48,613 bases of DNA from Cnuella takakiae. Lineage in GTDB: Bacteria; Bacteroidota; Bacteroidia; Chitinophagales; Chitinophagaceae. Location: NCBI RefSeq assembly GCF_001953305.1, contig NZ_MTFE01000010.1:4021008-4069620 (forward strand), read 5' to 3'. The notes beneath the pieces are model-generated. The model did no database searches and was not told the origin of the DNA. It saw only the letters and a list, made by a program, of their open reading frames with translations. A program made the translations under genes and the position numbers. Shown one piece after another: positions 1 to 48,613 of this stretch (the stretch's first letter is position 1; each line of letters opens with the position of its first letter).

Positions 1-3
1 GTG

Positions 4-33
4 CAAAGATAGGGAGCGTAACATTACCAACAA
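4..33 (-). promoter_or_regulatory. Leftward promoter of a gene outside the window
   Basis: On the minus strand, TATCTTTG (4-11) matches the Bacteroidota -7 box TAnnTTTG, and a TTG (31-33) lies 19 nt upstream, the expected spacing for the -33 element. It would start a transcript running off the left edge of the window. No gene is visible in bases 1-112. Confidence 0.5.
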
Positions 34-112
34 TCAAGCGTTTCTAAATAAGTTCTTAATAGTTTATTGGGCTATAATTATTGCTTGAACTGAACACCTG
101 ATGTCCATTTCA

Positions 113-838
113 TTATTTTCTAGTCCACACTTCATATATATGATCGCCTCTGGAACTCTTTCCACTGTGATGCCACGCTCCATTTTCCAATTTCCCATTA
201 AACGAAAGACTTGCCCCTACCCTGCTGCTATCCCTGGAGAAGAATGCGATATGCTCGGTGTACTTACCCTCCTTAAAGGTGTACTCACCACCACCTGTTC
301 CGTAAAAGCCTTTTGCACCCGGATCAATAGCTACCCACTGAAACCTGGTACCTGTTAGCAGTTTAATTGTTTTTCGTGATCCTGTTTGGTGAATGGTTTG
401 CAGGCTACCCTCCTGCATTCTTTTTGTAATCTGCCAATTACCAGATAAACCCGAAGTACCATAATCCAATTGCTTCCATTTTTTTGGCAACGCTACATTA
501 TTATATATAGGTGCTTCAACATCCGTAAGCATTTCCTTATTGAAGCGCATGGGCAATAGTAAAGGTGTACCAACCTTGGTAGTGTCCAGGGAGTGGAACT
601 CGCAGGTTAGCTCCAATTGATCTTTCTTTACCTGCACCGGTCCGCCTAACGTATACAGGAACAATCGATCTTCCTGATTGTAAGCAGTCAGGCTTAGGTA
701 ATTGTCTGTTACCAGTAAAACATGTGTAACCCCGTTTTCCTGGCCAATCCAAGCACCTGCTACTTTTTGTTGCAAACGTGTTGCAGGCACAAAAGCCATA
801 CAAACAAGTAAAATCATGGTTGTGGCAAGGTATCGCAT
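113..838 (-). CDS. Secreted DUF4488/lipocalin-like protein of unknown function
   Basis: 241 residues. The N-terminus (about residues 1-19) has a hydrophobic core after MRYLA and reads as a signal peptide, so the protein is probably exported to the periplasm or surface. The C-terminal part (about 165-240) carries a conserved pattern known from Bacteroidota 'membrane or secreted protein' families: FQW followed by GTGGGEYTFKEGKYTE, then SRVGASLSF and WHHSGKSSRGD, ending in YEVW. The repeated beta-strand pattern and the opening VAGAWIG suggest a lipocalin-like barrel, possibly with two related halves. The ligand is unknown. No operon partner is visible: the next gene upstream is on the opposite strand. 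The DUF4488 assignment is from memory of the motif and is only moderately sure. Confidence 0.8.
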   Translation of the reverse strand: MRYLATTMILLVCMAFVPATRLQQKVAGAWIGQENGVTHVLLVTDNYLSLTAYNQEDRLFLYTLGGPVQVKKDQLELTCEFHSLDTTKVGTPLLLPMRFNKEMLTDVEAPIYNNVALPKKWKQLDYGTSGLSGNWQITKRMQEGSLQTIHQTGSRKTIKLLTGTRFQWVAIDPGAKGFYGTGGGEYTFKEGKYTEHIAFFSRDSSRVGASLSFNGKLENGAWHHSGKSSRGDHIYEVWTRK

Positions 839-1028
839 GGGAAATGATTAGCCAACCAATTTACGCAATGCCATTCGGAAAACAACAACAGGCTGAAACC
901 CAGCAATAACTGGCTTTAACAAAGCTTTGCCGATAAAAATTCCGTCTTTGCCGATCCGGCAATACATTCAATAATATCCCCAAGTATTTTTGCTTCACTT
1001 AAGAAAACCACCACAATCGTTACCATAC

Positions 1029-1205
1029 ATGAAAAAGTATTTCTCCGAAAAGAACGCCCTTACCGTGATGGTAAGCTTGTTTTGCTTTATTATGATGATC
1101 GTTTCCTTTGTTAAAGAACAATCGCTGTGGCAGGCCATTGCTTTTGCCCTTGCATTCAGCTTTTCAATAGAAATCATTTGTCACCGCACCAAAGAGAATT
1201 CTTAA
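1029..1205 (+). CDS. Small two-helix membrane protein, 58 residues
   Basis: I chose the ATG at 1029 over an upstream in-frame TTG at 990 because the upstream extension is not hydrophobic and overlaps a -7-like box (TATTTTTG, 985-992) that would drive the gene. The protein has a short charged N-terminus (MKKYFSEKN), two hydrophobic stretches (about residues 10-27 and 33-49) separated by KEQS, and a polar tail. It is probably an inner-membrane hairpin. No family recognised. Its stop codon overlaps the stop of the convergent DUF4268 gene by three bases. Confidence 0.6.
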   Translation: MKKYFSEKNALTVMVSLFCFIMMIVSFVKEQSLWQAIAFALAFSFSIEIICHRTKENS

Positions 1206-1666
1206 GAACGTAAAGCTTCGAAAAAGTACCGGGCCTCACTCCAGAATGCATCGAGCGCAATGATGCGCGGCTTTAGAAATGAAACCAGTTTTGGCCAATC
1301 GTCCTTGCGCATCACGCTTACACCATCCAGTTCCAGCACCACCCTGCTGATGGTGCGACCGTGATCGTCGGTAAACGCAGGCTCCCAGGACCAGCTTTCC
1401 TGAAGGTGTGCTTCTAATGAGGGTTTTAATTGCAGCAGTTGTTCGTAGTAAATCTGTCGCAAACCATCATCGTGGTGGCGGAGTTCAATGGCAATTAAGG
1501 CAGAACGGTTCCCGGCATCCATGCGGAAATGAAGGTTCTTTTCACCTGTTTTATAATTGACCCAATTGATTTTTTCTCCTTCAGCAGAAAGCACGGGATG
1601 CATGTATAACCCAAAGGCGGTCCAGAATTCCTGTCTTATTTGTGAAGCTTCGTTACGCGCATACAT
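1202..1666 (-). CDS. DUF4268 domain-containing protein
   Basis: 154 residues, almost wholly one DUF4268 domain. Family hallmarks are visible: the N-terminal RQEFWTAFGLYM, the central INWVNYKTGEKNLHFRMDA and the following IAIELRHHD. This domain occurs alone, as here, or at the C-terminus of longer nuclease-like proteins; its biochemical role is not established, so none is assigned. It converges on the small membrane gene 1029-1205 with overlapping stops. The start codon lies seven bases after a TACTTTTG box, so the mRNA probably has little or no leader. Confidence 0.85.
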   Translation of the reverse strand: MYARNEASQIRQEFWTAFGLYMHPVLSAEGEKINWVNYKTGEKNLHFRMDAGNRSALIAIELRHHDDGLRQIYYEQLLQLKPSLEAHLQESWSWEPAFTDDHGRTISRVVLELDGVSVMRKDDWPKLVSFLKPRIIALDAFWSEARYFFEALRS

Positions 1667-1673
1667 AAGAGCG

Positions 1674-1681
1674 CAAAAGTA
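1674..1681 (-). promoter_or_regulatory. -7 box immediately upstream of the DUF4268 gene
   Basis: Minus-strand TACTTTTG fits TAnnTTTG exactly. Only seven bases separate it from the ATG at 1666, so the predicted transcription start lies at or very near the start codon. Confidence 0.5.
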
Positions 1682-1721
1682 AAAAGAATGCCAACGGGCA
1701 ATAACCCTCTAAGTTTAAAAC

Positions 1722-1752
1722 TTGCCCATACACTAAAGAGCGCCTACCTTTG
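1722..1752 (+). promoter_or_regulatory. Promoter of the 58-residue membrane protein
   Basis: TACCTTTG (1745-1752) matches the -7 consensus and TTG (1722-1724) lies 20 nt upstream, within the usual 17-23 nt spacing. The predicted start is near 1757-1759, about 10 nt before the ATG at 1769. Confidence 0.6.
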
Positions 1753-1768
1753 AGCCGTTTTAGTAAAA

Positions 1769-1945
1769 ATGGCACGTTATTCCCCTAATGGAACAAAAAC
1801 GGTCATTATGAAAAACTATAAATCCCGCCCCATGGAACAACCTAGCTTCAAACAGATCCAAAACAAGATCGCTTTTTTCCTGATCCTGTTCTTTGTACTT
1901 TTTGGTGCAGCAAGTTTGTACCTGTTGCTGAACAGTCCTGCTTAA
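1769..1945 (+). CDS. Small single-pass membrane protein, 58 residues
   Basis: A short frame opened by the ATG at 1769; in-frame ATGs at 1808 and 1832 are alternatives. The polar, basic N-terminus (to about residue 34) leads into one strong hydrophobic segment (IAFFLILFFVLFGAASLYLL, about 35-54) and a three-residue tail. Topology is probably N-in with a single helix. Reality is supported by a well-formed promoter just upstream (1722-1752) and an intrinsic terminator just downstream (1987-2016), which together make a neat monocistronic unit. No family recognised. Confidence 0.65.
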   Translation: MARYSPNGTKTVIMKNYKSRPMEQPSFKQIQNKIAFFLILFFVLFGAASLYLLLNSPA

Positions 1946-1986
1946 TCCGGCATTGATCCAACCGCCCAACTGCGACCGAAAGAATT

Positions 1987-2016
1987 AACAGCCTTATCAT
2001 GCAAGGCTGTTTTTTA
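1987..2016 (+). terminator. Intrinsic terminator after the 58-residue membrane gene
   Basis: Perfect 9-bp stem AACAGCCTT/AAGGCTGTT with a 7-nt loop, followed by a run of T. Confidence 0.85.
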
Positions 2017-2117
2017 TTATATACAAGCCAATACACCACGTATTGAGGTCGCCCCTCCCCACCTTACCCTTGATATTCTTGAAGTTTAAACAGGAATTAA
2101 AAGCGGCATGCTTTTGT

Positions 2118-2135
2118 GCCTATATCGTTATAGGC
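2118..2135. promoter_or_regulatory. 18-bp palindrome upstream of a 51-residue membrane gene
   Basis: GCCTATA-TCGT-TATAGGC is a perfect inverted repeat 16 nt before the ATG at 2152, preceded by TTTTG. It could be an operator or a 5' hairpin in the leader. Function is inferred from position only. Confidence 0.35.
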
Positions 2136-2151
2136 AATAAAAACACGAAGC

Positions 2152-2307
2152 ATGAAGCAGCAAGACACCGTGCGTACTTTTCAGGTAATTGAAAACAAAG
2201 ATGATTTCAACTGGGGTGCCACCATAACCGTGATGGTGCTGATACTGACCTTTATTGGCGCTATCTTTTATGTTCTGGTAAGCAGTTTGAAAGACTTAGC
2301 ATCCTGA
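2152..2307 (+). CDS. Small single-pass membrane protein, 51 residues
   Basis: The ATG at 2152 opens a frame with a polar, charged N-terminus (MKQQDTVRTFQVIENKDDF), one hydrophobic helix (about residues 24-44, ITVMVLILTFIGAIFYVLV) and a short polar tail, ending at the TGA 2305-2307. A terminator hairpin with T-rich tail follows at 2390-2415. No family recognised. It is the third very short membrane gene within 1.3 kb; the three do not obviously share sequence beyond the design of polar head plus helix. Confidence 0.6.
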   Translation: MKQQDTVRTFQVIENKDDFNWGATITVMVLILTFIGAIFYVLVSSLKDLAS

Positions 2308-2389
2308 TCATTGTGCATCACCCGGTGCACATCATATAATATGGATCCATTCCTGTGAACAATCAAGGTCGCACCCAGGAAACTTCCGA

Positions 2390-2415
2390 AGAGCCGCATG
2401 CGGCTCTCTTTCTTT
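2390..2415 (+). terminator. Intrinsic terminator, GC-rich palindrome
   Basis: AGAGCCGC-AT-GCGGCTCT is a perfect 18-nt palindrome followed by TTTCTTTT. It ends the 51-residue membrane gene unit and insulates it from the GNAT promoter directly downstream. Confidence 0.75.
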
Positions 2416-2426
2416 TCTGCGCACTT

Positions 2427-2434
2427 TATCTTCG
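2427..2434 (+). promoter_or_regulatory. -7 box four bases before the GNAT start codon
   Basis: TATCTTCG followed by CGCC and then ATG (2439). The same arrangement precedes the ABC-F gene (21762) and, with TAATTTTG, the aminotransferase gene (39750). Confidence 0.55.
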
Positions 2435-2438
2435 CGCC

Positions 2439-2966
2439 ATGTCTACAACATTCACCATTTCGGCAGCAACCAAGCAAGACATAATGGAGTTGGATAAGTT
2501 GGTGAACAGCGCTTACCGGGGTGACAGCTCCCGGGCCGGCTGGACCACTGAGGCCGACCTGCTCGACGGCATCCGCATCACAGCAGCAGGCCTGAACGAT
2601 ATCCTGAACAAACCCGGGGCGACCATTCTGAAAGCTACAGACCAGGCAGGAGCCCTGGCAGGCTGCGTTTACCTGGAGCAGCAACCCGATGCTATGTACC
2701 TGGGTATGCTGACCGTGAACCCACAATTGCAAAACAGCGGTATTGGCAAGCAGTTAATGTATGCAGGCGAAGACCTGGCAAAAAAGGGTGGTATTTACAA
2801 AATGCGGATGACAGTAATAAGCGTCAGAGACACGCTTATTGCGTGGTACCAACGACATGGCTACCACCCAACGGGTGAAAAACAACCTTTTCCCAATGAT
2901 CCTAAGTTTGGCTTACCTAAACAGCAATTGGAGTTTATTGTTATGGAAAAAGAACTGAACCGCTGA
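2439..2966 (+). CDS. GNAT family N-acetyltransferase
   Basis: 175 residues from the ATG at 2439. An upstream in-frame start at 2355 would translate the terminator palindrome and the promoter, so it is rejected. The acetyl-CoA binding region is visible at about residues 89-115: MYLGMLTVNPQLQNSGIG then KQLMYAGED, matching GNAT motif A (V-x-P-x-x-Q-x-x-G-I/L-G). The C-terminal region with WYQRHGYHPTGE is the usual motif B segment. The enzyme should transfer an acetyl group from acetyl-CoA to an amine; the substrate cannot be told. Monocistronic; its last codons lie in copy 1 of the 31-nt repeat. Confidence 0.9.
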   Translation: MSTTFTISAATKQDIMELDKLVNSAYRGDSSRAGWTTEADLLDGIRITAAGLNDILNKPGATILKATDQAGALAGCVYLEQQPDAMYLGMLTVNPQLQNSGIGKQLMYAGEDLAKKGGIYKMRMTVISVRDTLIAWYQRHGYHPTGEKQPFPNDPKFGLPKQQLEFIVMEKELNR

Positions 2967-2987
2967 TTTGTATGATTAAAAATGATT
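2957..2987 (-). repeat. 31-nt repeat, copy 1 (inverted)
   Basis: On the minus strand this reads AATCATTTTTAATCATAC then AAATCAGCGGTTC. It overlaps the last codons and stop of the GNAT gene. Copies 2 and 3 (3187-3217, 4222-4252) differ by only a few bases. A partner half-site (ATAATCATACA) sits at about 2999-3009 and could pair with it. Confidence 0.7.
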
Positions 2988-3186
2988 ACCAAGAATTATA
3001 ATCATACAGGAGCGTTAACGATAAAGCGGGAATATGCATAAAAGGTAAATTGAACATCGATATTTCGGTACAATTTAACCGGCAGACTCTAGCCTAACAT
3101 TTGTTCGAGAGCTTTAGTCTCCGAAAATTCTTGTAAAATCAAACGAATACAGATCCAATTAGAAGTAGAAAAACCACATCTATAAA

Positions 3187-3217
3187 AACCATTTTTAACC
3201 ATACAAATCTGCGGTTC
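3187..3217 (+). repeat. 31-nt repeat, copy 2
   Basis: Reads AACCATTTTTAACCATAC then AAATCTGCGGTTC; lies 38 nt before the DUF2452 gene start, probably within its leader or promoter region. Confidence 0.7.
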
Positions 3218-3254
3218 CGAACTATTCTTCTTCTATTGTTGTTTACCCATCCAC

Positions 3255-4046
3255 ATGGTACAGTTATATAACTTTTTAGGCAGCTGGCAGTTGTTTCCGG
3301 AGAAAGGTAGTTATGAAGACGGCAGCAGGCCACAAAGCGGTTTGTACCAACTGGAAAGTGTGGAAGGAGAAAAACTGCTTTCTGTAAGCCATAGCTGGGT
3401 TACCCTGGAGCAACAAGGTTTCAGCACGAGGTACCAAGTAATTGCGGACGGCGCACCACATTGTTTTCCCTATCCTGAAATAGCAGATAGCGTAGAGGTG
3501 AAGATAATTGACTCTATCTCTTTTGACCTGCTTTTTTTTCGTGCAGGCACCCAGGTGCTTCACATTGCACACGAAATTCAACCCAACGGCTACCTTAAAG
3601 TAATGCAGCAAGGACAAAAGCCTGATGGGAAGGCTTTCACCAACACAGAGCTGTACCATAAACAAATGAGCGTACTGCCCTATGCTGCGTCCGTGTCAGG
3701 TGCGGTAATCAGGCCCACCAAGGAAGGAGTTATCAAACACAAGGCGCTAACTGCCATGGAGGAGCAGACCAACATGCAACTGGAGCAGATCAGAAAGCAG
3801 GTGGAACTGCTAGCCATGCAGGCACAGGAAATCCACAAACGAAAGGAGCTTTCGATGATGATTTACAGCGCAAAGCTTTCCTTCAAACCAGAAATCGGCC
3901 AAGTGTATTATTTATATGAAAAGAACGACGGCAACCATATCCTTTCCCTGATCTCACCAAGGGAGTGGGGCGGCGCCATGCCCTACAACCGCCACGTAGC
4001 CGCTGTGCAATTGCTGGCCGATCATACCTGGAAGGAAGTGGGGTGA
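3255..4046 (+). CDS. DUF2452 domain-containing protein
   Basis: 263 residues in two parts. The N-terminal part (about 1-135) opens with NFLGSWQLFPEKGSYEDG, which resembles a lipocalin-type start (xGxW) and is rich in beta strands. The C-terminal part (about 160-260) matches DUF2452: KALTAMEEQTNMQLEQIRKQ forms a helical, probably coiled segment, followed by AQEIHKRKELSMMIYSA, then YYLYEKNDG and SLISPREWG. No signal peptide, so cytoplasmic. Function is unknown for the family. The gene stands alone, bracketed by copies 2 and 3 of the 31-nt repeat. Confidence 0.85.
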   Translation: MVQLYNFLGSWQLFPEKGSYEDGSRPQSGLYQLESVEGEKLLSVSHSWVTLEQQGFSTRYQVIADGAPHCFPYPEIADSVEVKIIDSISFDLLFFRAGTQVLHIAHEIQPNGYLKVMQQGQKPDGKAFTNTELYHKQMSVLPYAASVSGAVIRPTKEGVIKHKALTAMEEQTNMQLEQIRKQVELLAMQAQEIHKRKELSMMIYSAKLSFKPEIGQVYYLYEKNDGNHILSLISPREWGGAMPYNRHVAAVQLLADHTWKEVG

Positions 4047-4053
4047 GGGAATT

Positions 4054-4084
4054 TGAGATTGGTGATTAGGTATTAGGTATTGGG
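4054..4084. repeat. Degenerate GATTAGGTATTGG word repeat (family A)
   Basis: A run of near-identical words (GATTGGTGATTAGG, TATTAGGTATTGGG) just after the DUF2452 gene. The same words recur at 17958-17987 and 29751-29921. Confidence 0.7.
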
Positions 4085-4221
4085 CTTAAAGAATGCTCCA
4101 TTATTTGTTTTGAGCAAGCCAGCTTGCTGAACAGGCTTGAAACAAATATTCAATAAATAATAATCATCAATCAACCCTTCCTATTCATCTTTCCCAATTC
4201 TGCAAATCACAGGTTCTTACA

Positions 4222-4252
4222 AATCATTTCTAATCATACAAATCTCCGGTTC
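4222..4252 (+). repeat. 31-nt repeat, copy 3
   Basis: Reads AATCATTTCTAATCATAC then AAATCTCCGGTTC. It is preceded by a partial unit (CAAATCACAGGTTCT, 4203-4217). It lies 26 nt before the start of the 915-residue secreted protein. Confidence 0.7.
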
Positions 4253-4277
4253 TGGTTATCTTCAATCATCAACCCCG

Positions 4278-7025
4278 ATGATTATGGTGCGGCTTACCCT
4301 GGCGTTGCTATTGATTTGTACCCAAAGTTTTGCCCAACAGTTTGGCGGCTTTTCGCCCTACACCCGGTGGCAGCAGATTAACACCGACACTGCCCGCATT
4401 ATTTTCCAGGCGCCATCGGAAGCATTGGCTCAAAGGGTAGCCACACTGGTGCACCGCATGGCGGCAACAAAGCCCACAGCATTGGGCAACCGCCTGCAAA
4501 AGATCAACATTGTACTGCACAACAATACCACGCTTGCCAATGGATACGTGGGCCTGGGCCCCTTCCGTAGCGAGTATTACCTCATTCCCGGCTCCGACCT
4601 ATTTGAGCAGGGCGCCATTCCCTTCCACGAGCAACTGGCCATACACGAGTACCGGCATGTGCAACAGTACAACAACATGTACCGGGGACTTACCAAAGCC
4701 TTCCGCGTTGTGCTGGGAGAAGAAGGACAGGCACTGGCCAACGCATTAACGGTTCCCAACTGGTTTTTTGAAGGCGATGCCGTACATGCCGAAACAGCGC
4801 TTACACCACAGGGCCGCGGCCGCACCCCTTATTTCACCAGTGGCCCGCTCAGCATCTGGGAAGCGGGCCGCGACTACAGCCTGATGAAGTGGATGAACGG
4901 CTCGCTGAAAGACTATGTGCCCAACCACTACCAGTTTGGTTACCTGCTCGCCAATTTTGGATATAAAACTTATGGCGAAGATTTTTGGCAAAAGGTTATT
5001 GCCGATGCCAGTGCTTTCAGGCGTTTGCCCACACCCATGCGTTCGGCAATAAAAGCACATACGGGTAAAAGCTTCCGGACCTTTGTTGCGGACGCTTTTG
5101 CCAATTACCAGCAAGAGGCCGAGGTAGAAAAACGCAGCCAACCTGCGGGCCTGGTACGCAACCAGTACTTTCCCATGGCTATTGGTAAAGACTCATTATT
5201 GTACCTGGAACAAACTTATCGCTCGCTTTCGCGTTTTATGTTGCAGGATGCCAAGGGCACGCATATCATCAATTTGCGCGACATCAGCAGCGAAAACTGG
5301 CTAAGCTACCGCAATGGCACCATCGCCTACACGGCATATGCTACTGATCCACGCTGGAACCTGACCGACTATAGCAATATTGTTTTGCTGGATATCGCTA
5401 CCCGGAAAGAACGCACCCTAACCCGCAAAGCCCGTTACTTTACCCCCGACCTTTCGCCTTCAGGCAAAAAGATCGTAGCGGTACATGTGGATTCGGCAAC
5501 AAGAACCCGCCTGCACATATTGAATGCAAACACCGGGGCACTGCTGCAGGAACTGGTGGTAGGCGAAGGCACCTTCTTTTTCCATCCCCGCTTTTTGGAT
5601 GAAGATCATATCGTGGTGGTACACCGCAGGCGCAATGGTTCGGTGGCCCTGCACCAATGGGACCTCCAAACCGGAAAGCAGCAGATTCTTGTTTATGGCG
5701 GGTTCAACGCCATGGGTTATCCATTTGTCCAGGGAAAAAAGGTCTTCTTCAGCGCATCGGCATCGGGCAGTGACGATGTGTATGCCTACGATGTGACAAA
5801 TGACCAACTAAGCAGGTACACGAGGGCCTCCACAGGCAATTACTTTGTTTCTGTACATGGTGATAGTCTTTTGTTTTCCAATTTTACAGTTAATGGATTG
5901 CGCATCCAGGGCTTCCCGGTGCAGGGTGTGCCGCTTTCAAAAGAGGCTTTGGCCGGTGTGTCGCCCCGCTTCGCAGTTGCCGGGGACAGCATCAACCTGT
6001 TGCAAACAGAAACCCAGCGTTTTGCAACCAGCCGGTATGCAAAAGGAACCGGGTTGCTGAACCTGCACAGCTGGCGCCCTTTTTACGAAGATCCCGAACT
6101 GAGTTTTACTGCCCTAAGCAATAATATCCTCAACACCCTGGATGCATCGGCCTTTTACCGCTACAACCAGAACGAACGTTCCCATGCATTTGGGGCCAAC
6201 CTGGCATATGGCGGGTTTTACCCCGTACTTACTGCCGGTGCCGATTACACTTTTAACAGGCAACTGCGTACAACCCGGGGCACCCAGGTTTTTCAACAAT
6301 GGGAAACAAGGGCGGGTTATACCATACCGCTCAACTTTACGCAAGGCAAGACCTACAAAATTTTACGGTTTGGCAGCAGCATCAATTTCAACAGGCTGAT
6401 GCCCCAGCATAAAGAAAATCCTTTTCTTGCCCGCAACCGCACCTACCTGGCGCATGCCATCAGCTGGAGCCAGTACCTGCCAAGGGCAAGGCAGCATATT
6501 TTTCCAAAATTGGGTTATACCCTTTCGCCATCCTACCGCCATCAACTGGGTGGCAACCGATACCAATGGCTGGCCAGCGGACAGCTGTACCTCCCCTCCT
6601 GGCGCAACCATAGCCTCGTGCTTTCAGGTGCGGTACAGGCAACCGATACGGCACTGGCACTTTTCTCCAACCGCTTTGCCAATGCACGGGGTTATGCTGA
6701 TTACTACTTACCACGTATGTGGCGGGTGTCGGCCAACTACCATTTTCCTATTGCCTATCCCGATTGGGGATTTGGCGGCCTGGTATACCTGCTCCGCTTG
6801 CGCTCCAACCTCTATTATGACTATTCGGAGGTATGGCAATACAATCAGGCGGATAGGCGGAGACTGCGTAGTGCCGGCACAGAGTTGTTTTTCGACCTGA
6901 AGCTCATGAACCAACTGGAAACATCCATAGGCATTCGTTACAGCTACCTGCTCGACCCGGGCTTCAGCCGGGGCAACCGAAATGTTTTTGCCATCATTTT
7001 ACCTACCGACCTGATCCCGAGATAA
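4278..7025 (+). CDS. Secreted metallopeptidase-like / TolB-propeller / barrel protein
   Basis: 915 residues. A signal peptide is clear (residues 1-19, ending SFA-QQ). Residues about 30-280 hold a zincin-like domain: HEYRH at 123-127 is an HExxH motif, and WFFEGDAVHAE places a candidate third zinc ligand at E165, the gluzincin arrangement. Residues about 290-600 have repeated units of the TolB/WD40-like propeller type (for example YFTPDLSPSGKKIVAV). Residues about 620-915 alternate aromatic and polar residues in strands and end near IILPTDLIPR, like an outer-membrane beta-barrel. Localisation is therefore probably the outer membrane, with the catalytic and propeller parts exposed. Substrate unknown. 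ATG 4278 is preferred; ATG 4284 is possible. The gene stands alone. Confidence 0.85.
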   Translation: MIMVRLTLALLLICTQSFAQQFGGFSPYTRWQQINTDTARIIFQAPSEALAQRVATLVHRMAATKPTALGNRLQKINIVLHNNTTLANGYVGLGPFRSEYYLIPGSDLFEQGAIPFHEQLAIHEYRHVQQYNNMYRGLTKAFRVVLGEEGQALANALTVPNWFFEGDAVHAETALTPQGRGRTPYFTSGPLSIWEAGRDYSLMKWMNGSLKDYVPNHYQFGYLLANFGYKTYGEDFWQKVIADASAFRRLPTPMRSAIKAHTGKSFRTFVADAFANYQQEAEVEKRSQPAGLVRNQYFPMAIGKDSLLYLEQTYRSLSRFMLQDAKGTHIINLRDISSENWLSYRNGTIAYTAYATDPRWNLTDYSNIVLLDIATRKERTLTRKARYFTPDLSPSGKKIVAVHVDSATRTRLHILNANTGALLQELVVGEGTFFFHPRFLDEDHIVVVHRRRNGSVALHQWDLQTGKQQILVYGGFNAMGYPFVQGKKVFFSASASGSDDVYAYDVTNDQLSRYTRASTGNYFVSVHGDSLLFSNFTVNGLRIQGFPVQGVPLSKEALAGVSPRFAVAGDSINLLQTETQRFATSRYAKGTGLLNLHSWRPFYEDPELSFTALSNNILNTLDASAFYRYNQNERSHAFGANLAYGGFYPVLTAGADYTFNRQLRTTRGTQVFQQWETRAGYTIPLNFTQGKTYKILRFGSSINFNRLMPQHKENPFLARNRTYLAHAISWSQYLPRARQHIFPKLGYTLSPSYRHQLGGNRYQWLASGQLYLPSWRNHSLVLSGAVQATDTALALFSNRFANARGYADYYLPRMWRVSANYHFPIAYPDWGFGGLVYLLRLRSNLYYDYSEVWQYNQADRRRLRSAGTELFFDLKLMNQLETSIGIRYSYLLDPGFSRGNRNVFAIILPTDLIPR

Positions 7026-7331
7026 GCTCTGAAAAGCAATAACTCCCCAATAAAGCAGGAACAACAACAGCCGCTGTTTTACCCAACAAAGCCATTTTAA
7101 TAGGAAATAAATTATCTAACCGGCAGCTCTACTTTTATCTAAAAAAGCTTCCCGATTACTAAATGAAAGCAACTTTAACCTGGAATTTGTTGCATGAAAA
7201 AAGGTTTTCGCCTACAAAGCTTTAACACCATCGTTTTTATGCACAACTCTTAACAAATCACAACTTTAGCACGCCGGAAAGTGTTGGTGCAAGGGTGTAA
7301 CTTTGGCACCTTAAATAAAGCACCCCTTTAT
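7026..7331 (+). promoter_or_regulatory. Upstream region and promoter of gcvP
   Basis: The 306-nt gap holds no supported gene. TAACTTTG (7298-7305) is an exact -7 box, predicting a leader of roughly 20 nt before the ATG at 7332. I saw no glycine riboswitch fold in the leader; it is too short for one. Confidence 0.5.
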
Positions 7332-10196
7332 ATGAGCTTTTTGGAAAGACAAGCAACGGAGTTTCAGCGCCGGCATATTGGTCCCGATGAATCGCAGATG
7401 CAGGAAATGCTCCGCGTGATTGGTGTATCAAGCCTCGAGGAACTGATCGACAGCACCGTACCCGCAGAGATCCGGATGAACAAGAGCCTCGACCTGCCTG
7501 CTCCCATGAGCGAGTTCGAGTACCTCCAGCACATCAAGGAAGTTTCGCTGGAGAACAAGGTGTTTAAAAATTACATCGGCCAGGGTTATTACGATACCAT
7601 CACGCCCAGCGTGATCCTGCGCAACATCTTCGAGAATCCAGGTTGGTATACGCAGTATACGCCCTACCAGGCCGAGATCGCCCAGGGCCGACTGGAAAGC
7701 CTGCTGAATTATCAAACCATGGTAAGCGACCTCACCGCGCTGCCTATTGCCAACGCATCCCTCCTGGATGAAGGCACTGCCGCCGCCGAGGCCATGGCCA
7801 TGTTCTTCTCTTTCCTCAACAAGAGCGAAAACATCACCCGTCCCAAATTCTTTGTGGACCATGATACGTTCCCCCAAACCAAGGACCTGCTGGTAACCCG
7901 CGGCACACCGCTGGGCATCGAACTGGTATTTGGCGACTACCGCCAGGCGCAGTTGGATGAAACCTATTTTGGTGCGCTGGTGCAATACCCCAACGACAAA
8001 GGCTCTATCGAAGACTATCGTGGCTTTGTACAAAGTGTACACGCAGTAGGTGCCTATATTGCCATGGCTACCGACCTGCTGGCGCTTACCCTCATCACGC
8101 CTCCCGGTGAGCTGGGTGCCGATGTGGCTTTTGGTTCGGCACAACGCTTTGGTGTGCCCCTGGGTTACGGTGGTCCGCACGCTGCTTTCTTTGCAGCCAA
8201 AGACGAATTCAAACGCAACATGCCTGGCCGCATCATTGGGGTGAGCATCGATGCACAGGGCAACCGCTGCCTGCGCATGGCGCTGCAAACCCGCGAGCAA
8301 CACATCAAGCGTGAGAAAGCCACTTCCAACATCTGTACCGCGCAGGCACTGCTGGCCAATATGGCTGCCATGTATGCCGTGTTCCATGGTCCCGATGGCT
8401 TAATTAATATTGCCAAGCGCATTGCCCTGCTGGCGCAAACCCTTGCCAACAAGGTGAGTGAACTGGGCTTTGAAGTAGTGCATAACAACTTCTTTGATAC
8501 TGTGGTGATCAAGGTTGATGATGTGACACCGTTCCGCCAAAAGGCAGAGCGCCAGCACCTCAACTTCCGTTTTTACGACAACCAGCACATTGGCATTGCC
8601 ATCGATGAAACCACGGCTACAACCGATCTCTTCGATGTAATCAATTCGTTTGTAAACGATGTAGACCCCGTGGCTTTCCAGATCGAGCACAATGCTACGC
8701 TGGAACATATTCCTTCTGCGTTGACCCGTACGTCGGAGTTCCTTACGCACCCGGTGTTTAACAGCCACCACAGCGAAACGCAGATGATGCGTTATATCAA
8801 AATGCTGGAGAACAAAGACCTGTCGCTGAACCACAGCATGATCTCTTTGGGTTCCTGCACCATGAAGCTGAACGCCGCTTCTGAAATGATTCCCCTGAGC
8901 TGGAGCCATTGGGCTAAAATCCATCCCTTTGCTCCCAAGGAGCAGGCCGGTGGTTACCAGTACATGGTAAAGGAACTGAGTCGCTACCTCTGCGAGATCA
9001 CTGCTTTCGATGCCTGCAGCATGCAACCCAACAGCGGTGCGCAGGGCGAATACGCCGGCCTGCTGGCCATCAAAGGCTACCACGAAAGCCGTGGTAACCA
9101 CCACCGCAACGTGATGCTGATTCCCATTTCGGCACACGGCACCAATCCTGCATCGGCGGTAATGGCAGGTATGAAAGTCGTAGTAGTAAAAGCACTGGAG
9201 AATGGTTATATCGACGTTGAAGACCTGAAGGCAAAAGCCGAGCAGCACTCCGCCAACCTTTCGGGTATTATGATCACCTACCCCAGCACCTATGGTGTGT
9301 ATGAAGAAACCGTGAAAGATATCACGGCCATCATCCACGAGCATGGCGGACAGGTATATATGGATGGCGCCAACATGAACGCACAGGTTGGTTTGACTGC
9401 GCCTGGTTTGATCGGTGCTGATGTTTGCCACCTCAACCTGCACAAGACCTTTGCTATCCCGCACGGCGGTGGTGGTCCCGGCATGGGCCCCATCTGTGTG
9501 AAAGAGCACCTCGCTCCTTTCCTCCCCGGTCATGTGAACGAAGGCAATACCGGTTCGGTATCGGCAGCCCCCTTTGGCTCCGCATCCATCCTCCTGATCT
9601 CCTATGCCTACATCCGTATGCTGGGTCCTGATGGTGTTCGCAAGGCTACCGAGTATGCGATCCTCAACGCCAACTATATGCGTGCCCGCTTGAAAGATCA
9701 ATTCGATATCCTGTACACCAACCATAACGGCGAGTGTGCACACGAGTTCATCGTAGACCTGCGTCCCTTTAAGAAGAGCGCAGAAATCGAGGCAGAAGAT
9801 GTGGCCAAGCGCCTGCAGGACTATGGCTTCCATGCGCCTACCATGAGCTTCCCTGTACCAGGCACCATCATGATTGAGCCTACAGAGAGCGAAGACAAGG
9901 AAGAACTGGACCGCTTCTGCGATGCCATGCTGAGCATCCGCCGCGAGATTGCGATGATTGAGGAAGGTGCACTCGACCGCAAGGACAACCCGCTGAAGAA
10001 TGCACCGCATACACAGTTCCAGGTGTGCAGCGACGAGTGGCACAAACCTTACAGCCGCGAACTGGCAGCATTCCCCCTGCCTTACGTTAAGCTGAATAAG
10101 TTCTGGCCTTCGGTTAACCGGGTAAACAACACTTATGGCGATCGCAACCTGCAGTGTACCTGCGAGCCGGTGAGCGCTTACGCTGAGGAATCTTAA
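7332..10196 (+). CDS. gcvP: Glycine dehydrogenase (decarboxylating), P protein of glycine cleavage
   Basis: 954 residues from the ATG at 7332 ([18 protein letters not shown]), the usual start of full-length GcvP; the in-frame GTG at 7281 lies upstream of the promoter. The protein is the fused, single-chain form with N- and C-terminal halves rather than split GcvPA/GcvPB. The PLP-binding lysine is K705 in [18 protein letters not shown], and the family signatures [11 protein letters not shown] and [13 protein letters not shown] are intact. It decarboxylates glycine and passes the aminomethyl group to the lipoyl H protein. The T and H protein genes are not in the window, so the system is dispersed. 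A strong terminator follows at 10256. Confidence 0.98.
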
Positions 10197-10255
10197 AGGA
10201 GCCTAAACCCGGAGTGCACAAAGCCCTTCAGGTTTTATATAAGAACACAAATCAA

Positions 10256-10292
10256 AACAATAGCCCCGCATCTGCCGGGGCTATTGTTTTAC
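10256..10292 (+). terminator. Intrinsic terminator after gcvP
   Basis: Perfect 13-bp stem AACAATAGCCCCG/CGGGGCTATTGTT with a 7-nt loop and a T tail. Confidence 0.9.
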
Positions 10293-10439
10293 CGCAAGGC
10301 AACAGCCGCGATATTTATACTACACCTTCATAAACAAAAACAGGCTACATTTATACGTAAAAATACCTATCCAAACCAAGTATTAACCACATGCTTCTTT
10401 ACACCGCCCTAACCTACATTCGTGCTACAATACTTAACC

Positions 10440-10778
10440 ATGACCGTAAACACCACAATGCATAACATCGACCTCTGGGAAGCCTGGGTTGATATAGAAC
10501 ATACCACCGAATCTACCACTGCAACCCTATATGTTATTGGCGAGATCTGCGTTAACAATACCATGCTGGAGCCCCGGTTCGAAAAGCTCCAAGACCAGTC
10601 CACTAATGGCCGCCTTTTTCTTGAAATTGTTCCCAACATCCTCTGCGAAAACGGGCTGGAAACAGAAATTCTTTATTCCGAAAAACTGGATCACCCGCAT
10701 CAATACAATGCCATTACCATCATGGTGCACGGCGAAGTAATGTTTGAGATCAATGACCTGGAGTTTCTATACGGGTAA
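10440..10778 (+). CDS. Hypothetical protein, 112 residues
   Basis: No family recognised. The frame can open at TTG 10422, ATG 10440 or ATG 10458; I chose 10440 because a -7-like box (TACATTCG, about 10413-10420) ends about 20 nt before it. The protein is acidic and has no signal peptide or membrane helix, with beta-rich segments (ATLYVIGEICVNN, AITIMVHGEVMFEI), so a small cytoplasmic beta fold is likely. It contains two cysteines (in EICV and ILCENG). The gene converges with the EcsC-like gene 39 nt downstream; no clear terminator separates them. Confidence 0.65.
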   Translation: MTVNTTMHNIDLWEAWVDIEHTTESTTATLYVIGEICVNNTMLEPRFEKLQDQSTNGRLFLEIVPNILCENGLETEILYSEKLDHPHQYNAITIMVHGEVMFEINDLEFLYG

Positions 10779-10817
10779 AACCAGTTTACAGCTGCATGTG
10801 CGCATGGTTCACGCCGT

Positions 10818-11537
10818 TTAAGCCTGCGGTAGCAGCCGCATCCGGTAGGCGTTCCTGGCCGTGTCTCCCAACTGCCGGAGCAAACGGTAGTTGACTACCA
10901 CACCCACAACTGCTCCAATTCCCGGTACCAGTTGCGCCATCTTTGCCAGGTCAATATAATCCCGGTACTCCTGCTGAAATGAACGCCAGTCAAAGGCATG
11001 TACATCCTCCGGAAGCGTTGTTTTCTTTTGATCCCAATCCCTCATTTTTTCAAATACCAGCTTCCGGTGTTGCTGGCTGCTGAATGCCAGCTCAAAAATG
11101 TGCAGGAGGTAAACCCTTTCGCGGTAGTCCGATGCATCGAAGCCGTACATGCCTGCGATATCAAAAAGCATCTTCAGTTTAAAACCCAATAGCAGGGGAA
11201 AATCGGCTAGCCCAAGCAGGATGCCCCCTGCCCCGGTAATGCCACCTTCGGTGGCTGCTGCCGTCTGGTAAAATTTGATCCGTTGCTCCACCAGCATTTC
11301 CCGCTCTGTAAGGGATGAGGGCGGTGGATAGGTTTTGCCAATATACCCGGCTCCAAACAGTACACCCCGCACCATTTGCTTGATGGCAGTAGTAACTGCT
11401 TTATGTACCTGCTCCGGAATGATCCGGTTGATACGGTTTTGAACCGCCTTGCTGAGGTAACCGGCAACAGACGGCCTCCGGGTCATTTTCTTTTCCCAAA
11501 GGCGCAATTCCTCGATGATGGCTGGATCGTAGATCAT
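10818..11537 (-). CDS. EcsC family protein
   Basis: 239 residues. The EcsC domain fills most of the length: glycine-rich hydrophobic segments (GGITGAGGILLGLADFPLLL, about 97-116; PGIGAVVGVVVNYRLL, about 208-223) flank a charged helical region with YRERVYLLHIFELAFS. The domain is named after EcsC of the Bacillus Ecs transporter operon, but stand-alone copies are common and their role is unknown. It is probably membrane-associated. It is divergent from the chitinase gene with a 90-nt gap. No ABC transporter genes are adjacent, so a transporter role has no support here. Confidence 0.85.
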   Translation of the reverse strand: MIYDPAIIEELRLWEKKMTRRPSVAGYLSKAVQNRINRIIPEQVHKAVTTAIKQMVRGVLFGAGYIGKTYPPPSSLTEREMLVEQRIKFYQTAAATEGGITGAGGILLGLADFPLLLGFKLKMLFDIAGMYGFDASDYRERVYLLHIFELAFSSQQHRKLVFEKMRDWDQKKTTLPEDVHAFDWRSFQQEYRDYIDLAKMAQLVPGIGAVVGVVVNYRLLRQLGDTARNAYRMRLLPQA

Positions 11538-11627
11538 AGCGGTGACAAGTTAAAACTAAATGCCGCGATACAGGTGTTGGGTCAATGCCATAATTGTTCT
11601 TACTTCAATCAGTAAAACCCAGCCACT

Positions 11628-12707
11628 ATGCGTTCAATCAGTTTGCTATTCTCTTTGCTTTTGTTTACCCTGCAAGGTATGGCGCAGCAAGCCAGCAAGG
11701 TCAGGCCTTTTGTTATCTCCTATTATTCCGGAACTGCGGAGCGGCTGGACAGTTTTGATGTACGGCAAATGACCCATCTTATTTATTGCTTTGGTCATGT
11801 GCAGGGCAACCGTTTTCACCTGTCCTCGCGTAAAGACACCCTGTTGATTCAAAAGATGGTAAGCCTGAAAAAAAAGAACACACAATTGAAAGTGCTGCTG
11901 TCGCTTGGCGGCTGGGGCGGCTGTGCGCCCTGCTCCGATGTGTTTGGCACCGATGCCGGCCGAAAGGCATTTGCCCGTTCTGTAAAAGAAATGAACAGCT
12001 ACCTCAAAACCGATGGCATTGACCTGGACTGGGAATACCCGGCCATTGAAGGCTATCCTGGTCACACGTTCAAGCCTGAAGACCGGAACAATTTCACCGA
12101 ACTGGTAAAAGACTTGCGCCGCGAACTGGGCGCAAACGCTACCATCACCTTTGCCGCAGGCGGCTTTCAGAAATTTTTGGATGAATCGGTTGACTGGCAG
12201 GCAGTGATGCCCCTGGTAAGTTTTGTAAACATGATGACCTACGACCTGGTGAGTGGTTTTTCTACCGTCACCGGCCATCATACACCCTTGTACAGCACAA
12301 CGGAAAATAAAGAGTCTGCCGACCATGCCATTCAGTACCTTCTTGGCAAAGGCGTACCAGCCAGTAAGATCGTGCTGGGTGCTGCATTTTATGCCCGTGT
12401 TTGGGAAAACGTAGCGGATGTAAATAACGGTTTGTATCAATCCGGCAAGTTCAAAGCCTTTGTGCCTTACCGCACCTTTGGAAAAGAACTGGCAGGCTAT
12501 ACCACCTATTGGGACAGTACAGCAAAAGCACCCTATGCTTACAACCGCGATCAGAAACTGTACGCCACCTTTGACGACAAACGCAGCATTGCCCTAAAAA
12601 CACGTTATGTACAGGAACACAACCTTGGTGGCATCATGTACTGGGAGCTGGGGCTGGATGAATACCGCAACGGGTTGTTGCAAACCATCAATGAAAACCT
12701 GAAGTGA
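11628..12707 (+). CDS. Secreted GH18 family glycoside hydrolase (chitinase-type)
   Basis: 359 residues. Signal peptide at residues 1-20 (hydrophobic core, ending GMAQ). The GH18 catalytic signature DGIDLDWEYP is intact, with D129-D132-D134-E136 forming the DxxDxDxE motif; E136 is the expected acid/base. SLGGWGG (residues 92-98) is the second family motif, and MTYDLVSGF and the C-terminal GGIMYWELGLDE are the usual substrate-site segments. GH18 enzymes use a substrate-assisted mechanism on beta-1,4-GlcNAc polymers; chitin or peptidoglycan-like glycans are both possible. There is no carbohydrate-binding module and no T9SS tail, so it is probably periplasmic. The gene ends inside a large inverted repeat (12705-12800). 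Confidence 0.93.
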   Translation: MRSISLLFSLLLFTLQGMAQQASKVRPFVISYYSGTAERLDSFDVRQMTHLIYCFGHVQGNRFHLSSRKDTLLIQKMVSLKKKNTQLKVLLSLGGWGGCAPCSDVFGTDAGRKAFARSVKEMNSYLKTDGIDLDWEYPAIEGYPGHTFKPEDRNNFTELVKDLRRELGANATITFAAGGFQKFLDESVDWQAVMPLVSFVNMMTYDLVSGFSTVTGHHTPLYSTTENKESADHAIQYLLGKGVPASKIVLGAAFYARVWENVADVNNGLYQSGKFKAFVPYRTFGKELAGYTTYWDSTAKAPYAYNRDQKLYATFDDKRSIALKTRYVQEHNLGGIMYWELGLDEYRNGLLQTINENLK

Positions 12708-12800
12708 TTTCGGATGTGTGATTTCGGATTTCGGTAATTAACTACAGTTGTAAACAAACTGTTGTAGTACAGATTCCGAAATCTGAAATCCCACATCTTA
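12705..12800. repeat. Inverted GATTTCGG repeat between convergent genes (family F)
   Basis: Arms at 12713-12734 and 12776-12797 are 22 nt each and complementary with two mismatches (words GATTTCGGATTTCGG and CCGAAATCTGAAATC). Between them a shorter pair, ACTACA/TGTAGT, could extend the cruciform. It sits exactly between the convergent chitinase and HMA genes and may act as a bidirectional terminator. Confidence 0.75.
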
Positions 12801-12806
12801 CATCCC

Positions 12807-13043
12807 CTACCTGCTTTGTGGTGCCATGGTAAACTCAGCCTCGTAACCTTTTTCCCGCAACAGGTGTTTTACCATATCAGGAGTCAGTTTCTGGGTTTCC
12901 ACTACCAGCACCTTTTCAGGACTTTGCAGGTCCACTTCCCAGCGGTCTATTTCGTTGTTTTGCTGCAATGCATCCAGTCCGGGCTTAATGGTATCTACAC
13001 AACCGGAACATTTAAGGTTGGTTTTAAAATGATAAGTACTCAT
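12807..13043 (-). CDS. Heavy-metal-associated (HMA) domain protein, copper-chaperone-like
   Basis: 78 residues, a single HMA domain of ferredoxin-like fold. The metal site is KCSGC (C12 and C15, CxxC). The usual MT preceding the cysteines is replaced by LK, so this is a divergent member; the copper preference (Cu(I)) is inferred from the family. The C-terminal half, VKHLLREKGYEAEF, is the typical second helix and strand. It probably delivers or binds metal in the cytoplasm. No P-type ATPase or other metal gene is adjacent. It is transcribed towards the chitinase gene. Confidence 0.88.
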   Translation of the reverse strand: MSTYHFKTNLKCSGCVDTIKPGLDALQQNNEIDRWEVDLQSPEKVLVVETQKLTPDMVKHLLREKGYEAEFTMAPQSR

Positions 13044-13150
13044 GGGTAATTTGCTTTAATCGGTAGTGGATAGTCCAAAGGTTGTTCCAATATTGCAAGG
13101 CCGTAGCTTGTAGCCAGCAATTAATGGACAGCAGCAAAACCTAAAATCAA

Positions 13151-13180
13151 ATTGGTAATATTCATTTTCCCTTACCTTCG
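13151..13180 (+). promoter_or_regulatory. Promoter of the SAM riboswitch-hom transcript
   Basis: -7 box TACCTTCG (13173-13180) and TTG (13151-13153) with a 19-nt spacer. The predicted start near 13185-13187 is about 15 nt before the riboswitch P1 stem. Confidence 0.65.
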
Positions 13181-13198
13181 CACCAGTTCTTACAAAAT

Positions 13199-13305
13199 CG
13201 CTTATCAAGAAAGGCTGAGGGAAATGGCCCACAGACGCCTTGACAACCTGTCCCGTTACAAACGGGGTAAGGTGCCAATACCATCCCGTAATGGGAACGA
13301 TAAGT
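13199..13305 (+). promoter_or_regulatory. SAM-I (S-box) riboswitch
   Basis: The aptamer is recognisable element by element. P1 is CTTATC (13201-13206) with GATAAG (13299-13304). The conserved GAAAGGCTGAGGGA follows P1, and P2 is closed by GGC/GCC with the pseudoknot loop. Next come GACAACC, a P3 hairpin TCCCG/CGGG, the conserved GGTGCCAATACCATCC, and P4 TCCC-gtaat-GGGA. It binds S-adenosylmethionine and, with the terminator at 13339, should switch off homoserine dehydrogenase when SAM is plentiful. The frames across this stretch are not genes. Confidence 0.93.
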
Positions 13306-13338
13306 CAGATCCTGCTGTTTTCTATACCTCATTATACG

Positions 13339-13373
13339 AATAGCGCTTCTGACACCGGAAGCGCTATTTTTTT
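13339..13373 (+). terminator. Riboswitch-controlled intrinsic terminator
   Basis: Perfect 11-bp stem AATAGCGCTTC/GAAGCGCTATT, 8-nt loop, then seven or more T. It lies 34 nt after the aptamer and 59 nt before the hom ATG, the usual expression-platform position. Confidence 0.9.
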
Positions 13374-13431
13374 GCCTTTCCTGGTAAGCTACCCCTCAAA
13401 ACCGCGGCTGCGGCCGCACAAAATATCTTTC

Positions 13432-14715
13432 ATGAACACCGCGAATAAACTGACCATCGGTCTTTTTGGTTTTGGCGTAGTAGGCGAAGGCATCTACCAG
13501 GTACTGCAGCAAACGCCATCCTTACAGGCAACCATCAAGAAAATTTGTGTTAAGCATCCCGAAAAGCCCCGCAATGCACCACCTGAACTGTTTACCACCA
13601 ATGGTGACGAACTGCTGAATGATCCCGAGATCAATGTGATTGTGGAGCTGATCAACGACGCGGATGATGCCTACCACATTGTAACCACTGCATTGAAAGG
13701 TCGCAAGGCCGTGGTGAGTGCCAACAAAAAACTAATTGCCCACCACCTGCCCGAATTACTGCAACTACAGAAGCAGTATGATATTCCCTTCCTGTACGAA
13801 GCTGCGGTATGTGGCGCCATTCCTATAATCCGCAACCTGGAAGAATACTACGACAACGACCTGCTGCGCGGCATTTGCGGTATTGTAAACGGCTCCACCA
13901 ACTTTATCCTCACCAAGATACTGGCCGAAAACCTGCCCTATGCCAAAGCATTGCAGCAGGCACAGGACCAGGGTTTTGCAGAAACGGATCCCACGCTGGA
14001 CGTGGAAGGCTACGATGCAGTGAATAAACTCACCATCCTGCTGGCACATGGCTATGGCATTGTTACCCACCCCGACCAGCTCCTGTTCCGTGGCATCAAC
14101 CAGATACATGCATCGGATGCTACTTATGCGGCGGAAAAAGGATTGCAGATTAAGCTTACCGCACAGGCCAAAAAACTGAGCAATGGCAAGGTGGCCACCT
14201 TTGTGTTACCCCAGCTGGTTACCAACCAAAGCAAACTGTTTGATGTACCCAACGAAAACAACGGCGTGGTGATCGAGAGCTCTTTTTCCGATAAGCAGTT
14301 CCTGTATGGAAAAGGCGCAGGGCGCTTCCCTACTGCTTCAGCTGTTTTGAGTGATATTTCCGCGCTGCGCTACCAATACCGCTACGAATACCGCAAACTG
14401 AAGTCGGCACTCCGCACCGAGCTTACGGATGATTTCTACCTCCGCGTGTTTGTAAGCTGTGCCAGCGACAGTGATGTGAGCCGTGAAGATTTTGAATGGA
14501 TCGACGAAGCTTATATCACCAACAAGCGCCAATTCTTTGTTGGCGTGATCCGCTTCGACAAACTGAAAGCTGCCGAATGGCTGCGCAAGCCGCAGGTATC
14601 GTTGCTGGTTTGCCCTGATGGCATTATCGAAGGCATCGAGGAACGCCAGCTTAAAAAGCGAAGCCTTGAACTTGCGGGTGTCAACAGCCTTGCAGGAGCT
14701 TACCTGCTTAATTGA
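13432..14715 (+). CDS. hom: Homoserine dehydrogenase
   Basis: 427 residues from the ATG at 13432. An upstream in-frame extension to 13240 is rejected because it translates the riboswitch and its terminator. NAD(P) binding is at the N-terminus (GLFGFGVVGEGIYQ, about residues 9-22). Catalytic-domain signatures follow: AAVCGAIPIIRNL, GIVNGSTNFILTKI and GFAETDPTLDVEGYDA. The C-terminal region after about 350 is the size of a regulatory ACT-like domain, so allosteric control is possible. The enzyme reduces aspartate semialdehyde to homoserine, the branch point to threonine and methionine. The SAM-I riboswitch upstream ties this copy to methionine supply. It is a stand-alone enzyme, not fused to aspartokinase. 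TATCTTTC directly abuts the ATG. Confidence 0.96.
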   Translation: MNTANKLTIGLFGFGVVGEGIYQVLQQTPSLQATIKKICVKHPEKPRNAPPELFTTNGDELLNDPEINVIVELINDADDAYHIVTTALKGRKAVVSANKKLIAHHLPELLQLQKQYDIPFLYEAAVCGAIPIIRNLEEYYDNDLLRGICGIVNGSTNFILTKILAENLPYAKALQQAQDQGFAETDPTLDVEGYDAVNKLTILLAHGYGIVTHPDQLLFRGINQIHASDATYAAEKGLQIKLTAQAKKLSNGKVATFVLPQLVTNQSKLFDVPNENNGVVIESSFSDKQFLYGKGAGRFPTASAVLSDISALRYQYRYEYRKLKSALRTELTDDFYLRVFVSCASDSDVSREDFEWIDEAYITNKRQFFVGVIRFDKLKAAEWLRKPQVSLLVCPDGIIEGIEERQLKKRSLELAGVNSLAGAYLLN

Positions 14716-14747
14716 TAAATACGGCAGGTAATTGGATTTGCTGAATC

Positions 14748-14825
14748 CACAGGTAACAGACCACAGACGACTGACTTCTTAGTACATCTCCCATTGGCGC
14801 CTGTTGTCCGTCAGCTGTGGTCCAT
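14748..14825. repeat. Inverted CCACAGAC word repeat (family C)
   Basis: The left part (about 14749-14775) contains CCACAGGTAACAGACCACAG and GACTGAC; the right part (about 14803-14825) contains GTCCGTCAGCTGTGGTCCA, its rough complement. The same words recur at 34498-34579. Confidence 0.55.
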
Positions 14826-14871
14826 TTTTACCACCTGCTGCTAAATTGTTATCGGTTTTAGTTGTGTTGTG

Positions 14872-14898
14872 AAAGGAAGGCATTGCCTTCCTTTTTTT
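14872..14898 (+). terminator. Intrinsic terminator
   Basis: Perfect 10-bp stem AAAGGAAGGC/GCCTTCCTTT with a 3-nt loop and a T7 tail. It lies 157 nt after the hom stop, past the family C repeat. Confidence 0.88.
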
Positions 14899-14970
14899 GT
14901 GCGACATCCAGTTTTTCTATTGCAAAAGAGGTATTGGTATGAATGTTTCAAGTAAACTGAAAAACCAATT

Positions 14971-15327
14971 ATGGCAACTCCCGACAATACACCCAACCGC
15001 GGCGAATCGGATCACCTCACGGATAGCCCTCGTGGCGAACAGCAATCTTCCGTGCCTTTTGATTTACCAGACAGTCCTGAAGACCAGGAAAAGTTGAAGC
15101 CCGAAGTAACGACCATTAACCTGCCCGATGTTTCGGACATACCGGGCCAGGAAAATGTAACCGTTCCCCAATTGGGTGAATATGCAGATACCACCATTTC
15201 ATCGGATGATGAAGAAGGCACCCGCATATTTGGCGATGATGCCAACTTCAACGACAGCACTGCGCACACTGCCCGGGGCAACGATGAGGTGGGCCGTGAC
15301 GGCAATACCATTGAAGGCACACCCTAA
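14971..15327 (+). CDS. Acidic, low-complexity hypothetical protein, 118 residues
   Basis: No family recognised. The ATG at 14971 is the first good start. The protein is rich in D, E, S, T, P, G and N, has no hydrophobic core, no cysteine and no membrane helix, and is probably intrinsically disordered in the cytoplasm. A recurrent DD/DE pattern (SSDDEEGTRIFGDD) is visible, as is an N-terminal TPNRGESDHLTDSPRGEQ. Such proteins occur near stress genes in related genomes, but no such neighbour is here, so no role is given. The lytic transglycosylase gene follows after 121 nt. Confidence 0.65.
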   Translation: MATPDNTPNRGESDHLTDSPRGEQQSSVPFDLPDSPEDQEKLKPEVTTINLPDVSDIPGQENVTVPQLGEYADTTISSDDEEGTRIFGDDANFNDSTAHTARGNDEVGRDGNTIEGTP

Positions 15328-15448
15328 AGTTTTTCCAAAACAGCTGGGCTGATGCAGGCGAAGCAATTTTCCTGCATCATTGTTGTGCGGGTAAAGAAAT
15401 AAACCCCTGGGGTAATGCCGCCGAAAGGGTAAAGCAGTTAACTTGAAT

Positions 15449-16381
15449 ATGCAGTCAAAATCGAATCTTATGATGCCCAGCAAACAAACCCTGCTCCATA
15501 TTGCCGCCGGCAGCCTATTGACCCTGGGCCTGCTGGGTGTATTTGCATTTCGCGACGATCAAAAAAAGCTTGGAAACGAAGTGGAGACCCGCTGGCAACC
15601 ACCGGCACTACCGGAGGAAATCAGCTTTGCCGGCGAGGCTGTGCCGCTGGATCGCTGGGATGTACAGGAGCGCTTTGACCGCGAACTGCTGTTCAATTAC
15701 TACAGTCCTGCCAACGTATTGTTTTTGAAAAAACTATCCAACCGCTATTTTCCCATTATTTCCGAAAGGCTGCAGGCCAATGGGGTACCCGATGATTTCA
15801 AATACCTCTGTGTTGCCGAAAGCAACCTGCTCAGTGGCGCTACCTCCCGCTCCGGAGCCAAAGGGTTCTGGCAGTTTATGGATGCCACCGCTCCGGGTTA
15901 TGGGCTTACTGCTAACGACCAGGTAGACGATCGCTCCGATATCATTAAATCCACGGACGCAGCCTGCAAATACCTGAAAGCTGCTTACCAGAAATTTGGT
16001 AGCTGGACGGCAGCTGCTGCATCATACAACTGCGGTATGGGCGGCTATAATGGCCAGGCTACCTACCAGCAAACCACCAACTACTACGACCTCCTGCTGC
16101 CCGAAGAAACCAACCGGTATATTTTCCGGATCCTCACCTTCAAGCACCTGCTGGAGAACTCCGAAAAGCTGGGCTTCAAACTGGAAGAAAAGGACCTGTA
16201 TAAAGAAGTGCCCTACCGCGAAGTGGAAGTAAGCAGTTCTATTCCCAACCTGGCACAGTTTGCCATCGATAATGGCACCACCTTTAAGGTACTGCGCGCC
16301 ATGAACCCCTGGCTTAAAGGACGCTCCCTGACGGTAAGTGGTGGCAAAACCTACAAGATCAAATTGCCCGCAGCAAGTTAA
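15449..16381 (+). CDS. Lytic transglycosylase, SLT-type catalytic domain
   Basis: 310 residues from the ATG at 15449; TTG 15443 and ATG 15470 are alternatives. An N-terminal hydrophobic segment (LLHIAAGSLLTLGLLGVFAF, about 15-34) acts as a signal anchor. The catalytic SLT domain covers about 90-230: E124 in CVAESNLLSGATSRSGAKG is the expected catalytic glutamate, followed by GFWQFMDATAPGYGL and AAASYNCGMGGYNG, the family motifs. It cleaves the MurNAc-GlcNAc bond of peptidoglycan to form 1,6-anhydroMurNAc. The C-terminal 60 residues (VSSSIPNLAQFAIDNGTTFK ending KTYKIKLPA) look like one LysM-type peptidoglycan-binding unit, giving an MltD-like design. Confidence 0.93.
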   Translation: MQSKSNLMMPSKQTLLHIAAGSLLTLGLLGVFAFRDDQKKLGNEVETRWQPPALPEEISFAGEAVPLDRWDVQERFDRELLFNYYSPANVLFLKKLSNRYFPIISERLQANGVPDDFKYLCVAESNLLSGATSRSGAKGFWQFMDATAPGYGLTANDQVDDRSDIIKSTDAACKYLKAAYQKFGSWTAAAASYNCGMGGYNGQATYQQTTNYYDLLLPEETNRYIFRILTFKHLLENSEKLGFKLEEKDLYKEVPYREVEVSSSIPNLAQFAIDNGTTFKVLRAMNPWLKGRSLTVSGGKTYKIKLPAAS

Positions 16382-16393
16382 TACTACAAGGAA

Positions 16394-16482
16394 GTTTGTG
16401 GTTTGTTGTTTGCGGTTCTGGAGCAGGTTTCTCTTCGTACTTTCGAAAAGCATCTATTGACAAAACACCAAACACAAACCAC
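16394..16482. repeat. Inverted TTTGTGGTTTG word repeat around a promoter (family G)
   Basis: The left arm (16394-16417) contains GTTTGTGGTTTGTTGTTTG; the right arm (16461-16482) contains CAAAACACCAAACACAAACC, its rough complement. Between them lies a -7-like TACTTTCG (16438-16445). A single-armed version is at 33070-33098. Confidence 0.6.
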
Positions 16483-16491
16483 ACATCTTTC

Positions 16492-17316
16492 ATGTCCCAA
16501 CTGCCCGACCTTTCGCAACCCTTGTGGTTCCTGGCCGTAACGGCAGTGGTATTTGCCATTGTAGTTGGCCGCTACTTTCTGATTGCCGGATTGTTTCACC
16601 TGGCATTTTACCGCTGGCAGCCACAGCGGTGGCAACAAAGAAAGATCAGCAATAAAGCGTATAAAAAAGACCAGTTCCGCAAGGAAGTACAATGGAGCAT
16701 GATCACAGCTTTGCTTTTTGCCGTTGCGGGCGCCATAATGGGTGTGTTGTGGCAAAAAGGCTATACGCTTATATATACCGATTGGGCCGCATACCCTGTT
16801 TGGTGGCTGCCGGTGAGCCTCGGCATTGCCATGCTGCTCCACGAAACTTATTATTATTGGCTGCACCGCTGGATGCACCACCCCAAGGTTTTCCGCATTG
16901 TGCATAAGGTGCACCACGACAGTAATATCACCTCACCCTGGACGGCCTTTTCTTTTCACCCGCTTGAAGGGGTATTGCAGGCCTTGTTTCTTCCACTGCT
17001 GCTACTGGTGCTGCCCATGCATATTTATGTGTTGTTGCTGCAGCTTACCCTCATGACCTTCAGCAGTGTCATCAACCACCTGGATATTGAAGTATACCCG
17101 GCCAAATTCCACAAGCACCCACTTGGCCGGTGGCTGATTGGCGCCACCCACCATTCGCTGCACCACAAGCAGTTTAAATATAACTACGGCCTCTATTTTA
17201 CTTTTTGGGATAAATGGAAAAAAACGGAAAGCCCCAGCTATGCAGTTTTGTTTGAAGAAAAAACAACAGCAGCAGGCGTGGGCCACGAAGTGGTACAGAA
17301 AAGGGCAGGCAGTTGA
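16492..17316 (+). CDS. Sterol desaturase / fatty acid hydroxylase family protein
   Basis: 274 residues from the ATG at 16492. An in-frame extension to 16396 would translate the family G repeat and is rejected. The fatty acid hydroxylase domain is clear from its histidine boxes, about residues 120-225: HETYYYWLHRWMHH, HKVHHDSN and HHSLHHKQFKYNYG, which bind a di-iron centre. Hydrophobic helices are at about 14-36, 65-85, 100-118 and 160-190. It is an integral membrane oxygenase acting on a lipid (hydroxylation or desaturation); the substrate cannot be told, but 2- or 3-hydroxy lipids or carotenoids are known for relatives. No lipid biosynthesis gene is next to it. Confidence 0.92.
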   Translation: MSQLPDLSQPLWFLAVTAVVFAIVVGRYFLIAGLFHLAFYRWQPQRWQQRKISNKAYKKDQFRKEVQWSMITALLFAVAGAIMGVLWQKGYTLIYTDWAAYPVWWLPVSLGIAMLLHETYYYWLHRWMHHPKVFRIVHKVHHDSNITSPWTAFSFHPLEGVLQALFLPLLLLVLPMHIYVLLLQLTLMTFSSVINHLDIEVYPAKFHKHPLGRWLIGATHHSLHHKQFKYNYGLYFTFWDKWKKTESPSYAVLFEEKTTAAGVGHEVVQKRAGS

Positions 17317-17366
17317 TTTTTATGCCAAGGCTTTGCCTATATTGGAGCCTGCAAACACACTTTTTC

Positions 17367-17741
17367 ATGAAAACATTGCTTAGCTTTTTACTTGCTTTTT
17401 TTATGATGCAAGCCACCCACGCACAATCAACCGACAAAGTGCTCCGCCACATAGTGATGTTTAAATTCAAAGACAATACCAGCGCAGCCGATGTAAAGAA
17501 AGTGGAAGATGCTTTTCGCAAGCTGCCTTCCCAAATTCAAGAGATCAAAGGTTTTGAATGGGGCACCAACAACAGCCCCGAAGGACTAGCTCAGGGTTTC
17601 ACCCACTGCTTTTTCCTGACTTTTGATTCAGAAGCAGGTCGTGCTGCCTACCTCCCCCACCCTGCCCACAAAGCATTTGGCGGCGTTCTGGGACCACACC
17701 TCGACAAAGTATTGGTGGTGGATTATTGGGCAGGGAAATAG
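17367..17741 (+). CDS. Exported Dabb (stress-responsive A/B barrel) domain protein
   Basis: 124 residues from the ATG at 17367; the in-frame TTG at 17313 adds a non-signal extension. A signal peptide (about residues 1-20, ending THAQS) precedes one Dabb domain (about 26-122) with its hallmarks VLRHIVMFKFKD, GFEWGTNNSPE and HCFFLTFDSEAGRAAYLPHP. Dabb domains form dimeric ferredoxin-like barrels; some bind small hydrophobic molecules, others have no known activity. Export is unusual for the wider family but common in Bacteroidota. A long hairpin follows at 17784. Confidence 0.9.
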   Translation: MKTLLSFLLAFFMMQATHAQSTDKVLRHIVMFKFKDNTSAADVKKVEDAFRKLPSQIQEIKGFEWGTNNSPEGLAQGFTHCFFLTFDSEAGRAAYLPHPAHKAFGGVLGPHLDKVLVVDYWAGK

Positions 17742-17783
17742 TTTAAGATCGGCGTTTCCAACCAATAAATACAAAACATCAAA

Positions 17784-17830
17784 TCAAATGAAAATGCCTG
17801 CAGTTTTAGACTGCAGGCATTTTCATTTGA
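17784..17830. terminator. 20-bp perfect hairpin after the Dabb gene
   Basis: Arms 17784-17803 and 17811-17830 are perfectly complementary over 20 bp with a 7-nt loop (TTTTAGA). Adenines and thymines near the stem base would let it act as a terminator in either direction. It lies at the Dabb end of a convergent pair. Confidence 0.75.
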
Positions 17831-17886
17831 AGTTGAATAAACCTAATTGCTTCCTGAACTATCACATTGCTTTCATTGCTGGAGCT

Positions 17887-17903
17887 GCCGGAACAAGTCC
17901 GGC
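17887..17903. repeat. Short GCCGGA/TCCGGC hairpin
   Basis: GCCGGA-acaag-TCCGGC, followed by ATGAC. I recall similar CCGGAACAAGTCCGG elements as common intergenic hairpins in several phyla. One copy only in the window. Confidence 0.4.
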
Positions 17904-17957
17904 ATGACCTGCCAAGGACGCATTTGGGTTTACTGCTTACCTTTTAAAGTTTTTTTT

Positions 17958-17987
17958 CCAATCACCAATCACCAATCACCAATCACC
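17958..17987. repeat. Tandem CCAATCA repeat, four units (family A word)
   Basis: Four perfect 7-nt units CCAATCA followed by CC. The complement (TGATTGG) is the word of the 4054 and 29751 repeats. It overlaps the last codons of the minus-strand gene ending at 17983. Confidence 0.85.
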
Positions 17988-18588
17988 TCTTCACCATCCC
18001 ACTCACCAGCGCCTTCCATTGCAGTTTTGAAAAGGCAGCAACTGCACCGGTTGCTACTGCCGAATTACGCAATTTATCAACTACAGCTTCGGCCTCCACA
18101 TTGGGTTTCTCATTGCGGCCATGTACGGCAGCACTTACCGTGGCACCTTCGCGTTTGACCACAAAATTGGAGGTAGCTTCTTCCGAAAAGAAATGCGCCA
18201 CATCCTGCTTTTCGTTATTGGGGTTGGTGGCAGGGCGCACCCTGATCAGCATACAATCGCTGTGCGGTTCATGCACTGTTTCCACGGCTTCGATACGCAC
18301 CCAGTCAAACCCATCACCCGTTTGGGTGCCCGGTCCAGGAATATCTATCTTAAAATGATCGCCCGCTAAGGGCTCGCGTTGCACCTCGTTGCCAGCCGCA
18401 TCGGTAAGCCAGAACTCCGCCGTGCCCGGGCCGGCCCATTCGTGCCAGCGGTTAACGGCCAGGAAGCGTTGTTTTACCGTTTCATAAAAATGGGCGGCCT
18501 CAGCTTCAGTATCGAAATTTTGCTGCGCTTCGGTATTGCTTTCGGAGCCTGTTTGCTGTTCGGGTATCTGTTCTTCTGGCTGCAACAT
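17983..18588 (-). CDS. Hypothetical protein, 201 residues
   Basis: No family recognised. The N-terminus (about 1-28) is acidic and glutamine-rich and likely disordered. Residues about 30-130 form a compact beta-rich region with WHEWAGPGTAEFWLTDAAGN, HFKIDIPGPGTQTGDGFDWV and CMLIRVRPATNP. A helical C-terminal part (about 135-201) includes VDKLRNSAVATGAVAAFSKL, a weakly hydrophobic helix that could touch a membrane. The middle part is the kind of domain conserved among Bacteroidota, but I cannot name it. It shares strand and direction with the PPOX gene upstream but is separated from it by a strong terminator. Confidence 0.75.
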   Translation of the reverse strand: MLQPEEQIPEQQTGSESNTEAQQNFDTEAEAAHFYETVKQRFLAVNRWHEWAGPGTAEFWLTDAAGNEVQREPLAGDHFKIDIPGPGTQTGDGFDWVRIEAVETVHEPHSDCMLIRVRPATNPNNEKQDVAHFFSEEATSNFVVKREGATVSAAVHGRNEKPNVEAEAVVDKLRNSAVATGAVAAFSKLQWKALVSGMVKR

Positions 18589-18607
18589 AGTAAGGTAGTT
18601 AAAAGGA

Positions 18608-18644
18608 AAAAGTTCAAAGCCCGAGCTTTGGGCTTTGAACTTTT
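18608..18644 (-). terminator. 15-bp perfect hairpin, terminator of the PPOX gene
   Basis: Arms AAAAGTTCAAAGCCC (18608-18622) and its exact complement (18630-18644), 7-nt loop, with a T-rich tail when read leftwards. It lies 16 nt after the PPOX stop. Its words (AGTTCAAAG) belong to the same class of degenerate repeats seen elsewhere. Confidence 0.85.
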
Positions 18645-18660
18645 AACTTATGACGGAAGA

Positions 18661-19170
18661 CTAAATGTCCAGTTTGCCTTCTGCGCTCTTGGCAACCGCA
18701 GGGTTCTTGGTTACCGCGGCGGCAGCCTGCTTGATAAACTGCATCATTTTGCCGGTTTCAGACTCCCAATAATAAACGTCAGATGGCCGGACTTTCAGCA
18801 GGGCCAGGTTTGGATCGTCGGCGCCATTGGGAAAATAGGCTTTTACCACAGGGCTCCATTTTTCCTTGATGGTTGCCCGGTCGGTAACGATGCTGCCGGT
18901 ACCCCAAAGGTCCAGGTAGCTTTCCTTGCCGGGGTGGGCAAAGGTGAGGTGCACTTCGCGGTCGGTAGCAACTTCCTCAACTTTGATCGAACGGATATCG
19001 GTATAAAACCACAGGGTACCATCTTCGTCCACTGCTACATTGGCCATGGGACGGGTATGTTCGTGGCCTTCGCCACCCCGTACATTGGTGATAAACATAC
19101 AGATGCGTACTTCCTCTACTATCTTTTTGAACTTTTGCAGGGCTTCGTCCTGTTGCAGATTTTTCTCCAT
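18661..19170 (-). CDS. Pyridoxamine 5'-phosphate oxidase-fold (general stress protein 26-like) protein
   Basis: 169 residues from the ATG at 19170; the frame extends 11 codons further but MEKNLQQDEALQKFKKI is the natural start. One split-barrel flavin-binding domain: ICMFITNVRGGEGHEHTRPM, then GTLWFYTDIRSIKVEEV, EVHLTFAHP and YLDLWGTGSIV are the general stress protein 26 pattern, and the C-terminal PSDVYYWESETGKM is typical. The protein likely binds FMN or F420-like flavin; true PNPOx activity is unlikely because the family lacks the vitamin B6 site residues. A role in stress or detoxification is inferred. The App1 gene lies upstream on the same strand. Confidence 0.9.
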   Translation of the reverse strand: MEKNLQQDEALQKFKKIVEEVRICMFITNVRGGEGHEHTRPMANVAVDEDGTLWFYTDIRSIKVEEVATDREVHLTFAHPGKESYLDLWGTGSIVTDRATIKEKWSPVVKAYFPNGADDPNLALLKVRPSDVYYWESETGKMMQFIKQAAAAVTKNPAVAKSAEGKLDI

Positions 19171-19221
19171 ATCAAAGGATTGTGGCCAAAAGGGTAAAAA
19201 CATTGTGCCAATGATGCGCCA

Positions 19222-20265
19222 TCAGGCAACAAGCCCTACCCTACGGCTGTGCTCGATGGCATCTGTTGAATGCTGGAAAAAGCAGGTGGGTACGCCGGCA
19301 TCGGTAATTTTTTGCAGGACAGCTTTTACCGGCTCCCTGTTGGGTTCGTGTACATCGCGGATATAAACGGCGTGTATCCGCTCGGGGAAATGGCGCACCA
19401 GCGACTCATAGATATAAGGGTCCTGCTGCGAGGAATCGCCCAGGAGCACAAAGCGCTGCTGCGGATAAGCTTCCAGGATCCGCACGATCCGGGTAAACTT
19501 GGTGTGGTGGTTATTTTGTCCCGTTTTGAAAATCTGGCTGGCCAGTTTCAACACATTTAGCAGGAACACGCCACGCGGCAGGCCATTAACGGTTGTAAAC
19601 TCCATGATATAGTCATAAAGGTTCCACTCCGAGCTGCTGACATAAAAGAAAGGGTTGGGGGCCTCAGGCGTTGTATTACCCTGCGCCAGCAACTGGTAGT
19701 GTTGTACCACGCCTTCGAAGGGCCGCCTGCTCCGGGCATTTTGGGTAAATAAAACCTTGAGCCTTTTGCCCATATGGGCCGAGTGGGATACCAGGAAAGT
19801 ATCATCAATATCGGAGATGAACCCATACTGGGTGGGATAAGGAACATAAACGGACCCCAGACCCTCCTCCCGTACAGTGCCTTCTGCTGTTCGTACGGTA
19901 ATGGATACATCGTGCCAGCCGGGTTTGAGCGGCGGCTCGTCTTTCCATTCTACCCTGAAGAAGCCATCCTTTTCGGTACAGGCAGTATGCACCTGATTTT
20001 CCCACTGCAGGTGCACCATGGCGCCGCCCACCGGTTTCACCACGAACAGGCGAAGAAGGGCAATGGCATTGTGCACCACGCTTTTCCGGTAGCGCTTTGG
20101 AGGCTTGGGCCCCAAGCGCAACACGTGCCCATAGATCACCATCTTTTCCGTATGTCCATAACCGTGATAAACCTTAACCTGCAAACCGGCCTGTAAACCA
20201 AACCAGTAGAGCAGGCGTTTGCGCAGGCGGCTCAGGAAGGAAGGGCGGTGGTCATTTTTTTGCAT
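19222..20265 (-). CDS. App1-type phosphatidate phosphatase (DUF2183)
   Basis: 347 residues. The N-terminal half (about 30-140) is a beta-rich accessory domain. The catalytic HAD-like App1 domain begins near residue 145: GFISDIDDTFLVS carries the DxDxT motif (D152, D154, T156), and FVLLGDSSQQDPYIYESLV is the downstream acidic motif. Relatives (yeast App1) dephosphorylate phosphatidic acid to diacylglycerol, using D152 as nucleophile; in bacteria this is inferred from the motif. No membrane helix is seen. It is divergent from a diacylglycerol kinase-like gene 23 nt away, which runs the opposite reaction; both starts lie in one inverted repeat. Confidence 0.92.
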   Translation of the reverse strand: MQKNDHRPSFLSRLRKRLLYWFGLQAGLQVKVYHGYGHTEKMVIYGHVLRLGPKPPKRYRKSVVHNAIALLRLFVVKPVGGAMVHLQWENQVHTACTEKDGFFRVEWKDEPPLKPGWHDVSITVRTAEGTVREEGLGSVYVPYPTQYGFISDIDDTFLVSHSAHMGKRLKVLFTQNARSRRPFEGVVQHYQLLAQGNTTPEAPNPFFYVSSSEWNLYDYIMEFTTVNGLPRGVFLLNVLKLASQIFKTGQNNHHTKFTRIVRILEAYPQQRFVLLGDSSQQDPYIYESLVRHFPERIHAVYIRDVHEPNREPVKAVLQKITDAGVPTCFFQHSTDAIEHSRRVGLVA

Positions 20266-20297
20266 AGCTTAATCTCAACACAAAAGCTATGCAAAAA
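20257..20297. promoter_or_regulatory. Inverted repeat including both start codons of the App1/DAG-kinase pair
   Basis: Arms TTTTTGCATAGCTT (20257-20270) and AAGCTATGCAAAAA (20284-20297) are perfectly complementary (14 bp) around a 13-nt spacer. The ATG of each gene is inside an arm, so the two proteins begin with the same residues (MQK). It could be an operator for a dimeric regulator or a self-made hairpin at each mRNA 5' end. Confidence 0.7.
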
Positions 20298-21185
20298 GAA
20301 CACCCGCAGAAACTCCTCTTTGTGATTAACCCTGTTTCCGGGGGTAAAGGCAAGGAAGACTGGGAGCAGTTTATTCGCGAATACTTCCGCGAGCATACGC
20401 ACCAGATGGAGTTTTTTTTACTCACGGGGGCCGACGACAGTGTTTCCATTTTGCATCATGTGGAAACCATCAAACCCGATAAAGTGGTAGCCGTTGGCGG
20501 CGATGGCACCGTAAAGCTGGTGGCAGAACTGCTCAAAGGCAGCGCTTATACACTGGGCGTATTACCTGCGGGATCGGCCAATGGCATGGCCAAAGAAATG
20601 GGCCTTCCCCTTGACCGTACCGAAGCGCTTGAAGTAATCCTGTACGGCGAACAAAAAGCCATCGATGTCATAGCCATCAATGAACAGGAAATCTGCATTC
20701 ACCTGGCCGATATGGGCCTGAACGCCATGTTGGTAAAATACTTTGATGAGTCGCCCGGCAGGGGTATGTGGGGTTATGGCCGCTCCGTGCTGAAGATGTT
20801 GTGGAATAAAAGAGTGATCAGGGCACAGCTGCAAACCGACCAGGGCACCATCAACCGCAGGGCTTATATGATTGTGCTGGCCAATGCGCGGATGTATGGC
20901 ACTGGCGTTACCATCAACCCAAAGGGGGATTTGCAGGACGGCAAATTTGAAATTGTCATTGTCCGCAGCCTTAACTTCCTGGCGATCCTTAAAGTGCTTA
21001 CCTCCAAGGGCAAGTTTCCCGATGAGCATATTGAAGTTCATTCCATCAGCGACCTGAAACTGAAAACCCGGCACAAGGCCTATTTCCAGGTGGATGGTGA
21101 ATACCGCGGCAGGCTTAAAGAGGTACATGCCCGCATTGTGCCGCATTGCCTGAACGTAATGCTCCCGAAAACCGGTGACGTATAG
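20289..21185 (+). CDS. Diacylglycerol kinase-like lipid kinase
   Basis: 298 residues, one DAGK catalytic domain plus the beta-rich C-terminal domain. Signatures: NPVSGGKGK (nucleotide-binding loop, about residues 14-22), VVAVGGDGTVKLVAELL (GGDGT motif, about 69-85) and LPAGSANGMAKEMGLP (about 96-111). The C-terminal portion with VTINPKGDLQDGKFEIVIV is typical of the YegS/DgkB group. It phosphorylates a lipid such as diacylglycerol or a sphingoid base, using ATP; which one is not visible. It is divergent from the App1-type phosphatase, suggesting joint control of phosphatidate and diacylglycerol. Confidence 0.93.
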   Translation: MQKEHPQKLLFVINPVSGGKGKEDWEQFIREYFREHTHQMEFFLLTGADDSVSILHHVETIKPDKVVAVGGDGTVKLVAELLKGSAYTLGVLPAGSANGMAKEMGLPLDRTEALEVILYGEQKAIDVIAINEQEICIHLADMGLNAMLVKYFDESPGRGMWGYGRSVLKMLWNKRVIRAQLQTDQGTINRRAYMIVLANARMYGTGVTINPKGDLQDGKFEIVIVRSLNFLAILKVLTSKGKFPDEHIEVHSISDLKLKTRHKAYFQVDGEYRGRLKEVHARIVPHCLNVMLPKTGDV

Positions 21186-21398
21186 CCATTTTAACGAAAG
21201 GATGAGATTCAATATTAGCAGGGCTTGTAACAGTTTCGTTGGTCAAAAATGGTATACCATTCCGCCTTTTGCTGCTATATACCGGTAGTGCATTGCACAT
21301 CATCTGTTCCTTTCCTTTGATTTTTTTTTAAAATCATAAAAATGCCTGGTCCGGTTTAGCTGGCATAATCTTTTAGCCCATCCTTTAAACTTACAACT

Positions 21399-21602
21399 AT
21401 GGACAGATGGGAATTTGAAGGCAAATGGCATGAGCTCAAGGGCAAAGCCAAACAAGCCCACGGCGACCTTACCGATGACGACCTCCGTTACGAAGAAGGT
21501 AAGCACGAAGAAACCTATGGCCGCCTGCAGAATAAGCTGGGTAAAACCCGCGACGAGATTGTTCATTGGCTCCGCGGCTTAGGCAGCGACCGCAGGGATT
21601 AA
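21399..21602 (+). CDS. CsbD family stress protein
   Basis: 67 residues. The CsbD pattern is clear: [20 protein letters not shown], then [17 protein letters not shown] and [13 protein letters not shown]. The protein is short, charged and helical, cytoplasmic, with no known activity; relatives are induced by general stress. Its leader contains a -7-like TAATCTTT (21366-21373). The 213-nt gap upstream holds no other gene that I can see. A strong 16-bp terminator follows. Confidence 0.92.
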
Positions 21603-21763
21603 CCCCTGTCCCCCTGAAGGGGGAACTCAGGTCAAATAACCCTGTAACAACAGTGCCCCTCTGATTCGGAGGGGCACTGTTGTTTATGCATTTTTAACAG
21701 GTGATATCTGCCTTATGCGCGAATATTCTGTCCTAAGTCACCCCTTTAAGGGGACAGGGGGTA
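21602..21763. repeat. Inverted CCCCTGTCCCCC repeat flanking a terminator (family H)
   Basis: The left arm (about 21602-21624) contains CCCCTGTCCCCCTGAAGGGG; the right arm (about 21740-21763) contains CCCCTTTAAGGGGACAGGGG, near its complement. Each arm is itself a small hairpin. The right arm ends at the -7 box of the ABC-F gene. Confidence 0.7.
21646..21686 (+). terminator. Intrinsic terminator after csbD-like gene
   Basis: Perfect 16-bp stem (AACAACAGTGCCCCTC and complement) with a 7-nt loop (TGATTCG). The T tail is short, so termination may rely mainly on the stem. Confidence 0.85.
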
Positions 21764-21769
21764 TCTTCG
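21762..21769 (+). promoter_or_regulatory. -7 box four bases before the ABC-F start codon
   Basis: TATCTTCG-CGCC-ATG (21774), identical to the GNAT arrangement at 2427. It predicts transcription starting at or next to the ATG. Confidence 0.55.
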
Positions 21770-21773
21770 CGCC

Positions 21774-23660
21774 ATGCATTACGTGTCGGTGGAAGGCTTA
21801 ACCAAGTCATTTGGCATCAAGCCCCTTTTTGAGAACATTTCCTTTCATATTTCCGAAGGCGATAAAATATCGCTGGTGGCCCGCAATGGTGCCGGCAAAA
21901 GCACCCTGTTGAAAATTCTTTCCGGCCGCGAGTTTGCCGATGAAGGTAAGGTATGGGTTAACAAGGATGTGGAGGTAGCCCTTTTTGAGCAAAACCCCGA
22001 CATGCTGGAAAACCGTTCCGTACTGGACAATATCTTCCACCACGAGCATCCCATCCTCAATGCCATTAAAAGGCATGAAGCAGCTATTGATGCCAATGAC
22101 GAAGCGGCGATCGGCGCCAGCCTGGAAGAAATGGACAACCTGGGCGCATGGGATTTTGATAGCAAGGTAAAGCAGATCCTGGGCAAGCTCAACATCCACC
22201 AACTGCAACAGGACGTAAGCACCCTCAGTGGTGGCCAGCGCAAGCGCGTTGCCCTCGCCCGCACCCTCATCGATATTGGTTTTGAGCACAAACATGTGCT
22301 GCTGATCATGGATGAACCTACCAACCACTTGGATGTACAGATGGTGGAGTGGCTGGAACATTACCTCAACAAAGAAAATATTACCCTGCTGCTGGTAACC
22401 CACGACCGCTACTTCCTGGATGCGGTGTGCGAAGAAATCTGGGAACTGGACCGCAGTACGCTTTTCCCGCACAAAGGCGATTATGCCAACTTCCTGGAAA
22501 AGAAGGCGGCCCGTGAGGAAAGCGAAGCAGCAACCATCGACAAGGCACGCAACCTGTACCGCAAGGAACTGGAATGGATGCGCAAGCAGCCCAAGGCCCG
22601 AACCACCAAGAGCAAGAGCCGCCAGGATAATTTTTATGAGATAGAAAAAGTGGCCAAACAGCAGCTGGCGACCCAGCAACTGGAGCTGCAGGCCAAAATG
22701 AACCGCCTCGGTGGCAAGATTGCCGAGATGAAGAAAGTGTACAAAAGCTTTGGCGAGAAAACCATCCTCAAAGGCTTTGATTATACCTTCAAAAAAGGCG
22801 AACGGGTGGGCATTGTAGGCCGCAATGGTGCGGGTAAATCCACTTTTATCAATATGCTGCAGGGAATGGAACAGCCCGACAGCGGCAAAATCGTCATCGG
22901 CGATACGGTCGTATTTGGCAACTATTCGCAGGAAGGACTTACCATCAAGGAAGACCTCCGGGTTATTGAATATGTAAAAAACATTGCCGAAAGTTTCCCC
23001 CTTGCAGGTGGCGGCTCGCTGACGGCGGCACAGTTTCTAACACTGTTCCTGTTCCCCCCCGAGCAGCAATACACTTATGTAAGCAAGCTGAGTGGCGGTG
23101 AAAAACGCAGGCTGCACCTGCTTACCATCCTGTTTCGCAACCCCAACTTCCTGATCCTCGATGAGCCTACCAACGACCTGGACCTGCCTACCCTGGCGGT
23201 TTTGGAAAACTTCCTGTCAGAGTTTGGCGGCTGCCTCGTTATTGTGAGTCACGACCGCTACTTCATGGACCGGCTGGTGGACCACCTGCTGGTGTTTGAA
23301 GGCGACGGAAACGTTCGCGACTACCCGGGCAACTATAGCCAATACCGCGAATGGCTGAAGAGCCAGGAAGCGGAAGCCAAAGAGGAAAAGAAAGAAGCGG
23401 TGCAAACCGTGGCGGCTGCACCGGTTGCCGAACAAAAACAAAAACGCCGCCTGTCCTACAACGAGCAGCGGGAATTTGACGCCCTGCAAACCCAGATTGC
23501 CGCACTGGAAAATGAAAAGATAGAAATAGAAGCAAAACTGAACAGCGGCAGCCTGCCTTTTGATGAATTGCAAAAGCTGGCCGCCCGCATTGGCGTGATC
23601 AGCGATACCATTGATGAAAAGGAACTGCGCTGGCTTGAGTTGAGTGAAATGGCAGGTTAA
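21774..23660 (+). CDS. ABC-F family ATPase (Uup/EttA-like)
   Basis: 628 residues with two ATP-binding cassettes and no membrane helix. Cassette 1: Walker A ARNGAGKST (about residues 38-46), signature LSGGQRKRVALARTL, Walker B LLIMDEPTNHLD. Cassette 2: GRNGAGKST (about 353-361), LSGGEKRRLHLL, FLILDEPTNDLD. A charged linker with KKAAREESEAATIDKARN joins them, and the C-terminal 90 residues (KQKRRLSYNEQREFDALQTQ onward) form a coiled coil as in Uup. ABC-F proteins act on the ribosome or on nucleic acids, not in transport; the C-terminal coil makes a Uup-type role the best guess. Antibiotic resistance types exist, but nothing here points that way. Confidence 0.95.
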   Translation: MHYVSVEGLTKSFGIKPLFENISFHISEGDKISLVARNGAGKSTLLKILSGREFADEGKVWVNKDVEVALFEQNPDMLENRSVLDNIFHHEHPILNAIKRHEAAIDANDEAAIGASLEEMDNLGAWDFDSKVKQILGKLNIHQLQQDVSTLSGGQRKRVALARTLIDIGFEHKHVLLIMDEPTNHLDVQMVEWLEHYLNKENITLLLVTHDRYFLDAVCEEIWELDRSTLFPHKGDYANFLEKKAAREESEAATIDKARNLYRKELEWMRKQPKARTTKSKSRQDNFYEIEKVAKQQLATQQLELQAKMNRLGGKIAEMKKVYKSFGEKTILKGFDYTFKKGERVGIVGRNGAGKSTFINMLQGMEQPDSGKIVIGDTVVFGNYSQEGLTIKEDLRVIEYVKNIAESFPLAGGGSLTAAQFLTLFLFPPEQQYTYVSKLSGGEKRRLHLLTILFRNPNFLILDEPTNDLDLPTLAVLENFLSEFGGCLVIVSHDRYFMDRLVDHLLVFEGDGNVRDYPGNYSQYREWLKSQEAEAKEEKKEAVQTVAAAPVAEQKQKRRLSYNEQREFDALQTQIAALENEKIEIEAKLNSGSLPFDELQKLAARIGVISDTIDEKELRWLELSEMAG

Positions 23661-23823
23661 CCACACATTGTTCACCCTTTTTTAAATGCAGCAAAAAGCA
23701 GGAAAACTACGCTGCTTTGTGTCGACATATATACTAACTTTATGTCAAGTTAAAAATCACAGCACATGAGTTTTTAATCAGTAGCCTGTGAAAGCCGGAT
23801 TGTTGGACCACAAAATCTGGTTT

Positions 23824-23928
23824 ATGAAAAAACTCAACACACTCATGCACGACGAAGCCGTTAAGGACAGTGTATTGGTTGCCGTTATTCTTGCAGCAAT
23901 TGCAGCGGCCTCCCTCTTCCTTATCTGA
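23824..23928 (+). CDS. Very small single-pass membrane protein, 34 residues
   Basis: The ATG at 23824 opens MKKLNTLMHDEAVKDSVLVA followed by VILAAIAAASLFLI and TGA. The first half is polar and charged, the second a single alanine-rich hydrophobic helix ending at the stop codon. A strong UUCG-loop terminator lies 43 nt downstream and a -7-like TAACTTTA at 23735-23742, which supports a dedicated short transcript. No family recognised. Confidence is limited by the length. Confidence 0.55.
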   Translation: MKKLNTLMHDEAVKDSVLVAVILAAIAAASLFLI

Positions 23929-23971
23929 CTTTGCAGGCAAAACCCAGTTACCATTGCTACAAGTACTTGCT

Positions 23972-23997
23972 ACGAAGGCTTCGGCCTTCGTTTTTTT
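23972..23997 (+). terminator. Bidirectional intrinsic terminator with UUCG loop
   Basis: ACGAAGGC-TTCG-GCCTTCGT followed by seven T. It ends the 34-residue gene and overlaps the 3' end of the convergent GT9 gene. Confidence 0.9.
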
Positions 23998-24988
23998 ATG
24001 CCGTTTCCTTTCCCTGCCAAAAGCTGGAGGCTAGTTTTAGCCCCTGCTCTACCCAGAGCTTTTCCCTTTTTCCTAAAATGCCCTGTGCAGCCTTGCGCAG
24101 GAGTGCCGGCGATGCGGCAGGCCATACCCAGGATGCAAAAGGAGTAGCCGCTCCCTGCCGGTGTTGCGCCTTGGGATAAAGCGGCGGAAAGAAAGGGCTG
24201 GCGCCCCGCGCACTGCGGCAAACCAGCAGGGGCCGGTTGAAGGCAACGGCTACCTGCATCAAATCGTTTTCATTGCTTACCACCAGCTTGGCACGCCGCA
24301 AAAGATCGGCGGTTTCATTGAGGGTAAACTTACCACAGGCATTGTAAATACGATCCGGATCAATACGGGCCAGGGCAGCCGCATCGGCACTGGCACCGGT
24401 GCTGTTTACCAGGATGATGGGCAGCGTAAACCGTTGGCAAAAGGCACTGATCAGGGGTAAAGGCACCTGCTTGTCGTAGCCGCTTTCACCCACTACCAGG
24501 GCCAAGTAACCTGCACTGTGGGAAAGCGGTATGTCGGCAGGTGCAATTTCATCTGCCACACCCAGAAAATAGTTTAGTCCCCTGCCATCGTACTGCACGC
24601 CAAGAGAGCGCACTACTTCAAAATATTGCAGGGGCAGGGGCTGGTCGGAGTGCTGGTACCACCCGAAATGTTCGGAAAGAAAACTTACCAGAAAAGAATT
24701 GTGGGCACTTAAATATGCAATGCGATGGCTGGCAGCCCATTGCCGTAAACTGCGGGAAGGCCTGAAGTCAACCAGCTGGTCAAAATCGGAGGCAGGCAAA
24801 AGGTCAGGATCATCCTCCAGCAGGTGAAGGTGGTTGATAAAGGTATTGTGTACCAGGCCTGCACCAAGGTGAGGCGCCACCCAGTAATGCAATTCAAGCA
24901 CCGGCAGCTGTTGTTGCATACAACGCAACAGTGCCGTACTGCATACCACTTCGCCCAAAGTTTCGGGACCTGCCACTAAAAGCTTCAT
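23996..24988 (-). CDS. Glycosyltransferase family 9-like protein
   Basis: 330 residues. The start MKLLVAGPETLGEVVCSTALL has the GT9 N-terminal pattern (G-x-x-x-x-L-G-E/D), and the C-terminal region has NETADLLRRAKLVVSNENDL, equivalent to the ADP-heptose site of heptosyltransferases, though the usual S/T-N-D-T is changed to SNEND. GT9 enzymes add heptose or similar sugars to the lipid A core at the inner membrane. The weaker C-terminal motif means the sugar donor is uncertain or the enzyme may be divergent. A second GT9 gene lies 1 kb upstream on the same strand, with an M23 peptidase between them. Confidence 0.85.
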   Translation of the reverse strand: MKLLVAGPETLGEVVCSTALLRCMQQQLPVLELHYWVAPHLGAGLVHNTFINHLHLLEDDPDLLPASDFDQLVDFRPSRSLRQWAASHRIAYLSAHNSFLVSFLSEHFGWYQHSDQPLPLQYFEVVRSLGVQYDGRGLNYFLGVADEIAPADIPLSHSAGYLALVVGESGYDKQVPLPLISAFCQRFTLPIILVNSTGASADAAALARIDPDRIYNACGKFTLNETADLLRRAKLVVSNENDLMQVAVAFNRPLLVCRSARGASPFFPPLYPKAQHRQGAATPFASWVWPAASPALLRKAAQGILGKREKLWVEQGLKLASSFWQGKETA

Positions 24989-25158
24989 AATTCAATTTAG
25001 GGCAACAAAGCCAAAGCTGAACCTCGTGTTTTGTTCTGCTTAAGCTGCTTCAATTGATTGTTGCCTGAAGGGTATCCTGTTCTACTGATTACAATGCAAC
25101 GAAATTGGTTTGCAGAAATCTTTGGCGGTGAAATAATTGGGTTGTCAAAGCTGTTCGT

Positions 25159-25971
25159 TCAGTAATCTTTAAGGTAAACCCTGCCTGCTTCCAGTTGTTC
25201 GGAGGTGCTGCCATTACCCGTACGGAACCTTCCGGGCAGTGTTTTACGCCCTTCGAAGCCGGGCAGAAAAACAACGAAATGCAGGTGAGGTGCCGAAGAA
25301 AAACCGGTGTTGCCGCTAAGCCCAATGGGTTCACCCCGCTTTACCTTTTGGCCTACTTTAACCAGGGCGCCGTTCTTTTTCAGGTGTGCATATTCGGTGA
25401 AGGAACCATCGGTATGAAGAATGGTAATAAAGTTGGCCATCCCTGCACAGGCCCTTTCGGGGCAGCCGCCCTCGTTATGGCTTACCACTTCGGCAATCAC
25501 TCCTTCCCGAGCAGCCGTTATGGTAGAGGATTCGTCCATCTGGAAGTCGAGTGCATATACACCCTGGTGCGAGAAGCGGCCATTATATCCCTGCATGACC
25601 TGGTAACCCTTGCCTGTTTGAAACGGCAGGTCGTACACCAGGGTGCTATCGGGGCCCTTGCCTTCCACATTTCCTTTTACCGAACGGTAGTTGTACGAAA
25701 AGCGGAAGCCTCGGGACGACAGCTCCTGCTCCAGCTCCGTAACCCGGAAGTGTACGGCACGGGCGGGCACCACGAAAACCTTTTGCCCGTAATTGCGCCA
25801 CCGCATATTCTCCAGGGTGAAATTCAGTTGCAAGGACACCGGGTAGTGTTCGTTGTTATCGGCGTAAATGGTTGCGCCATTCCGGTTGTTTTCTGAATAC
25901 AAGGTAATGTTGATCTGTGCGCCGGTGGTGGCTGCAAAACAAAAGGAAAGCAGTAGCAAAAAGATGCGCAT
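25159..25971 (-). CDS. Exported M23 family metallopeptidase
   Basis: 270 residues. Signal peptide at about 1-18 (hydrophobic run after MRIF, ending TTGAQ). A beta-rich N-terminal part (about 20-125) precedes the LytM/M23 domain (about 130-250). Zinc-site elements: FSHQGVYALDFQM gives H and D, and APHLHFVVF gives the HxH pair. The loop NFITILHTDGSFTEYAHLKK and the sequence VKRGEPIGLSGNTGFS are standard. It probably cuts peptidoglycan cross-bridges in the periplasm. On the minus strand a -7 box TATCTTCG lies at 25994-26001, about 22 nt before the ATG. Confidence 0.92.
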   Translation of the reverse strand: MRIFLLLLSFCFAATTGAQINITLYSENNRNGATIYADNNEHYPVSLQLNFTLENMRWRNYGQKVFVVPARAVHFRVTELEQELSSRGFRFSYNYRSVKGNVEGKGPDSTLVYDLPFQTGKGYQVMQGYNGRFSHQGVYALDFQMDESSTITAAREGVIAEVVSHNEGGCPERACAGMANFITILHTDGSFTEYAHLKKNGALVKVGQKVKRGEPIGLSGNTGFSSAPHLHFVVFLPGFEGRKTLPGRFRTGNGSTSEQLEAGRVYLKDY

Positions 25972-26051
25972 ATTTTGGTATCGGATTCAGGACCGAAGAT
26001 AAACAGGGCCTTGCTTTTGGATGACCAAAATACCCTAAAAAGGGCCATGAA

Positions 26052-27089
26052 TTATTGCGGATCCAGCACCTGCAATACCTGCTGGTACACCTGTAGGGGC
26101 GAAATACCATGCATACAGGCCAGGTCGGCACGAGGGCCCGGCTTATTGCCAAATACGGAACAGGGCCGGCAGGCAAGATCGATTTGCACGGCATTGGCGG
26201 CTTGTTGACCCCAGCCATAAAAACCGGCATACGGGTGGGTGGCACCCCAGATGGAAACAACGGGTACACCGTACAGCGAAGCCAGGTGCATGTTGGCAGA
26301 GTCCATGCTCACCACCACATCCAGATGGGCTATAAAAGGCAGTTCATCGGCAAACTTCAGGGTACCCGCCACTACCTCCACATTGGGAAACGGCTCCGCC
26401 CAGGCCTTAAGGTGGGGCACATCAGCTTTTCCACCCAAAAGGTATATTGAAAGCATGGGGTGGCCACTCAGCAGCCGCAGCACTTCCAGCATCTTTTCGG
26501 GTGGGTAGGTTTTACGGCTGTACTGGGCAAAGGGCGCAATACCGATCGCTTTACGGCCCTCCTGCTTCAGTAGTTTCAAAATAGGCGGCATCTGCCCTTT
26601 TGGAGCAATACCTCCAGGTATATCCAGTTGAATGGGGAGCCCTAATTGTGCAAACACATCGGCATATCGCTGGAAGGTAGCCTTCAGCGGTGCCAGTACT
26701 TTGTTTTGGCTACGGGTAAGCGCCTGCTTTTCGGCACGGCCTTTATCAACGGAAGCCCAACGAGTACGGGTAGCCGAAAAGAAGATCCGGAGTATGCGGG
26801 TACGCAAAACATGGTGCAGGTCGGCAACAGCATCAAAGCTTGCATTGCTTCGCAACTGACGAAACAATCGGAACAAGCCGGCAACACCTTTATGTTTTCC
26901 TTTGAGGTCGGCCGCTACAAAATGCAGCCGCTCCATGCCAGCGAACAGCGGTGCATGAAATGCCGGCGAGACCATGGTTACTTCCAGATGCGGGTACTGG
27001 TGCAGCAGGTTGCGGATAACCGGAACGGTCATCGCAACATCACCCAACGAGGAGAAGCGGAAAATCAGTATGTGCCGGGAAGTGCTCAA
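26052..27089 (-). CDS. Glycosyltransferase family 9 (heptosyltransferase-type)
   Basis: 345 residues. Full GT9 pattern: HILIFRFSSLGDVAMTVPVI at the N-terminus with the catalytic-side GDVAMT, and in the C-terminal Rossmann half GIAPFAQYSRKTYPPEKM, VVSMDSANMHLASLYGVPVV and SIWGATHPYAGF, the donor-binding block. It most likely transfers ADP-heptose (or a related sugar) to the LPS inner core on the cytoplasmic face of the inner membrane. Its start overlaps the stop of the DUF4254 gene by four bases (27086-27089), so the two are translationally coupled. Confidence 0.93.
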   Translation of the reverse strand: MSTSRHILIFRFSSLGDVAMTVPVIRNLLHQYPHLEVTMVSPAFHAPLFAGMERLHFVAADLKGKHKGVAGLFRLFRQLRSNASFDAVADLHHVLRTRILRIFFSATRTRWASVDKGRAEKQALTRSQNKVLAPLKATFQRYADVFAQLGLPIQLDIPGGIAPKGQMPPILKLLKQEGRKAIGIAPFAQYSRKTYPPEKMLEVLRLLSGHPMLSIYLLGGKADVPHLKAWAEPFPNVEVVAGTLKFADELPFIAHLDVVVSMDSANMHLASLYGVPVVSIWGATHPYAGFYGWGQQAANAVQIDLACRPCSVFGNKPGPRADLACMHGISPLQVYQQVLQVLDPQ

Positions 27090-27694
27090 GCGTTTTTTTG
27101 TGCGTACAATACGGGGTTGAGGGCTTCGTCGTTGTACATCTTCATTTGTTTGTACACCTTCATGTACTTACGGCCGGCTGCAATATCCTCCAGCAGCTGG
27201 TCGATGGCGGTGGAGAGGTCGGTACGCTGTTCCAGCAATACAGCCAGCTTTTGGGCACAGGCAGCACGGTGAGCATCGGAAGCCGTGGTACGCTCAGCTT
27301 CTTGCTGCATGTGGTAAATTTTCAACTCAAGGATGGATAGCCGATCTATGGCCCAGGCAGGACTCTCGGTATTGATGGTAGCCCCTGTTTGCGGCTGCAC
27401 CGTTTTGTATACCTGCAGCAAATAGCTGTCAATATATTCCACCATATCGGTGCGGTGCTGGTTGCTGGAATCGATGCGCCGTTTCAGTTCCAGCGCAGCC
27501 ACGGGGTTGATCTGCGGATCACGGATCAGGTCCTCGAAATGCCACTGCACGGTATCGATCCAGTTCTTTGCATATAACAAATACTCAATACTTCCGGCAG
27601 CATATGGATTGCTGACAGGTGTAGCTACATCGTCGTGAATATGATAATCGGAAATTGCCTGCTGAAAGATCGGGATACACAATGCACTGTTCAT
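27086..27694 (-). CDS. DUF4254 domain-containing protein
   Basis: 202 residues, all one DUF4254 domain, alpha-helical. Hallmarks: NWIDTVQWHFEDLIRDP, RIDSSNQHRTDMVEYID and the diagnostic SPAWAIDRLSILELKIYHM. No signal peptide or membrane helix. The biochemical function is not known; in Bacteroidota the gene is commonly coupled to a GT9 gene as here, suggesting a role in LPS core or surface glycan assembly (inference from context). It leads the DUF4254-GT9 operon; minus-strand TATCTTTG (27725-27732) is its probable -7 box, giving a leader of about 25 nt. Confidence 0.92.
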   Translation of the reverse strand: MNSALCIPIFQQAISDYHIHDDVATPVSNPYAAGSIEYLLYAKNWIDTVQWHFEDLIRDPQINPVAALELKRRIDSSNQHRTDMVEYIDSYLLQVYKTVQPQTGATINTESPAWAIDRLSILELKIYHMQQEAERTTASDAHRAACAQKLAVLLEQRTDLSTAIDQLLEDIAAGRKYMKVYKQMKMYNDEALNPVLYAQKNA

Positions 27695-27737
27695 AACTAG
27701 GGCTCACGCAATGGCGCGAAGGCGCAAAGATATTTGA

Positions 27738-27812
27738 ATAGTAGCTACAAGTTTCAAGCTGCAAGCTGCAAGTAAGGCTTACAGCTTGAAGCTAAAAGCT
27801 TGAAGCTTTTTC
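27738..27812. repeat. AGCTTGAAGCTACAAG word repeat with inverted arms (family B)
   Basis: Words such as GCTACAAG, CAAGCTGCAAGCTGCAAG and, inverted, CTTACAGCTTGAAGC fill the gap between the DUF4254 promoter and the end of the MFS gene; the left and right parts can fold on one another. The same words recur at 33830-33864. Confidence 0.7.
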
Positions 27813-29034
27813 ATCTTTCCAAAAAATTCAAATCCTTTCCAAAGGTCTCCTTTGCCGCAATGGCGGCCAGCGTGGCAATGAGCATCACTACCCCACCGGT
27901 AATCAAACCGGCAGTGGCATACGCCATGGAACCACGCAGCGATTTGAATAACAATAAGATCAAGGGCAGGGAACCCCGCACAACGTTGGGCACGGTAGTG
28001 GCGGCTGTGGCCCGCAGGTTGGTACCAAACTGTTCGGCGGCCATGGTAACGAAGATGGCCCAAAAGCCGGTGGCAAATCCAAGGAAACCACAGATCCAGT
28101 ACATGGTAGCTGCATCGCGTGCACCCTGGTTAAAGAATATCAGGATGCCCACAGCCGTGAGGAAGTAAAAAAGGTAAAGGGCATTTTTGCGGCTGCGCAT
28201 GGCCTGGCTAACAAAGCCAATAACAATATCGCCAATGGAAATACCTGCATAGGCAAACATGATGGCCTTACCGGGCATTATATTTTCCGCAATGCCAAAG
28301 GCTTTTCCAAACTGGTCGGAAAACGTAACCAACACCCCGATGACGTACCAGGTAGGCAAACCAATCAGAATGCTCACCATGTACTTTCTAAAGCGCTCCT
28401 TGTTATTAAAAAACATGAGCAGGTTGCCCTTCTCCACTTCGGCCTCTTTGGCGGCTTCAAACATACCCGACTCAAATACCGACACCCGCAACAATAGCAG
28501 GAGCAATCCTAAGGCACCGCCGATATAATAACACAGGCGCCAGTCGAAGGACTGCGACACAAAGAAAGCAACAACAGCACCGGTAAGGCCAAGGCCGGCA
28601 ACAATGGAAGTACCGAGGCCTCGTTTTTCCCTGGGCAACAATTCGGCTACCAGTGTGATACCTGCACCCAGTTCACCCGCCAGGCCAATGCCGGCAATAA
28701 ACCGCACCAGCGCATACTGGTCTACCGTGGTGACCATGCCATTGGCAATATTGGCCAGCGAGTACATGAGGATGGAACCAAAGAGTACGGAAAGCCTGCC
28801 TTTACGGTCGCCCATAATGCCCCAGATGATACCGCCAATCAGGAGGCCTGCCATCTGCCAGGAAATGATGCGCTCACCCTGGGTCACCAGCTGGTCGCCC
28901 TGCATACCAAGGTCCATCAGGCTTTGCTTGCGCACGATACCAAATAGCAGGAGGTCGTAGATGTCAACAAAGTACCCGAGGGCCCCTACTACAACGGGGA
29001 TGGAGAAAATGCCGTAATTACGGTTTTGCGTCAT
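27811..29034 (-). CDS. MFS transporter, sugar-porter/metabolite:H+ symporter type
   Basis: 407 residues with about 12 hydrophobic helices. MFS signatures: the first-loop motif IMGDRKGRLSVLFGS (D-R-x-G-R), FIAGIGLAGELGAGITLVAE (the helix 4-5 region with R-x-x-x-G-x-G) and REKRGLGTSIVAG. The overall form resembles the metabolite:H+ symporter group (ShiA/ProP-like); substrate unknown. Its start overlaps the end of the DedA gene by 17 nt, so the two form an operon. The stop codon touches the family B repeat. Confidence 0.9.
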   Translation of the reverse strand: MTQNRNYGIFSIPVVVGALGYFVDIYDLLLFGIVRKQSLMDLGMQGDQLVTQGERIISWQMAGLLIGGIIWGIMGDRKGRLSVLFGSILMYSLANIANGMVTTVDQYALVRFIAGIGLAGELGAGITLVAELLPREKRGLGTSIVAGLGLTGAVVAFFVSQSFDWRLCYYIGGALGLLLLLLRVSVFESGMFEAAKEAEVEKGNLLMFFNNKERFRKYMVSILIGLPTWYVIGVLVTFSDQFGKAFGIAENIMPGKAIMFAYAGISIGDIVIGFVSQAMRSRKNALYLFYFLTAVGILIFFNQGARDAATMYWICGFLGFATGFWAIFVTMAAEQFGTNLRATAATTVPNVVRGSLPLILLLFKSLRGSMAYATAGLITGGVVMLIATLAAIAAKETFGKDLNFLER

Positions 29035-29695
29035 AATCGTCAGTTGGTGGCGTTGGAACTACCGGCTTTTTGCCCAAAAACAATTTGTACAGTACCGGTA
29101 TGGTAGTAATGGCAATGATACCAAAGGTGATGGGCTCGATATAGTTGATGAGGCGCACCTGGAACCGGTTCCAGAGAAAGTCGTTGAGGTAATGACCCGC
29201 CAACATCATGCTGCACACCCAGGTAATGGAGCCGGCAATATTGTACAGGAAAAAAGTAGCCTTGTTCATCTTAACCACTCCTGCCACAATGGGTGCAAAG
29301 GTGCGCACCACCGGCAGGAACTTGGCCACGAAGATGGTGCCCTTGCCATACTTCTCGTAAAAGTCGCGGGCCTTCTTCAGGTGCTTTTGTTTGAAGAACA
29401 TACTGTCCTTGCGGTCGAAAAGTACGGGCCCTGTTTTGTAGCCAAACCAATAGCCAACGATATTACCCAGCACTGAAGCCAGGATTACCAGCAGGATAAC
29501 AAAAGAGAAATGAAAATGAAAAAATTCACGGGCAAGATCATCCAGCACCAGGCCAGCGGCAAACAGCAACGCATCACCGGGCAGAAAAAAACCAACAAAC
29601 AATCCCGTTTCGGCAAACACTACCAGCAACAGGAAGTATAATCCCCCGTTGTTGATGATCCATTCGATGAACTGTTGAATAAAGCCTTTGTCCAT
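29018..29695 (-). CDS. DedA family membrane protein
   Basis: 225 residues. The DedA/SNARE-associated domain is clear: FAETGLFVGFFLPGDALLFA near the N-terminus, GNIVGYWFGYKTGPVLFDRK in the middle, and FVAKFLPVVRTFAPIVAGV, the conserved F-x-R-x-x-P-x-x-R-T/A region. DedA proteins are inner-membrane transporters; several act as undecaprenyl-phosphate or phospholipid flippases, which fits the envelope genes nearby but is not proved. First gene of a DedA-MFS operon. Confidence 0.93.
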   Translation of the reverse strand: MDKGFIQQFIEWIINNGGLYFLLLVVFAETGLFVGFFLPGDALLFAAGLVLDDLAREFFHFHFSFVILLVILASVLGNIVGYWFGYKTGPVLFDRKDSMFFKQKHLKKARDFYEKYGKGTIFVAKFLPVVRTFAPIVAGVVKMNKATFFLYNIAGSITWVCSMMLAGHYLNDFLWNRFQVRLINYIEPITFGIIAITTIPVLYKLFLGKKPVVPTPPTDDYDAKP

Positions 29696-29750
29696 AGGAC
29701 GGTTTAGTGGTTTATATCCCTGTTAAGCGGGTTTCAAGATAAGGAGATTT

Positions 29751-29921
29751 GGGGAGTTGGGTATTGGGAATTAGGTATTGGGTATTAGTGATTAGGGATT
29801 GGTGATTGTAAAAGTTTATTTATTAACAAGCACGGAGAATAATTTCCTTGATGCCTTTTTTTACCACAAAAGGTTAGGTGCCTACCAAATACCTAATACC
29901 CAATTCCCAATACCTAATCCC
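29751..29921. repeat. Large inverted GGTATTGGG word repeat (family A)
   Basis: The left block (29751-29808) is made of words GGGTATTGGGAATTAGG, GTATTAGTGATTAGGG and TTGGTGATT. The right block (29882-29921) is the complement type (CCAAATACCTAATACCC, AATTCCCAATACCTAATCCC). About 73 nt separate them. The pair fills the gap between the symporter gene end and the DedA promoter; the right block stops three bases before the symporter stop codon. Confidence 0.75.
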
Positions 29922-29923
29922 TC

Positions 29924-31159
29924 CTATCCTTCCAGTTCCCCCTCCCACTTGCTCACTACGCTGGTGGCAAGGGCATTACCCACCACGTTGGTACCGGTGC
30001 GGAACATATCGCAGAAATGGTCAATGGGCAGGATCAGCGCCACGCCTTCGGGTGGGATGTTGAACATGGCGCAGGTGGCCAGCACCACCACCAGCGATGC
30101 CCGGGGTACACCGGCAATACCTTTTGAAGTAAGCATCAGCACCAGCAGCATGGTGAGCTGTGTGCCCAAAGGCAGGTTGATGCCATAAGCCTGTGCAATG
30201 GCCAGCGATGCAAAGGTCATATACATCATGCTGCCATCGAGGTTGAAAGAATAGCCCAGGGGCAATACAAAGGATACAATACGGTCGCGGCAGCCAAAGC
30301 GCTCCAGTTCTTCGGTGAGCTTGGGAAAAACGGCTTCGCTTGAGGTAGTGGAAAATGCAATGAGCAGGGGACCGCTGATGCGCTGCAACAATGTTTTCAA
30401 CCTTGGACCCAGGATCAGGTAACCCACCGAAAGCAGCAACACCCACAACAGCGCAATGCCCAACAGGAAATAGAGGAAATAGATAATGTAAAAACGGAAG
30501 ATGCCGGTACCGTTTACCGCCACTACCGCAGCCAATGCGCCAAACACACCAATAGGTGCGAAGTTCATCACGTAGTTTACAATCTTCAGGATGATGTGGC
30601 TGGTTACATCCAGGGCTTTGATAACAGGCTTGGCATAATCGCCAATAGAAGCCGCAGCTACACCAAAGAAGATGGAGAACACCACCAGCTGCAATATTTC
30701 GTTCTGCGCCATGGCCTCAAAGAGACTCTTTGGAATAACGTGCTCAATAAAATTCTGAAGCGAGAAGCTTTGCTTTTTTGCCATCAGGTCGCCAAGGGCC
30801 GAAGTATCGCTGTGTGACAAATCGATATACTGTCCGGGGCGAAAATAGTTGACCAGCACCATGCCCAGCAGCAGCGAAGCCAGCGAAGCGGTAATAAACC
30901 AAAGGATGGCCTTGCCACCCACACGGCCTACGGCTTTCAGGTCGCCCAGCTTGGCGATGCCCACCACAAGCGTTGAAAACACCAGCGGTGCAATGATCAT
31001 TTGTACCAGCCGGATAAAGATGGTACTGAGCAGCTTTATGTTTTTAGAGAAAGAGGCGCGAAACTCGGGGGTTGTAGTGTTGAAGATCATCAATCCCAAC
31101 AAAAACCCCAATACCATGGCAAGCAGGATAAAAATCGTGAGCCTGTTCTTTTTTCCCAT
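29924..31159 (-). CDS. Dicarboxylate/amino acid:cation symporter (DAACS family)
   Basis: 411 residues from the ATG at 31159 (MGKKNRLTIFILLAMVLGFL); a 14-codon longer frame has no support. Family hallmarks: the first helices with AMVLGFLLGLMIF, the re-entrant loop region FSTTSSEAVFPKLTEELERF, the serine-rich S-T-T-S-S motif, and SKGIAGVPRASLVVVLATC with the second loop, ending DHFCDMFRTGTNVVGNALAT. It imports glutamate/aspartate or C4-dicarboxylates with Na+ or H+. Substrate is not resolved. Divergent from the APC permease gene. Confidence 0.94.
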   Translation of the reverse strand: MGKKNRLTIFILLAMVLGFLLGLMIFNTTTPEFRASFSKNIKLLSTIFIRLVQMIIAPLVFSTLVVGIAKLGDLKAVGRVGGKAILWFITASLASLLLGMVLVNYFRPGQYIDLSHSDTSALGDLMAKKQSFSLQNFIEHVIPKSLFEAMAQNEILQLVVFSIFFGVAAASIGDYAKPVIKALDVTSHIILKIVNYVMNFAPIGVFGALAAVVAVNGTGIFRFYIIYFLYFLLGIALLWVLLLSVGYLILGPRLKTLLQRISGPLLIAFSTTSSEAVFPKLTEELERFGCRDRIVSFVLPLGYSFNLDGSMMYMTFASLAIAQAYGINLPLGTQLTMLLVLMLTSKGIAGVPRASLVVVLATCAMFNIPPEGVALILPIDHFCDMFRTGTNVVGNALATSVVSKWEGELEG

Positions 31160-31263
31160 TTGATCTTTTGTATTTCTGTACCAACCGCAAACACAAGGCA
31201 AGTGTAAATTGGATACGCCTTCGCTTCTGGAACTTGTGTGGCAAAGCCTGTACGTGTGAACTT

Positions 31264-31297
31264 AAACGGGCAACGGCCCGTTTTTCATAAAGGGCCG
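31264..31297 (+). promoter_or_regulatory. Candidate attenuator upstream of the APC permease
   Basis: AAACGGGC-AACG-GCCCGTTT followed by T5 (31264-31285) is a rightward terminator, yet no complete gene precedes it. CGGCCC (31274-31279) can pair instead with GGGCCG (31292-31297), which would break the terminator stem. The two structures are mutually exclusive. The upstream promoter was not found with confidence. Confidence 0.4.
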
Positions 31298-31423
31298 AAA
31301 ATCGGAAAAAAAAGAACGCGTGAAAAGTTTTTTGATCGCCTCAATGCCTTAACTGTGGAGTAAAAGAATAAAGGCCAATCGAATTTATCATTACTTTACG
31401 CGCTCAAAATACATGAGAATAAT

Positions 31424-32962
31424 ATGAGTTTATTTGTCAAAAAGCCTTTGCAACAACTGCTGGCACAAGCTGCCGATGGTGAGAAAGGCTTGAAGCGTAC
31501 CCTTGGCGCGGGCAACCTCGTTGCACTGGGCATTGGCGCCATCATTGGCGCCGGTTTGTTTGTACGTACAGCTGCTGCTGCCGGACAAGCTGCAGGTCCT
31601 GGCGTTACCCTCTCTTTTATTCTTGCTGCTGTTGGCTGTGCTTTTGCAGGCCTGTGCTACGCCGAGTTTGCGGCCATGATCCCTATTGCCGGTAGCGCAT
31701 ATGCCTACTCTTATGTAACCATGGGCGAACTCATCGCCTGGATCATTGGCTGGGCCCTCATCATGGAGTATGCCCTTGGTGCCGCCACCGTTTCCATTGC
31801 CTGGAGTGAATATTTAAATACGCTTTTGGGAGGGGCGATACCATATGAATGGAGCCACTCGCCGTTTGAAAGCTTTACCGATGCCGCAGGCGTACTGCAC
31901 CAGGGCATCATCAATGCACCCGCGCTGGTTATCCTGCTGCTCCTCACCCTGCTGCTGATCCGCGGTACACAGGAGTCGGCCATGGTAAATGCCATCATCG
32001 TATTCATTAAAGTTGCTATTGTACTGATCTTTATCGCAGTGGGCTGGCAGTATATCAACCCTGCCAACCATACCCCTTACCTGATCCCCGAAGGCACACC
32101 TGCTTTCACCGACCAGGCGGGTAAAGTAATTGCCGACTACTCCGGTGTGTTCAAACACGGATGGGGTGGTGTACTGGGTGGCGCGGCCATCGTATTTTTT
32201 GCCTTTATTGGTTTTGACGCCGTTTCTACCGCTGCCCAGGAAGCCAAGAATCCTTCCCGCGACATGCCCATTGGTATTCTCGGCTCGCTGGCTGTTTGTA
32301 CCGTATTGTACATCCTCTTTGGACACGTGCTTACCGGTGTGTCGCCATGGCAGGACTTCGTGGATCCCGTTAAAGGCCGCGAAGCTTCTGTTGCCTATGC
32401 CATCCGCGCCTTTATGCCCGGTTATGGCTGGCTGGCTACCGCAGTTACCGTTGCCATCCTTGCCGGCTTCTCCTCCGTTATACTGGTAATGTTGATGGGT
32501 CAAAGCCGTATCTTCTACACCATGAGTAATGACGGGTTGATCCCCAAAGCTTTTGGCGACCTGCACCCCAAGTTCCAAACGCCTTACAAGGCCAACTGGA
32601 TCCTCTTTGTTTTTGTAGGTGCTTTTGCCGCCTTCGTGCCTGGTCACGTTGCCGGCGACCTTACCTCCTTTGGTACCCTCTTCGCCTTTGTGCTGGTGAG
32701 TGCCGGTGTATGGATGCTCCGCAAAAAAGAGCCGAACATCAAGCGTCCTTTCCGTACGCCTGCCGTTGGCTTTGTATCCATCATGGGTGTGGTAGTTTGC
32801 ACCGGTATGATCGTGGCCCTCGACGTGCAGACGCTCACCGTTGCTTTTGCATGGATGATCATCGGTCTATTCATCTACTTTGGCTACAGCCGTAAACGCA
32901 GCAAATTGCGCAGCTTTGCCGATGTGCTGCCCACTGCCGACGACTTTGAAAAAGTGAAATAA
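31424..32962 (+). CDS. APC family amino acid permease
   Basis: 512 residues with 12 or more hydrophobic helices. The amino acid-polyamine-organocation signature is at the N-terminus: [20 protein letters not shown] (about residues 27-46), the G-x-G-x-G substrate and backbone site. Further family blocks: [20 protein letters not shown] (helix 6, about 258-277), [17 protein letters not shown] and [19 protein letters not shown]. It resembles cationic amino acid transporters of the YfnA/CAT group. Transports amino acids with protons; substrate not resolved. A possible attenuator lies in its upstream region and a clean terminator follows. Confidence 0.95.
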
Positions 32963-32965
32963 TAC

Positions 32966-32989
32966 AAACCGCCTCCGGGCGGTTTTTTC
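32966..32989 (+). terminator. Intrinsic terminator after the APC permease
   Basis: AAACCGCC-TCCG-GGCGGTTT then T. The stem begins four bases after the stop codon. Confidence 0.9.
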
Positions 32990-33069
32990 TTGCCCCGTTC
33001 TGCCTAATTTTGCGAACCGGAAAATAGCGCCGTCCTTTTTACTGCAATGGCAAAAGGACGGGTCAATAA

Positions 33070-33098
33070 CCACAAACCCCAAACTACAAACCCCAAAC
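33070..33098. repeat. ACAAACCCCAAACTACAAACC word repeat (family G)
   Basis: Two and a half units of the word CAAACCCCAAACTA just before the YebC gene. It lies in the leader downstream of a -7 box TAATTTTG (about 33005-33012). Confidence 0.65.
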
Positions 33099-33104
33099 TC
33101 TCTC

Positions 33105-33827
33105 ATGGGTCGCATATTTGAAGTAAGAAAAAGTACCATGTTTGCCCGCTGGGACCGCATGGCCAAACAATTTACCCGCGTAGGTAAAGAGATCGTGATT
33201 GCCGTAAAAGCTGGTGGTCCCGACCCTGCCACCAACCCTGCCCTGCGCCGTTGCATGCAAAACGCAAAGGCGGTAAACATGCCCAAGGACCGTGTAGAAG
33301 CCGCCATCAAACGCGCCCAGGGCAAAGAGATGGTGAACTACGACGAGATCCTGTATGAAGGTTATGGCCCCCATGGCGTAGCCATCCTGGTAGAAACCGC
33401 TACCGACAACCACGTACGTACCGTTGCCAACGTAAAATCTGTTTTCAATAAAGGCGGCGGCACCCTGGGTAATAGCGGCTCCGTGGCCTTCCAGTTCACC
33501 AAAATGGGTGTATTCAAACTGGCACCCGAAGGGCTCAACTCCGAAGACCTCGAGCTGGAACTAATCGACTTTGGCCTCGAAGAACTGGGTGAAGGCACCG
33601 GTGAAAACGGCGAGGAAGTGCTGGTGGTGCGTTGCGCCTTTACCGAGTTTGGCAATATGCAAAAAGCACTGGAAGAAAAAGGCCTCACCCCATTGAGTGC
33701 CGAACTGGAGTGGATTCCCAACACCACGGTATCACTTAATGAAGAACAGGCACAGGATGTACTGAAACTGGTTGACAAACTGGAGCAGGACGAAGACGTG
33801 CAGAAGGTGTTTCACAACCTAGCGTAA
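33105..33827 (+). CDS. YebC/PmpR family DNA-binding regulator
   Basis: 240 residues, full-length YebC family. Hallmarks: [20 protein letters not shown] at the start, [20 protein letters not shown], then [37 protein letters not shown] and [16 protein letters not shown]. Members bind DNA and regulate transcription or, in recent work on the family, act in translation as release factors for stalled ribosomes; either role could apply. Monocistronic. Its leader is about 85 nt and contains the family G repeat, so the mRNA 5' end is not leaderless here. Confidence 0.95.
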
Positions 33828-33829
33828 AA

Positions 33830-33864
33830 TGCTACAAGCTTTTAGCTACAAGCTACAAGTAGTG
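33830..33864. repeat. GCTACAAGCT word repeat (family B)
   Basis: GCTACAAGCTTTTAGCTACA and AGCTACAAGTAGTGC directly after the YebC stop; same words as 27738-27812. Confidence 0.7.
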
Positions 33865-33881
33865 CAAGCAATGTGCGTACT

Positions 33882-33920
33882 CAATAAAAAAGCGGCTCTG
33901 TTGGGGCCGCTTTTTTATTG
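33882..33920. terminator. Bidirectional terminator between yebC and the Uma2 gene
   Basis: Perfect 15-bp stem CAATAAAAAAGCGGC with its complement and a 9-nt loop; runs of A on one side and T on the other allow use from both strands. It overlaps the end of the Uma2 gene. Confidence 0.9.
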
Positions 33921-34451
33921 CCATAATTGGCCGAGATCCATCCGAACCATGCATTTGTCTGTCAGTTGAAAGGTATCGCCTTTGTGATCGACGTAAGCAT
34001 TGTTTTGCAGTTGATACATTTCTATTGCCTTTCTTTCCAAGTCAATCATCAGGTAGTACCGTACACCATTGGTTTCATACAACCGAAACTTTAGGTTGCG
34101 ATCTTTTAACCGTGTAGCAGGTGAAAATATTTCTACCACTAATGCTGGTGGCACTTTTACATAATCAGACTCTGGCGCATCGCAAAGGATCATTACATCA
34201 GGCCTGACCACGGTATCCTCATCAATCATCCAATCTGCTTCATACAACACTTCGCAGTTACAGGCCAATGATTGTTCGCGTATCTGGGCAATGGCCAGGT
34301 AAACAAACTTACCTCCTACCAACTGATGTTTACGCAGTGGGCCGGGGCTCATGGCATAAGGCAATCCACGAATCAACTCCCACTGACCTTCCCATTGCTG
34401 GTAGTCCTCGTAAGTATAATGTGGCAGCCATTCGGTAGGTATGCGTTCCAT
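33915..34451 (-). CDS. Uma2 family endonuclease-fold protein (DUF820)
   Basis: 178 residues. The Uma2 domain runs about residues 8-165: TYEDYQQWEGQWELIRGLPY, then MSPGPLRKHQLVGGKFVY, VVRPDVMILC and PPALVVEIFSPATRLKDRNL, followed by YLMIDLERKAIEMY. These residues follow the restriction-endonuclease-like fold (D in RPD, E in VVEI, and K in the following helix). Nuclease activity is predicted from fold, not shown for most members. No partner methylase or toxin-antitoxin gene is adjacent. Minus-strand TAACTTCA ends four bases before its ATG. Confidence 0.9.
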   Translation of the reverse strand: MERIPTEWLPHYTYEDYQQWEGQWELIRGLPYAMSPGPLRKHQLVGGKFVYLAIAQIREQSLACNCEVLYEADWMIDEDTVVRPDVMILCDAPESDYVKVPPALVVEIFSPATRLKDRNLKFRLYETNGVRYYLMIDLERKAIEMYQLQNNAYVDHKGDTFQLTDKCMVRMDLGQLWQ

Positions 34452-34497
34452 AGCTTGAAGTTAGTAATTATTAGGGCCAGCAGCGAATGGGTTTGGA

Positions 34498-34579
34498 AGA
34501 CGACGGACGACAGACCACAAGGTAGTCTGTGGTCTGTGGTCAACTCCCCATGGTCCATCATCCATGGTCAATGGTCCCC
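34498..34579. repeat. GGTCTGTGGTC / CCATGGTC word repeat (family C)
   Basis: Words GACGGACGACAGACCACA, GGTAGTCTGTGGTCTGTGGT and CCATGGTCCATCATCCATGG fill the gap after the PhzF stop; the first two blocks can pair. Related words are at 14748-14825. Confidence 0.7.
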
Positions 34580-35371
34580 TCACACGTATACTTCCCCCTT
34601 CATAAACAACACACAGGTGCCACTCATGTACACACGGTCGCCTTCAAGCCGGCACTGGAGGTCACCGCCACGGGCCGAGAGTTGCTGGCAGTGCAGTTCC
34701 GTTTTGCCCAATTTACCTGCCCAGTAAGGCACCACGTTGCAGTGCGCCGAACCGGTTACGGGATCTTCGGGGACACCGGCACCAGGGTAAAAACAACGGC
34801 TCACGGCATCCGCGCTGTCGCCTTTTGCAGTTACAATAACACCGGTTGTATCCAGCCGGGTCATCTTGTTGTAATCAGGTGTCACGCTGCGCACAGCGGC
34901 TTCATTTTCCAGTACAATAAAATAATCGCGGGAACGCAGCACTTCAACAGCGCTGTTTACGCCAACACTTTCCAGCAAACCTGCAGGTACTTCGCATGGC
35001 TGCGGCATACGCGATGGAAAGTTGAGGGTAAAAACACCATCCTTTGCAGTGGCCTGCAGCAGGCCAGCCTTCTGGGTAGTGAAGTTGATCTTTGAAACCT
35101 CAGGCTCCAGGATGGTTTTGATGATGTAAGCAGAAGCCAGGGTTGCATGGCCACAAAGGTCTATTTCATAGTCGGGCGTAAACCAGCGGATGTGATAATT
35201 GCCTGCACCACCGGTGGGTACAAAAAAGACCGTTTCACTCAGGTTGTTCTCCATGGCAATACGTTGCATCAGGGAGTCATCGATCCATTCAGATAAAGGA
35301 ATTACTGCGGCGGGATTGCCTTTGAACACTGCCGGTGCAAATGCATCGACCTGGTAAATGGGTAGTATCAT
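34580..35371 (-). CDS. PhzF family isomerase/epimerase-like protein
   Basis: 263 residues, full PhzF length. Hallmarks: YQVDAFAPAVFKGNPAAVIP at the start, NNLSETVFFVP with the family's catalytic glutamate, the DLCGHATLASAYI motif, and PEDPVTGSAHCNVVPYW near the C-terminus. The fold has two similar halves, as in diaminopimelate epimerase. Only a few members make phenazines; none of the other phz genes is present, so a metabolic isomerase role with unknown substrate is more likely. Its start overlaps the TRIC gene stop by four bases (35368-35371), so both are co-translated. Confidence 0.94.
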   Translation of the reverse strand: MILPIYQVDAFAPAVFKGNPAAVIPLSEWIDDSLMQRIAMENNLSETVFFVPTGGAGNYHIRWFTPDYEIDLCGHATLASAYIIKTILEPEVSKINFTTQKAGLLQATAKDGVFTLNFPSRMPQPCEVPAGLLESVGVNSAVEVLRSRDYFIVLENEAAVRSVTPDYNKMTRLDTTGVIVTAKGDSADAVSRCFYPGAGVPEDPVTGSAHCNVVPYWAGKLGKTELHCQQLSARGGDLQCRLEGDRVYMSGTCVLFMKGEVYV

Positions 35372-36000
35372 GAATCTTGTTTTAAATAAAAGCGGGGCAA
35401 TGCCAGTTGGTACCTGATGGCCAGGAAACGAATGGCAAAAACCAGGAAAATACAGCCAACCTTCGCCAGGTCGGCAGGCACCTGTAAATGGTACAAGGCA
35501 TAATAAAAACCACCGCCCGCAATACAGGCAAGGGCATAGATTTCCTTGTGAAAGATCAGCGGCACCTTGTTCAGCAACACATCGCGCAGCACACCACCAA
35601 AGCAGGCAGTGATGGTACCCAGGGCAATACAGATGGAAGCACTCAAGCTTTTGTTGATGCCTACTTCCACACCCACAATGGTGAAAAAACCAAGACCTAA
35701 GGCATCAAAGAGGAAAAGTGCTTTATCCAACCTTTTGAGCAAACTACCAAAAAGCATGGTGGCAACTGACGCTGCAAATACCACCCCGATGGTAGTGCCG
35801 TTGGCCAGCCAGCGCACCGGCAGGTCACCTACCAGCACATCGCGCAAAGTGCCTCCGCCAACAGCGGTGACAAAGGAAATGATCAGCACGCCAAATGGAT
35901 CAAGGCGGCGTTCCATGGCAGCAAAAGCCCCCGACACCGTAAAGGCGAATGTGCCCATTACATCAATCAGTTGTAAAATGCCGGGGTATACTTCCTTCAA
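35368..36000 (-). CDS. TRIC-type (UPF0126) membrane channel protein
   Basis: About 211 residues with seven hydrophobic helices in two related halves. Signatures: GTFAFTVSGAFAAMERRLDP and TAVGGGTLRDVLVGDLPVRW in the first half, ITACFGGVLRDVLLNKVPLI in the second; GGGxxRD is the family ion-path motif. Prokaryotic TRIC homologues are potassium-type cation channels. The start is uncertain: the open frame runs to a GTG at 36078, but that extension is encoded by the family D repeat; I use the TTG at 36000, with the ATG at 35958 as alternative. Confidence 0.85.
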   Translation of the reverse strand: MKEVYPGILQLIDVMGTFAFTVSGAFAAMERRLDPFGVLIISFVTAVGGGTLRDVLVGDLPVRWLANGTTIGVVFAASVATMLFGSLLKRLDKALFLFDALGLGFFTIVGVEVGINKSLSASICIALGTITACFGGVLRDVLLNKVPLIFHKEIYALACIAGGGFYYALYHLQVPADLAKVGCIFLVFAIRFLAIRYQLALPRFYLKQDS

Positions 36001-36025
36001 TGAATTTGCTTTTATGGCGTTGGAA

Positions 36026-36119
36026 AAAACCAAAAGTAAAAAGCCAAAACTCAAAAGAGATGGATACTTATACAGCACCTCGCCCCTTCTGACTTTTGAC
36101 TTCCAACTTCTAACTTCCC
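36026..36119. repeat. ACTTTTGACTTCC word repeat with inverted arms (family D)
   Basis: The left block (36026-36058) has CCAAAAGTAAAAAGCC and AAAACTCAAAAG; the right block (36086-36119) has the complement type, CTTCTGACTTTTGACTTCC and AACTTCTAACTTCC. The pair lies between the E1 and TRIC genes. The left block falls in the 5' extension of the TRIC frame. Confidence 0.65.
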
Positions 36120-36121
36120 AC

Positions 36122-38515
36122 TTATTCCGCCATCATCTGCCGGATCACGTCTTCAATTTCTTCTGCATTGGGCTTGCTGAAATAATCGCCATCGGAACCA
36201 TATGCCGGGCGGTGTGCCTTTGCAGTAATGGTACGCGGTGCCACATCAAGCCAGCGATAACCACCTTGCAGCTCCATCACCTGCTGGAACATGTAGGCAG
36301 CAGCACCACCCGGCACATCCTCATCCACAAATATGATGCGGTTGGTCTTCTTCAGCGAGTCCAGAATTTTATGATGAATATCGAAAGGCATCAGGGTTTG
36401 CACATCCACGATTTCGCAAGATATGCCGCGTTTTTCCAAACGCTCTACGGCTTCCTGCACTACCCGCAAAGTAGAACCATAAGTAACAATGGTGATATCG
36501 GTACCGGCATGCACCACTTCTGGCACACCCAGGGGCACACGGAAATGCAGCAGGTTGTTGGGCAGTTTTTCTTTCAGGCGGTAACCGTTCAGGCACTCAA
36601 TGACTACGGCAGGATCGTTGCCTTCCAGCAGGGTATTGTACATACCCACGGCCTGTACCATGTTGCGCGGTACGCAAAGGTGCATACCCCTCAGAGCCCC
36701 CAGCAGCATGGCCATGGGCGAACCGCTGTGCCAGATACCTTCAAGGCGGTGGCCACGGGTACGCACAATCATAGGTGCACTCTGCTGGCCCTTGCAACGG
36801 TAATGCAGGGTAGCCACGTCATCGCAAAGCTCCTGTAAACCATACAACAGGTAATCGAGGTATTGTATTTCGGCAATGGGCCGGAGGCCGCGCATAGCTA
36901 AACCAGCACCCTGCCCCATAATGGTAAGTTCGCGGATACCGGTATCAAAGATGCGCTCCTCGCCATACTTGGCCTGGAGTCCGGCAAAACCCTGGTTAAC
37001 GTCTCCGATATTGCCTACATCCTCGCCAAATGCTACCACCTTGGGATGGGCAGCAAACAGCTGGTCGAAATAGCGGTTCAGAATTTCATAACCGTTAAGC
37101 ACCGGTGCATCGGCATCGAAACTGGCCTTTGCAGCAGCCACCTTCAGCGGGCTCCTAGGCCCCTCGTGATACAGGTGGGTATTATATAAAGCTTCGTTTT
37201 CTTTTTTCAGGTCGTTGAAATAATCACGCAGCCAATATGCAGCATCATTGCCCTCTGAAATAGAAATAGCGGTATGAAGGGTCGTCATTACATCGCGGCG
37301 CATGGGATCTTTCATACCCTGCAGCTTACCTGCAAGCTGGCGCAACTGGGCCGCCGCCTGTGGCATCGATGCAGCCACCTGCTCCATCAGTTCGGCAGTG
37401 CGGGCTACCTGTTGTTTAATGGGTCCCAGGAAATTATTCCAGGCGGTGTTCTTGCTTTCACGTACCGCTTCCTTGGTTTCTTTTTCTACTTGCAGCAGCT
37501 CGTCCTCATCGGCCAGGTTATTGGCCAGGATCCACTCCCGCATTTTTACCAGGCCGTCCCATTCGCGTTCCCACTGCAGGCGCTCTTTGTCTTTATAGCG
37601 TTCATGGCTACCCGATGTGGAGTGTCCCTGCGGTTGCGTGATCTCTTCAACATGGAACAGTACCGGTGTATGTTCTTCGCGGGCAAGGCGGATGCCTTCT
37701 TCAAAAGCCTCGCACATGCCGGCATAATCCCAGCCTTTCACGCGGTAGATATTGAAACCATTGGTTCCTTCTTCTTTTTGAAAACCTGCCATCAGCTCCG
37801 AGATAGACCCCTTGGTTGTCTGGTATTTTTTGGGTACCGAAATGCCATAGCCATCATCCCAAACAAAAACAGCCAGGGGCACCTGCTGCACGCCGGCGGC
37901 ATTTACCGTTTCCCAAAACTGTCCTTCCGAAGTGGAAGCATCACCGATGGTGCAAAAGCATACCTCGTTGCCATTATTGGACAGGTTGGTAAAAGGCTGC
38001 AATTGGGCAATCTCGCGGAAGCACTTGCTGGCAAGGGCCAATCCAAGTCCGCGGGCCATCTGTCCGCCTGTGGTAGAGATATCTGAAGAAATATTCTTGC
38101 GGTAAGCCAGGTCCACCCACTCGCCGTTTTTGTCTACAAAAGGCGTAGCAAAATGCGAGTTCATCTGGCGGCCAGCACTGAATGGATCGTGGGTTTCGTC
38201 GGGGTCGGCATAGAGCTGCGCAAAAAACTGCTCCACGGTAGCGAGGCCCGAGGCGAACATAAAGGTTTGGTCGCGGTAATACCCCGAGCGAAAATCACCG
38301 GGTTGGAAAAACTTGGCCATTGCCACCTGCGCCACTTCCTTTCCATCGCCAAAAATGCCAAATTTAGCCTTACCCGTCAGTACTTCCTTGCGGCTGATCA
38401 GGCTGGTTTCGCGGCTCAGGCATACCCAGCGGTAGTCGTGCAACACTTCCTGGCGGAAGGTTTCAAACGACAACTGCTCCAGGGATGCCGTGCCGGCCTC
38501 AAAGCTTTTTTCCAT
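36122..38515 (-). CDS. Fused alpha/beta E1 of a 2-oxoacid dehydrogenase complex
   Basis: 797 residues from the ATG at 38515; the frame reaches 38569, but the extra 18 codons pass through the promoter. The first half (to about residue 460) is E1-alpha: a TPP-binding GDASTSEGQFWETVNAAGVQ (191-210), and HGHST-type GHSTSGSHERYKD. The second half (about 475-797) is E1-beta: VVAFGEDVGNIGDVNQGFAG and FDTGIRELTIMGQGAG. The enzyme decarboxylates a 2-oxoacid and reductively acylates the E2 lipoyl group; a branched-chain or general 2-oxoacid substrate is likely. E2 and E3 genes are not in the window. A -7 box ends four bases before its ATG. Confidence 0.92.
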   Translation of the reverse strand: MEKSFEAGTASLEQLSFETFRQEVLHDYRWVCLSRETSLISRKEVLTGKAKFGIFGDGKEVAQVAMAKFFQPGDFRSGYYRDQTFMFASGLATVEQFFAQLYADPDETHDPFSAGRQMNSHFATPFVDKNGEWVDLAYRKNISSDISTTGGQMARGLGLALASKCFREIAQLQPFTNLSNNGNEVCFCTIGDASTSEGQFWETVNAAGVQQVPLAVFVWDDGYGISVPKKYQTTKGSISELMAGFQKEEGTNGFNIYRVKGWDYAGMCEAFEEGIRLAREEHTPVLFHVEEITQPQGHSTSGSHERYKDKERLQWEREWDGLVKMREWILANNLADEDELLQVEKETKEAVRESKNTAWNNFLGPIKQQVARTAELMEQVAASMPQAAAQLRQLAGKLQGMKDPMRRDVMTTLHTAISISEGNDAAYWLRDYFNDLKKENEALYNTHLYHEGPRSPLKVAAAKASFDADAPVLNGYEILNRYFDQLFAAHPKVVAFGEDVGNIGDVNQGFAGLQAKYGEERIFDTGIRELTIMGQGAGLAMRGLRPIAEIQYLDYLLYGLQELCDDVATLHYRCKGQQSAPMIVRTRGHRLEGIWHSGSPMAMLLGALRGMHLCVPRNMVQAVGMYNTLLEGNDPAVVIECLNGYRLKEKLPNNLLHFRVPLGVPEVVHAGTDITIVTYGSTLRVVQEAVERLEKRGISCEIVDVQTLMPFDIHHKILDSLKKTNRIIFVDEDVPGGAAAYMFQQVMELQGGYRWLDVAPRTITAKAHRPAYGSDGDYFSKPNAEEIEDVIRQMMAE

Positions 38516-38519
38516 CCGG

Positions 38520-38527
38520 CAAAAATA
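38520..38527 (-). promoter_or_regulatory. -7 box four bases before the fused E1 start codon
   Basis: Minus-strand TATTTTTG-CCGG-ATG: exact TAnnTTTG and the same four-base spacing as at 2427, 21762 and 39750. Confidence 0.55.
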
Positions 38528-38633
38528 GGGTGTTGGCTGCATTACACACCAGCCGTTAAAAAATGGCAAATCATTGTTTCAACTGGCATTTAAAGCGGGT
38601 TTCCGTTATTTTTACAACCAAAGCAACCCGGTT

Positions 38634-39077
38634 ATGAAACCCATACTCTTTTCCCTCCTGGCCCTTTTACTGTTCACCGGCGCCCGTGCCCAACAAAACG
38701 ATGCCGCTGCTGCGGAAACCCTTTCGTTTAAGGAAACGGAATTCAACTTCGGCAAGATAGCCCAGAGCAAACCGGTATACCACCTGTTTACCGTGTACAA
38801 CAAATCGGGAAAGCCCGTGCAAATCGCCAATGTGCAGGCCTCCTGCGGTTGTACCACGCCCGAGTGGAGCCGTGATGCCATTGCACCGGGCGGCAAAACA
38901 GATATCAAGGTAGGGTACAACGCCGCCGCTGAAGGACCTTTTGAAAAAACAATTACCGTAAGTTATGGCGACGCAAGTCAGGTGCTGCGCATCAAAGGGG
39001 AAGTTTGGAAGACACCTTCCACACCTGCGCCGGGAAATGCACCCGTACAATTTCTGAACAGTCGCTTGCAACCTTAA
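38634..39077 (+). CDS. Exported DUF1573 protein (copy 1)
   Basis: 147 residues from the ATG at 38634; the longer frame adds a non-signal extension. Signal peptide at residues 1-19 (ending GARAQ). One DUF1573 domain follows, about 30-125: ETEFNFGKIAQSKPVYHLFT, then the diagnostic QASCGCTTPEWSRDAIAPGG with a CGC cysteine pair. DUF1573 is an Ig-like domain of the ASPM/SPD-2/Hydin type found in exported Bacteroidota proteins; function unknown. A related gene follows after 57 nt, and the fused E1 is divergent upstream. Confidence 0.9.
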   Translation: MKPILFSLLALLLFTGARAQQNDAAAAETLSFKETEFNFGKIAQSKPVYHLFTVYNKSGKPVQIANVQASCGCTTPEWSRDAIAPGGKTDIKVGYNAAAEGPFEKTITVSYGDASQVLRIKGEVWKTPSTPAPGNAPVQFLNSRLQP

Positions 39078-39134
39078 TTTTGTATACGCATCTTTATCTT
39101 CAACAAAGCAATTCCCCAGCAAAAACAACCTGAT

Positions 39135-39560
39135 ATGAAAAAATTACTGATGATGGCCGCCGCTCTGATCGTAACTGCAAGCGCCATGGCACAAAAAGCC
39201 GACGAAGTTATTAAAGTGGCTGCCGAAAAAATTGATTTCGGCAAGATCAAACAAGGCGTGCCCGTAACTACCTTCTTTGAAGTAAAAAATACCAGCGGCA
39301 AGCCCGTAGTGATTGAAAATGCATGGGGCAGCTGCGGTTGCACCACCCCCGAAGTGCCCAAGGCGCCCATTATGCCCAACGCATCTACCAAGCTGAAAGT
39401 ACAGTACAATGCCGCGGCACTGGGTTCTTTCAATAAAGATGTGTACATCAAACTGGCCGGTATCGACGAGCCTAAGGTGCTTAAAATTACCGGTGAAGTA
39501 CTTGAAGGCACTGCTTACGACGCAGCCAAGAAAGGTGCGGTATCTAAAAAAAGCAAGTAA
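39135..39560 (+). CDS. Exported DUF1573 protein (copy 2)
   Basis: 141 residues. Signal peptide at about 1-19 (LLMMAAALIVTASAMAQ). The DUF1573 domain, about 22-125, has DFGKIKQGVPVTTFFEVKNT and GSCGCTTPEVPKAPIMPNAS, the same block as copy 1. The two proteins differ mainly at the ends: this copy ends in a basic tail (AAKKGAVSKKSK). It has its own -7 box, TAATTTTG (about 39075-39082), overlapping the stop of copy 1, so it may be expressed separately. Gene duplication is the simplest explanation. Confidence 0.92.
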   Translation: MKKLLMMAAALIVTASAMAQKADEVIKVAAEKIDFGKIKQGVPVTTFFEVKNTSGKPVVIENAWGSCGCTTPEVPKAPIMPNASTKLKVQYNAAALGSFNKDVYIKLAGIDEPKVLKITGEVLEGTAYDAAKKGAVSKKSK

Positions 39561-39593
39561 CAGTAGGCAAAGCTTAACAACTGAAGTTTTTCG

Positions 39594-39624
39594 AAATCCC
39601 TGCTGGTTCAGCAGGGATTTTTTT
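39594..39624 (+). terminator. Intrinsic terminator after the DUF1573 pair
   Basis: Perfect 12-bp stem AAATCCCTGCTG/CAGCAGGGATTT, 3-nt loop, then T. Confidence 0.9.
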
Positions 39625-39749
39625 ATTTACCAGCCCCATTCTTTTCATAGTATTTAATAAATGGAGTTGGCTATGCCATTTTATTTACAATCATAGGGTT
39701 GAAAAGAGCAGCCGCCCTGCTGCCGGCAGCCGCCTCCACACAATTGACC

Positions 39750-39757
39750 TAATTTTG
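39750..39757 (+). promoter_or_regulatory. -7 box four bases before the aminotransferase start codon
   Basis: TAATTTTG-CGCC-ATG (39762): exact TAnnTTTG and the same CGCC spacer as at 2427 and 21762. Confidence 0.55.
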
Positions 39758-39761
39758 CGCC

Positions 39762-40991
39762 ATGTTGTCGATCTCAGTGCGCGGGGAACAAATGCCCGCA
39801 TCGCCCATCCGAAAGTTGGTTCCCTATGCCGAAGCTGCCAAGAAGCGAGGCACTAAGGTTTATCACCTCAATATCGGCCAGCCCGATATTGAAACGCCGC
39901 CCGCAATCGTGGATGCGGTAAAAAACGCGGACATCAGGGTGCTGGAATACAGCCACAGCGCAGGTAACGAAAGCTACCGCCGCAAACTGGTGCAGTATTA
40001 TACCTCAGTAGGCATTGATGTTACCCACAACCAGATCATGATCACCACCGGTGGTTCGGAAGCCATCCAGTTTGCCTTTATGGTATGCCTCAACCCCGGC
40101 GACGAGGTGATCATTCCCGAACCTTTTTATGCCAACTACAATGGCTTTGCCGTTGCCGCAGGCGTTAAGGTGGTGCCCATCACTGCCAGTATTGATAATG
40201 GCTTTGCCCTGCCGCCCATTTCGGAGTTCGAAAAAGTAATTACGCCCCGCACCAAGGCCATCATGGTGTGCAATCCCAACAACCCTACCGGTTACCTCTA
40301 CAGCCGTGCGGAGATGGAAGCCCTGAAAAGTATTTGCCTGGAGCGAGACCTGTTCCTGTTTTCGGATGAAGCTTACCGTGAGTTTTGCTACGACGGTGCT
40401 TTTGTAAGTGCCCTCCACCTGGAAGGCATGGACCAGCACGTGGTGCTGATGGATACCATTTCCAAACGCTATAGTGCCTGTGGTGCCCGCATTGGTGCCC
40501 TGGTAACAAAGAACGCTGCGGTGTACAATGCCGCTATGAAGTTTGCGCAGGCACGCCTCTCCCCTCCCGGGCTGGCACAGATCATGGGTGAAGCAGCCAT
40601 CGATCTGCCCGCATCATACTTCGATGCACCCAAGGCCGAATACCAGGCCCGCCGCGACCTGCTGGTGCGCCGCCTCAATGCCATTCCCGGTGTATTTTGC
40701 CCCAACCCCGGTGGTGCTTTTTATGCCATTGCCCAACTGCCCATTGATGATTCCGACAGGTTCTGCCAGTGGATGCTGGAGTCGTTTAGCCATGAAGGTC
40801 AAACGGTGATGATGGCACCGGCTACGGGTTTTTATGGCACACCCGGGCTGGGCAAAAAAGAAGTGCGCCTGGCCTATGTGCTGAACCTGCATGATATTGC
40901 CGCAGCCATGGATTGTTTGGAAGCTGCATTGCACCAATACCCCGGCCGCACTGCTGTAACTGCGCCTGCTGCTTTAGCCAGTGGCGTTTGA
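39762..40991 (+). CDS. PLP-dependent class I/II aminotransferase
   Basis: 409 residues, fold-type I. The PLP lysine is K235 in DTISKRYSACGARIGAL. Other signatures: HLNIGQPDIETPPAIVDAV at the N-terminus, TTGGSEAIQFAFMVCLNPGD, then VCNPNNPTGYLYSRAEMEAL and DEAYREFCYDG. The sequence is nearest to the aspartate/other-substrate aminotransferase group common in Bacteroidota, but the substrate (aspartate, aromatic or branched-chain) is not resolved. The ATG at 39762 is set by the -7 box ending four bases before it. Alone; a terminator follows at 41045. Confidence 0.94.
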   Translation: MLSISVRGEQMPASPIRKLVPYAEAAKKRGTKVYHLNIGQPDIETPPAIVDAVKNADIRVLEYSHSAGNESYRRKLVQYYTSVGIDVTHNQIMITTGGSEAIQFAFMVCLNPGDEVIIPEPFYANYNGFAVAAGVKVVPITASIDNGFALPPISEFEKVITPRTKAIMVCNPNNPTGYLYSRAEMEALKSICLERDLFLFSDEAYREFCYDGAFVSALHLEGMDQHVVLMDTISKRYSACGARIGALVTKNAAVYNAAMKFAQARLSPPGLAQIMGEAAIDLPASYFDAPKAEYQARRDLLVRRLNAIPGVFCPNPGGAFYAIAQLPIDDSDRFCQWMLESFSHEGQTVMMAPATGFYGTPGLGKKEVRLAYVLNLHDIAAAMDCLEAALHQYPGRTAVTAPAALASGV

Positions 40992-41044
40992 TGCACGGGT
41001 AAATTGCGTACAGTTTTCCTCAAATACTGAACTACAAGGTTTTA

Positions 41045-41080
41045 CAAAAGTCCTGCTAAACGGCAGGACTTTTGCTTTTA
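41045..41080 (+). terminator. Intrinsic terminator after the aminotransferase
   Basis: Perfect 12-bp stem CAAAAGTCCTGC/GCAGGACTTTTG with a 6-nt loop and T-rich tail. Confidence 0.88.
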
Positions 41081-41180
41081 TATTGATTATCAATTATATA
41101 CAATAACCTGACAGCCTTTGATAAAGGACGCAAGGGCTAAGCATTATTTTAGTAGCAACTCACCCCTAAACACAACTCTT

Positions 41181-42236
41181 ATGGCAACAAACGAGCAATA
41201 CGGAAACTTTCAGGGCGAAAGCGAGTTTACGCCCCGCGAGTACAGCGGCAACGAGGTAAACGTTGGCAACAACGAACGCATCATCAGCGCAGCCATTGGT
41301 GCATTCCTGCTTTCCAGTGGTTTGGGCAGCCTAACCCGCCACCCGCTTAATGGATTGGTTAAGACAGCACTGGGCGGCTTCCTGTTGTATCGCGGTGCTT
41401 CAGGCAATTGTCCCATGTACAGCGCTATTGGCAAAACCAAGGGCGTTTCGCACACCCAGGCCATTAATATCCGCACCAGCCTGGTAGTAAACCGCCCCAA
41501 GGACGAAGTATATGCCTTTTGGCGTAAGCTCGAAAACCTGCCCCTGTTTATGAAGCATATTGCTACCGTAACAGAGATCGACCAAAAGCATTCGCATTGG
41601 GAAGCCGTGGTACCCGGCAATATCGGCAAAATCAAATGGAACGCCGAGATCGTGAAGGAGGAACCCGGTTATATGATTGGTTGGCAAAGCATCCCTAATG
41701 CTACCATTCACAATGCAGGTAAAGTGGTATTCCACGATGCCATGGGTGGACAGGGTACCGAGCTGGAAGTGGTGATCAGCTACCATCCCCCTGCAGGCGA
41801 AATCGGATCCGGCATGGCTAAGATGCTCAACCCGGTTTTTGAAAAGATCGTGCGCCAGGATGTGATGAACTTCAAAGAGTATATTGAAACAAAACACAAT
41901 TCAAAGACCGGCCAGACCAATACAGCCAGCAGCGCCATGATGGAAACCATGAGCAGCGGCCCTTCGGGCAGCACCGCAGGCAAGCACATGGCCGATAATG
42001 AAAAGTCCAGCACCAGCACTACGCCTGGTATGGGTTCGCAAATGGGAGGCATCAGCGGTACCCATGTAGACGATGGCGGTGTGATTGGCGGTGGTGCACC
42101 AGGTACCACTGGCGATAGCCAGCACAACAGCGGCCAGGGTGGCAATGGAGGCTTGGGTAAAACGGGTCCCGGCACCAGCAACCTGGGTTCAGGTGGCGGC
42201 GCAAGCTCCAACCCGAACGAGAGTATTGTACCATAA
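41181..42236 (+). CDS. DUF2892-SRPBCC membrane protein with Gly/Ser-rich tail
   Basis: 351 residues from the ATG at 41181; an in-frame start at 41118 has no support. Three parts: residues about 25-85 have two hydrophobic helices and the DUF2892-like NERIISAAIGAFLLSSGLGS and LGGFLLYRGASGNCPMYSAI; residues about 95-240 are an SRPBCC (START-like) domain, with VVNRPKDEVYAFWRKLENLP and ITEVDQ-type region, and WEAVVPGNIGKIKWNAEIV; residues about 245-351 are low-complexity, rich in G, S, T and N. SRPBCC domains bind hydrophobic ligands; this arrangement is known in many bacteria with no defined role. A 19-bp terminator follows. Confidence 0.9.
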   Translation: MATNEQYGNFQGESEFTPREYSGNEVNVGNNERIISAAIGAFLLSSGLGSLTRHPLNGLVKTALGGFLLYRGASGNCPMYSAIGKTKGVSHTQAINIRTSLVVNRPKDEVYAFWRKLENLPLFMKHIATVTEIDQKHSHWEAVVPGNIGKIKWNAEIVKEEPGYMIGWQSIPNATIHNAGKVVFHDAMGGQGTELEVVISYHPPAGEIGSGMAKMLNPVFEKIVRQDVMNFKEYIETKHNSKTGQTNTASSAMMETMSSGPSGSTAGKHMADNEKSSTSTTPGMGSQMGGISGTHVDDGGVIGGGAPGTTGDSQHNSGQGGNGGLGKTGPGTSNLGSGGGASSNPNESIVP

Positions 42237-42252
42237 GCAAACTGTCGGATAA

Positions 42253-42297
42253 CATATACAATAAAAGCAGGATATAAACCCTGCTTTTATTGTATAT
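42253..42297 (+). terminator. 19-bp perfect hairpin, terminator of the SRPBCC gene
   Basis: Arms 42253-42271 and 42279-42297 are perfectly complementary with a 7-nt loop (ATATAAA). The upper stem is GC-rich (GCAGG/CCTGC) and the lower stem A/T-rich. Confidence 0.85.
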
Positions 42298-42367
42298 GAC
42301 CATAAGGGTATATCCGCATTTTCAGGTAATTAACAATTTGGTATTATGAATTGTGGGAATTGTACCC

Positions 42368-42375
42368 TAGTTTTG
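42368..42375 (+). promoter_or_regulatory. -7 box of a candidate small RNA
   Basis: TAGTTTTG, exact TAnnTTTG. No well-spaced -33 element is evident; TTG at 42351-42353 is 14 nt upstream. Confidence 0.45.
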
Positions 42376-42380
42376 CAAGT

Positions 42381-42520
42381 GTTAATTTGACACTTAAATA
42401 AAAGGCTACTTAAAAAAGCTTTTTCAAGATATTTCGGCAACAAGTTTGCGTTGCTGATTACAGATTTCATATGGCAAGCAATCGTTAGTCGCCCGCTGTT
42501 TCCACAGTGGGCTTTTTTTT
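42381..42520 (+). ncRNA. Candidate small RNA, about 135-140 nt
   Basis: A promoter-like -7 box (42368) and a strong terminator (GCCCGCTGT-TTCC-ACAGTGGGC then T8, 42491-42520) bracket a stretch with no supported reading frame. Inside, AAGTGT-taatttg-ACACTT makes a 5' hairpin (about 42378-42396), and TTGCGTTGC can pair with GCAAGCAA across about 42445-42482. I cannot assign it to a known RNA family; 6S RNA is not supported because the ends do not pair. It might alternatively be a leader for the tRNA, but the tRNA has its own promoter. Confidence 0.4.
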
Positions 42521-42564
42521 GCCTGCCGCTGTAAAAAGTTTTGGATTGTGTTGGTGCACAAACC

Positions 42565-42572
42565 TATATTTG
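42565..42572 (+). promoter_or_regulatory. tRNA promoter (-7 box)
   Basis: TATATTTG, exact consensus, with TTTG (42540-42543) 21 nt upstream. About 18 nt separate it from the tRNA 5' end. Confidence 0.65.
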
Positions 42573-42590
42573 CACCCCCAACAAGGGGAT

Positions 42591-42664
42591 GCCGAGGTAG
42601 CTCAGCTGGTTAGAGCATCGGATTCATAACCCGAAGGTCGGCAGTTCAAGTCTGCTCCTCGGTA
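42591..42664 (+). tRNA. tRNA-Met (anticodon CAT)
   Basis: 74 nt with a complete cloverleaf. Acceptor GCCGAGG pairs with CCTCGGT, the first pair being G-U. D stem GCTC/GAGC, anticodon stem TCGGA/CCCGA with an A-C mismatch at 31-39, anticodon loop TTCATAA giving CAT, and T arm GGCAG-TTCAAGT-CTGCT. No CCA is encoded. It fits elongator tRNA-Met; a CAT anticodon with lysidine (tRNA-Ile2) cannot be fully excluded. The paired first position argues against the initiator. Confidence 0.95.
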
Positions 42665-42672
42665 CGGCAAAG

Positions 42673-42704
42673 GTCCTGCACCACAAGTGCGGGACTTTTT
42701 TTTT
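42673..42704 (+). terminator. Intrinsic terminator after the tRNA
   Basis: GTCCTGCAC-CACAA-GTGCGGGAC (one T-G pair), followed by nine T. Confidence 0.88.
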
Positions 42705-42964
42705 GTTCTGTTATTTTTTATTTCATTGCCCGGCTGTATTGCCGTTCTGTTCTAATCACCAGCATTATTTGCAAACATTGCTGTACCAACAAGACAATTG
42801 TGGCTTTGAAAGTTGACCAACGGACAGCTACTCACCGATACTGGCTGTAAACAGCTGTGTTGAGCACAGCTCTTGTACCGGCAAAGATCCCTAGAATAAT
42901 TTTTGCAACTATTTCCCGCACCAAAATTCCCGCCTGAACCGCTAACCAACAAAACACCCCCAAT
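42705..42964 (+). other. Intergenic region upstream of the sorbosone dehydrogenase-like gene
   Basis: No gene is supported. A promoter-like TAATTTTTG (about 42896-42904) with TTG (about 42874) upstream could drive the downstream lipoprotein gene, giving a leader of about 55 nt. Confidence 0.4.
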
Positions 42965-44182
42965 ATGAAACCCCTGCTCCGATCTTTTGTGGCTATTGCC
43001 CTATTGGGCGGCCTTGCCTACAGTTGCGAAAAAGACGATGACCTCTGGGACTGGATGATCCCGGAAACCGAAGACACCGCTACTACCGGCCAGGTTGCCG
43101 GCTATGTTTTTCACCCCGCAGTTGTGGCGGCCACGCCACAGAATATTAGCCAACTTAAAGTACCCGAAGGGTTCCGCGTAGCGCCCTTTGCTACCAATTT
43201 GGGCAAGCCCCGCATCCTGGTAACCAGCCCTGCCGGCCACCTGTATTTTTCCGACCGCGAGGCAGGCACCGTTACCCTGCTGCATGATGCCGACGGCAAT
43301 GGAGCCGCCGAAGTAAAAACAGTGGTTGCCAATATCCGGCAGGCACACGGCCTGGCCATTCACAATGGCAATATGTACATTGCCGCGGTGCGGGAACTAT
43401 ACCGTGCACCCATCAACCCCGACGGTAGCCTGGGCACCGCCACCCTGCTGCGCAACGACCTGCCCGATGCAGGGCAGCACCCCAACCGTACGCTAGCCTT
43501 TGGTCCCGATGGCCGTATGTACCTGAGCATTGGCAGCACCTGTAATGCCTGTGCCGAACCCAACCCGCTGAACGCAACCATGGTAGTGGCAGACGCTGAC
43601 GGCAATAACATGCAGGTACTGGCAAAAGGCCTGCGCAATACCATCGGCTTTGGATGGCAGCCCCAAACCGGCGAGCTGTGGGCCATGGACCATGGCATCG
43701 ACTGGCTGGGCGACAACGACCAGAAGGAAGAACTCAACTTATTGAAACAGGGAGGCATTTACGGCTGGCCCTACATTTATGGCGAAGGCAAGTATAACCC
43801 CCAACCCCGACCGCAGGGTGATACTACCTATCAGCAATACCTGTCGCTCACTACCCTGCCTACCCTGCTGTACGATGCCCATGCGGCGCCCATGCAAATG
43901 GCGTTTTATGGCGGCACCTCCTTTCCTGCCGACTTCCAGGGCGATGCCTTTGTGGCCATGCGCGGCTCGTGGAACCGCAGCCAGCCTGTAGGGTATAAAG
44001 TAGTGCGGGTGAACTTCGAAAACGGCAAACCCACAGCCATCCAGGACTTTCTCACCGGCTTCCTGGTAAACAATAACCGCTCTGTCTTTGGCCGACCTGT
44101 TGGCGTAGCGGTTCACCCCGATGGATCCTTGCTGGTGTCGGATGATACCGGTGGGGTGATATATAGGGTGAGCAGGCAGTAG
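42965..44182 (+). CDS. Sorbosone/glucose dehydrogenase-like lipoprotein
   Basis: 405 residues. Residues 1-21 are a lipoprotein signal peptide with lipobox GLAYSC (C21), so the protein is anchored by lipid, probably at the outer membrane. From about 65 on it is a six-bladed propeller of the GSDH/PQQ-sugar dehydrogenase family: VPEGFRVAPFATNLGKPRI, then NIRQAHGLAIHNG with a probable catalytic histidine, QHPNRTLAFGPDGRMYLSIG, GLRNTIGFGWQPQTGELWAM and GGIYGWPYIYGEG. Members oxidise sugars or sorbosone using PQQ; PQQ use here is inferred. The organism would need external PQQ unless biosynthesis genes lie elsewhere. Confidence 0.92.
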   Translation: MKPLLRSFVAIALLGGLAYSCEKDDDLWDWMIPETEDTATTGQVAGYVFHPAVVAATPQNISQLKVPEGFRVAPFATNLGKPRILVTSPAGHLYFSDREAGTVTLLHDADGNGAAEVKTVVANIRQAHGLAIHNGNMYIAAVRELYRAPINPDGSLGTATLLRNDLPDAGQHPNRTLAFGPDGRMYLSIGSTCNACAEPNPLNATMVVADADGNNMQVLAKGLRNTIGFGWQPQTGELWAMDHGIDWLGDNDQKEELNLLKQGGIYGWPYIYGEGKYNPQPRPQGDTTYQQYLSLTTLPTLLYDAHAAPMQMAFYGGTSFPADFQGDAFVAMRGSWNRSQPVGYKVVRVNFENGKPTAIQDFLTGFLVNNNRSVFGRPVGVAVHPDGSLLVSDDTGGVIYRVSRQ

Positions 44183-44215
44183 CAAAACAAGCCCCTTCAA
44201 CAACTTGCAAAAAAC

Positions 44216-44250
44216 AGAACCCCGGTGTAGGCTACACCGGGGTTCTTGTT
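44216..44250 (+). terminator. Intrinsic terminator after the sorbosone dehydrogenase-like gene
   Basis: Perfect 14-bp stem AGAACCCCGGTGTA/TACACCGGGGTTCT, 3-nt loop, then TGTTT. Confidence 0.88.
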
Positions 44251-44322
44251 TGAATCAGGAAGCTATCGAACATTCATATTGTTTTCCGGGGGATGAAGTG
44301 CTTCCCATTCCAAGCCAGCCTA

Positions 44323-44727
44323 TTACGAGGCCAATACCCGGAAACATCCCACCAGCTTTTGCACCTTCCCTTTCAAAAACGCCTCCAGCAATTCGCCGTC
44401 GCTAAAACGGTCGCTGCGGCAAATGGCAGTGAGCATCATGGAAGCCTCCAATGGCGACAGGCTGCCGAAATCAAAATGAGGGTCATTATAAATTTTCCGG
44501 CCTTCGTCCCAATCCATCCATTGAAAGTTGAAAATAAGTTTGAGGTCGTAAAGTTTTTGGTTTACGGCGGAGATGGTTTCATTACCGCCGTAGGGTGGGT
44601 TTACGCCAGCGAGGTCAACAGCATCGGTTAAACGAAAAAGTTCCTGCCAGGAAACAGCAGGGATGCTTGCCAGGTGGCTTTGCTGCAGGTACAGCAGTTC
44701 CGGATTGAGGGTACTTGGTAGTTTCAT
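44323..44727 (-). CDS. DUF6508-like hypothetical protein
   Basis: 134 residues from the ATG at 44727; the longer frame begins in unrelated sequence. No signal peptide. The pattern WQELFRLTDAVDLAG, FQWMDWDEGRKIYNDPHFDF and LEASMMLTAICRSDRFSDGE, ending LEAFLKGKVQKLVGCF, matches my memory of DUF6508; a mostly helical cytoplasmic protein of unknown function. Family assignment is moderately sure; gene reality is likely from the compact fit and the convergent terminator. Confidence 0.72.
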   Translation of the reverse strand: MKLPSTLNPELLYLQQSHLASIPAVSWQELFRLTDAVDLAGVNPPYGGNETISAVNQKLYDLKLIFNFQWMDWDEGRKIYNDPHFDFGSLSPLEASMMLTAICRSDRFSDGELLEAFLKGKVQKLVGCFRVLAS

Positions 44728-45147
44728 TGGTGCCTGCAAACTACTGTAAAACAAACACCGGTATATGAAATGCTTATTTGACATCCGGCATTCGGTCAAA
44801 AGGTATCAGCGTTACAGCCCACAGTGAGCTATTGAAACTTCAGAACCGGCATGTTGTTGCAACCTTTGACGCATAGGCAGGCTCCCAAAAGGGCCAGTCA
44901 TTTACTTGACTGCTTTAATGCCTGCATTAGGGTAAAACCAAATGAGGCTACCAAGCTTCCACAATGAACTTACGCTAATGCTTAGGCGAAAAATATATTT
45001 ATTTTTTTTCTCAATTCAAGCTCAACTATTAACTTGGCGCTCTGTAGCTGTTGTACTACTTTCCGTAGCACAGCTTATTTACTTCAATATCCCCTGCATC
45101 CCTGCGCATTTGCCGCATCCATACGCTTCAACAATCACCAACAATAA
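44728..45147. other. Divergent intergenic region
   Basis: 420 nt between the DUF6508-like gene and the large T9SS cargo gene, both transcribed away from it. It contains an A/T-rich stretch (about 44984-45010). A weak TACTTTCC -7-like site at about 45055 could serve the right-hand gene. I see no gene or repeat of note. Confidence 0.4.
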
Positions 45148-48100
45148 ATGAAACCAAAACTCTGGAGTTTACTCCTGTGTCTCTGCTGTAGTATTGCTTA
45201 TGGCCAATCTGTTTACTGGAACAATACCTTCGGCAATGGGGGTATGTTACAAAAGTCTGCCCCACAGCCAGGTAATGCCGACTATGAAGTAGGCGAGTCA
45301 TCGGTGCAGCTTTCCTATGGTAAAATGCTGGTGGCGGTAAGCCGGCCTAATGTTTACCTGGTTCGTTACCTGGCCAATGGTTTGCTTGATTCAACCTTTG
45401 CCAACTCGGGCCGCAGCAGCAGGTTTTTTATAAACCGGCCGAAGCTCCTTAAGCTTGCCGACGGTCGCTTATTACTCATAGGTACCGGTTATGGCAATGG
45501 CATCTCCATTGCCATTCAACGGCTATTGGCTGATGGCGCTATTGATCCTTCATTCAACGGAGGCAATATGCTGATGGTGCCTTATAGTTCACCGGTACCC
45601 GGCCCGGTGTACCATGGCACATTGCCAGACGGCAAGCTGCTGTTGCTGGCCACCACCCCGTCCGAGTACAGTGCCAACAACGGCCCATCCATTTTAAGGC
45701 TGCTGCCCAACGGAATGCCGGATCTTACCTTTGGTACGGGCAGCAAAGAGCTTCCCGGCTTTCCTAAAAATGTTCGATGTATAGGCATGAGCCTCAGTGG
45801 CAGCCGCATAAACAGCGGTTATATTCATCCGCAAACCGGAAATATCATACTGGTGGCCCACAATACAAATGGCGGTGTGGATAGTGCGTTTGGCAATGAG
45901 GGCAACGGTAAGGTTGATCTGGGCGTACAACCCCTGCAGCAAACGGCTGCGCTTTCGGCATTGGCTGATGGGCGTATACTAGTAGGTTTGAATAATCTGA
46001 ACCCGGCTAATAACCAACAATGGCAAGAGGTAAGATGTTTGCTCCCCAACGGCAACCCTGATCCCGAATTTGGCACTAATGGTACTGCTGTTGTTCCGCA
46101 AACCACCACTGTAGCAAGTGGCATATGGTTGGCACCGGACACAGACGGTTTCAACAGCATCAGCTACAGCAGTTTTGGTACCTATCAAAAGGTTACGTTC
46201 ACCCGCTTTAACAATGCGGGACGACTCCAAACAACTTACGGTATCAACGGCCAACAATTCATCCAGTTTACTGCCGACTATCTAGAAGTAAAAGAGGCTA
46301 CCGTAAATAGCAATAAGCAGCTGACGCTTATCGGCAGACTGAGCACCTACCCTTCCGATTATTTCTTCCTTACCCGTATCAATGCCAATGGGCAACCCGA
46401 TAACACCTGGTCGGCAGGCGGAACCAAGTTCGACTTCTTTCCTTCAAAAAGAGTTGAAATGGATAACATTAAACCAATGAGCAGTGGCAGCCTGCTTGTA
46501 CGCTACACTGGCATGGGTATTACCCGCCAAACAGGCATAATTAAACTAACGCCTAAAGGAAGTACCGACACCACTTTTGCCACTAAAGGTTTGTTGTCTT
46601 TTGATTCAAGATATTTCGATACCCTTTCCAACGGAGGTTTGATAACTGCTGAACCCAGTACGGTCTCCACTTCTCCTAACCCACAGGTAAAATTGAGCCG
46701 TTATGGATTGAACGGAAGGTTGGATAATAGCTTTGGCAATGCGGGTGTCAGGCTGGTAAGCATGCCGCTTAATTTTCAACTGACTTTATTCCGGGTGCTG
46801 CCAGGCAATAAACTATTGCTGTACGGTTCCTTTTACAACTTTCAAAATAATTACCGGTATGTACTCTGCCGCCTGTTAGCCGACGGCACGCCTGATGCCA
46901 GTTTTGGTGAAAACGGATTGGCCTATTTAGACAATACAATAACTTCTACCCGGGAAATAGTAAACATGCCAGACGGTGGCTTGCTGATTTCGGGTGATTA
47001 CAGTAACTATAGCACCAACCCTAAGTTTGGGATGACAAAGCTGCTGTCCAATGGCAAATTGGATCCGTCTTTTGGCAACAATGGAATTGTAACAGACAGT
47101 TCGGGACAGGGAACCTATTCTCAAAAAGTAATGCTACAGCCGGATGGCAACATAATCGTTGCTTATTATGCACTGTTGCCATCTAACGGCTATTATAAAG
47201 TGGTACTGGGCCGCTACAACGCACAGGGGCAGCGGATACAAAGTTTTGGTAATAATGGCACGGGCATATTGGATCTTAACACCACCACCTTCGCTGTCCT
47301 GCCCGATAGCCGCTTGCTGGCATTAAGTCTTGACTATAATTACGCCCCACCGATGTTGCGATTGGAACTTCGAAACAGTAATGGAGTGATCGACAGCACC
47401 TTTGGCATCCATGGCGTAGAACGCCTTCCTGTTCCGGCTGCCAATTTCAGCTTTATGGAAACGGTTTATGCAGGCAACAAGATTTACCTGAGGGGCGCAC
47501 AATATGAAGAGTTTGAAACCAATGGCCTGATTGGTTCACTGCTGATTGACACCACATCAGCCGCGATTGCTTCTTTTACCCTTGTGGATGCTACCTCCAA
47601 TAAGGATATCCGAACCATCAAGGAAGGGGACATAATTAACATCGCCGATGTCCGTGGCAAAAGTGTCAACATACGGGCAAACACCAACGGAGCTCCGGTG
47701 GGCAGCGTGGTAATGACCCTGAGCGGCGCACAACAGAAAACACAAACCGAAAGCAGTGCTCCCTTTGCCCTGTTTGGCAATACCAACAATGACTACTGGA
47801 ACTGGACCCCGGTTGCAGGACAGTACAGCCTGTATGCACGACCTTTCAAAGGCACAAAGGGAGCCGGAGCGCCAGGCAAAGCTTTGAATGTTTCGTTCCG
47901 CGTTAAAGATGAATTAACGCTTGCCGGACTGTCGCTGATCAATGCCGACAATAACAGGGTGATTCGTTCACTGGTAAACAACTCCGTAGTTGACCTGGCT
48001 TACACACCGAACATAAACGTGCGGGCTAACCCTGGTGTTGGTTATACAGAAAGCGTGTTGTTTATGGTGAACGGATTTTACCACCGGGTAGAAAATACGG

Positions 48101-48579
48101 CGCCATTTGCCATTGCAGCAGATAACAATGGCGATTACAACAATTGGAACATTACACCCGGCGTGTATAATATTGCCGCCTTCCCCTACCCAGAAAATGA
48201 TGCAAAAGGACTGGCAGGCACCCCTTACAATATCTGGATCAATGTAATCAACTCAGCACCGGTGGCAGGTAGCAGTATCAAATCCTCAGGTAATGCTCCC
48301 GCACTTAAAAACGAAGGTGGCTTTACCGTGGGTGTTTACCCCAACCCAACGTCAGGCGAGGGCACCCTTACCTATGGTGCATTAAAAACCAGCTACCTTT
48401 CGGTAACCCTTTTTGATGCCACCGGCGCCAAAGTGCAACAAGTGTTTAACGGCAAGGTGGAAGGCGGAGTATTGTACCGCACGGCCTTGAATATTCGACA
48501 CCTGAAAGCGGGAACTTATTTCTACCGCATCCTCACCGCCGATGGCGGCATGCAGACGGTGCAGGTAGTAAAACAATAG
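45148..48579 (+). CDS. Secreted delta-60 repeat protein with T9SS type A sorting domain
   Basis: 1143 residues. Signal peptide at about 1-19 (ending IAYGQ). Residues about 30-810 contain about 13 delta-60 repeats, each holding a unit such as GLLDSTFANSG, GNPDPEFGTNG, GRLDNSFGNAG or GKLDPSFGNNG followed by beta strands; together they should form large propellers. Two tandem Ig-like domains follow (about 820-930 and 935-1040), starting ASFTLVDATSNKDIRTI and TLAGLSLINADNNRVIRSL. The C-terminal about 75 residues are a T9SS type A signal: VGVYPNPTSGEGTLTYG then LKAGTYFYRILTADGG. It should cross the outer membrane through the type IX system and be attached or released after cleavage. No catalytic motif is visible; a structural or binding role is inferred. 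Confidence 0.93.
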   Translation: MKPKLWSLLLCLCCSIAYGQSVYWNNTFGNGGMLQKSAPQPGNADYEVGESSVQLSYGKMLVAVSRPNVYLVRYLANGLLDSTFANSGRSSRFFINRPKLLKLADGRLLLIGTGYGNGISIAIQRLLADGAIDPSFNGGNMLMVPYSSPVPGPVYHGTLPDGKLLLLATTPSEYSANNGPSILRLLPNGMPDLTFGTGSKELPGFPKNVRCIGMSLSGSRINSGYIHPQTGNIILVAHNTNGGVDSAFGNEGNGKVDLGVQPLQQTAALSALADGRILVGLNNLNPANNQQWQEVRCLLPNGNPDPEFGTNGTAVVPQTTTVASGIWLAPDTDGFNSISYSSFGTYQKVTFTRFNNAGRLQTTYGINGQQFIQFTADYLEVKEATVNSNKQLTLIGRLSTYPSDYFFLTRINANGQPDNTWSAGGTKFDFFPSKRVEMDNIKPMSSGSLLVRYTGMGITRQTGIIKLTPKGSTDTTFATKGLLSFDSRYFDTLSNGGLITAEPSTVSTSPNPQVKLSRYGLNGRLDNSFGNAGVRLVSMPLNFQLTLFRVLPGNKLLLYGSFYNFQNNYRYVLCRLLADGTPDASFGENGLAYLDNTITSTREIVNMPDGGLLISGDYSNYSTNPKFGMTKLLSNGKLDPSFGNNGIVTDSSGQGTYSQKVMLQPDGNIIVAYYALLPSNGYYKVVLGRYNAQGQRIQSFGNNGTGILDLNTTTFAVLPDSRLLALSLDYNYAPPMLRLELRNSNGVIDSTFGIHGVERLPVPAANFSFMETVYAGNKIYLRGAQYEEFETNGLIGSLLIDTTSAAIASFTLVDATSNKDIRTIKEGDIINIADVRGKSVNIRANTNGAPVGSVVMTLSGAQQKTQTESSAPFALFGNTNNDYWNWTPVAGQYSLYARPFKGTKGAGAPGKALNVSFRVKDELTLAGLSLINADNNRVIRSLVNNSVVDLAYTPNINVRANPGVGYTESVLFMVNGFYHRVENTAPFAIAADNNGDYNNWNITPGVYNIAAFPYPENDAKGLAGTPYNIWINVINSAPVAGSSIKSSGNAPALKNEGGFTVGVYPNPTSGEGTLTYGALKTSYLSVTLFDATGAKVQQVFNGKVEGGVLYRTALNIRHLKAGTYFYRILTADGGMQTVQVVKQ

Positions 48580-48613
48580 GCAGCTGTTCTGATCTTTTCG
48601 AATTGTCAACACA

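Follow-up and report, generated by a model that had tools for sequence, protein, structure and literature searches.

The window, i.e., the whole stretch of 48,613 nucleotides from Cnuella takakiae that was analysed, carries two divergent genes whose start codons lie in the two arms of one perfect inverted repeat. The following features define the locus:

19222 to 20265, minus strand: App1-type phosphatase gene, 347 aa, with a DIDDT motif (PF09949)
20257 to 20270, plus strand: left arm of the repeat, TTTTTGCATAGCTT, which holds the App1 start codon (CAT at 20263-20265)
20266 to 20288, no strand: interval between the two start codons, 23 nt
20284 to 20297, plus strand: right arm of the repeat, AAGCTATGCAAAAA, which holds the kinase start codon (20289-20291)
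20289 to 21185, plus strand: YegS/DAGK-type lipid kinase gene, 298 aa, with a GGDGT motif (PF00781 and PF19279)

The families to which an earlier note had assigned the two products (App1-type phosphatase and diacylglycerol kinase-like enzyme) are upheld by Pfam profiles and by motifs: the App1 product matches APP1_cat (E 5e-44), and the kinase matches DAGK_cat (E 1.2e-24) and YegS_C (E 3.7e-16). By sequence, the closest relatives of the kinase with a solved structure are YegS and other DAGK-type lipid kinases, while the App1 protein has no relative of solved structure at E 0.01. Against the subfamily model TIGR00147 the kinase scores 116.9, just below the cut-off of 118.65, and it scores far below the cut-offs of the equivalog models. 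Judging from their domain families, the two enzymes are predicted to run opposite reactions. Both proteins open with MQK. A second App1-type gene is present in the same genome (G000:C1:298579-299562) and is 34% identical to the first.

Recomputation gave exactly what had been claimed for the repeat, namely perfect 14-bp arms with an ATG in each and 23 nt between the start codons; the arms are separated by a 13-nt spacer, and a looser extension of the inverted repeat to 21 nt is 86% complementary. In a 448.6-kb sample of the genome (the window plus 20 further stretches of the same 5.70-Mb genome), the 23-nt interval is the smallest of 46 divergent intervals between open reading frames of at least 150 aa, the next one being 51 nt. 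No perfect arm longer than 12 bp appeared in 30 dinucleotide shuffles of the window (spacer 3-30). Since real genomes are rich in terminator-like repeats, the 448.6-kb sample was used as a further control, and it does hold 40 distinct perfect repeats that are 14 bp or longer. With open reading frames of at least 100 aa as reference, these repeats fall into the following contexts: (i) convergent genes (18); (ii) tandem genes (14); (iii) unclassified, at edges (6); (iv) intragenic (1); and (v) divergent genes (1). The last is the start-codon repeat, the sole one of the 40 classed at a 5'/5' junction.

The 32 repeats between tandem or convergent genes are probably terminators. A terminator was also considered for the start-codon repeat and rejected, because its stem, read on the plus strand, has T at the beginning and A at the end, where a terminator would have the opposite, and because the genes meet at their 5' ends. 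Two other kinds of repeat were met in the same genome. The longest perfect repeat of the window (17784-17830; 21-bp arms, 5-nt spacer) lies between tandem genes and is terminator-like. An intergenic palindrome of the AAACCT-ATA-AGGTTT type, with 15-bp arms and a 3-nt spacer, recurs and is perhaps a repeated terminator; three of its four copies lie between convergent genes:

L094, 6193 to 6225: AAACCT-ATA-AGGTTT palindrome
L097, 17817 to 17849: AAACCT-ATA-AGGTTT palindrome
L100, 4463 to 4495: AAACCT-ATA-AGGTTT palindrome
L106, 12784 to 12816: AAACCT-ATA-AGGTTT palindrome

An inverted repeat in this register amounts to two start regions that are identical over 14 nt. Identity of at least 14 nt through the ATG was found in 2 of 58,311 pairs formed from 342 mechanically called starts (longest ATG open reading frame) of the same-genome sample, and the App1/kinase pair is one of the two. 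With about 580 divergent junctions per genome, as scaled from the 46 in 448.6 kb, about 0.01-0.02 such start-codon repeats would be expected per genome. The repeat is, in consequence, unusual and beyond chance within this genome, and a scan over many genomes would meet such cases; its rarity may leave room for selection.

What is conserved at this locus is the arrangement of the genes, not the repeat: the two genes are best read as an ancient, tight, divergent pair. App1-type and YegS/DAGK-type genes stand head to head, in several families, in all 108 fetched loci that hold both, i.e., 75 at genus and family level, five at order level, 27 at phylum level and the locus of genome G265. Similarity searches with either gene supplied these loci, starting from the best matches; App1 relatives at a greater distance do exist that lack a kinase. 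Within the genus, a close kinase match (E <1e-100) is found in 16 of 18 genomes, every one of the 16 with an adjoining divergent App1 gene, and the two other genomes (G012 and G013) have weaker, paralogue-like kinase matches. Across the 294 genomes of the family, the kinase (E 1e-60) and App1 (E 1e-30) are each found in 64, of which 63 are common to both; the exceptions are G135, where App1 is a fragment at a contig end (L062), and G265, where both genes are present and divergent and the kinase match is weaker. All 75 genus and family loci are divergent.

Farther away, the 30 order-level loci (a count that leaves out 16 rows without a locus) comprise 17 repeats of known pairs, five new pairs and eight App1 genes without a kinase match in the stretch; the latter belong to one other family of the order and have an App1 identity of 30-34%. 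At phylum level the pair is present in 27 of 27 newly fetched loci, 18 unfetched rows being left out of the count. The App1 DxDxT motif is kept in 106 of 107 loci (the exception, L062, is cut by the contig end) and the kinase GGDGT motif in 105 of 107, being absent from L127, a truncated stretch, and from L149. By an ATG rule, the gap between the genes has a median of 36 nt, is at most 50 nt in 55 loci and at most 100 nt in 80, and reaches a maximum of 247 nt in the 82 of 107 loci where it was assigned; the other 25 showed no clear ATG by that rule. A GTDB scan with the kinase as query returned three loci at 25-31% identity and no close relative. In the literature search, whose coverage mostly excluded subscription papers, no earlier report of an App1/DAGK pair was found.

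The repeat itself behaves differently. Of 107 junctions between these two genes, only that of the window carries its palindrome, as does only one of the 18 genomes of the genus; a search for further copies with 10-bp arms in this genome and in 17 relatives from the genus found none. Perfect arms at the junction reach at most 4-11 bp in 105 loci, against 14 bp in the window; the exception is L147, with 26-bp arms of a different sequence and a 49-nt spacer. The L147 repeat lies in a 247-nt gap, where a mobile or dispersed repeat seems to have been inserted. Likewise, sequence identity through both ATGs extends over 14 nt in the window and over 3-9 nt in the other 78 of 79 loci (9 in L044). Among 24 loci placed in a tree, L008 is the nearest sister (support 0.991); its gap is wider, it has the short core alone, and it retains the TTTGCAT and ATGCAA starts without the long repeat. 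With up to two mismatches, the two 14-mers occur 41 and 54 times, vs 21 and 26 for the reversed pattern. The closest relative found has about 66% protein identity, and the verdict on conservation covers relatives beyond that.

The idea of a shared, conserved switch, which the earlier note had put forward, is thus not borne out. That note had itself named the comparison by which its idea could fail, i.e., related genomes that keep the gene pair, and in those genomes neither the repeat nor paired changes are kept, which by that measure refutes a conserved switch; as the arms are not kept, there are no compensatory changes to analyse. The further suggestion that both proteins begin with MQK because of the repeat probably has the order reversed: in six genus members that lack the repeat (L005, L009 and L013-L016), App1 begins with MQ and the kinase with MQ or MH, so the ATGCA core is likely older than the repeat.

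Three modes of action had been proposed for the element, and two of them find no comparative support. The first, a DNA operator bound by a dimeric regulator of both genes, would suit a perfect palindrome placed over the likely position of both promoters, but it is very improbable: the palindrome is absent from the other 106 junctions of the pair, and neither its own genome nor 17 relatives from the genus has a second copy with 10-bp arms. Besides, the distance of 27 bp between the arm centres corresponds to about 2.6 helical turns, which would put the arms on different sides of the helix, and no regulator was found among the four proteins scanned with Pfam.

The second mode, a hairpin at the 5' end of each mRNA that masks its own start codon, draws on the folding energies, i.e., -22.4 kcal/mol (z -6.58) for the plus strand from 20255 and -17.5 kcal/mol (z -2.65) for the minus strand from 20299. 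Such a fold, however, would form only on transcripts that begin beyond the far arm, within the coding region of the other gene. With the starts predicted by the -7 boxes described below, the far arm is lost and the folds drop to -6.3 (plus) and -4.8 (minus) kcal/mol; long paired arms through both start codons are also missing in relatives, with only the short runs noted above in 78 of 79 loci. A masking hairpin is accordingly given as little credence as the operator. The third mode, competing promoters, stands as a possibility, since each arm forms a -7-like box directed at the gene that starts in the other arm:

20255 to 20263, plus strand: candidate kinase -7 box TTTTTTTGC, score 9.53 of 10.62, with a fraction of 0.00009 of window positions scoring as high
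20291 to 20299, minus strand: candidate App1 -7 box TCTTTTTGC, score 7.47, with a fraction of 0.00116 of window positions scoring as high

The scores come from the 9-position core of a -7 matrix (consensus TAtyTTTGC) trained on 210 upstream regions of the same genome with a gap of at least 80 nt, a threshold that leaves the App1/kinase junction outside the training set. With the spacing described for Flavobacterium johnsoniae, in which a G stands at -5 (PMC6847099), transcription is predicted to start near 20267 for the kinase and near 20287 for App1, with a 22-nt leader each, and the resulting RNAs would overlap by 21 nt. Such leaders agree with the median of 24 nt reported for F. psychrophilum (PMC9723704). 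Like the Bacteroidota sigma-A promoter as those two sources present it (-7 TAnnTTTG; PMC6847099, PMC9723704), the boxes have the TTTG core as well as this leader length, and the C that follows the core is common in the present genome. Unlike it, they depart from the full TAnnTTTG motif: TTTTTTTG and TCTTTTTG have one mismatch each, at the A of position -11, which is nearly invariant in the F. johnsoniae promoters described in PMC6847099 and is replaced by T in the left box and by C in the right one. Upstream of genes in the same genome, the variant TTnnTTTGC is more frequent than on the other strand (10 vs 2). No -33 TTTG was seen by eye at the expected place, and a sigma-70 scan found no promoter, as expected for the phylum. 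The TAnnTTTG boxes of this genome suggest by themselves a member of the Bacteroidota. In the genome sample, 7 of 29 TAnnTTTG boxes start 10-15 nt before the called ATG (L107, L094, L105, L096, L106 and the window), which suggests leaderless mRNAs or starts called too far upstream.

Taken at full strength, the two boxes would make a symmetric face-to-face promoter switch, in which each gene has its -7 box in the arm that covers the start codon of the other, the starts lie about 20 bp apart and cross, one polymerase acts at a time, and the mRNA 5' ends are complementary over about 21 nt. In its favour, the arm is the best -7 match on each strand within 20201-20340, the predicted leaders are symmetric, and polymerase exclusion has been described at bidirectional promoters (PMC12825309). 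Nevertheless, the A at -11 is missing from both boxes, position 20598, within the kinase gene, offers a better match on the App1 strand (8.18 vs 7.47), and App1-direction boxes show no excess in relatives. A switch of this kind is therefore considered unlikely. The candidate promoter elements of the window are strong on the plus strand and moderate on the minus strand.

In relatives, kinase-direction boxes recur in some loci, whereas App1-direction boxes are not above controls. Within 60 nt of the kinase start, TTTGC has 26 sites on the kinase strand vs 2 on the other, spread over 24 of 79 loci. It lies away from the chosen App1 start in 13 of them (L063, L067, L068, L071, L074 and L118 included) and coincides with that start in 11, so protein constraint could explain part of the signal. 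In the genus, kinase-strand TTTGC is present at 13 of 16 junctions vs a shuffle mean of 3.8; outside the genus it is near or below shuffles (19/59 vs 14.4, 3/5 vs 2.5 and 1/27 vs 3.4). The longer TAnnTTTG motif is found in the 27 class-level loci on the kinase strand in 8 and on the App1 strand in none (shuffle mean 3.4), seven of the eight being at nearly one place, while 4 of the 59 other family loci have it on the kinase strand and 5 on the App1 strand (shuffle mean 5.0). App1-direction TTTGC has 5 sites vs 12 on the other strand, and over 74 loci the matrix as a whole is weakly above shuffles (46 of 74 on the kinase side, 43 of 74 on the App1 side). The loci are related, so none of these counts is independent.

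A neutral accident would dispense with promoters altogether: neither arm would be one, and the core would have been perfected by chance or by quasipalindrome template switching. The sister L008 has the same starts without the long repeat, the box signal outside the genus is near shuffles by most measures, and template switching can yield perfect stems (PMC8794818). Yet this account leaves unexplained both the top-ranked -7 match in the window and the kinase-strand excess in genus and class-level loci, and it too is rather improbable. The locus does resemble the template-switch products of PMC8794818 in that a short imperfect repeat has been perfected in one lineage; unlike those cases, it is seen here without a close relative to catch the event.

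The reading preferred by a slight margin over even chances combines overlapping promoters with an ancient and tightly spaced divergent pair; the left arm would be part of the kinase promoter, and the full symmetry would be specific to this lineage. As the start codons are 23 nt apart, each promoter must reach into the opposite gene and would lie at least partly within it. The left arm would then serve as the kinase -7 box and the App1 start codon together. A short ATGCA/TGCAT core would have been extended to the perfect 14-bp repeat in this lineage, either by ordinary substitution or by template-switch correction, and the repeat itself would not be a conserved regulatory element. If the two genes are coupled at all, the cause would be competition of RNA polymerase for overlapping promoters rather than a dedicated operator or hairpin. 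The perfect palindrome is probably a local peculiarity superimposed on such promoters and of local interest only. A bolder version, which we doubt, has each gene's promoter built into the first codons of the other, with polymerase choice and 5'-complementary mRNAs setting the kinase/phosphatase balance in a module kept across the phylum, of which the window would be the most symmetric form. These readings overlap in part, and the likelihoods attached to them need not add up to certainty.

The closest known systems are the bidirectional promoters of Escherichia coli and Salmonella, where starts on opposite strands lie 7-25 bp apart and one polymerase acts at a time (PMC12825309, PMC10268837). 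As there, two opposite transcripts would arise here from one short, near-symmetric stretch, with starts that are predicted only (20267 and 20287). Unlike those promoters as described, which share a -10 element and yield diverging RNAs, the -7 boxes of the present locus would, if used, face each other and give overlapping RNAs, and the sigma factor consensus differs.

In any case, the gene pair is a better lead than the repeat: predicted opposite enzymes co-occur, head to head in every fetched locus with both. In a phylum whose promoters follow a code of their own, the pair would be a simple case of expression coupled through overlapping promoters. The pairing would also suggest that the product of the kinase is what App1-type proteins of bacteria act on.
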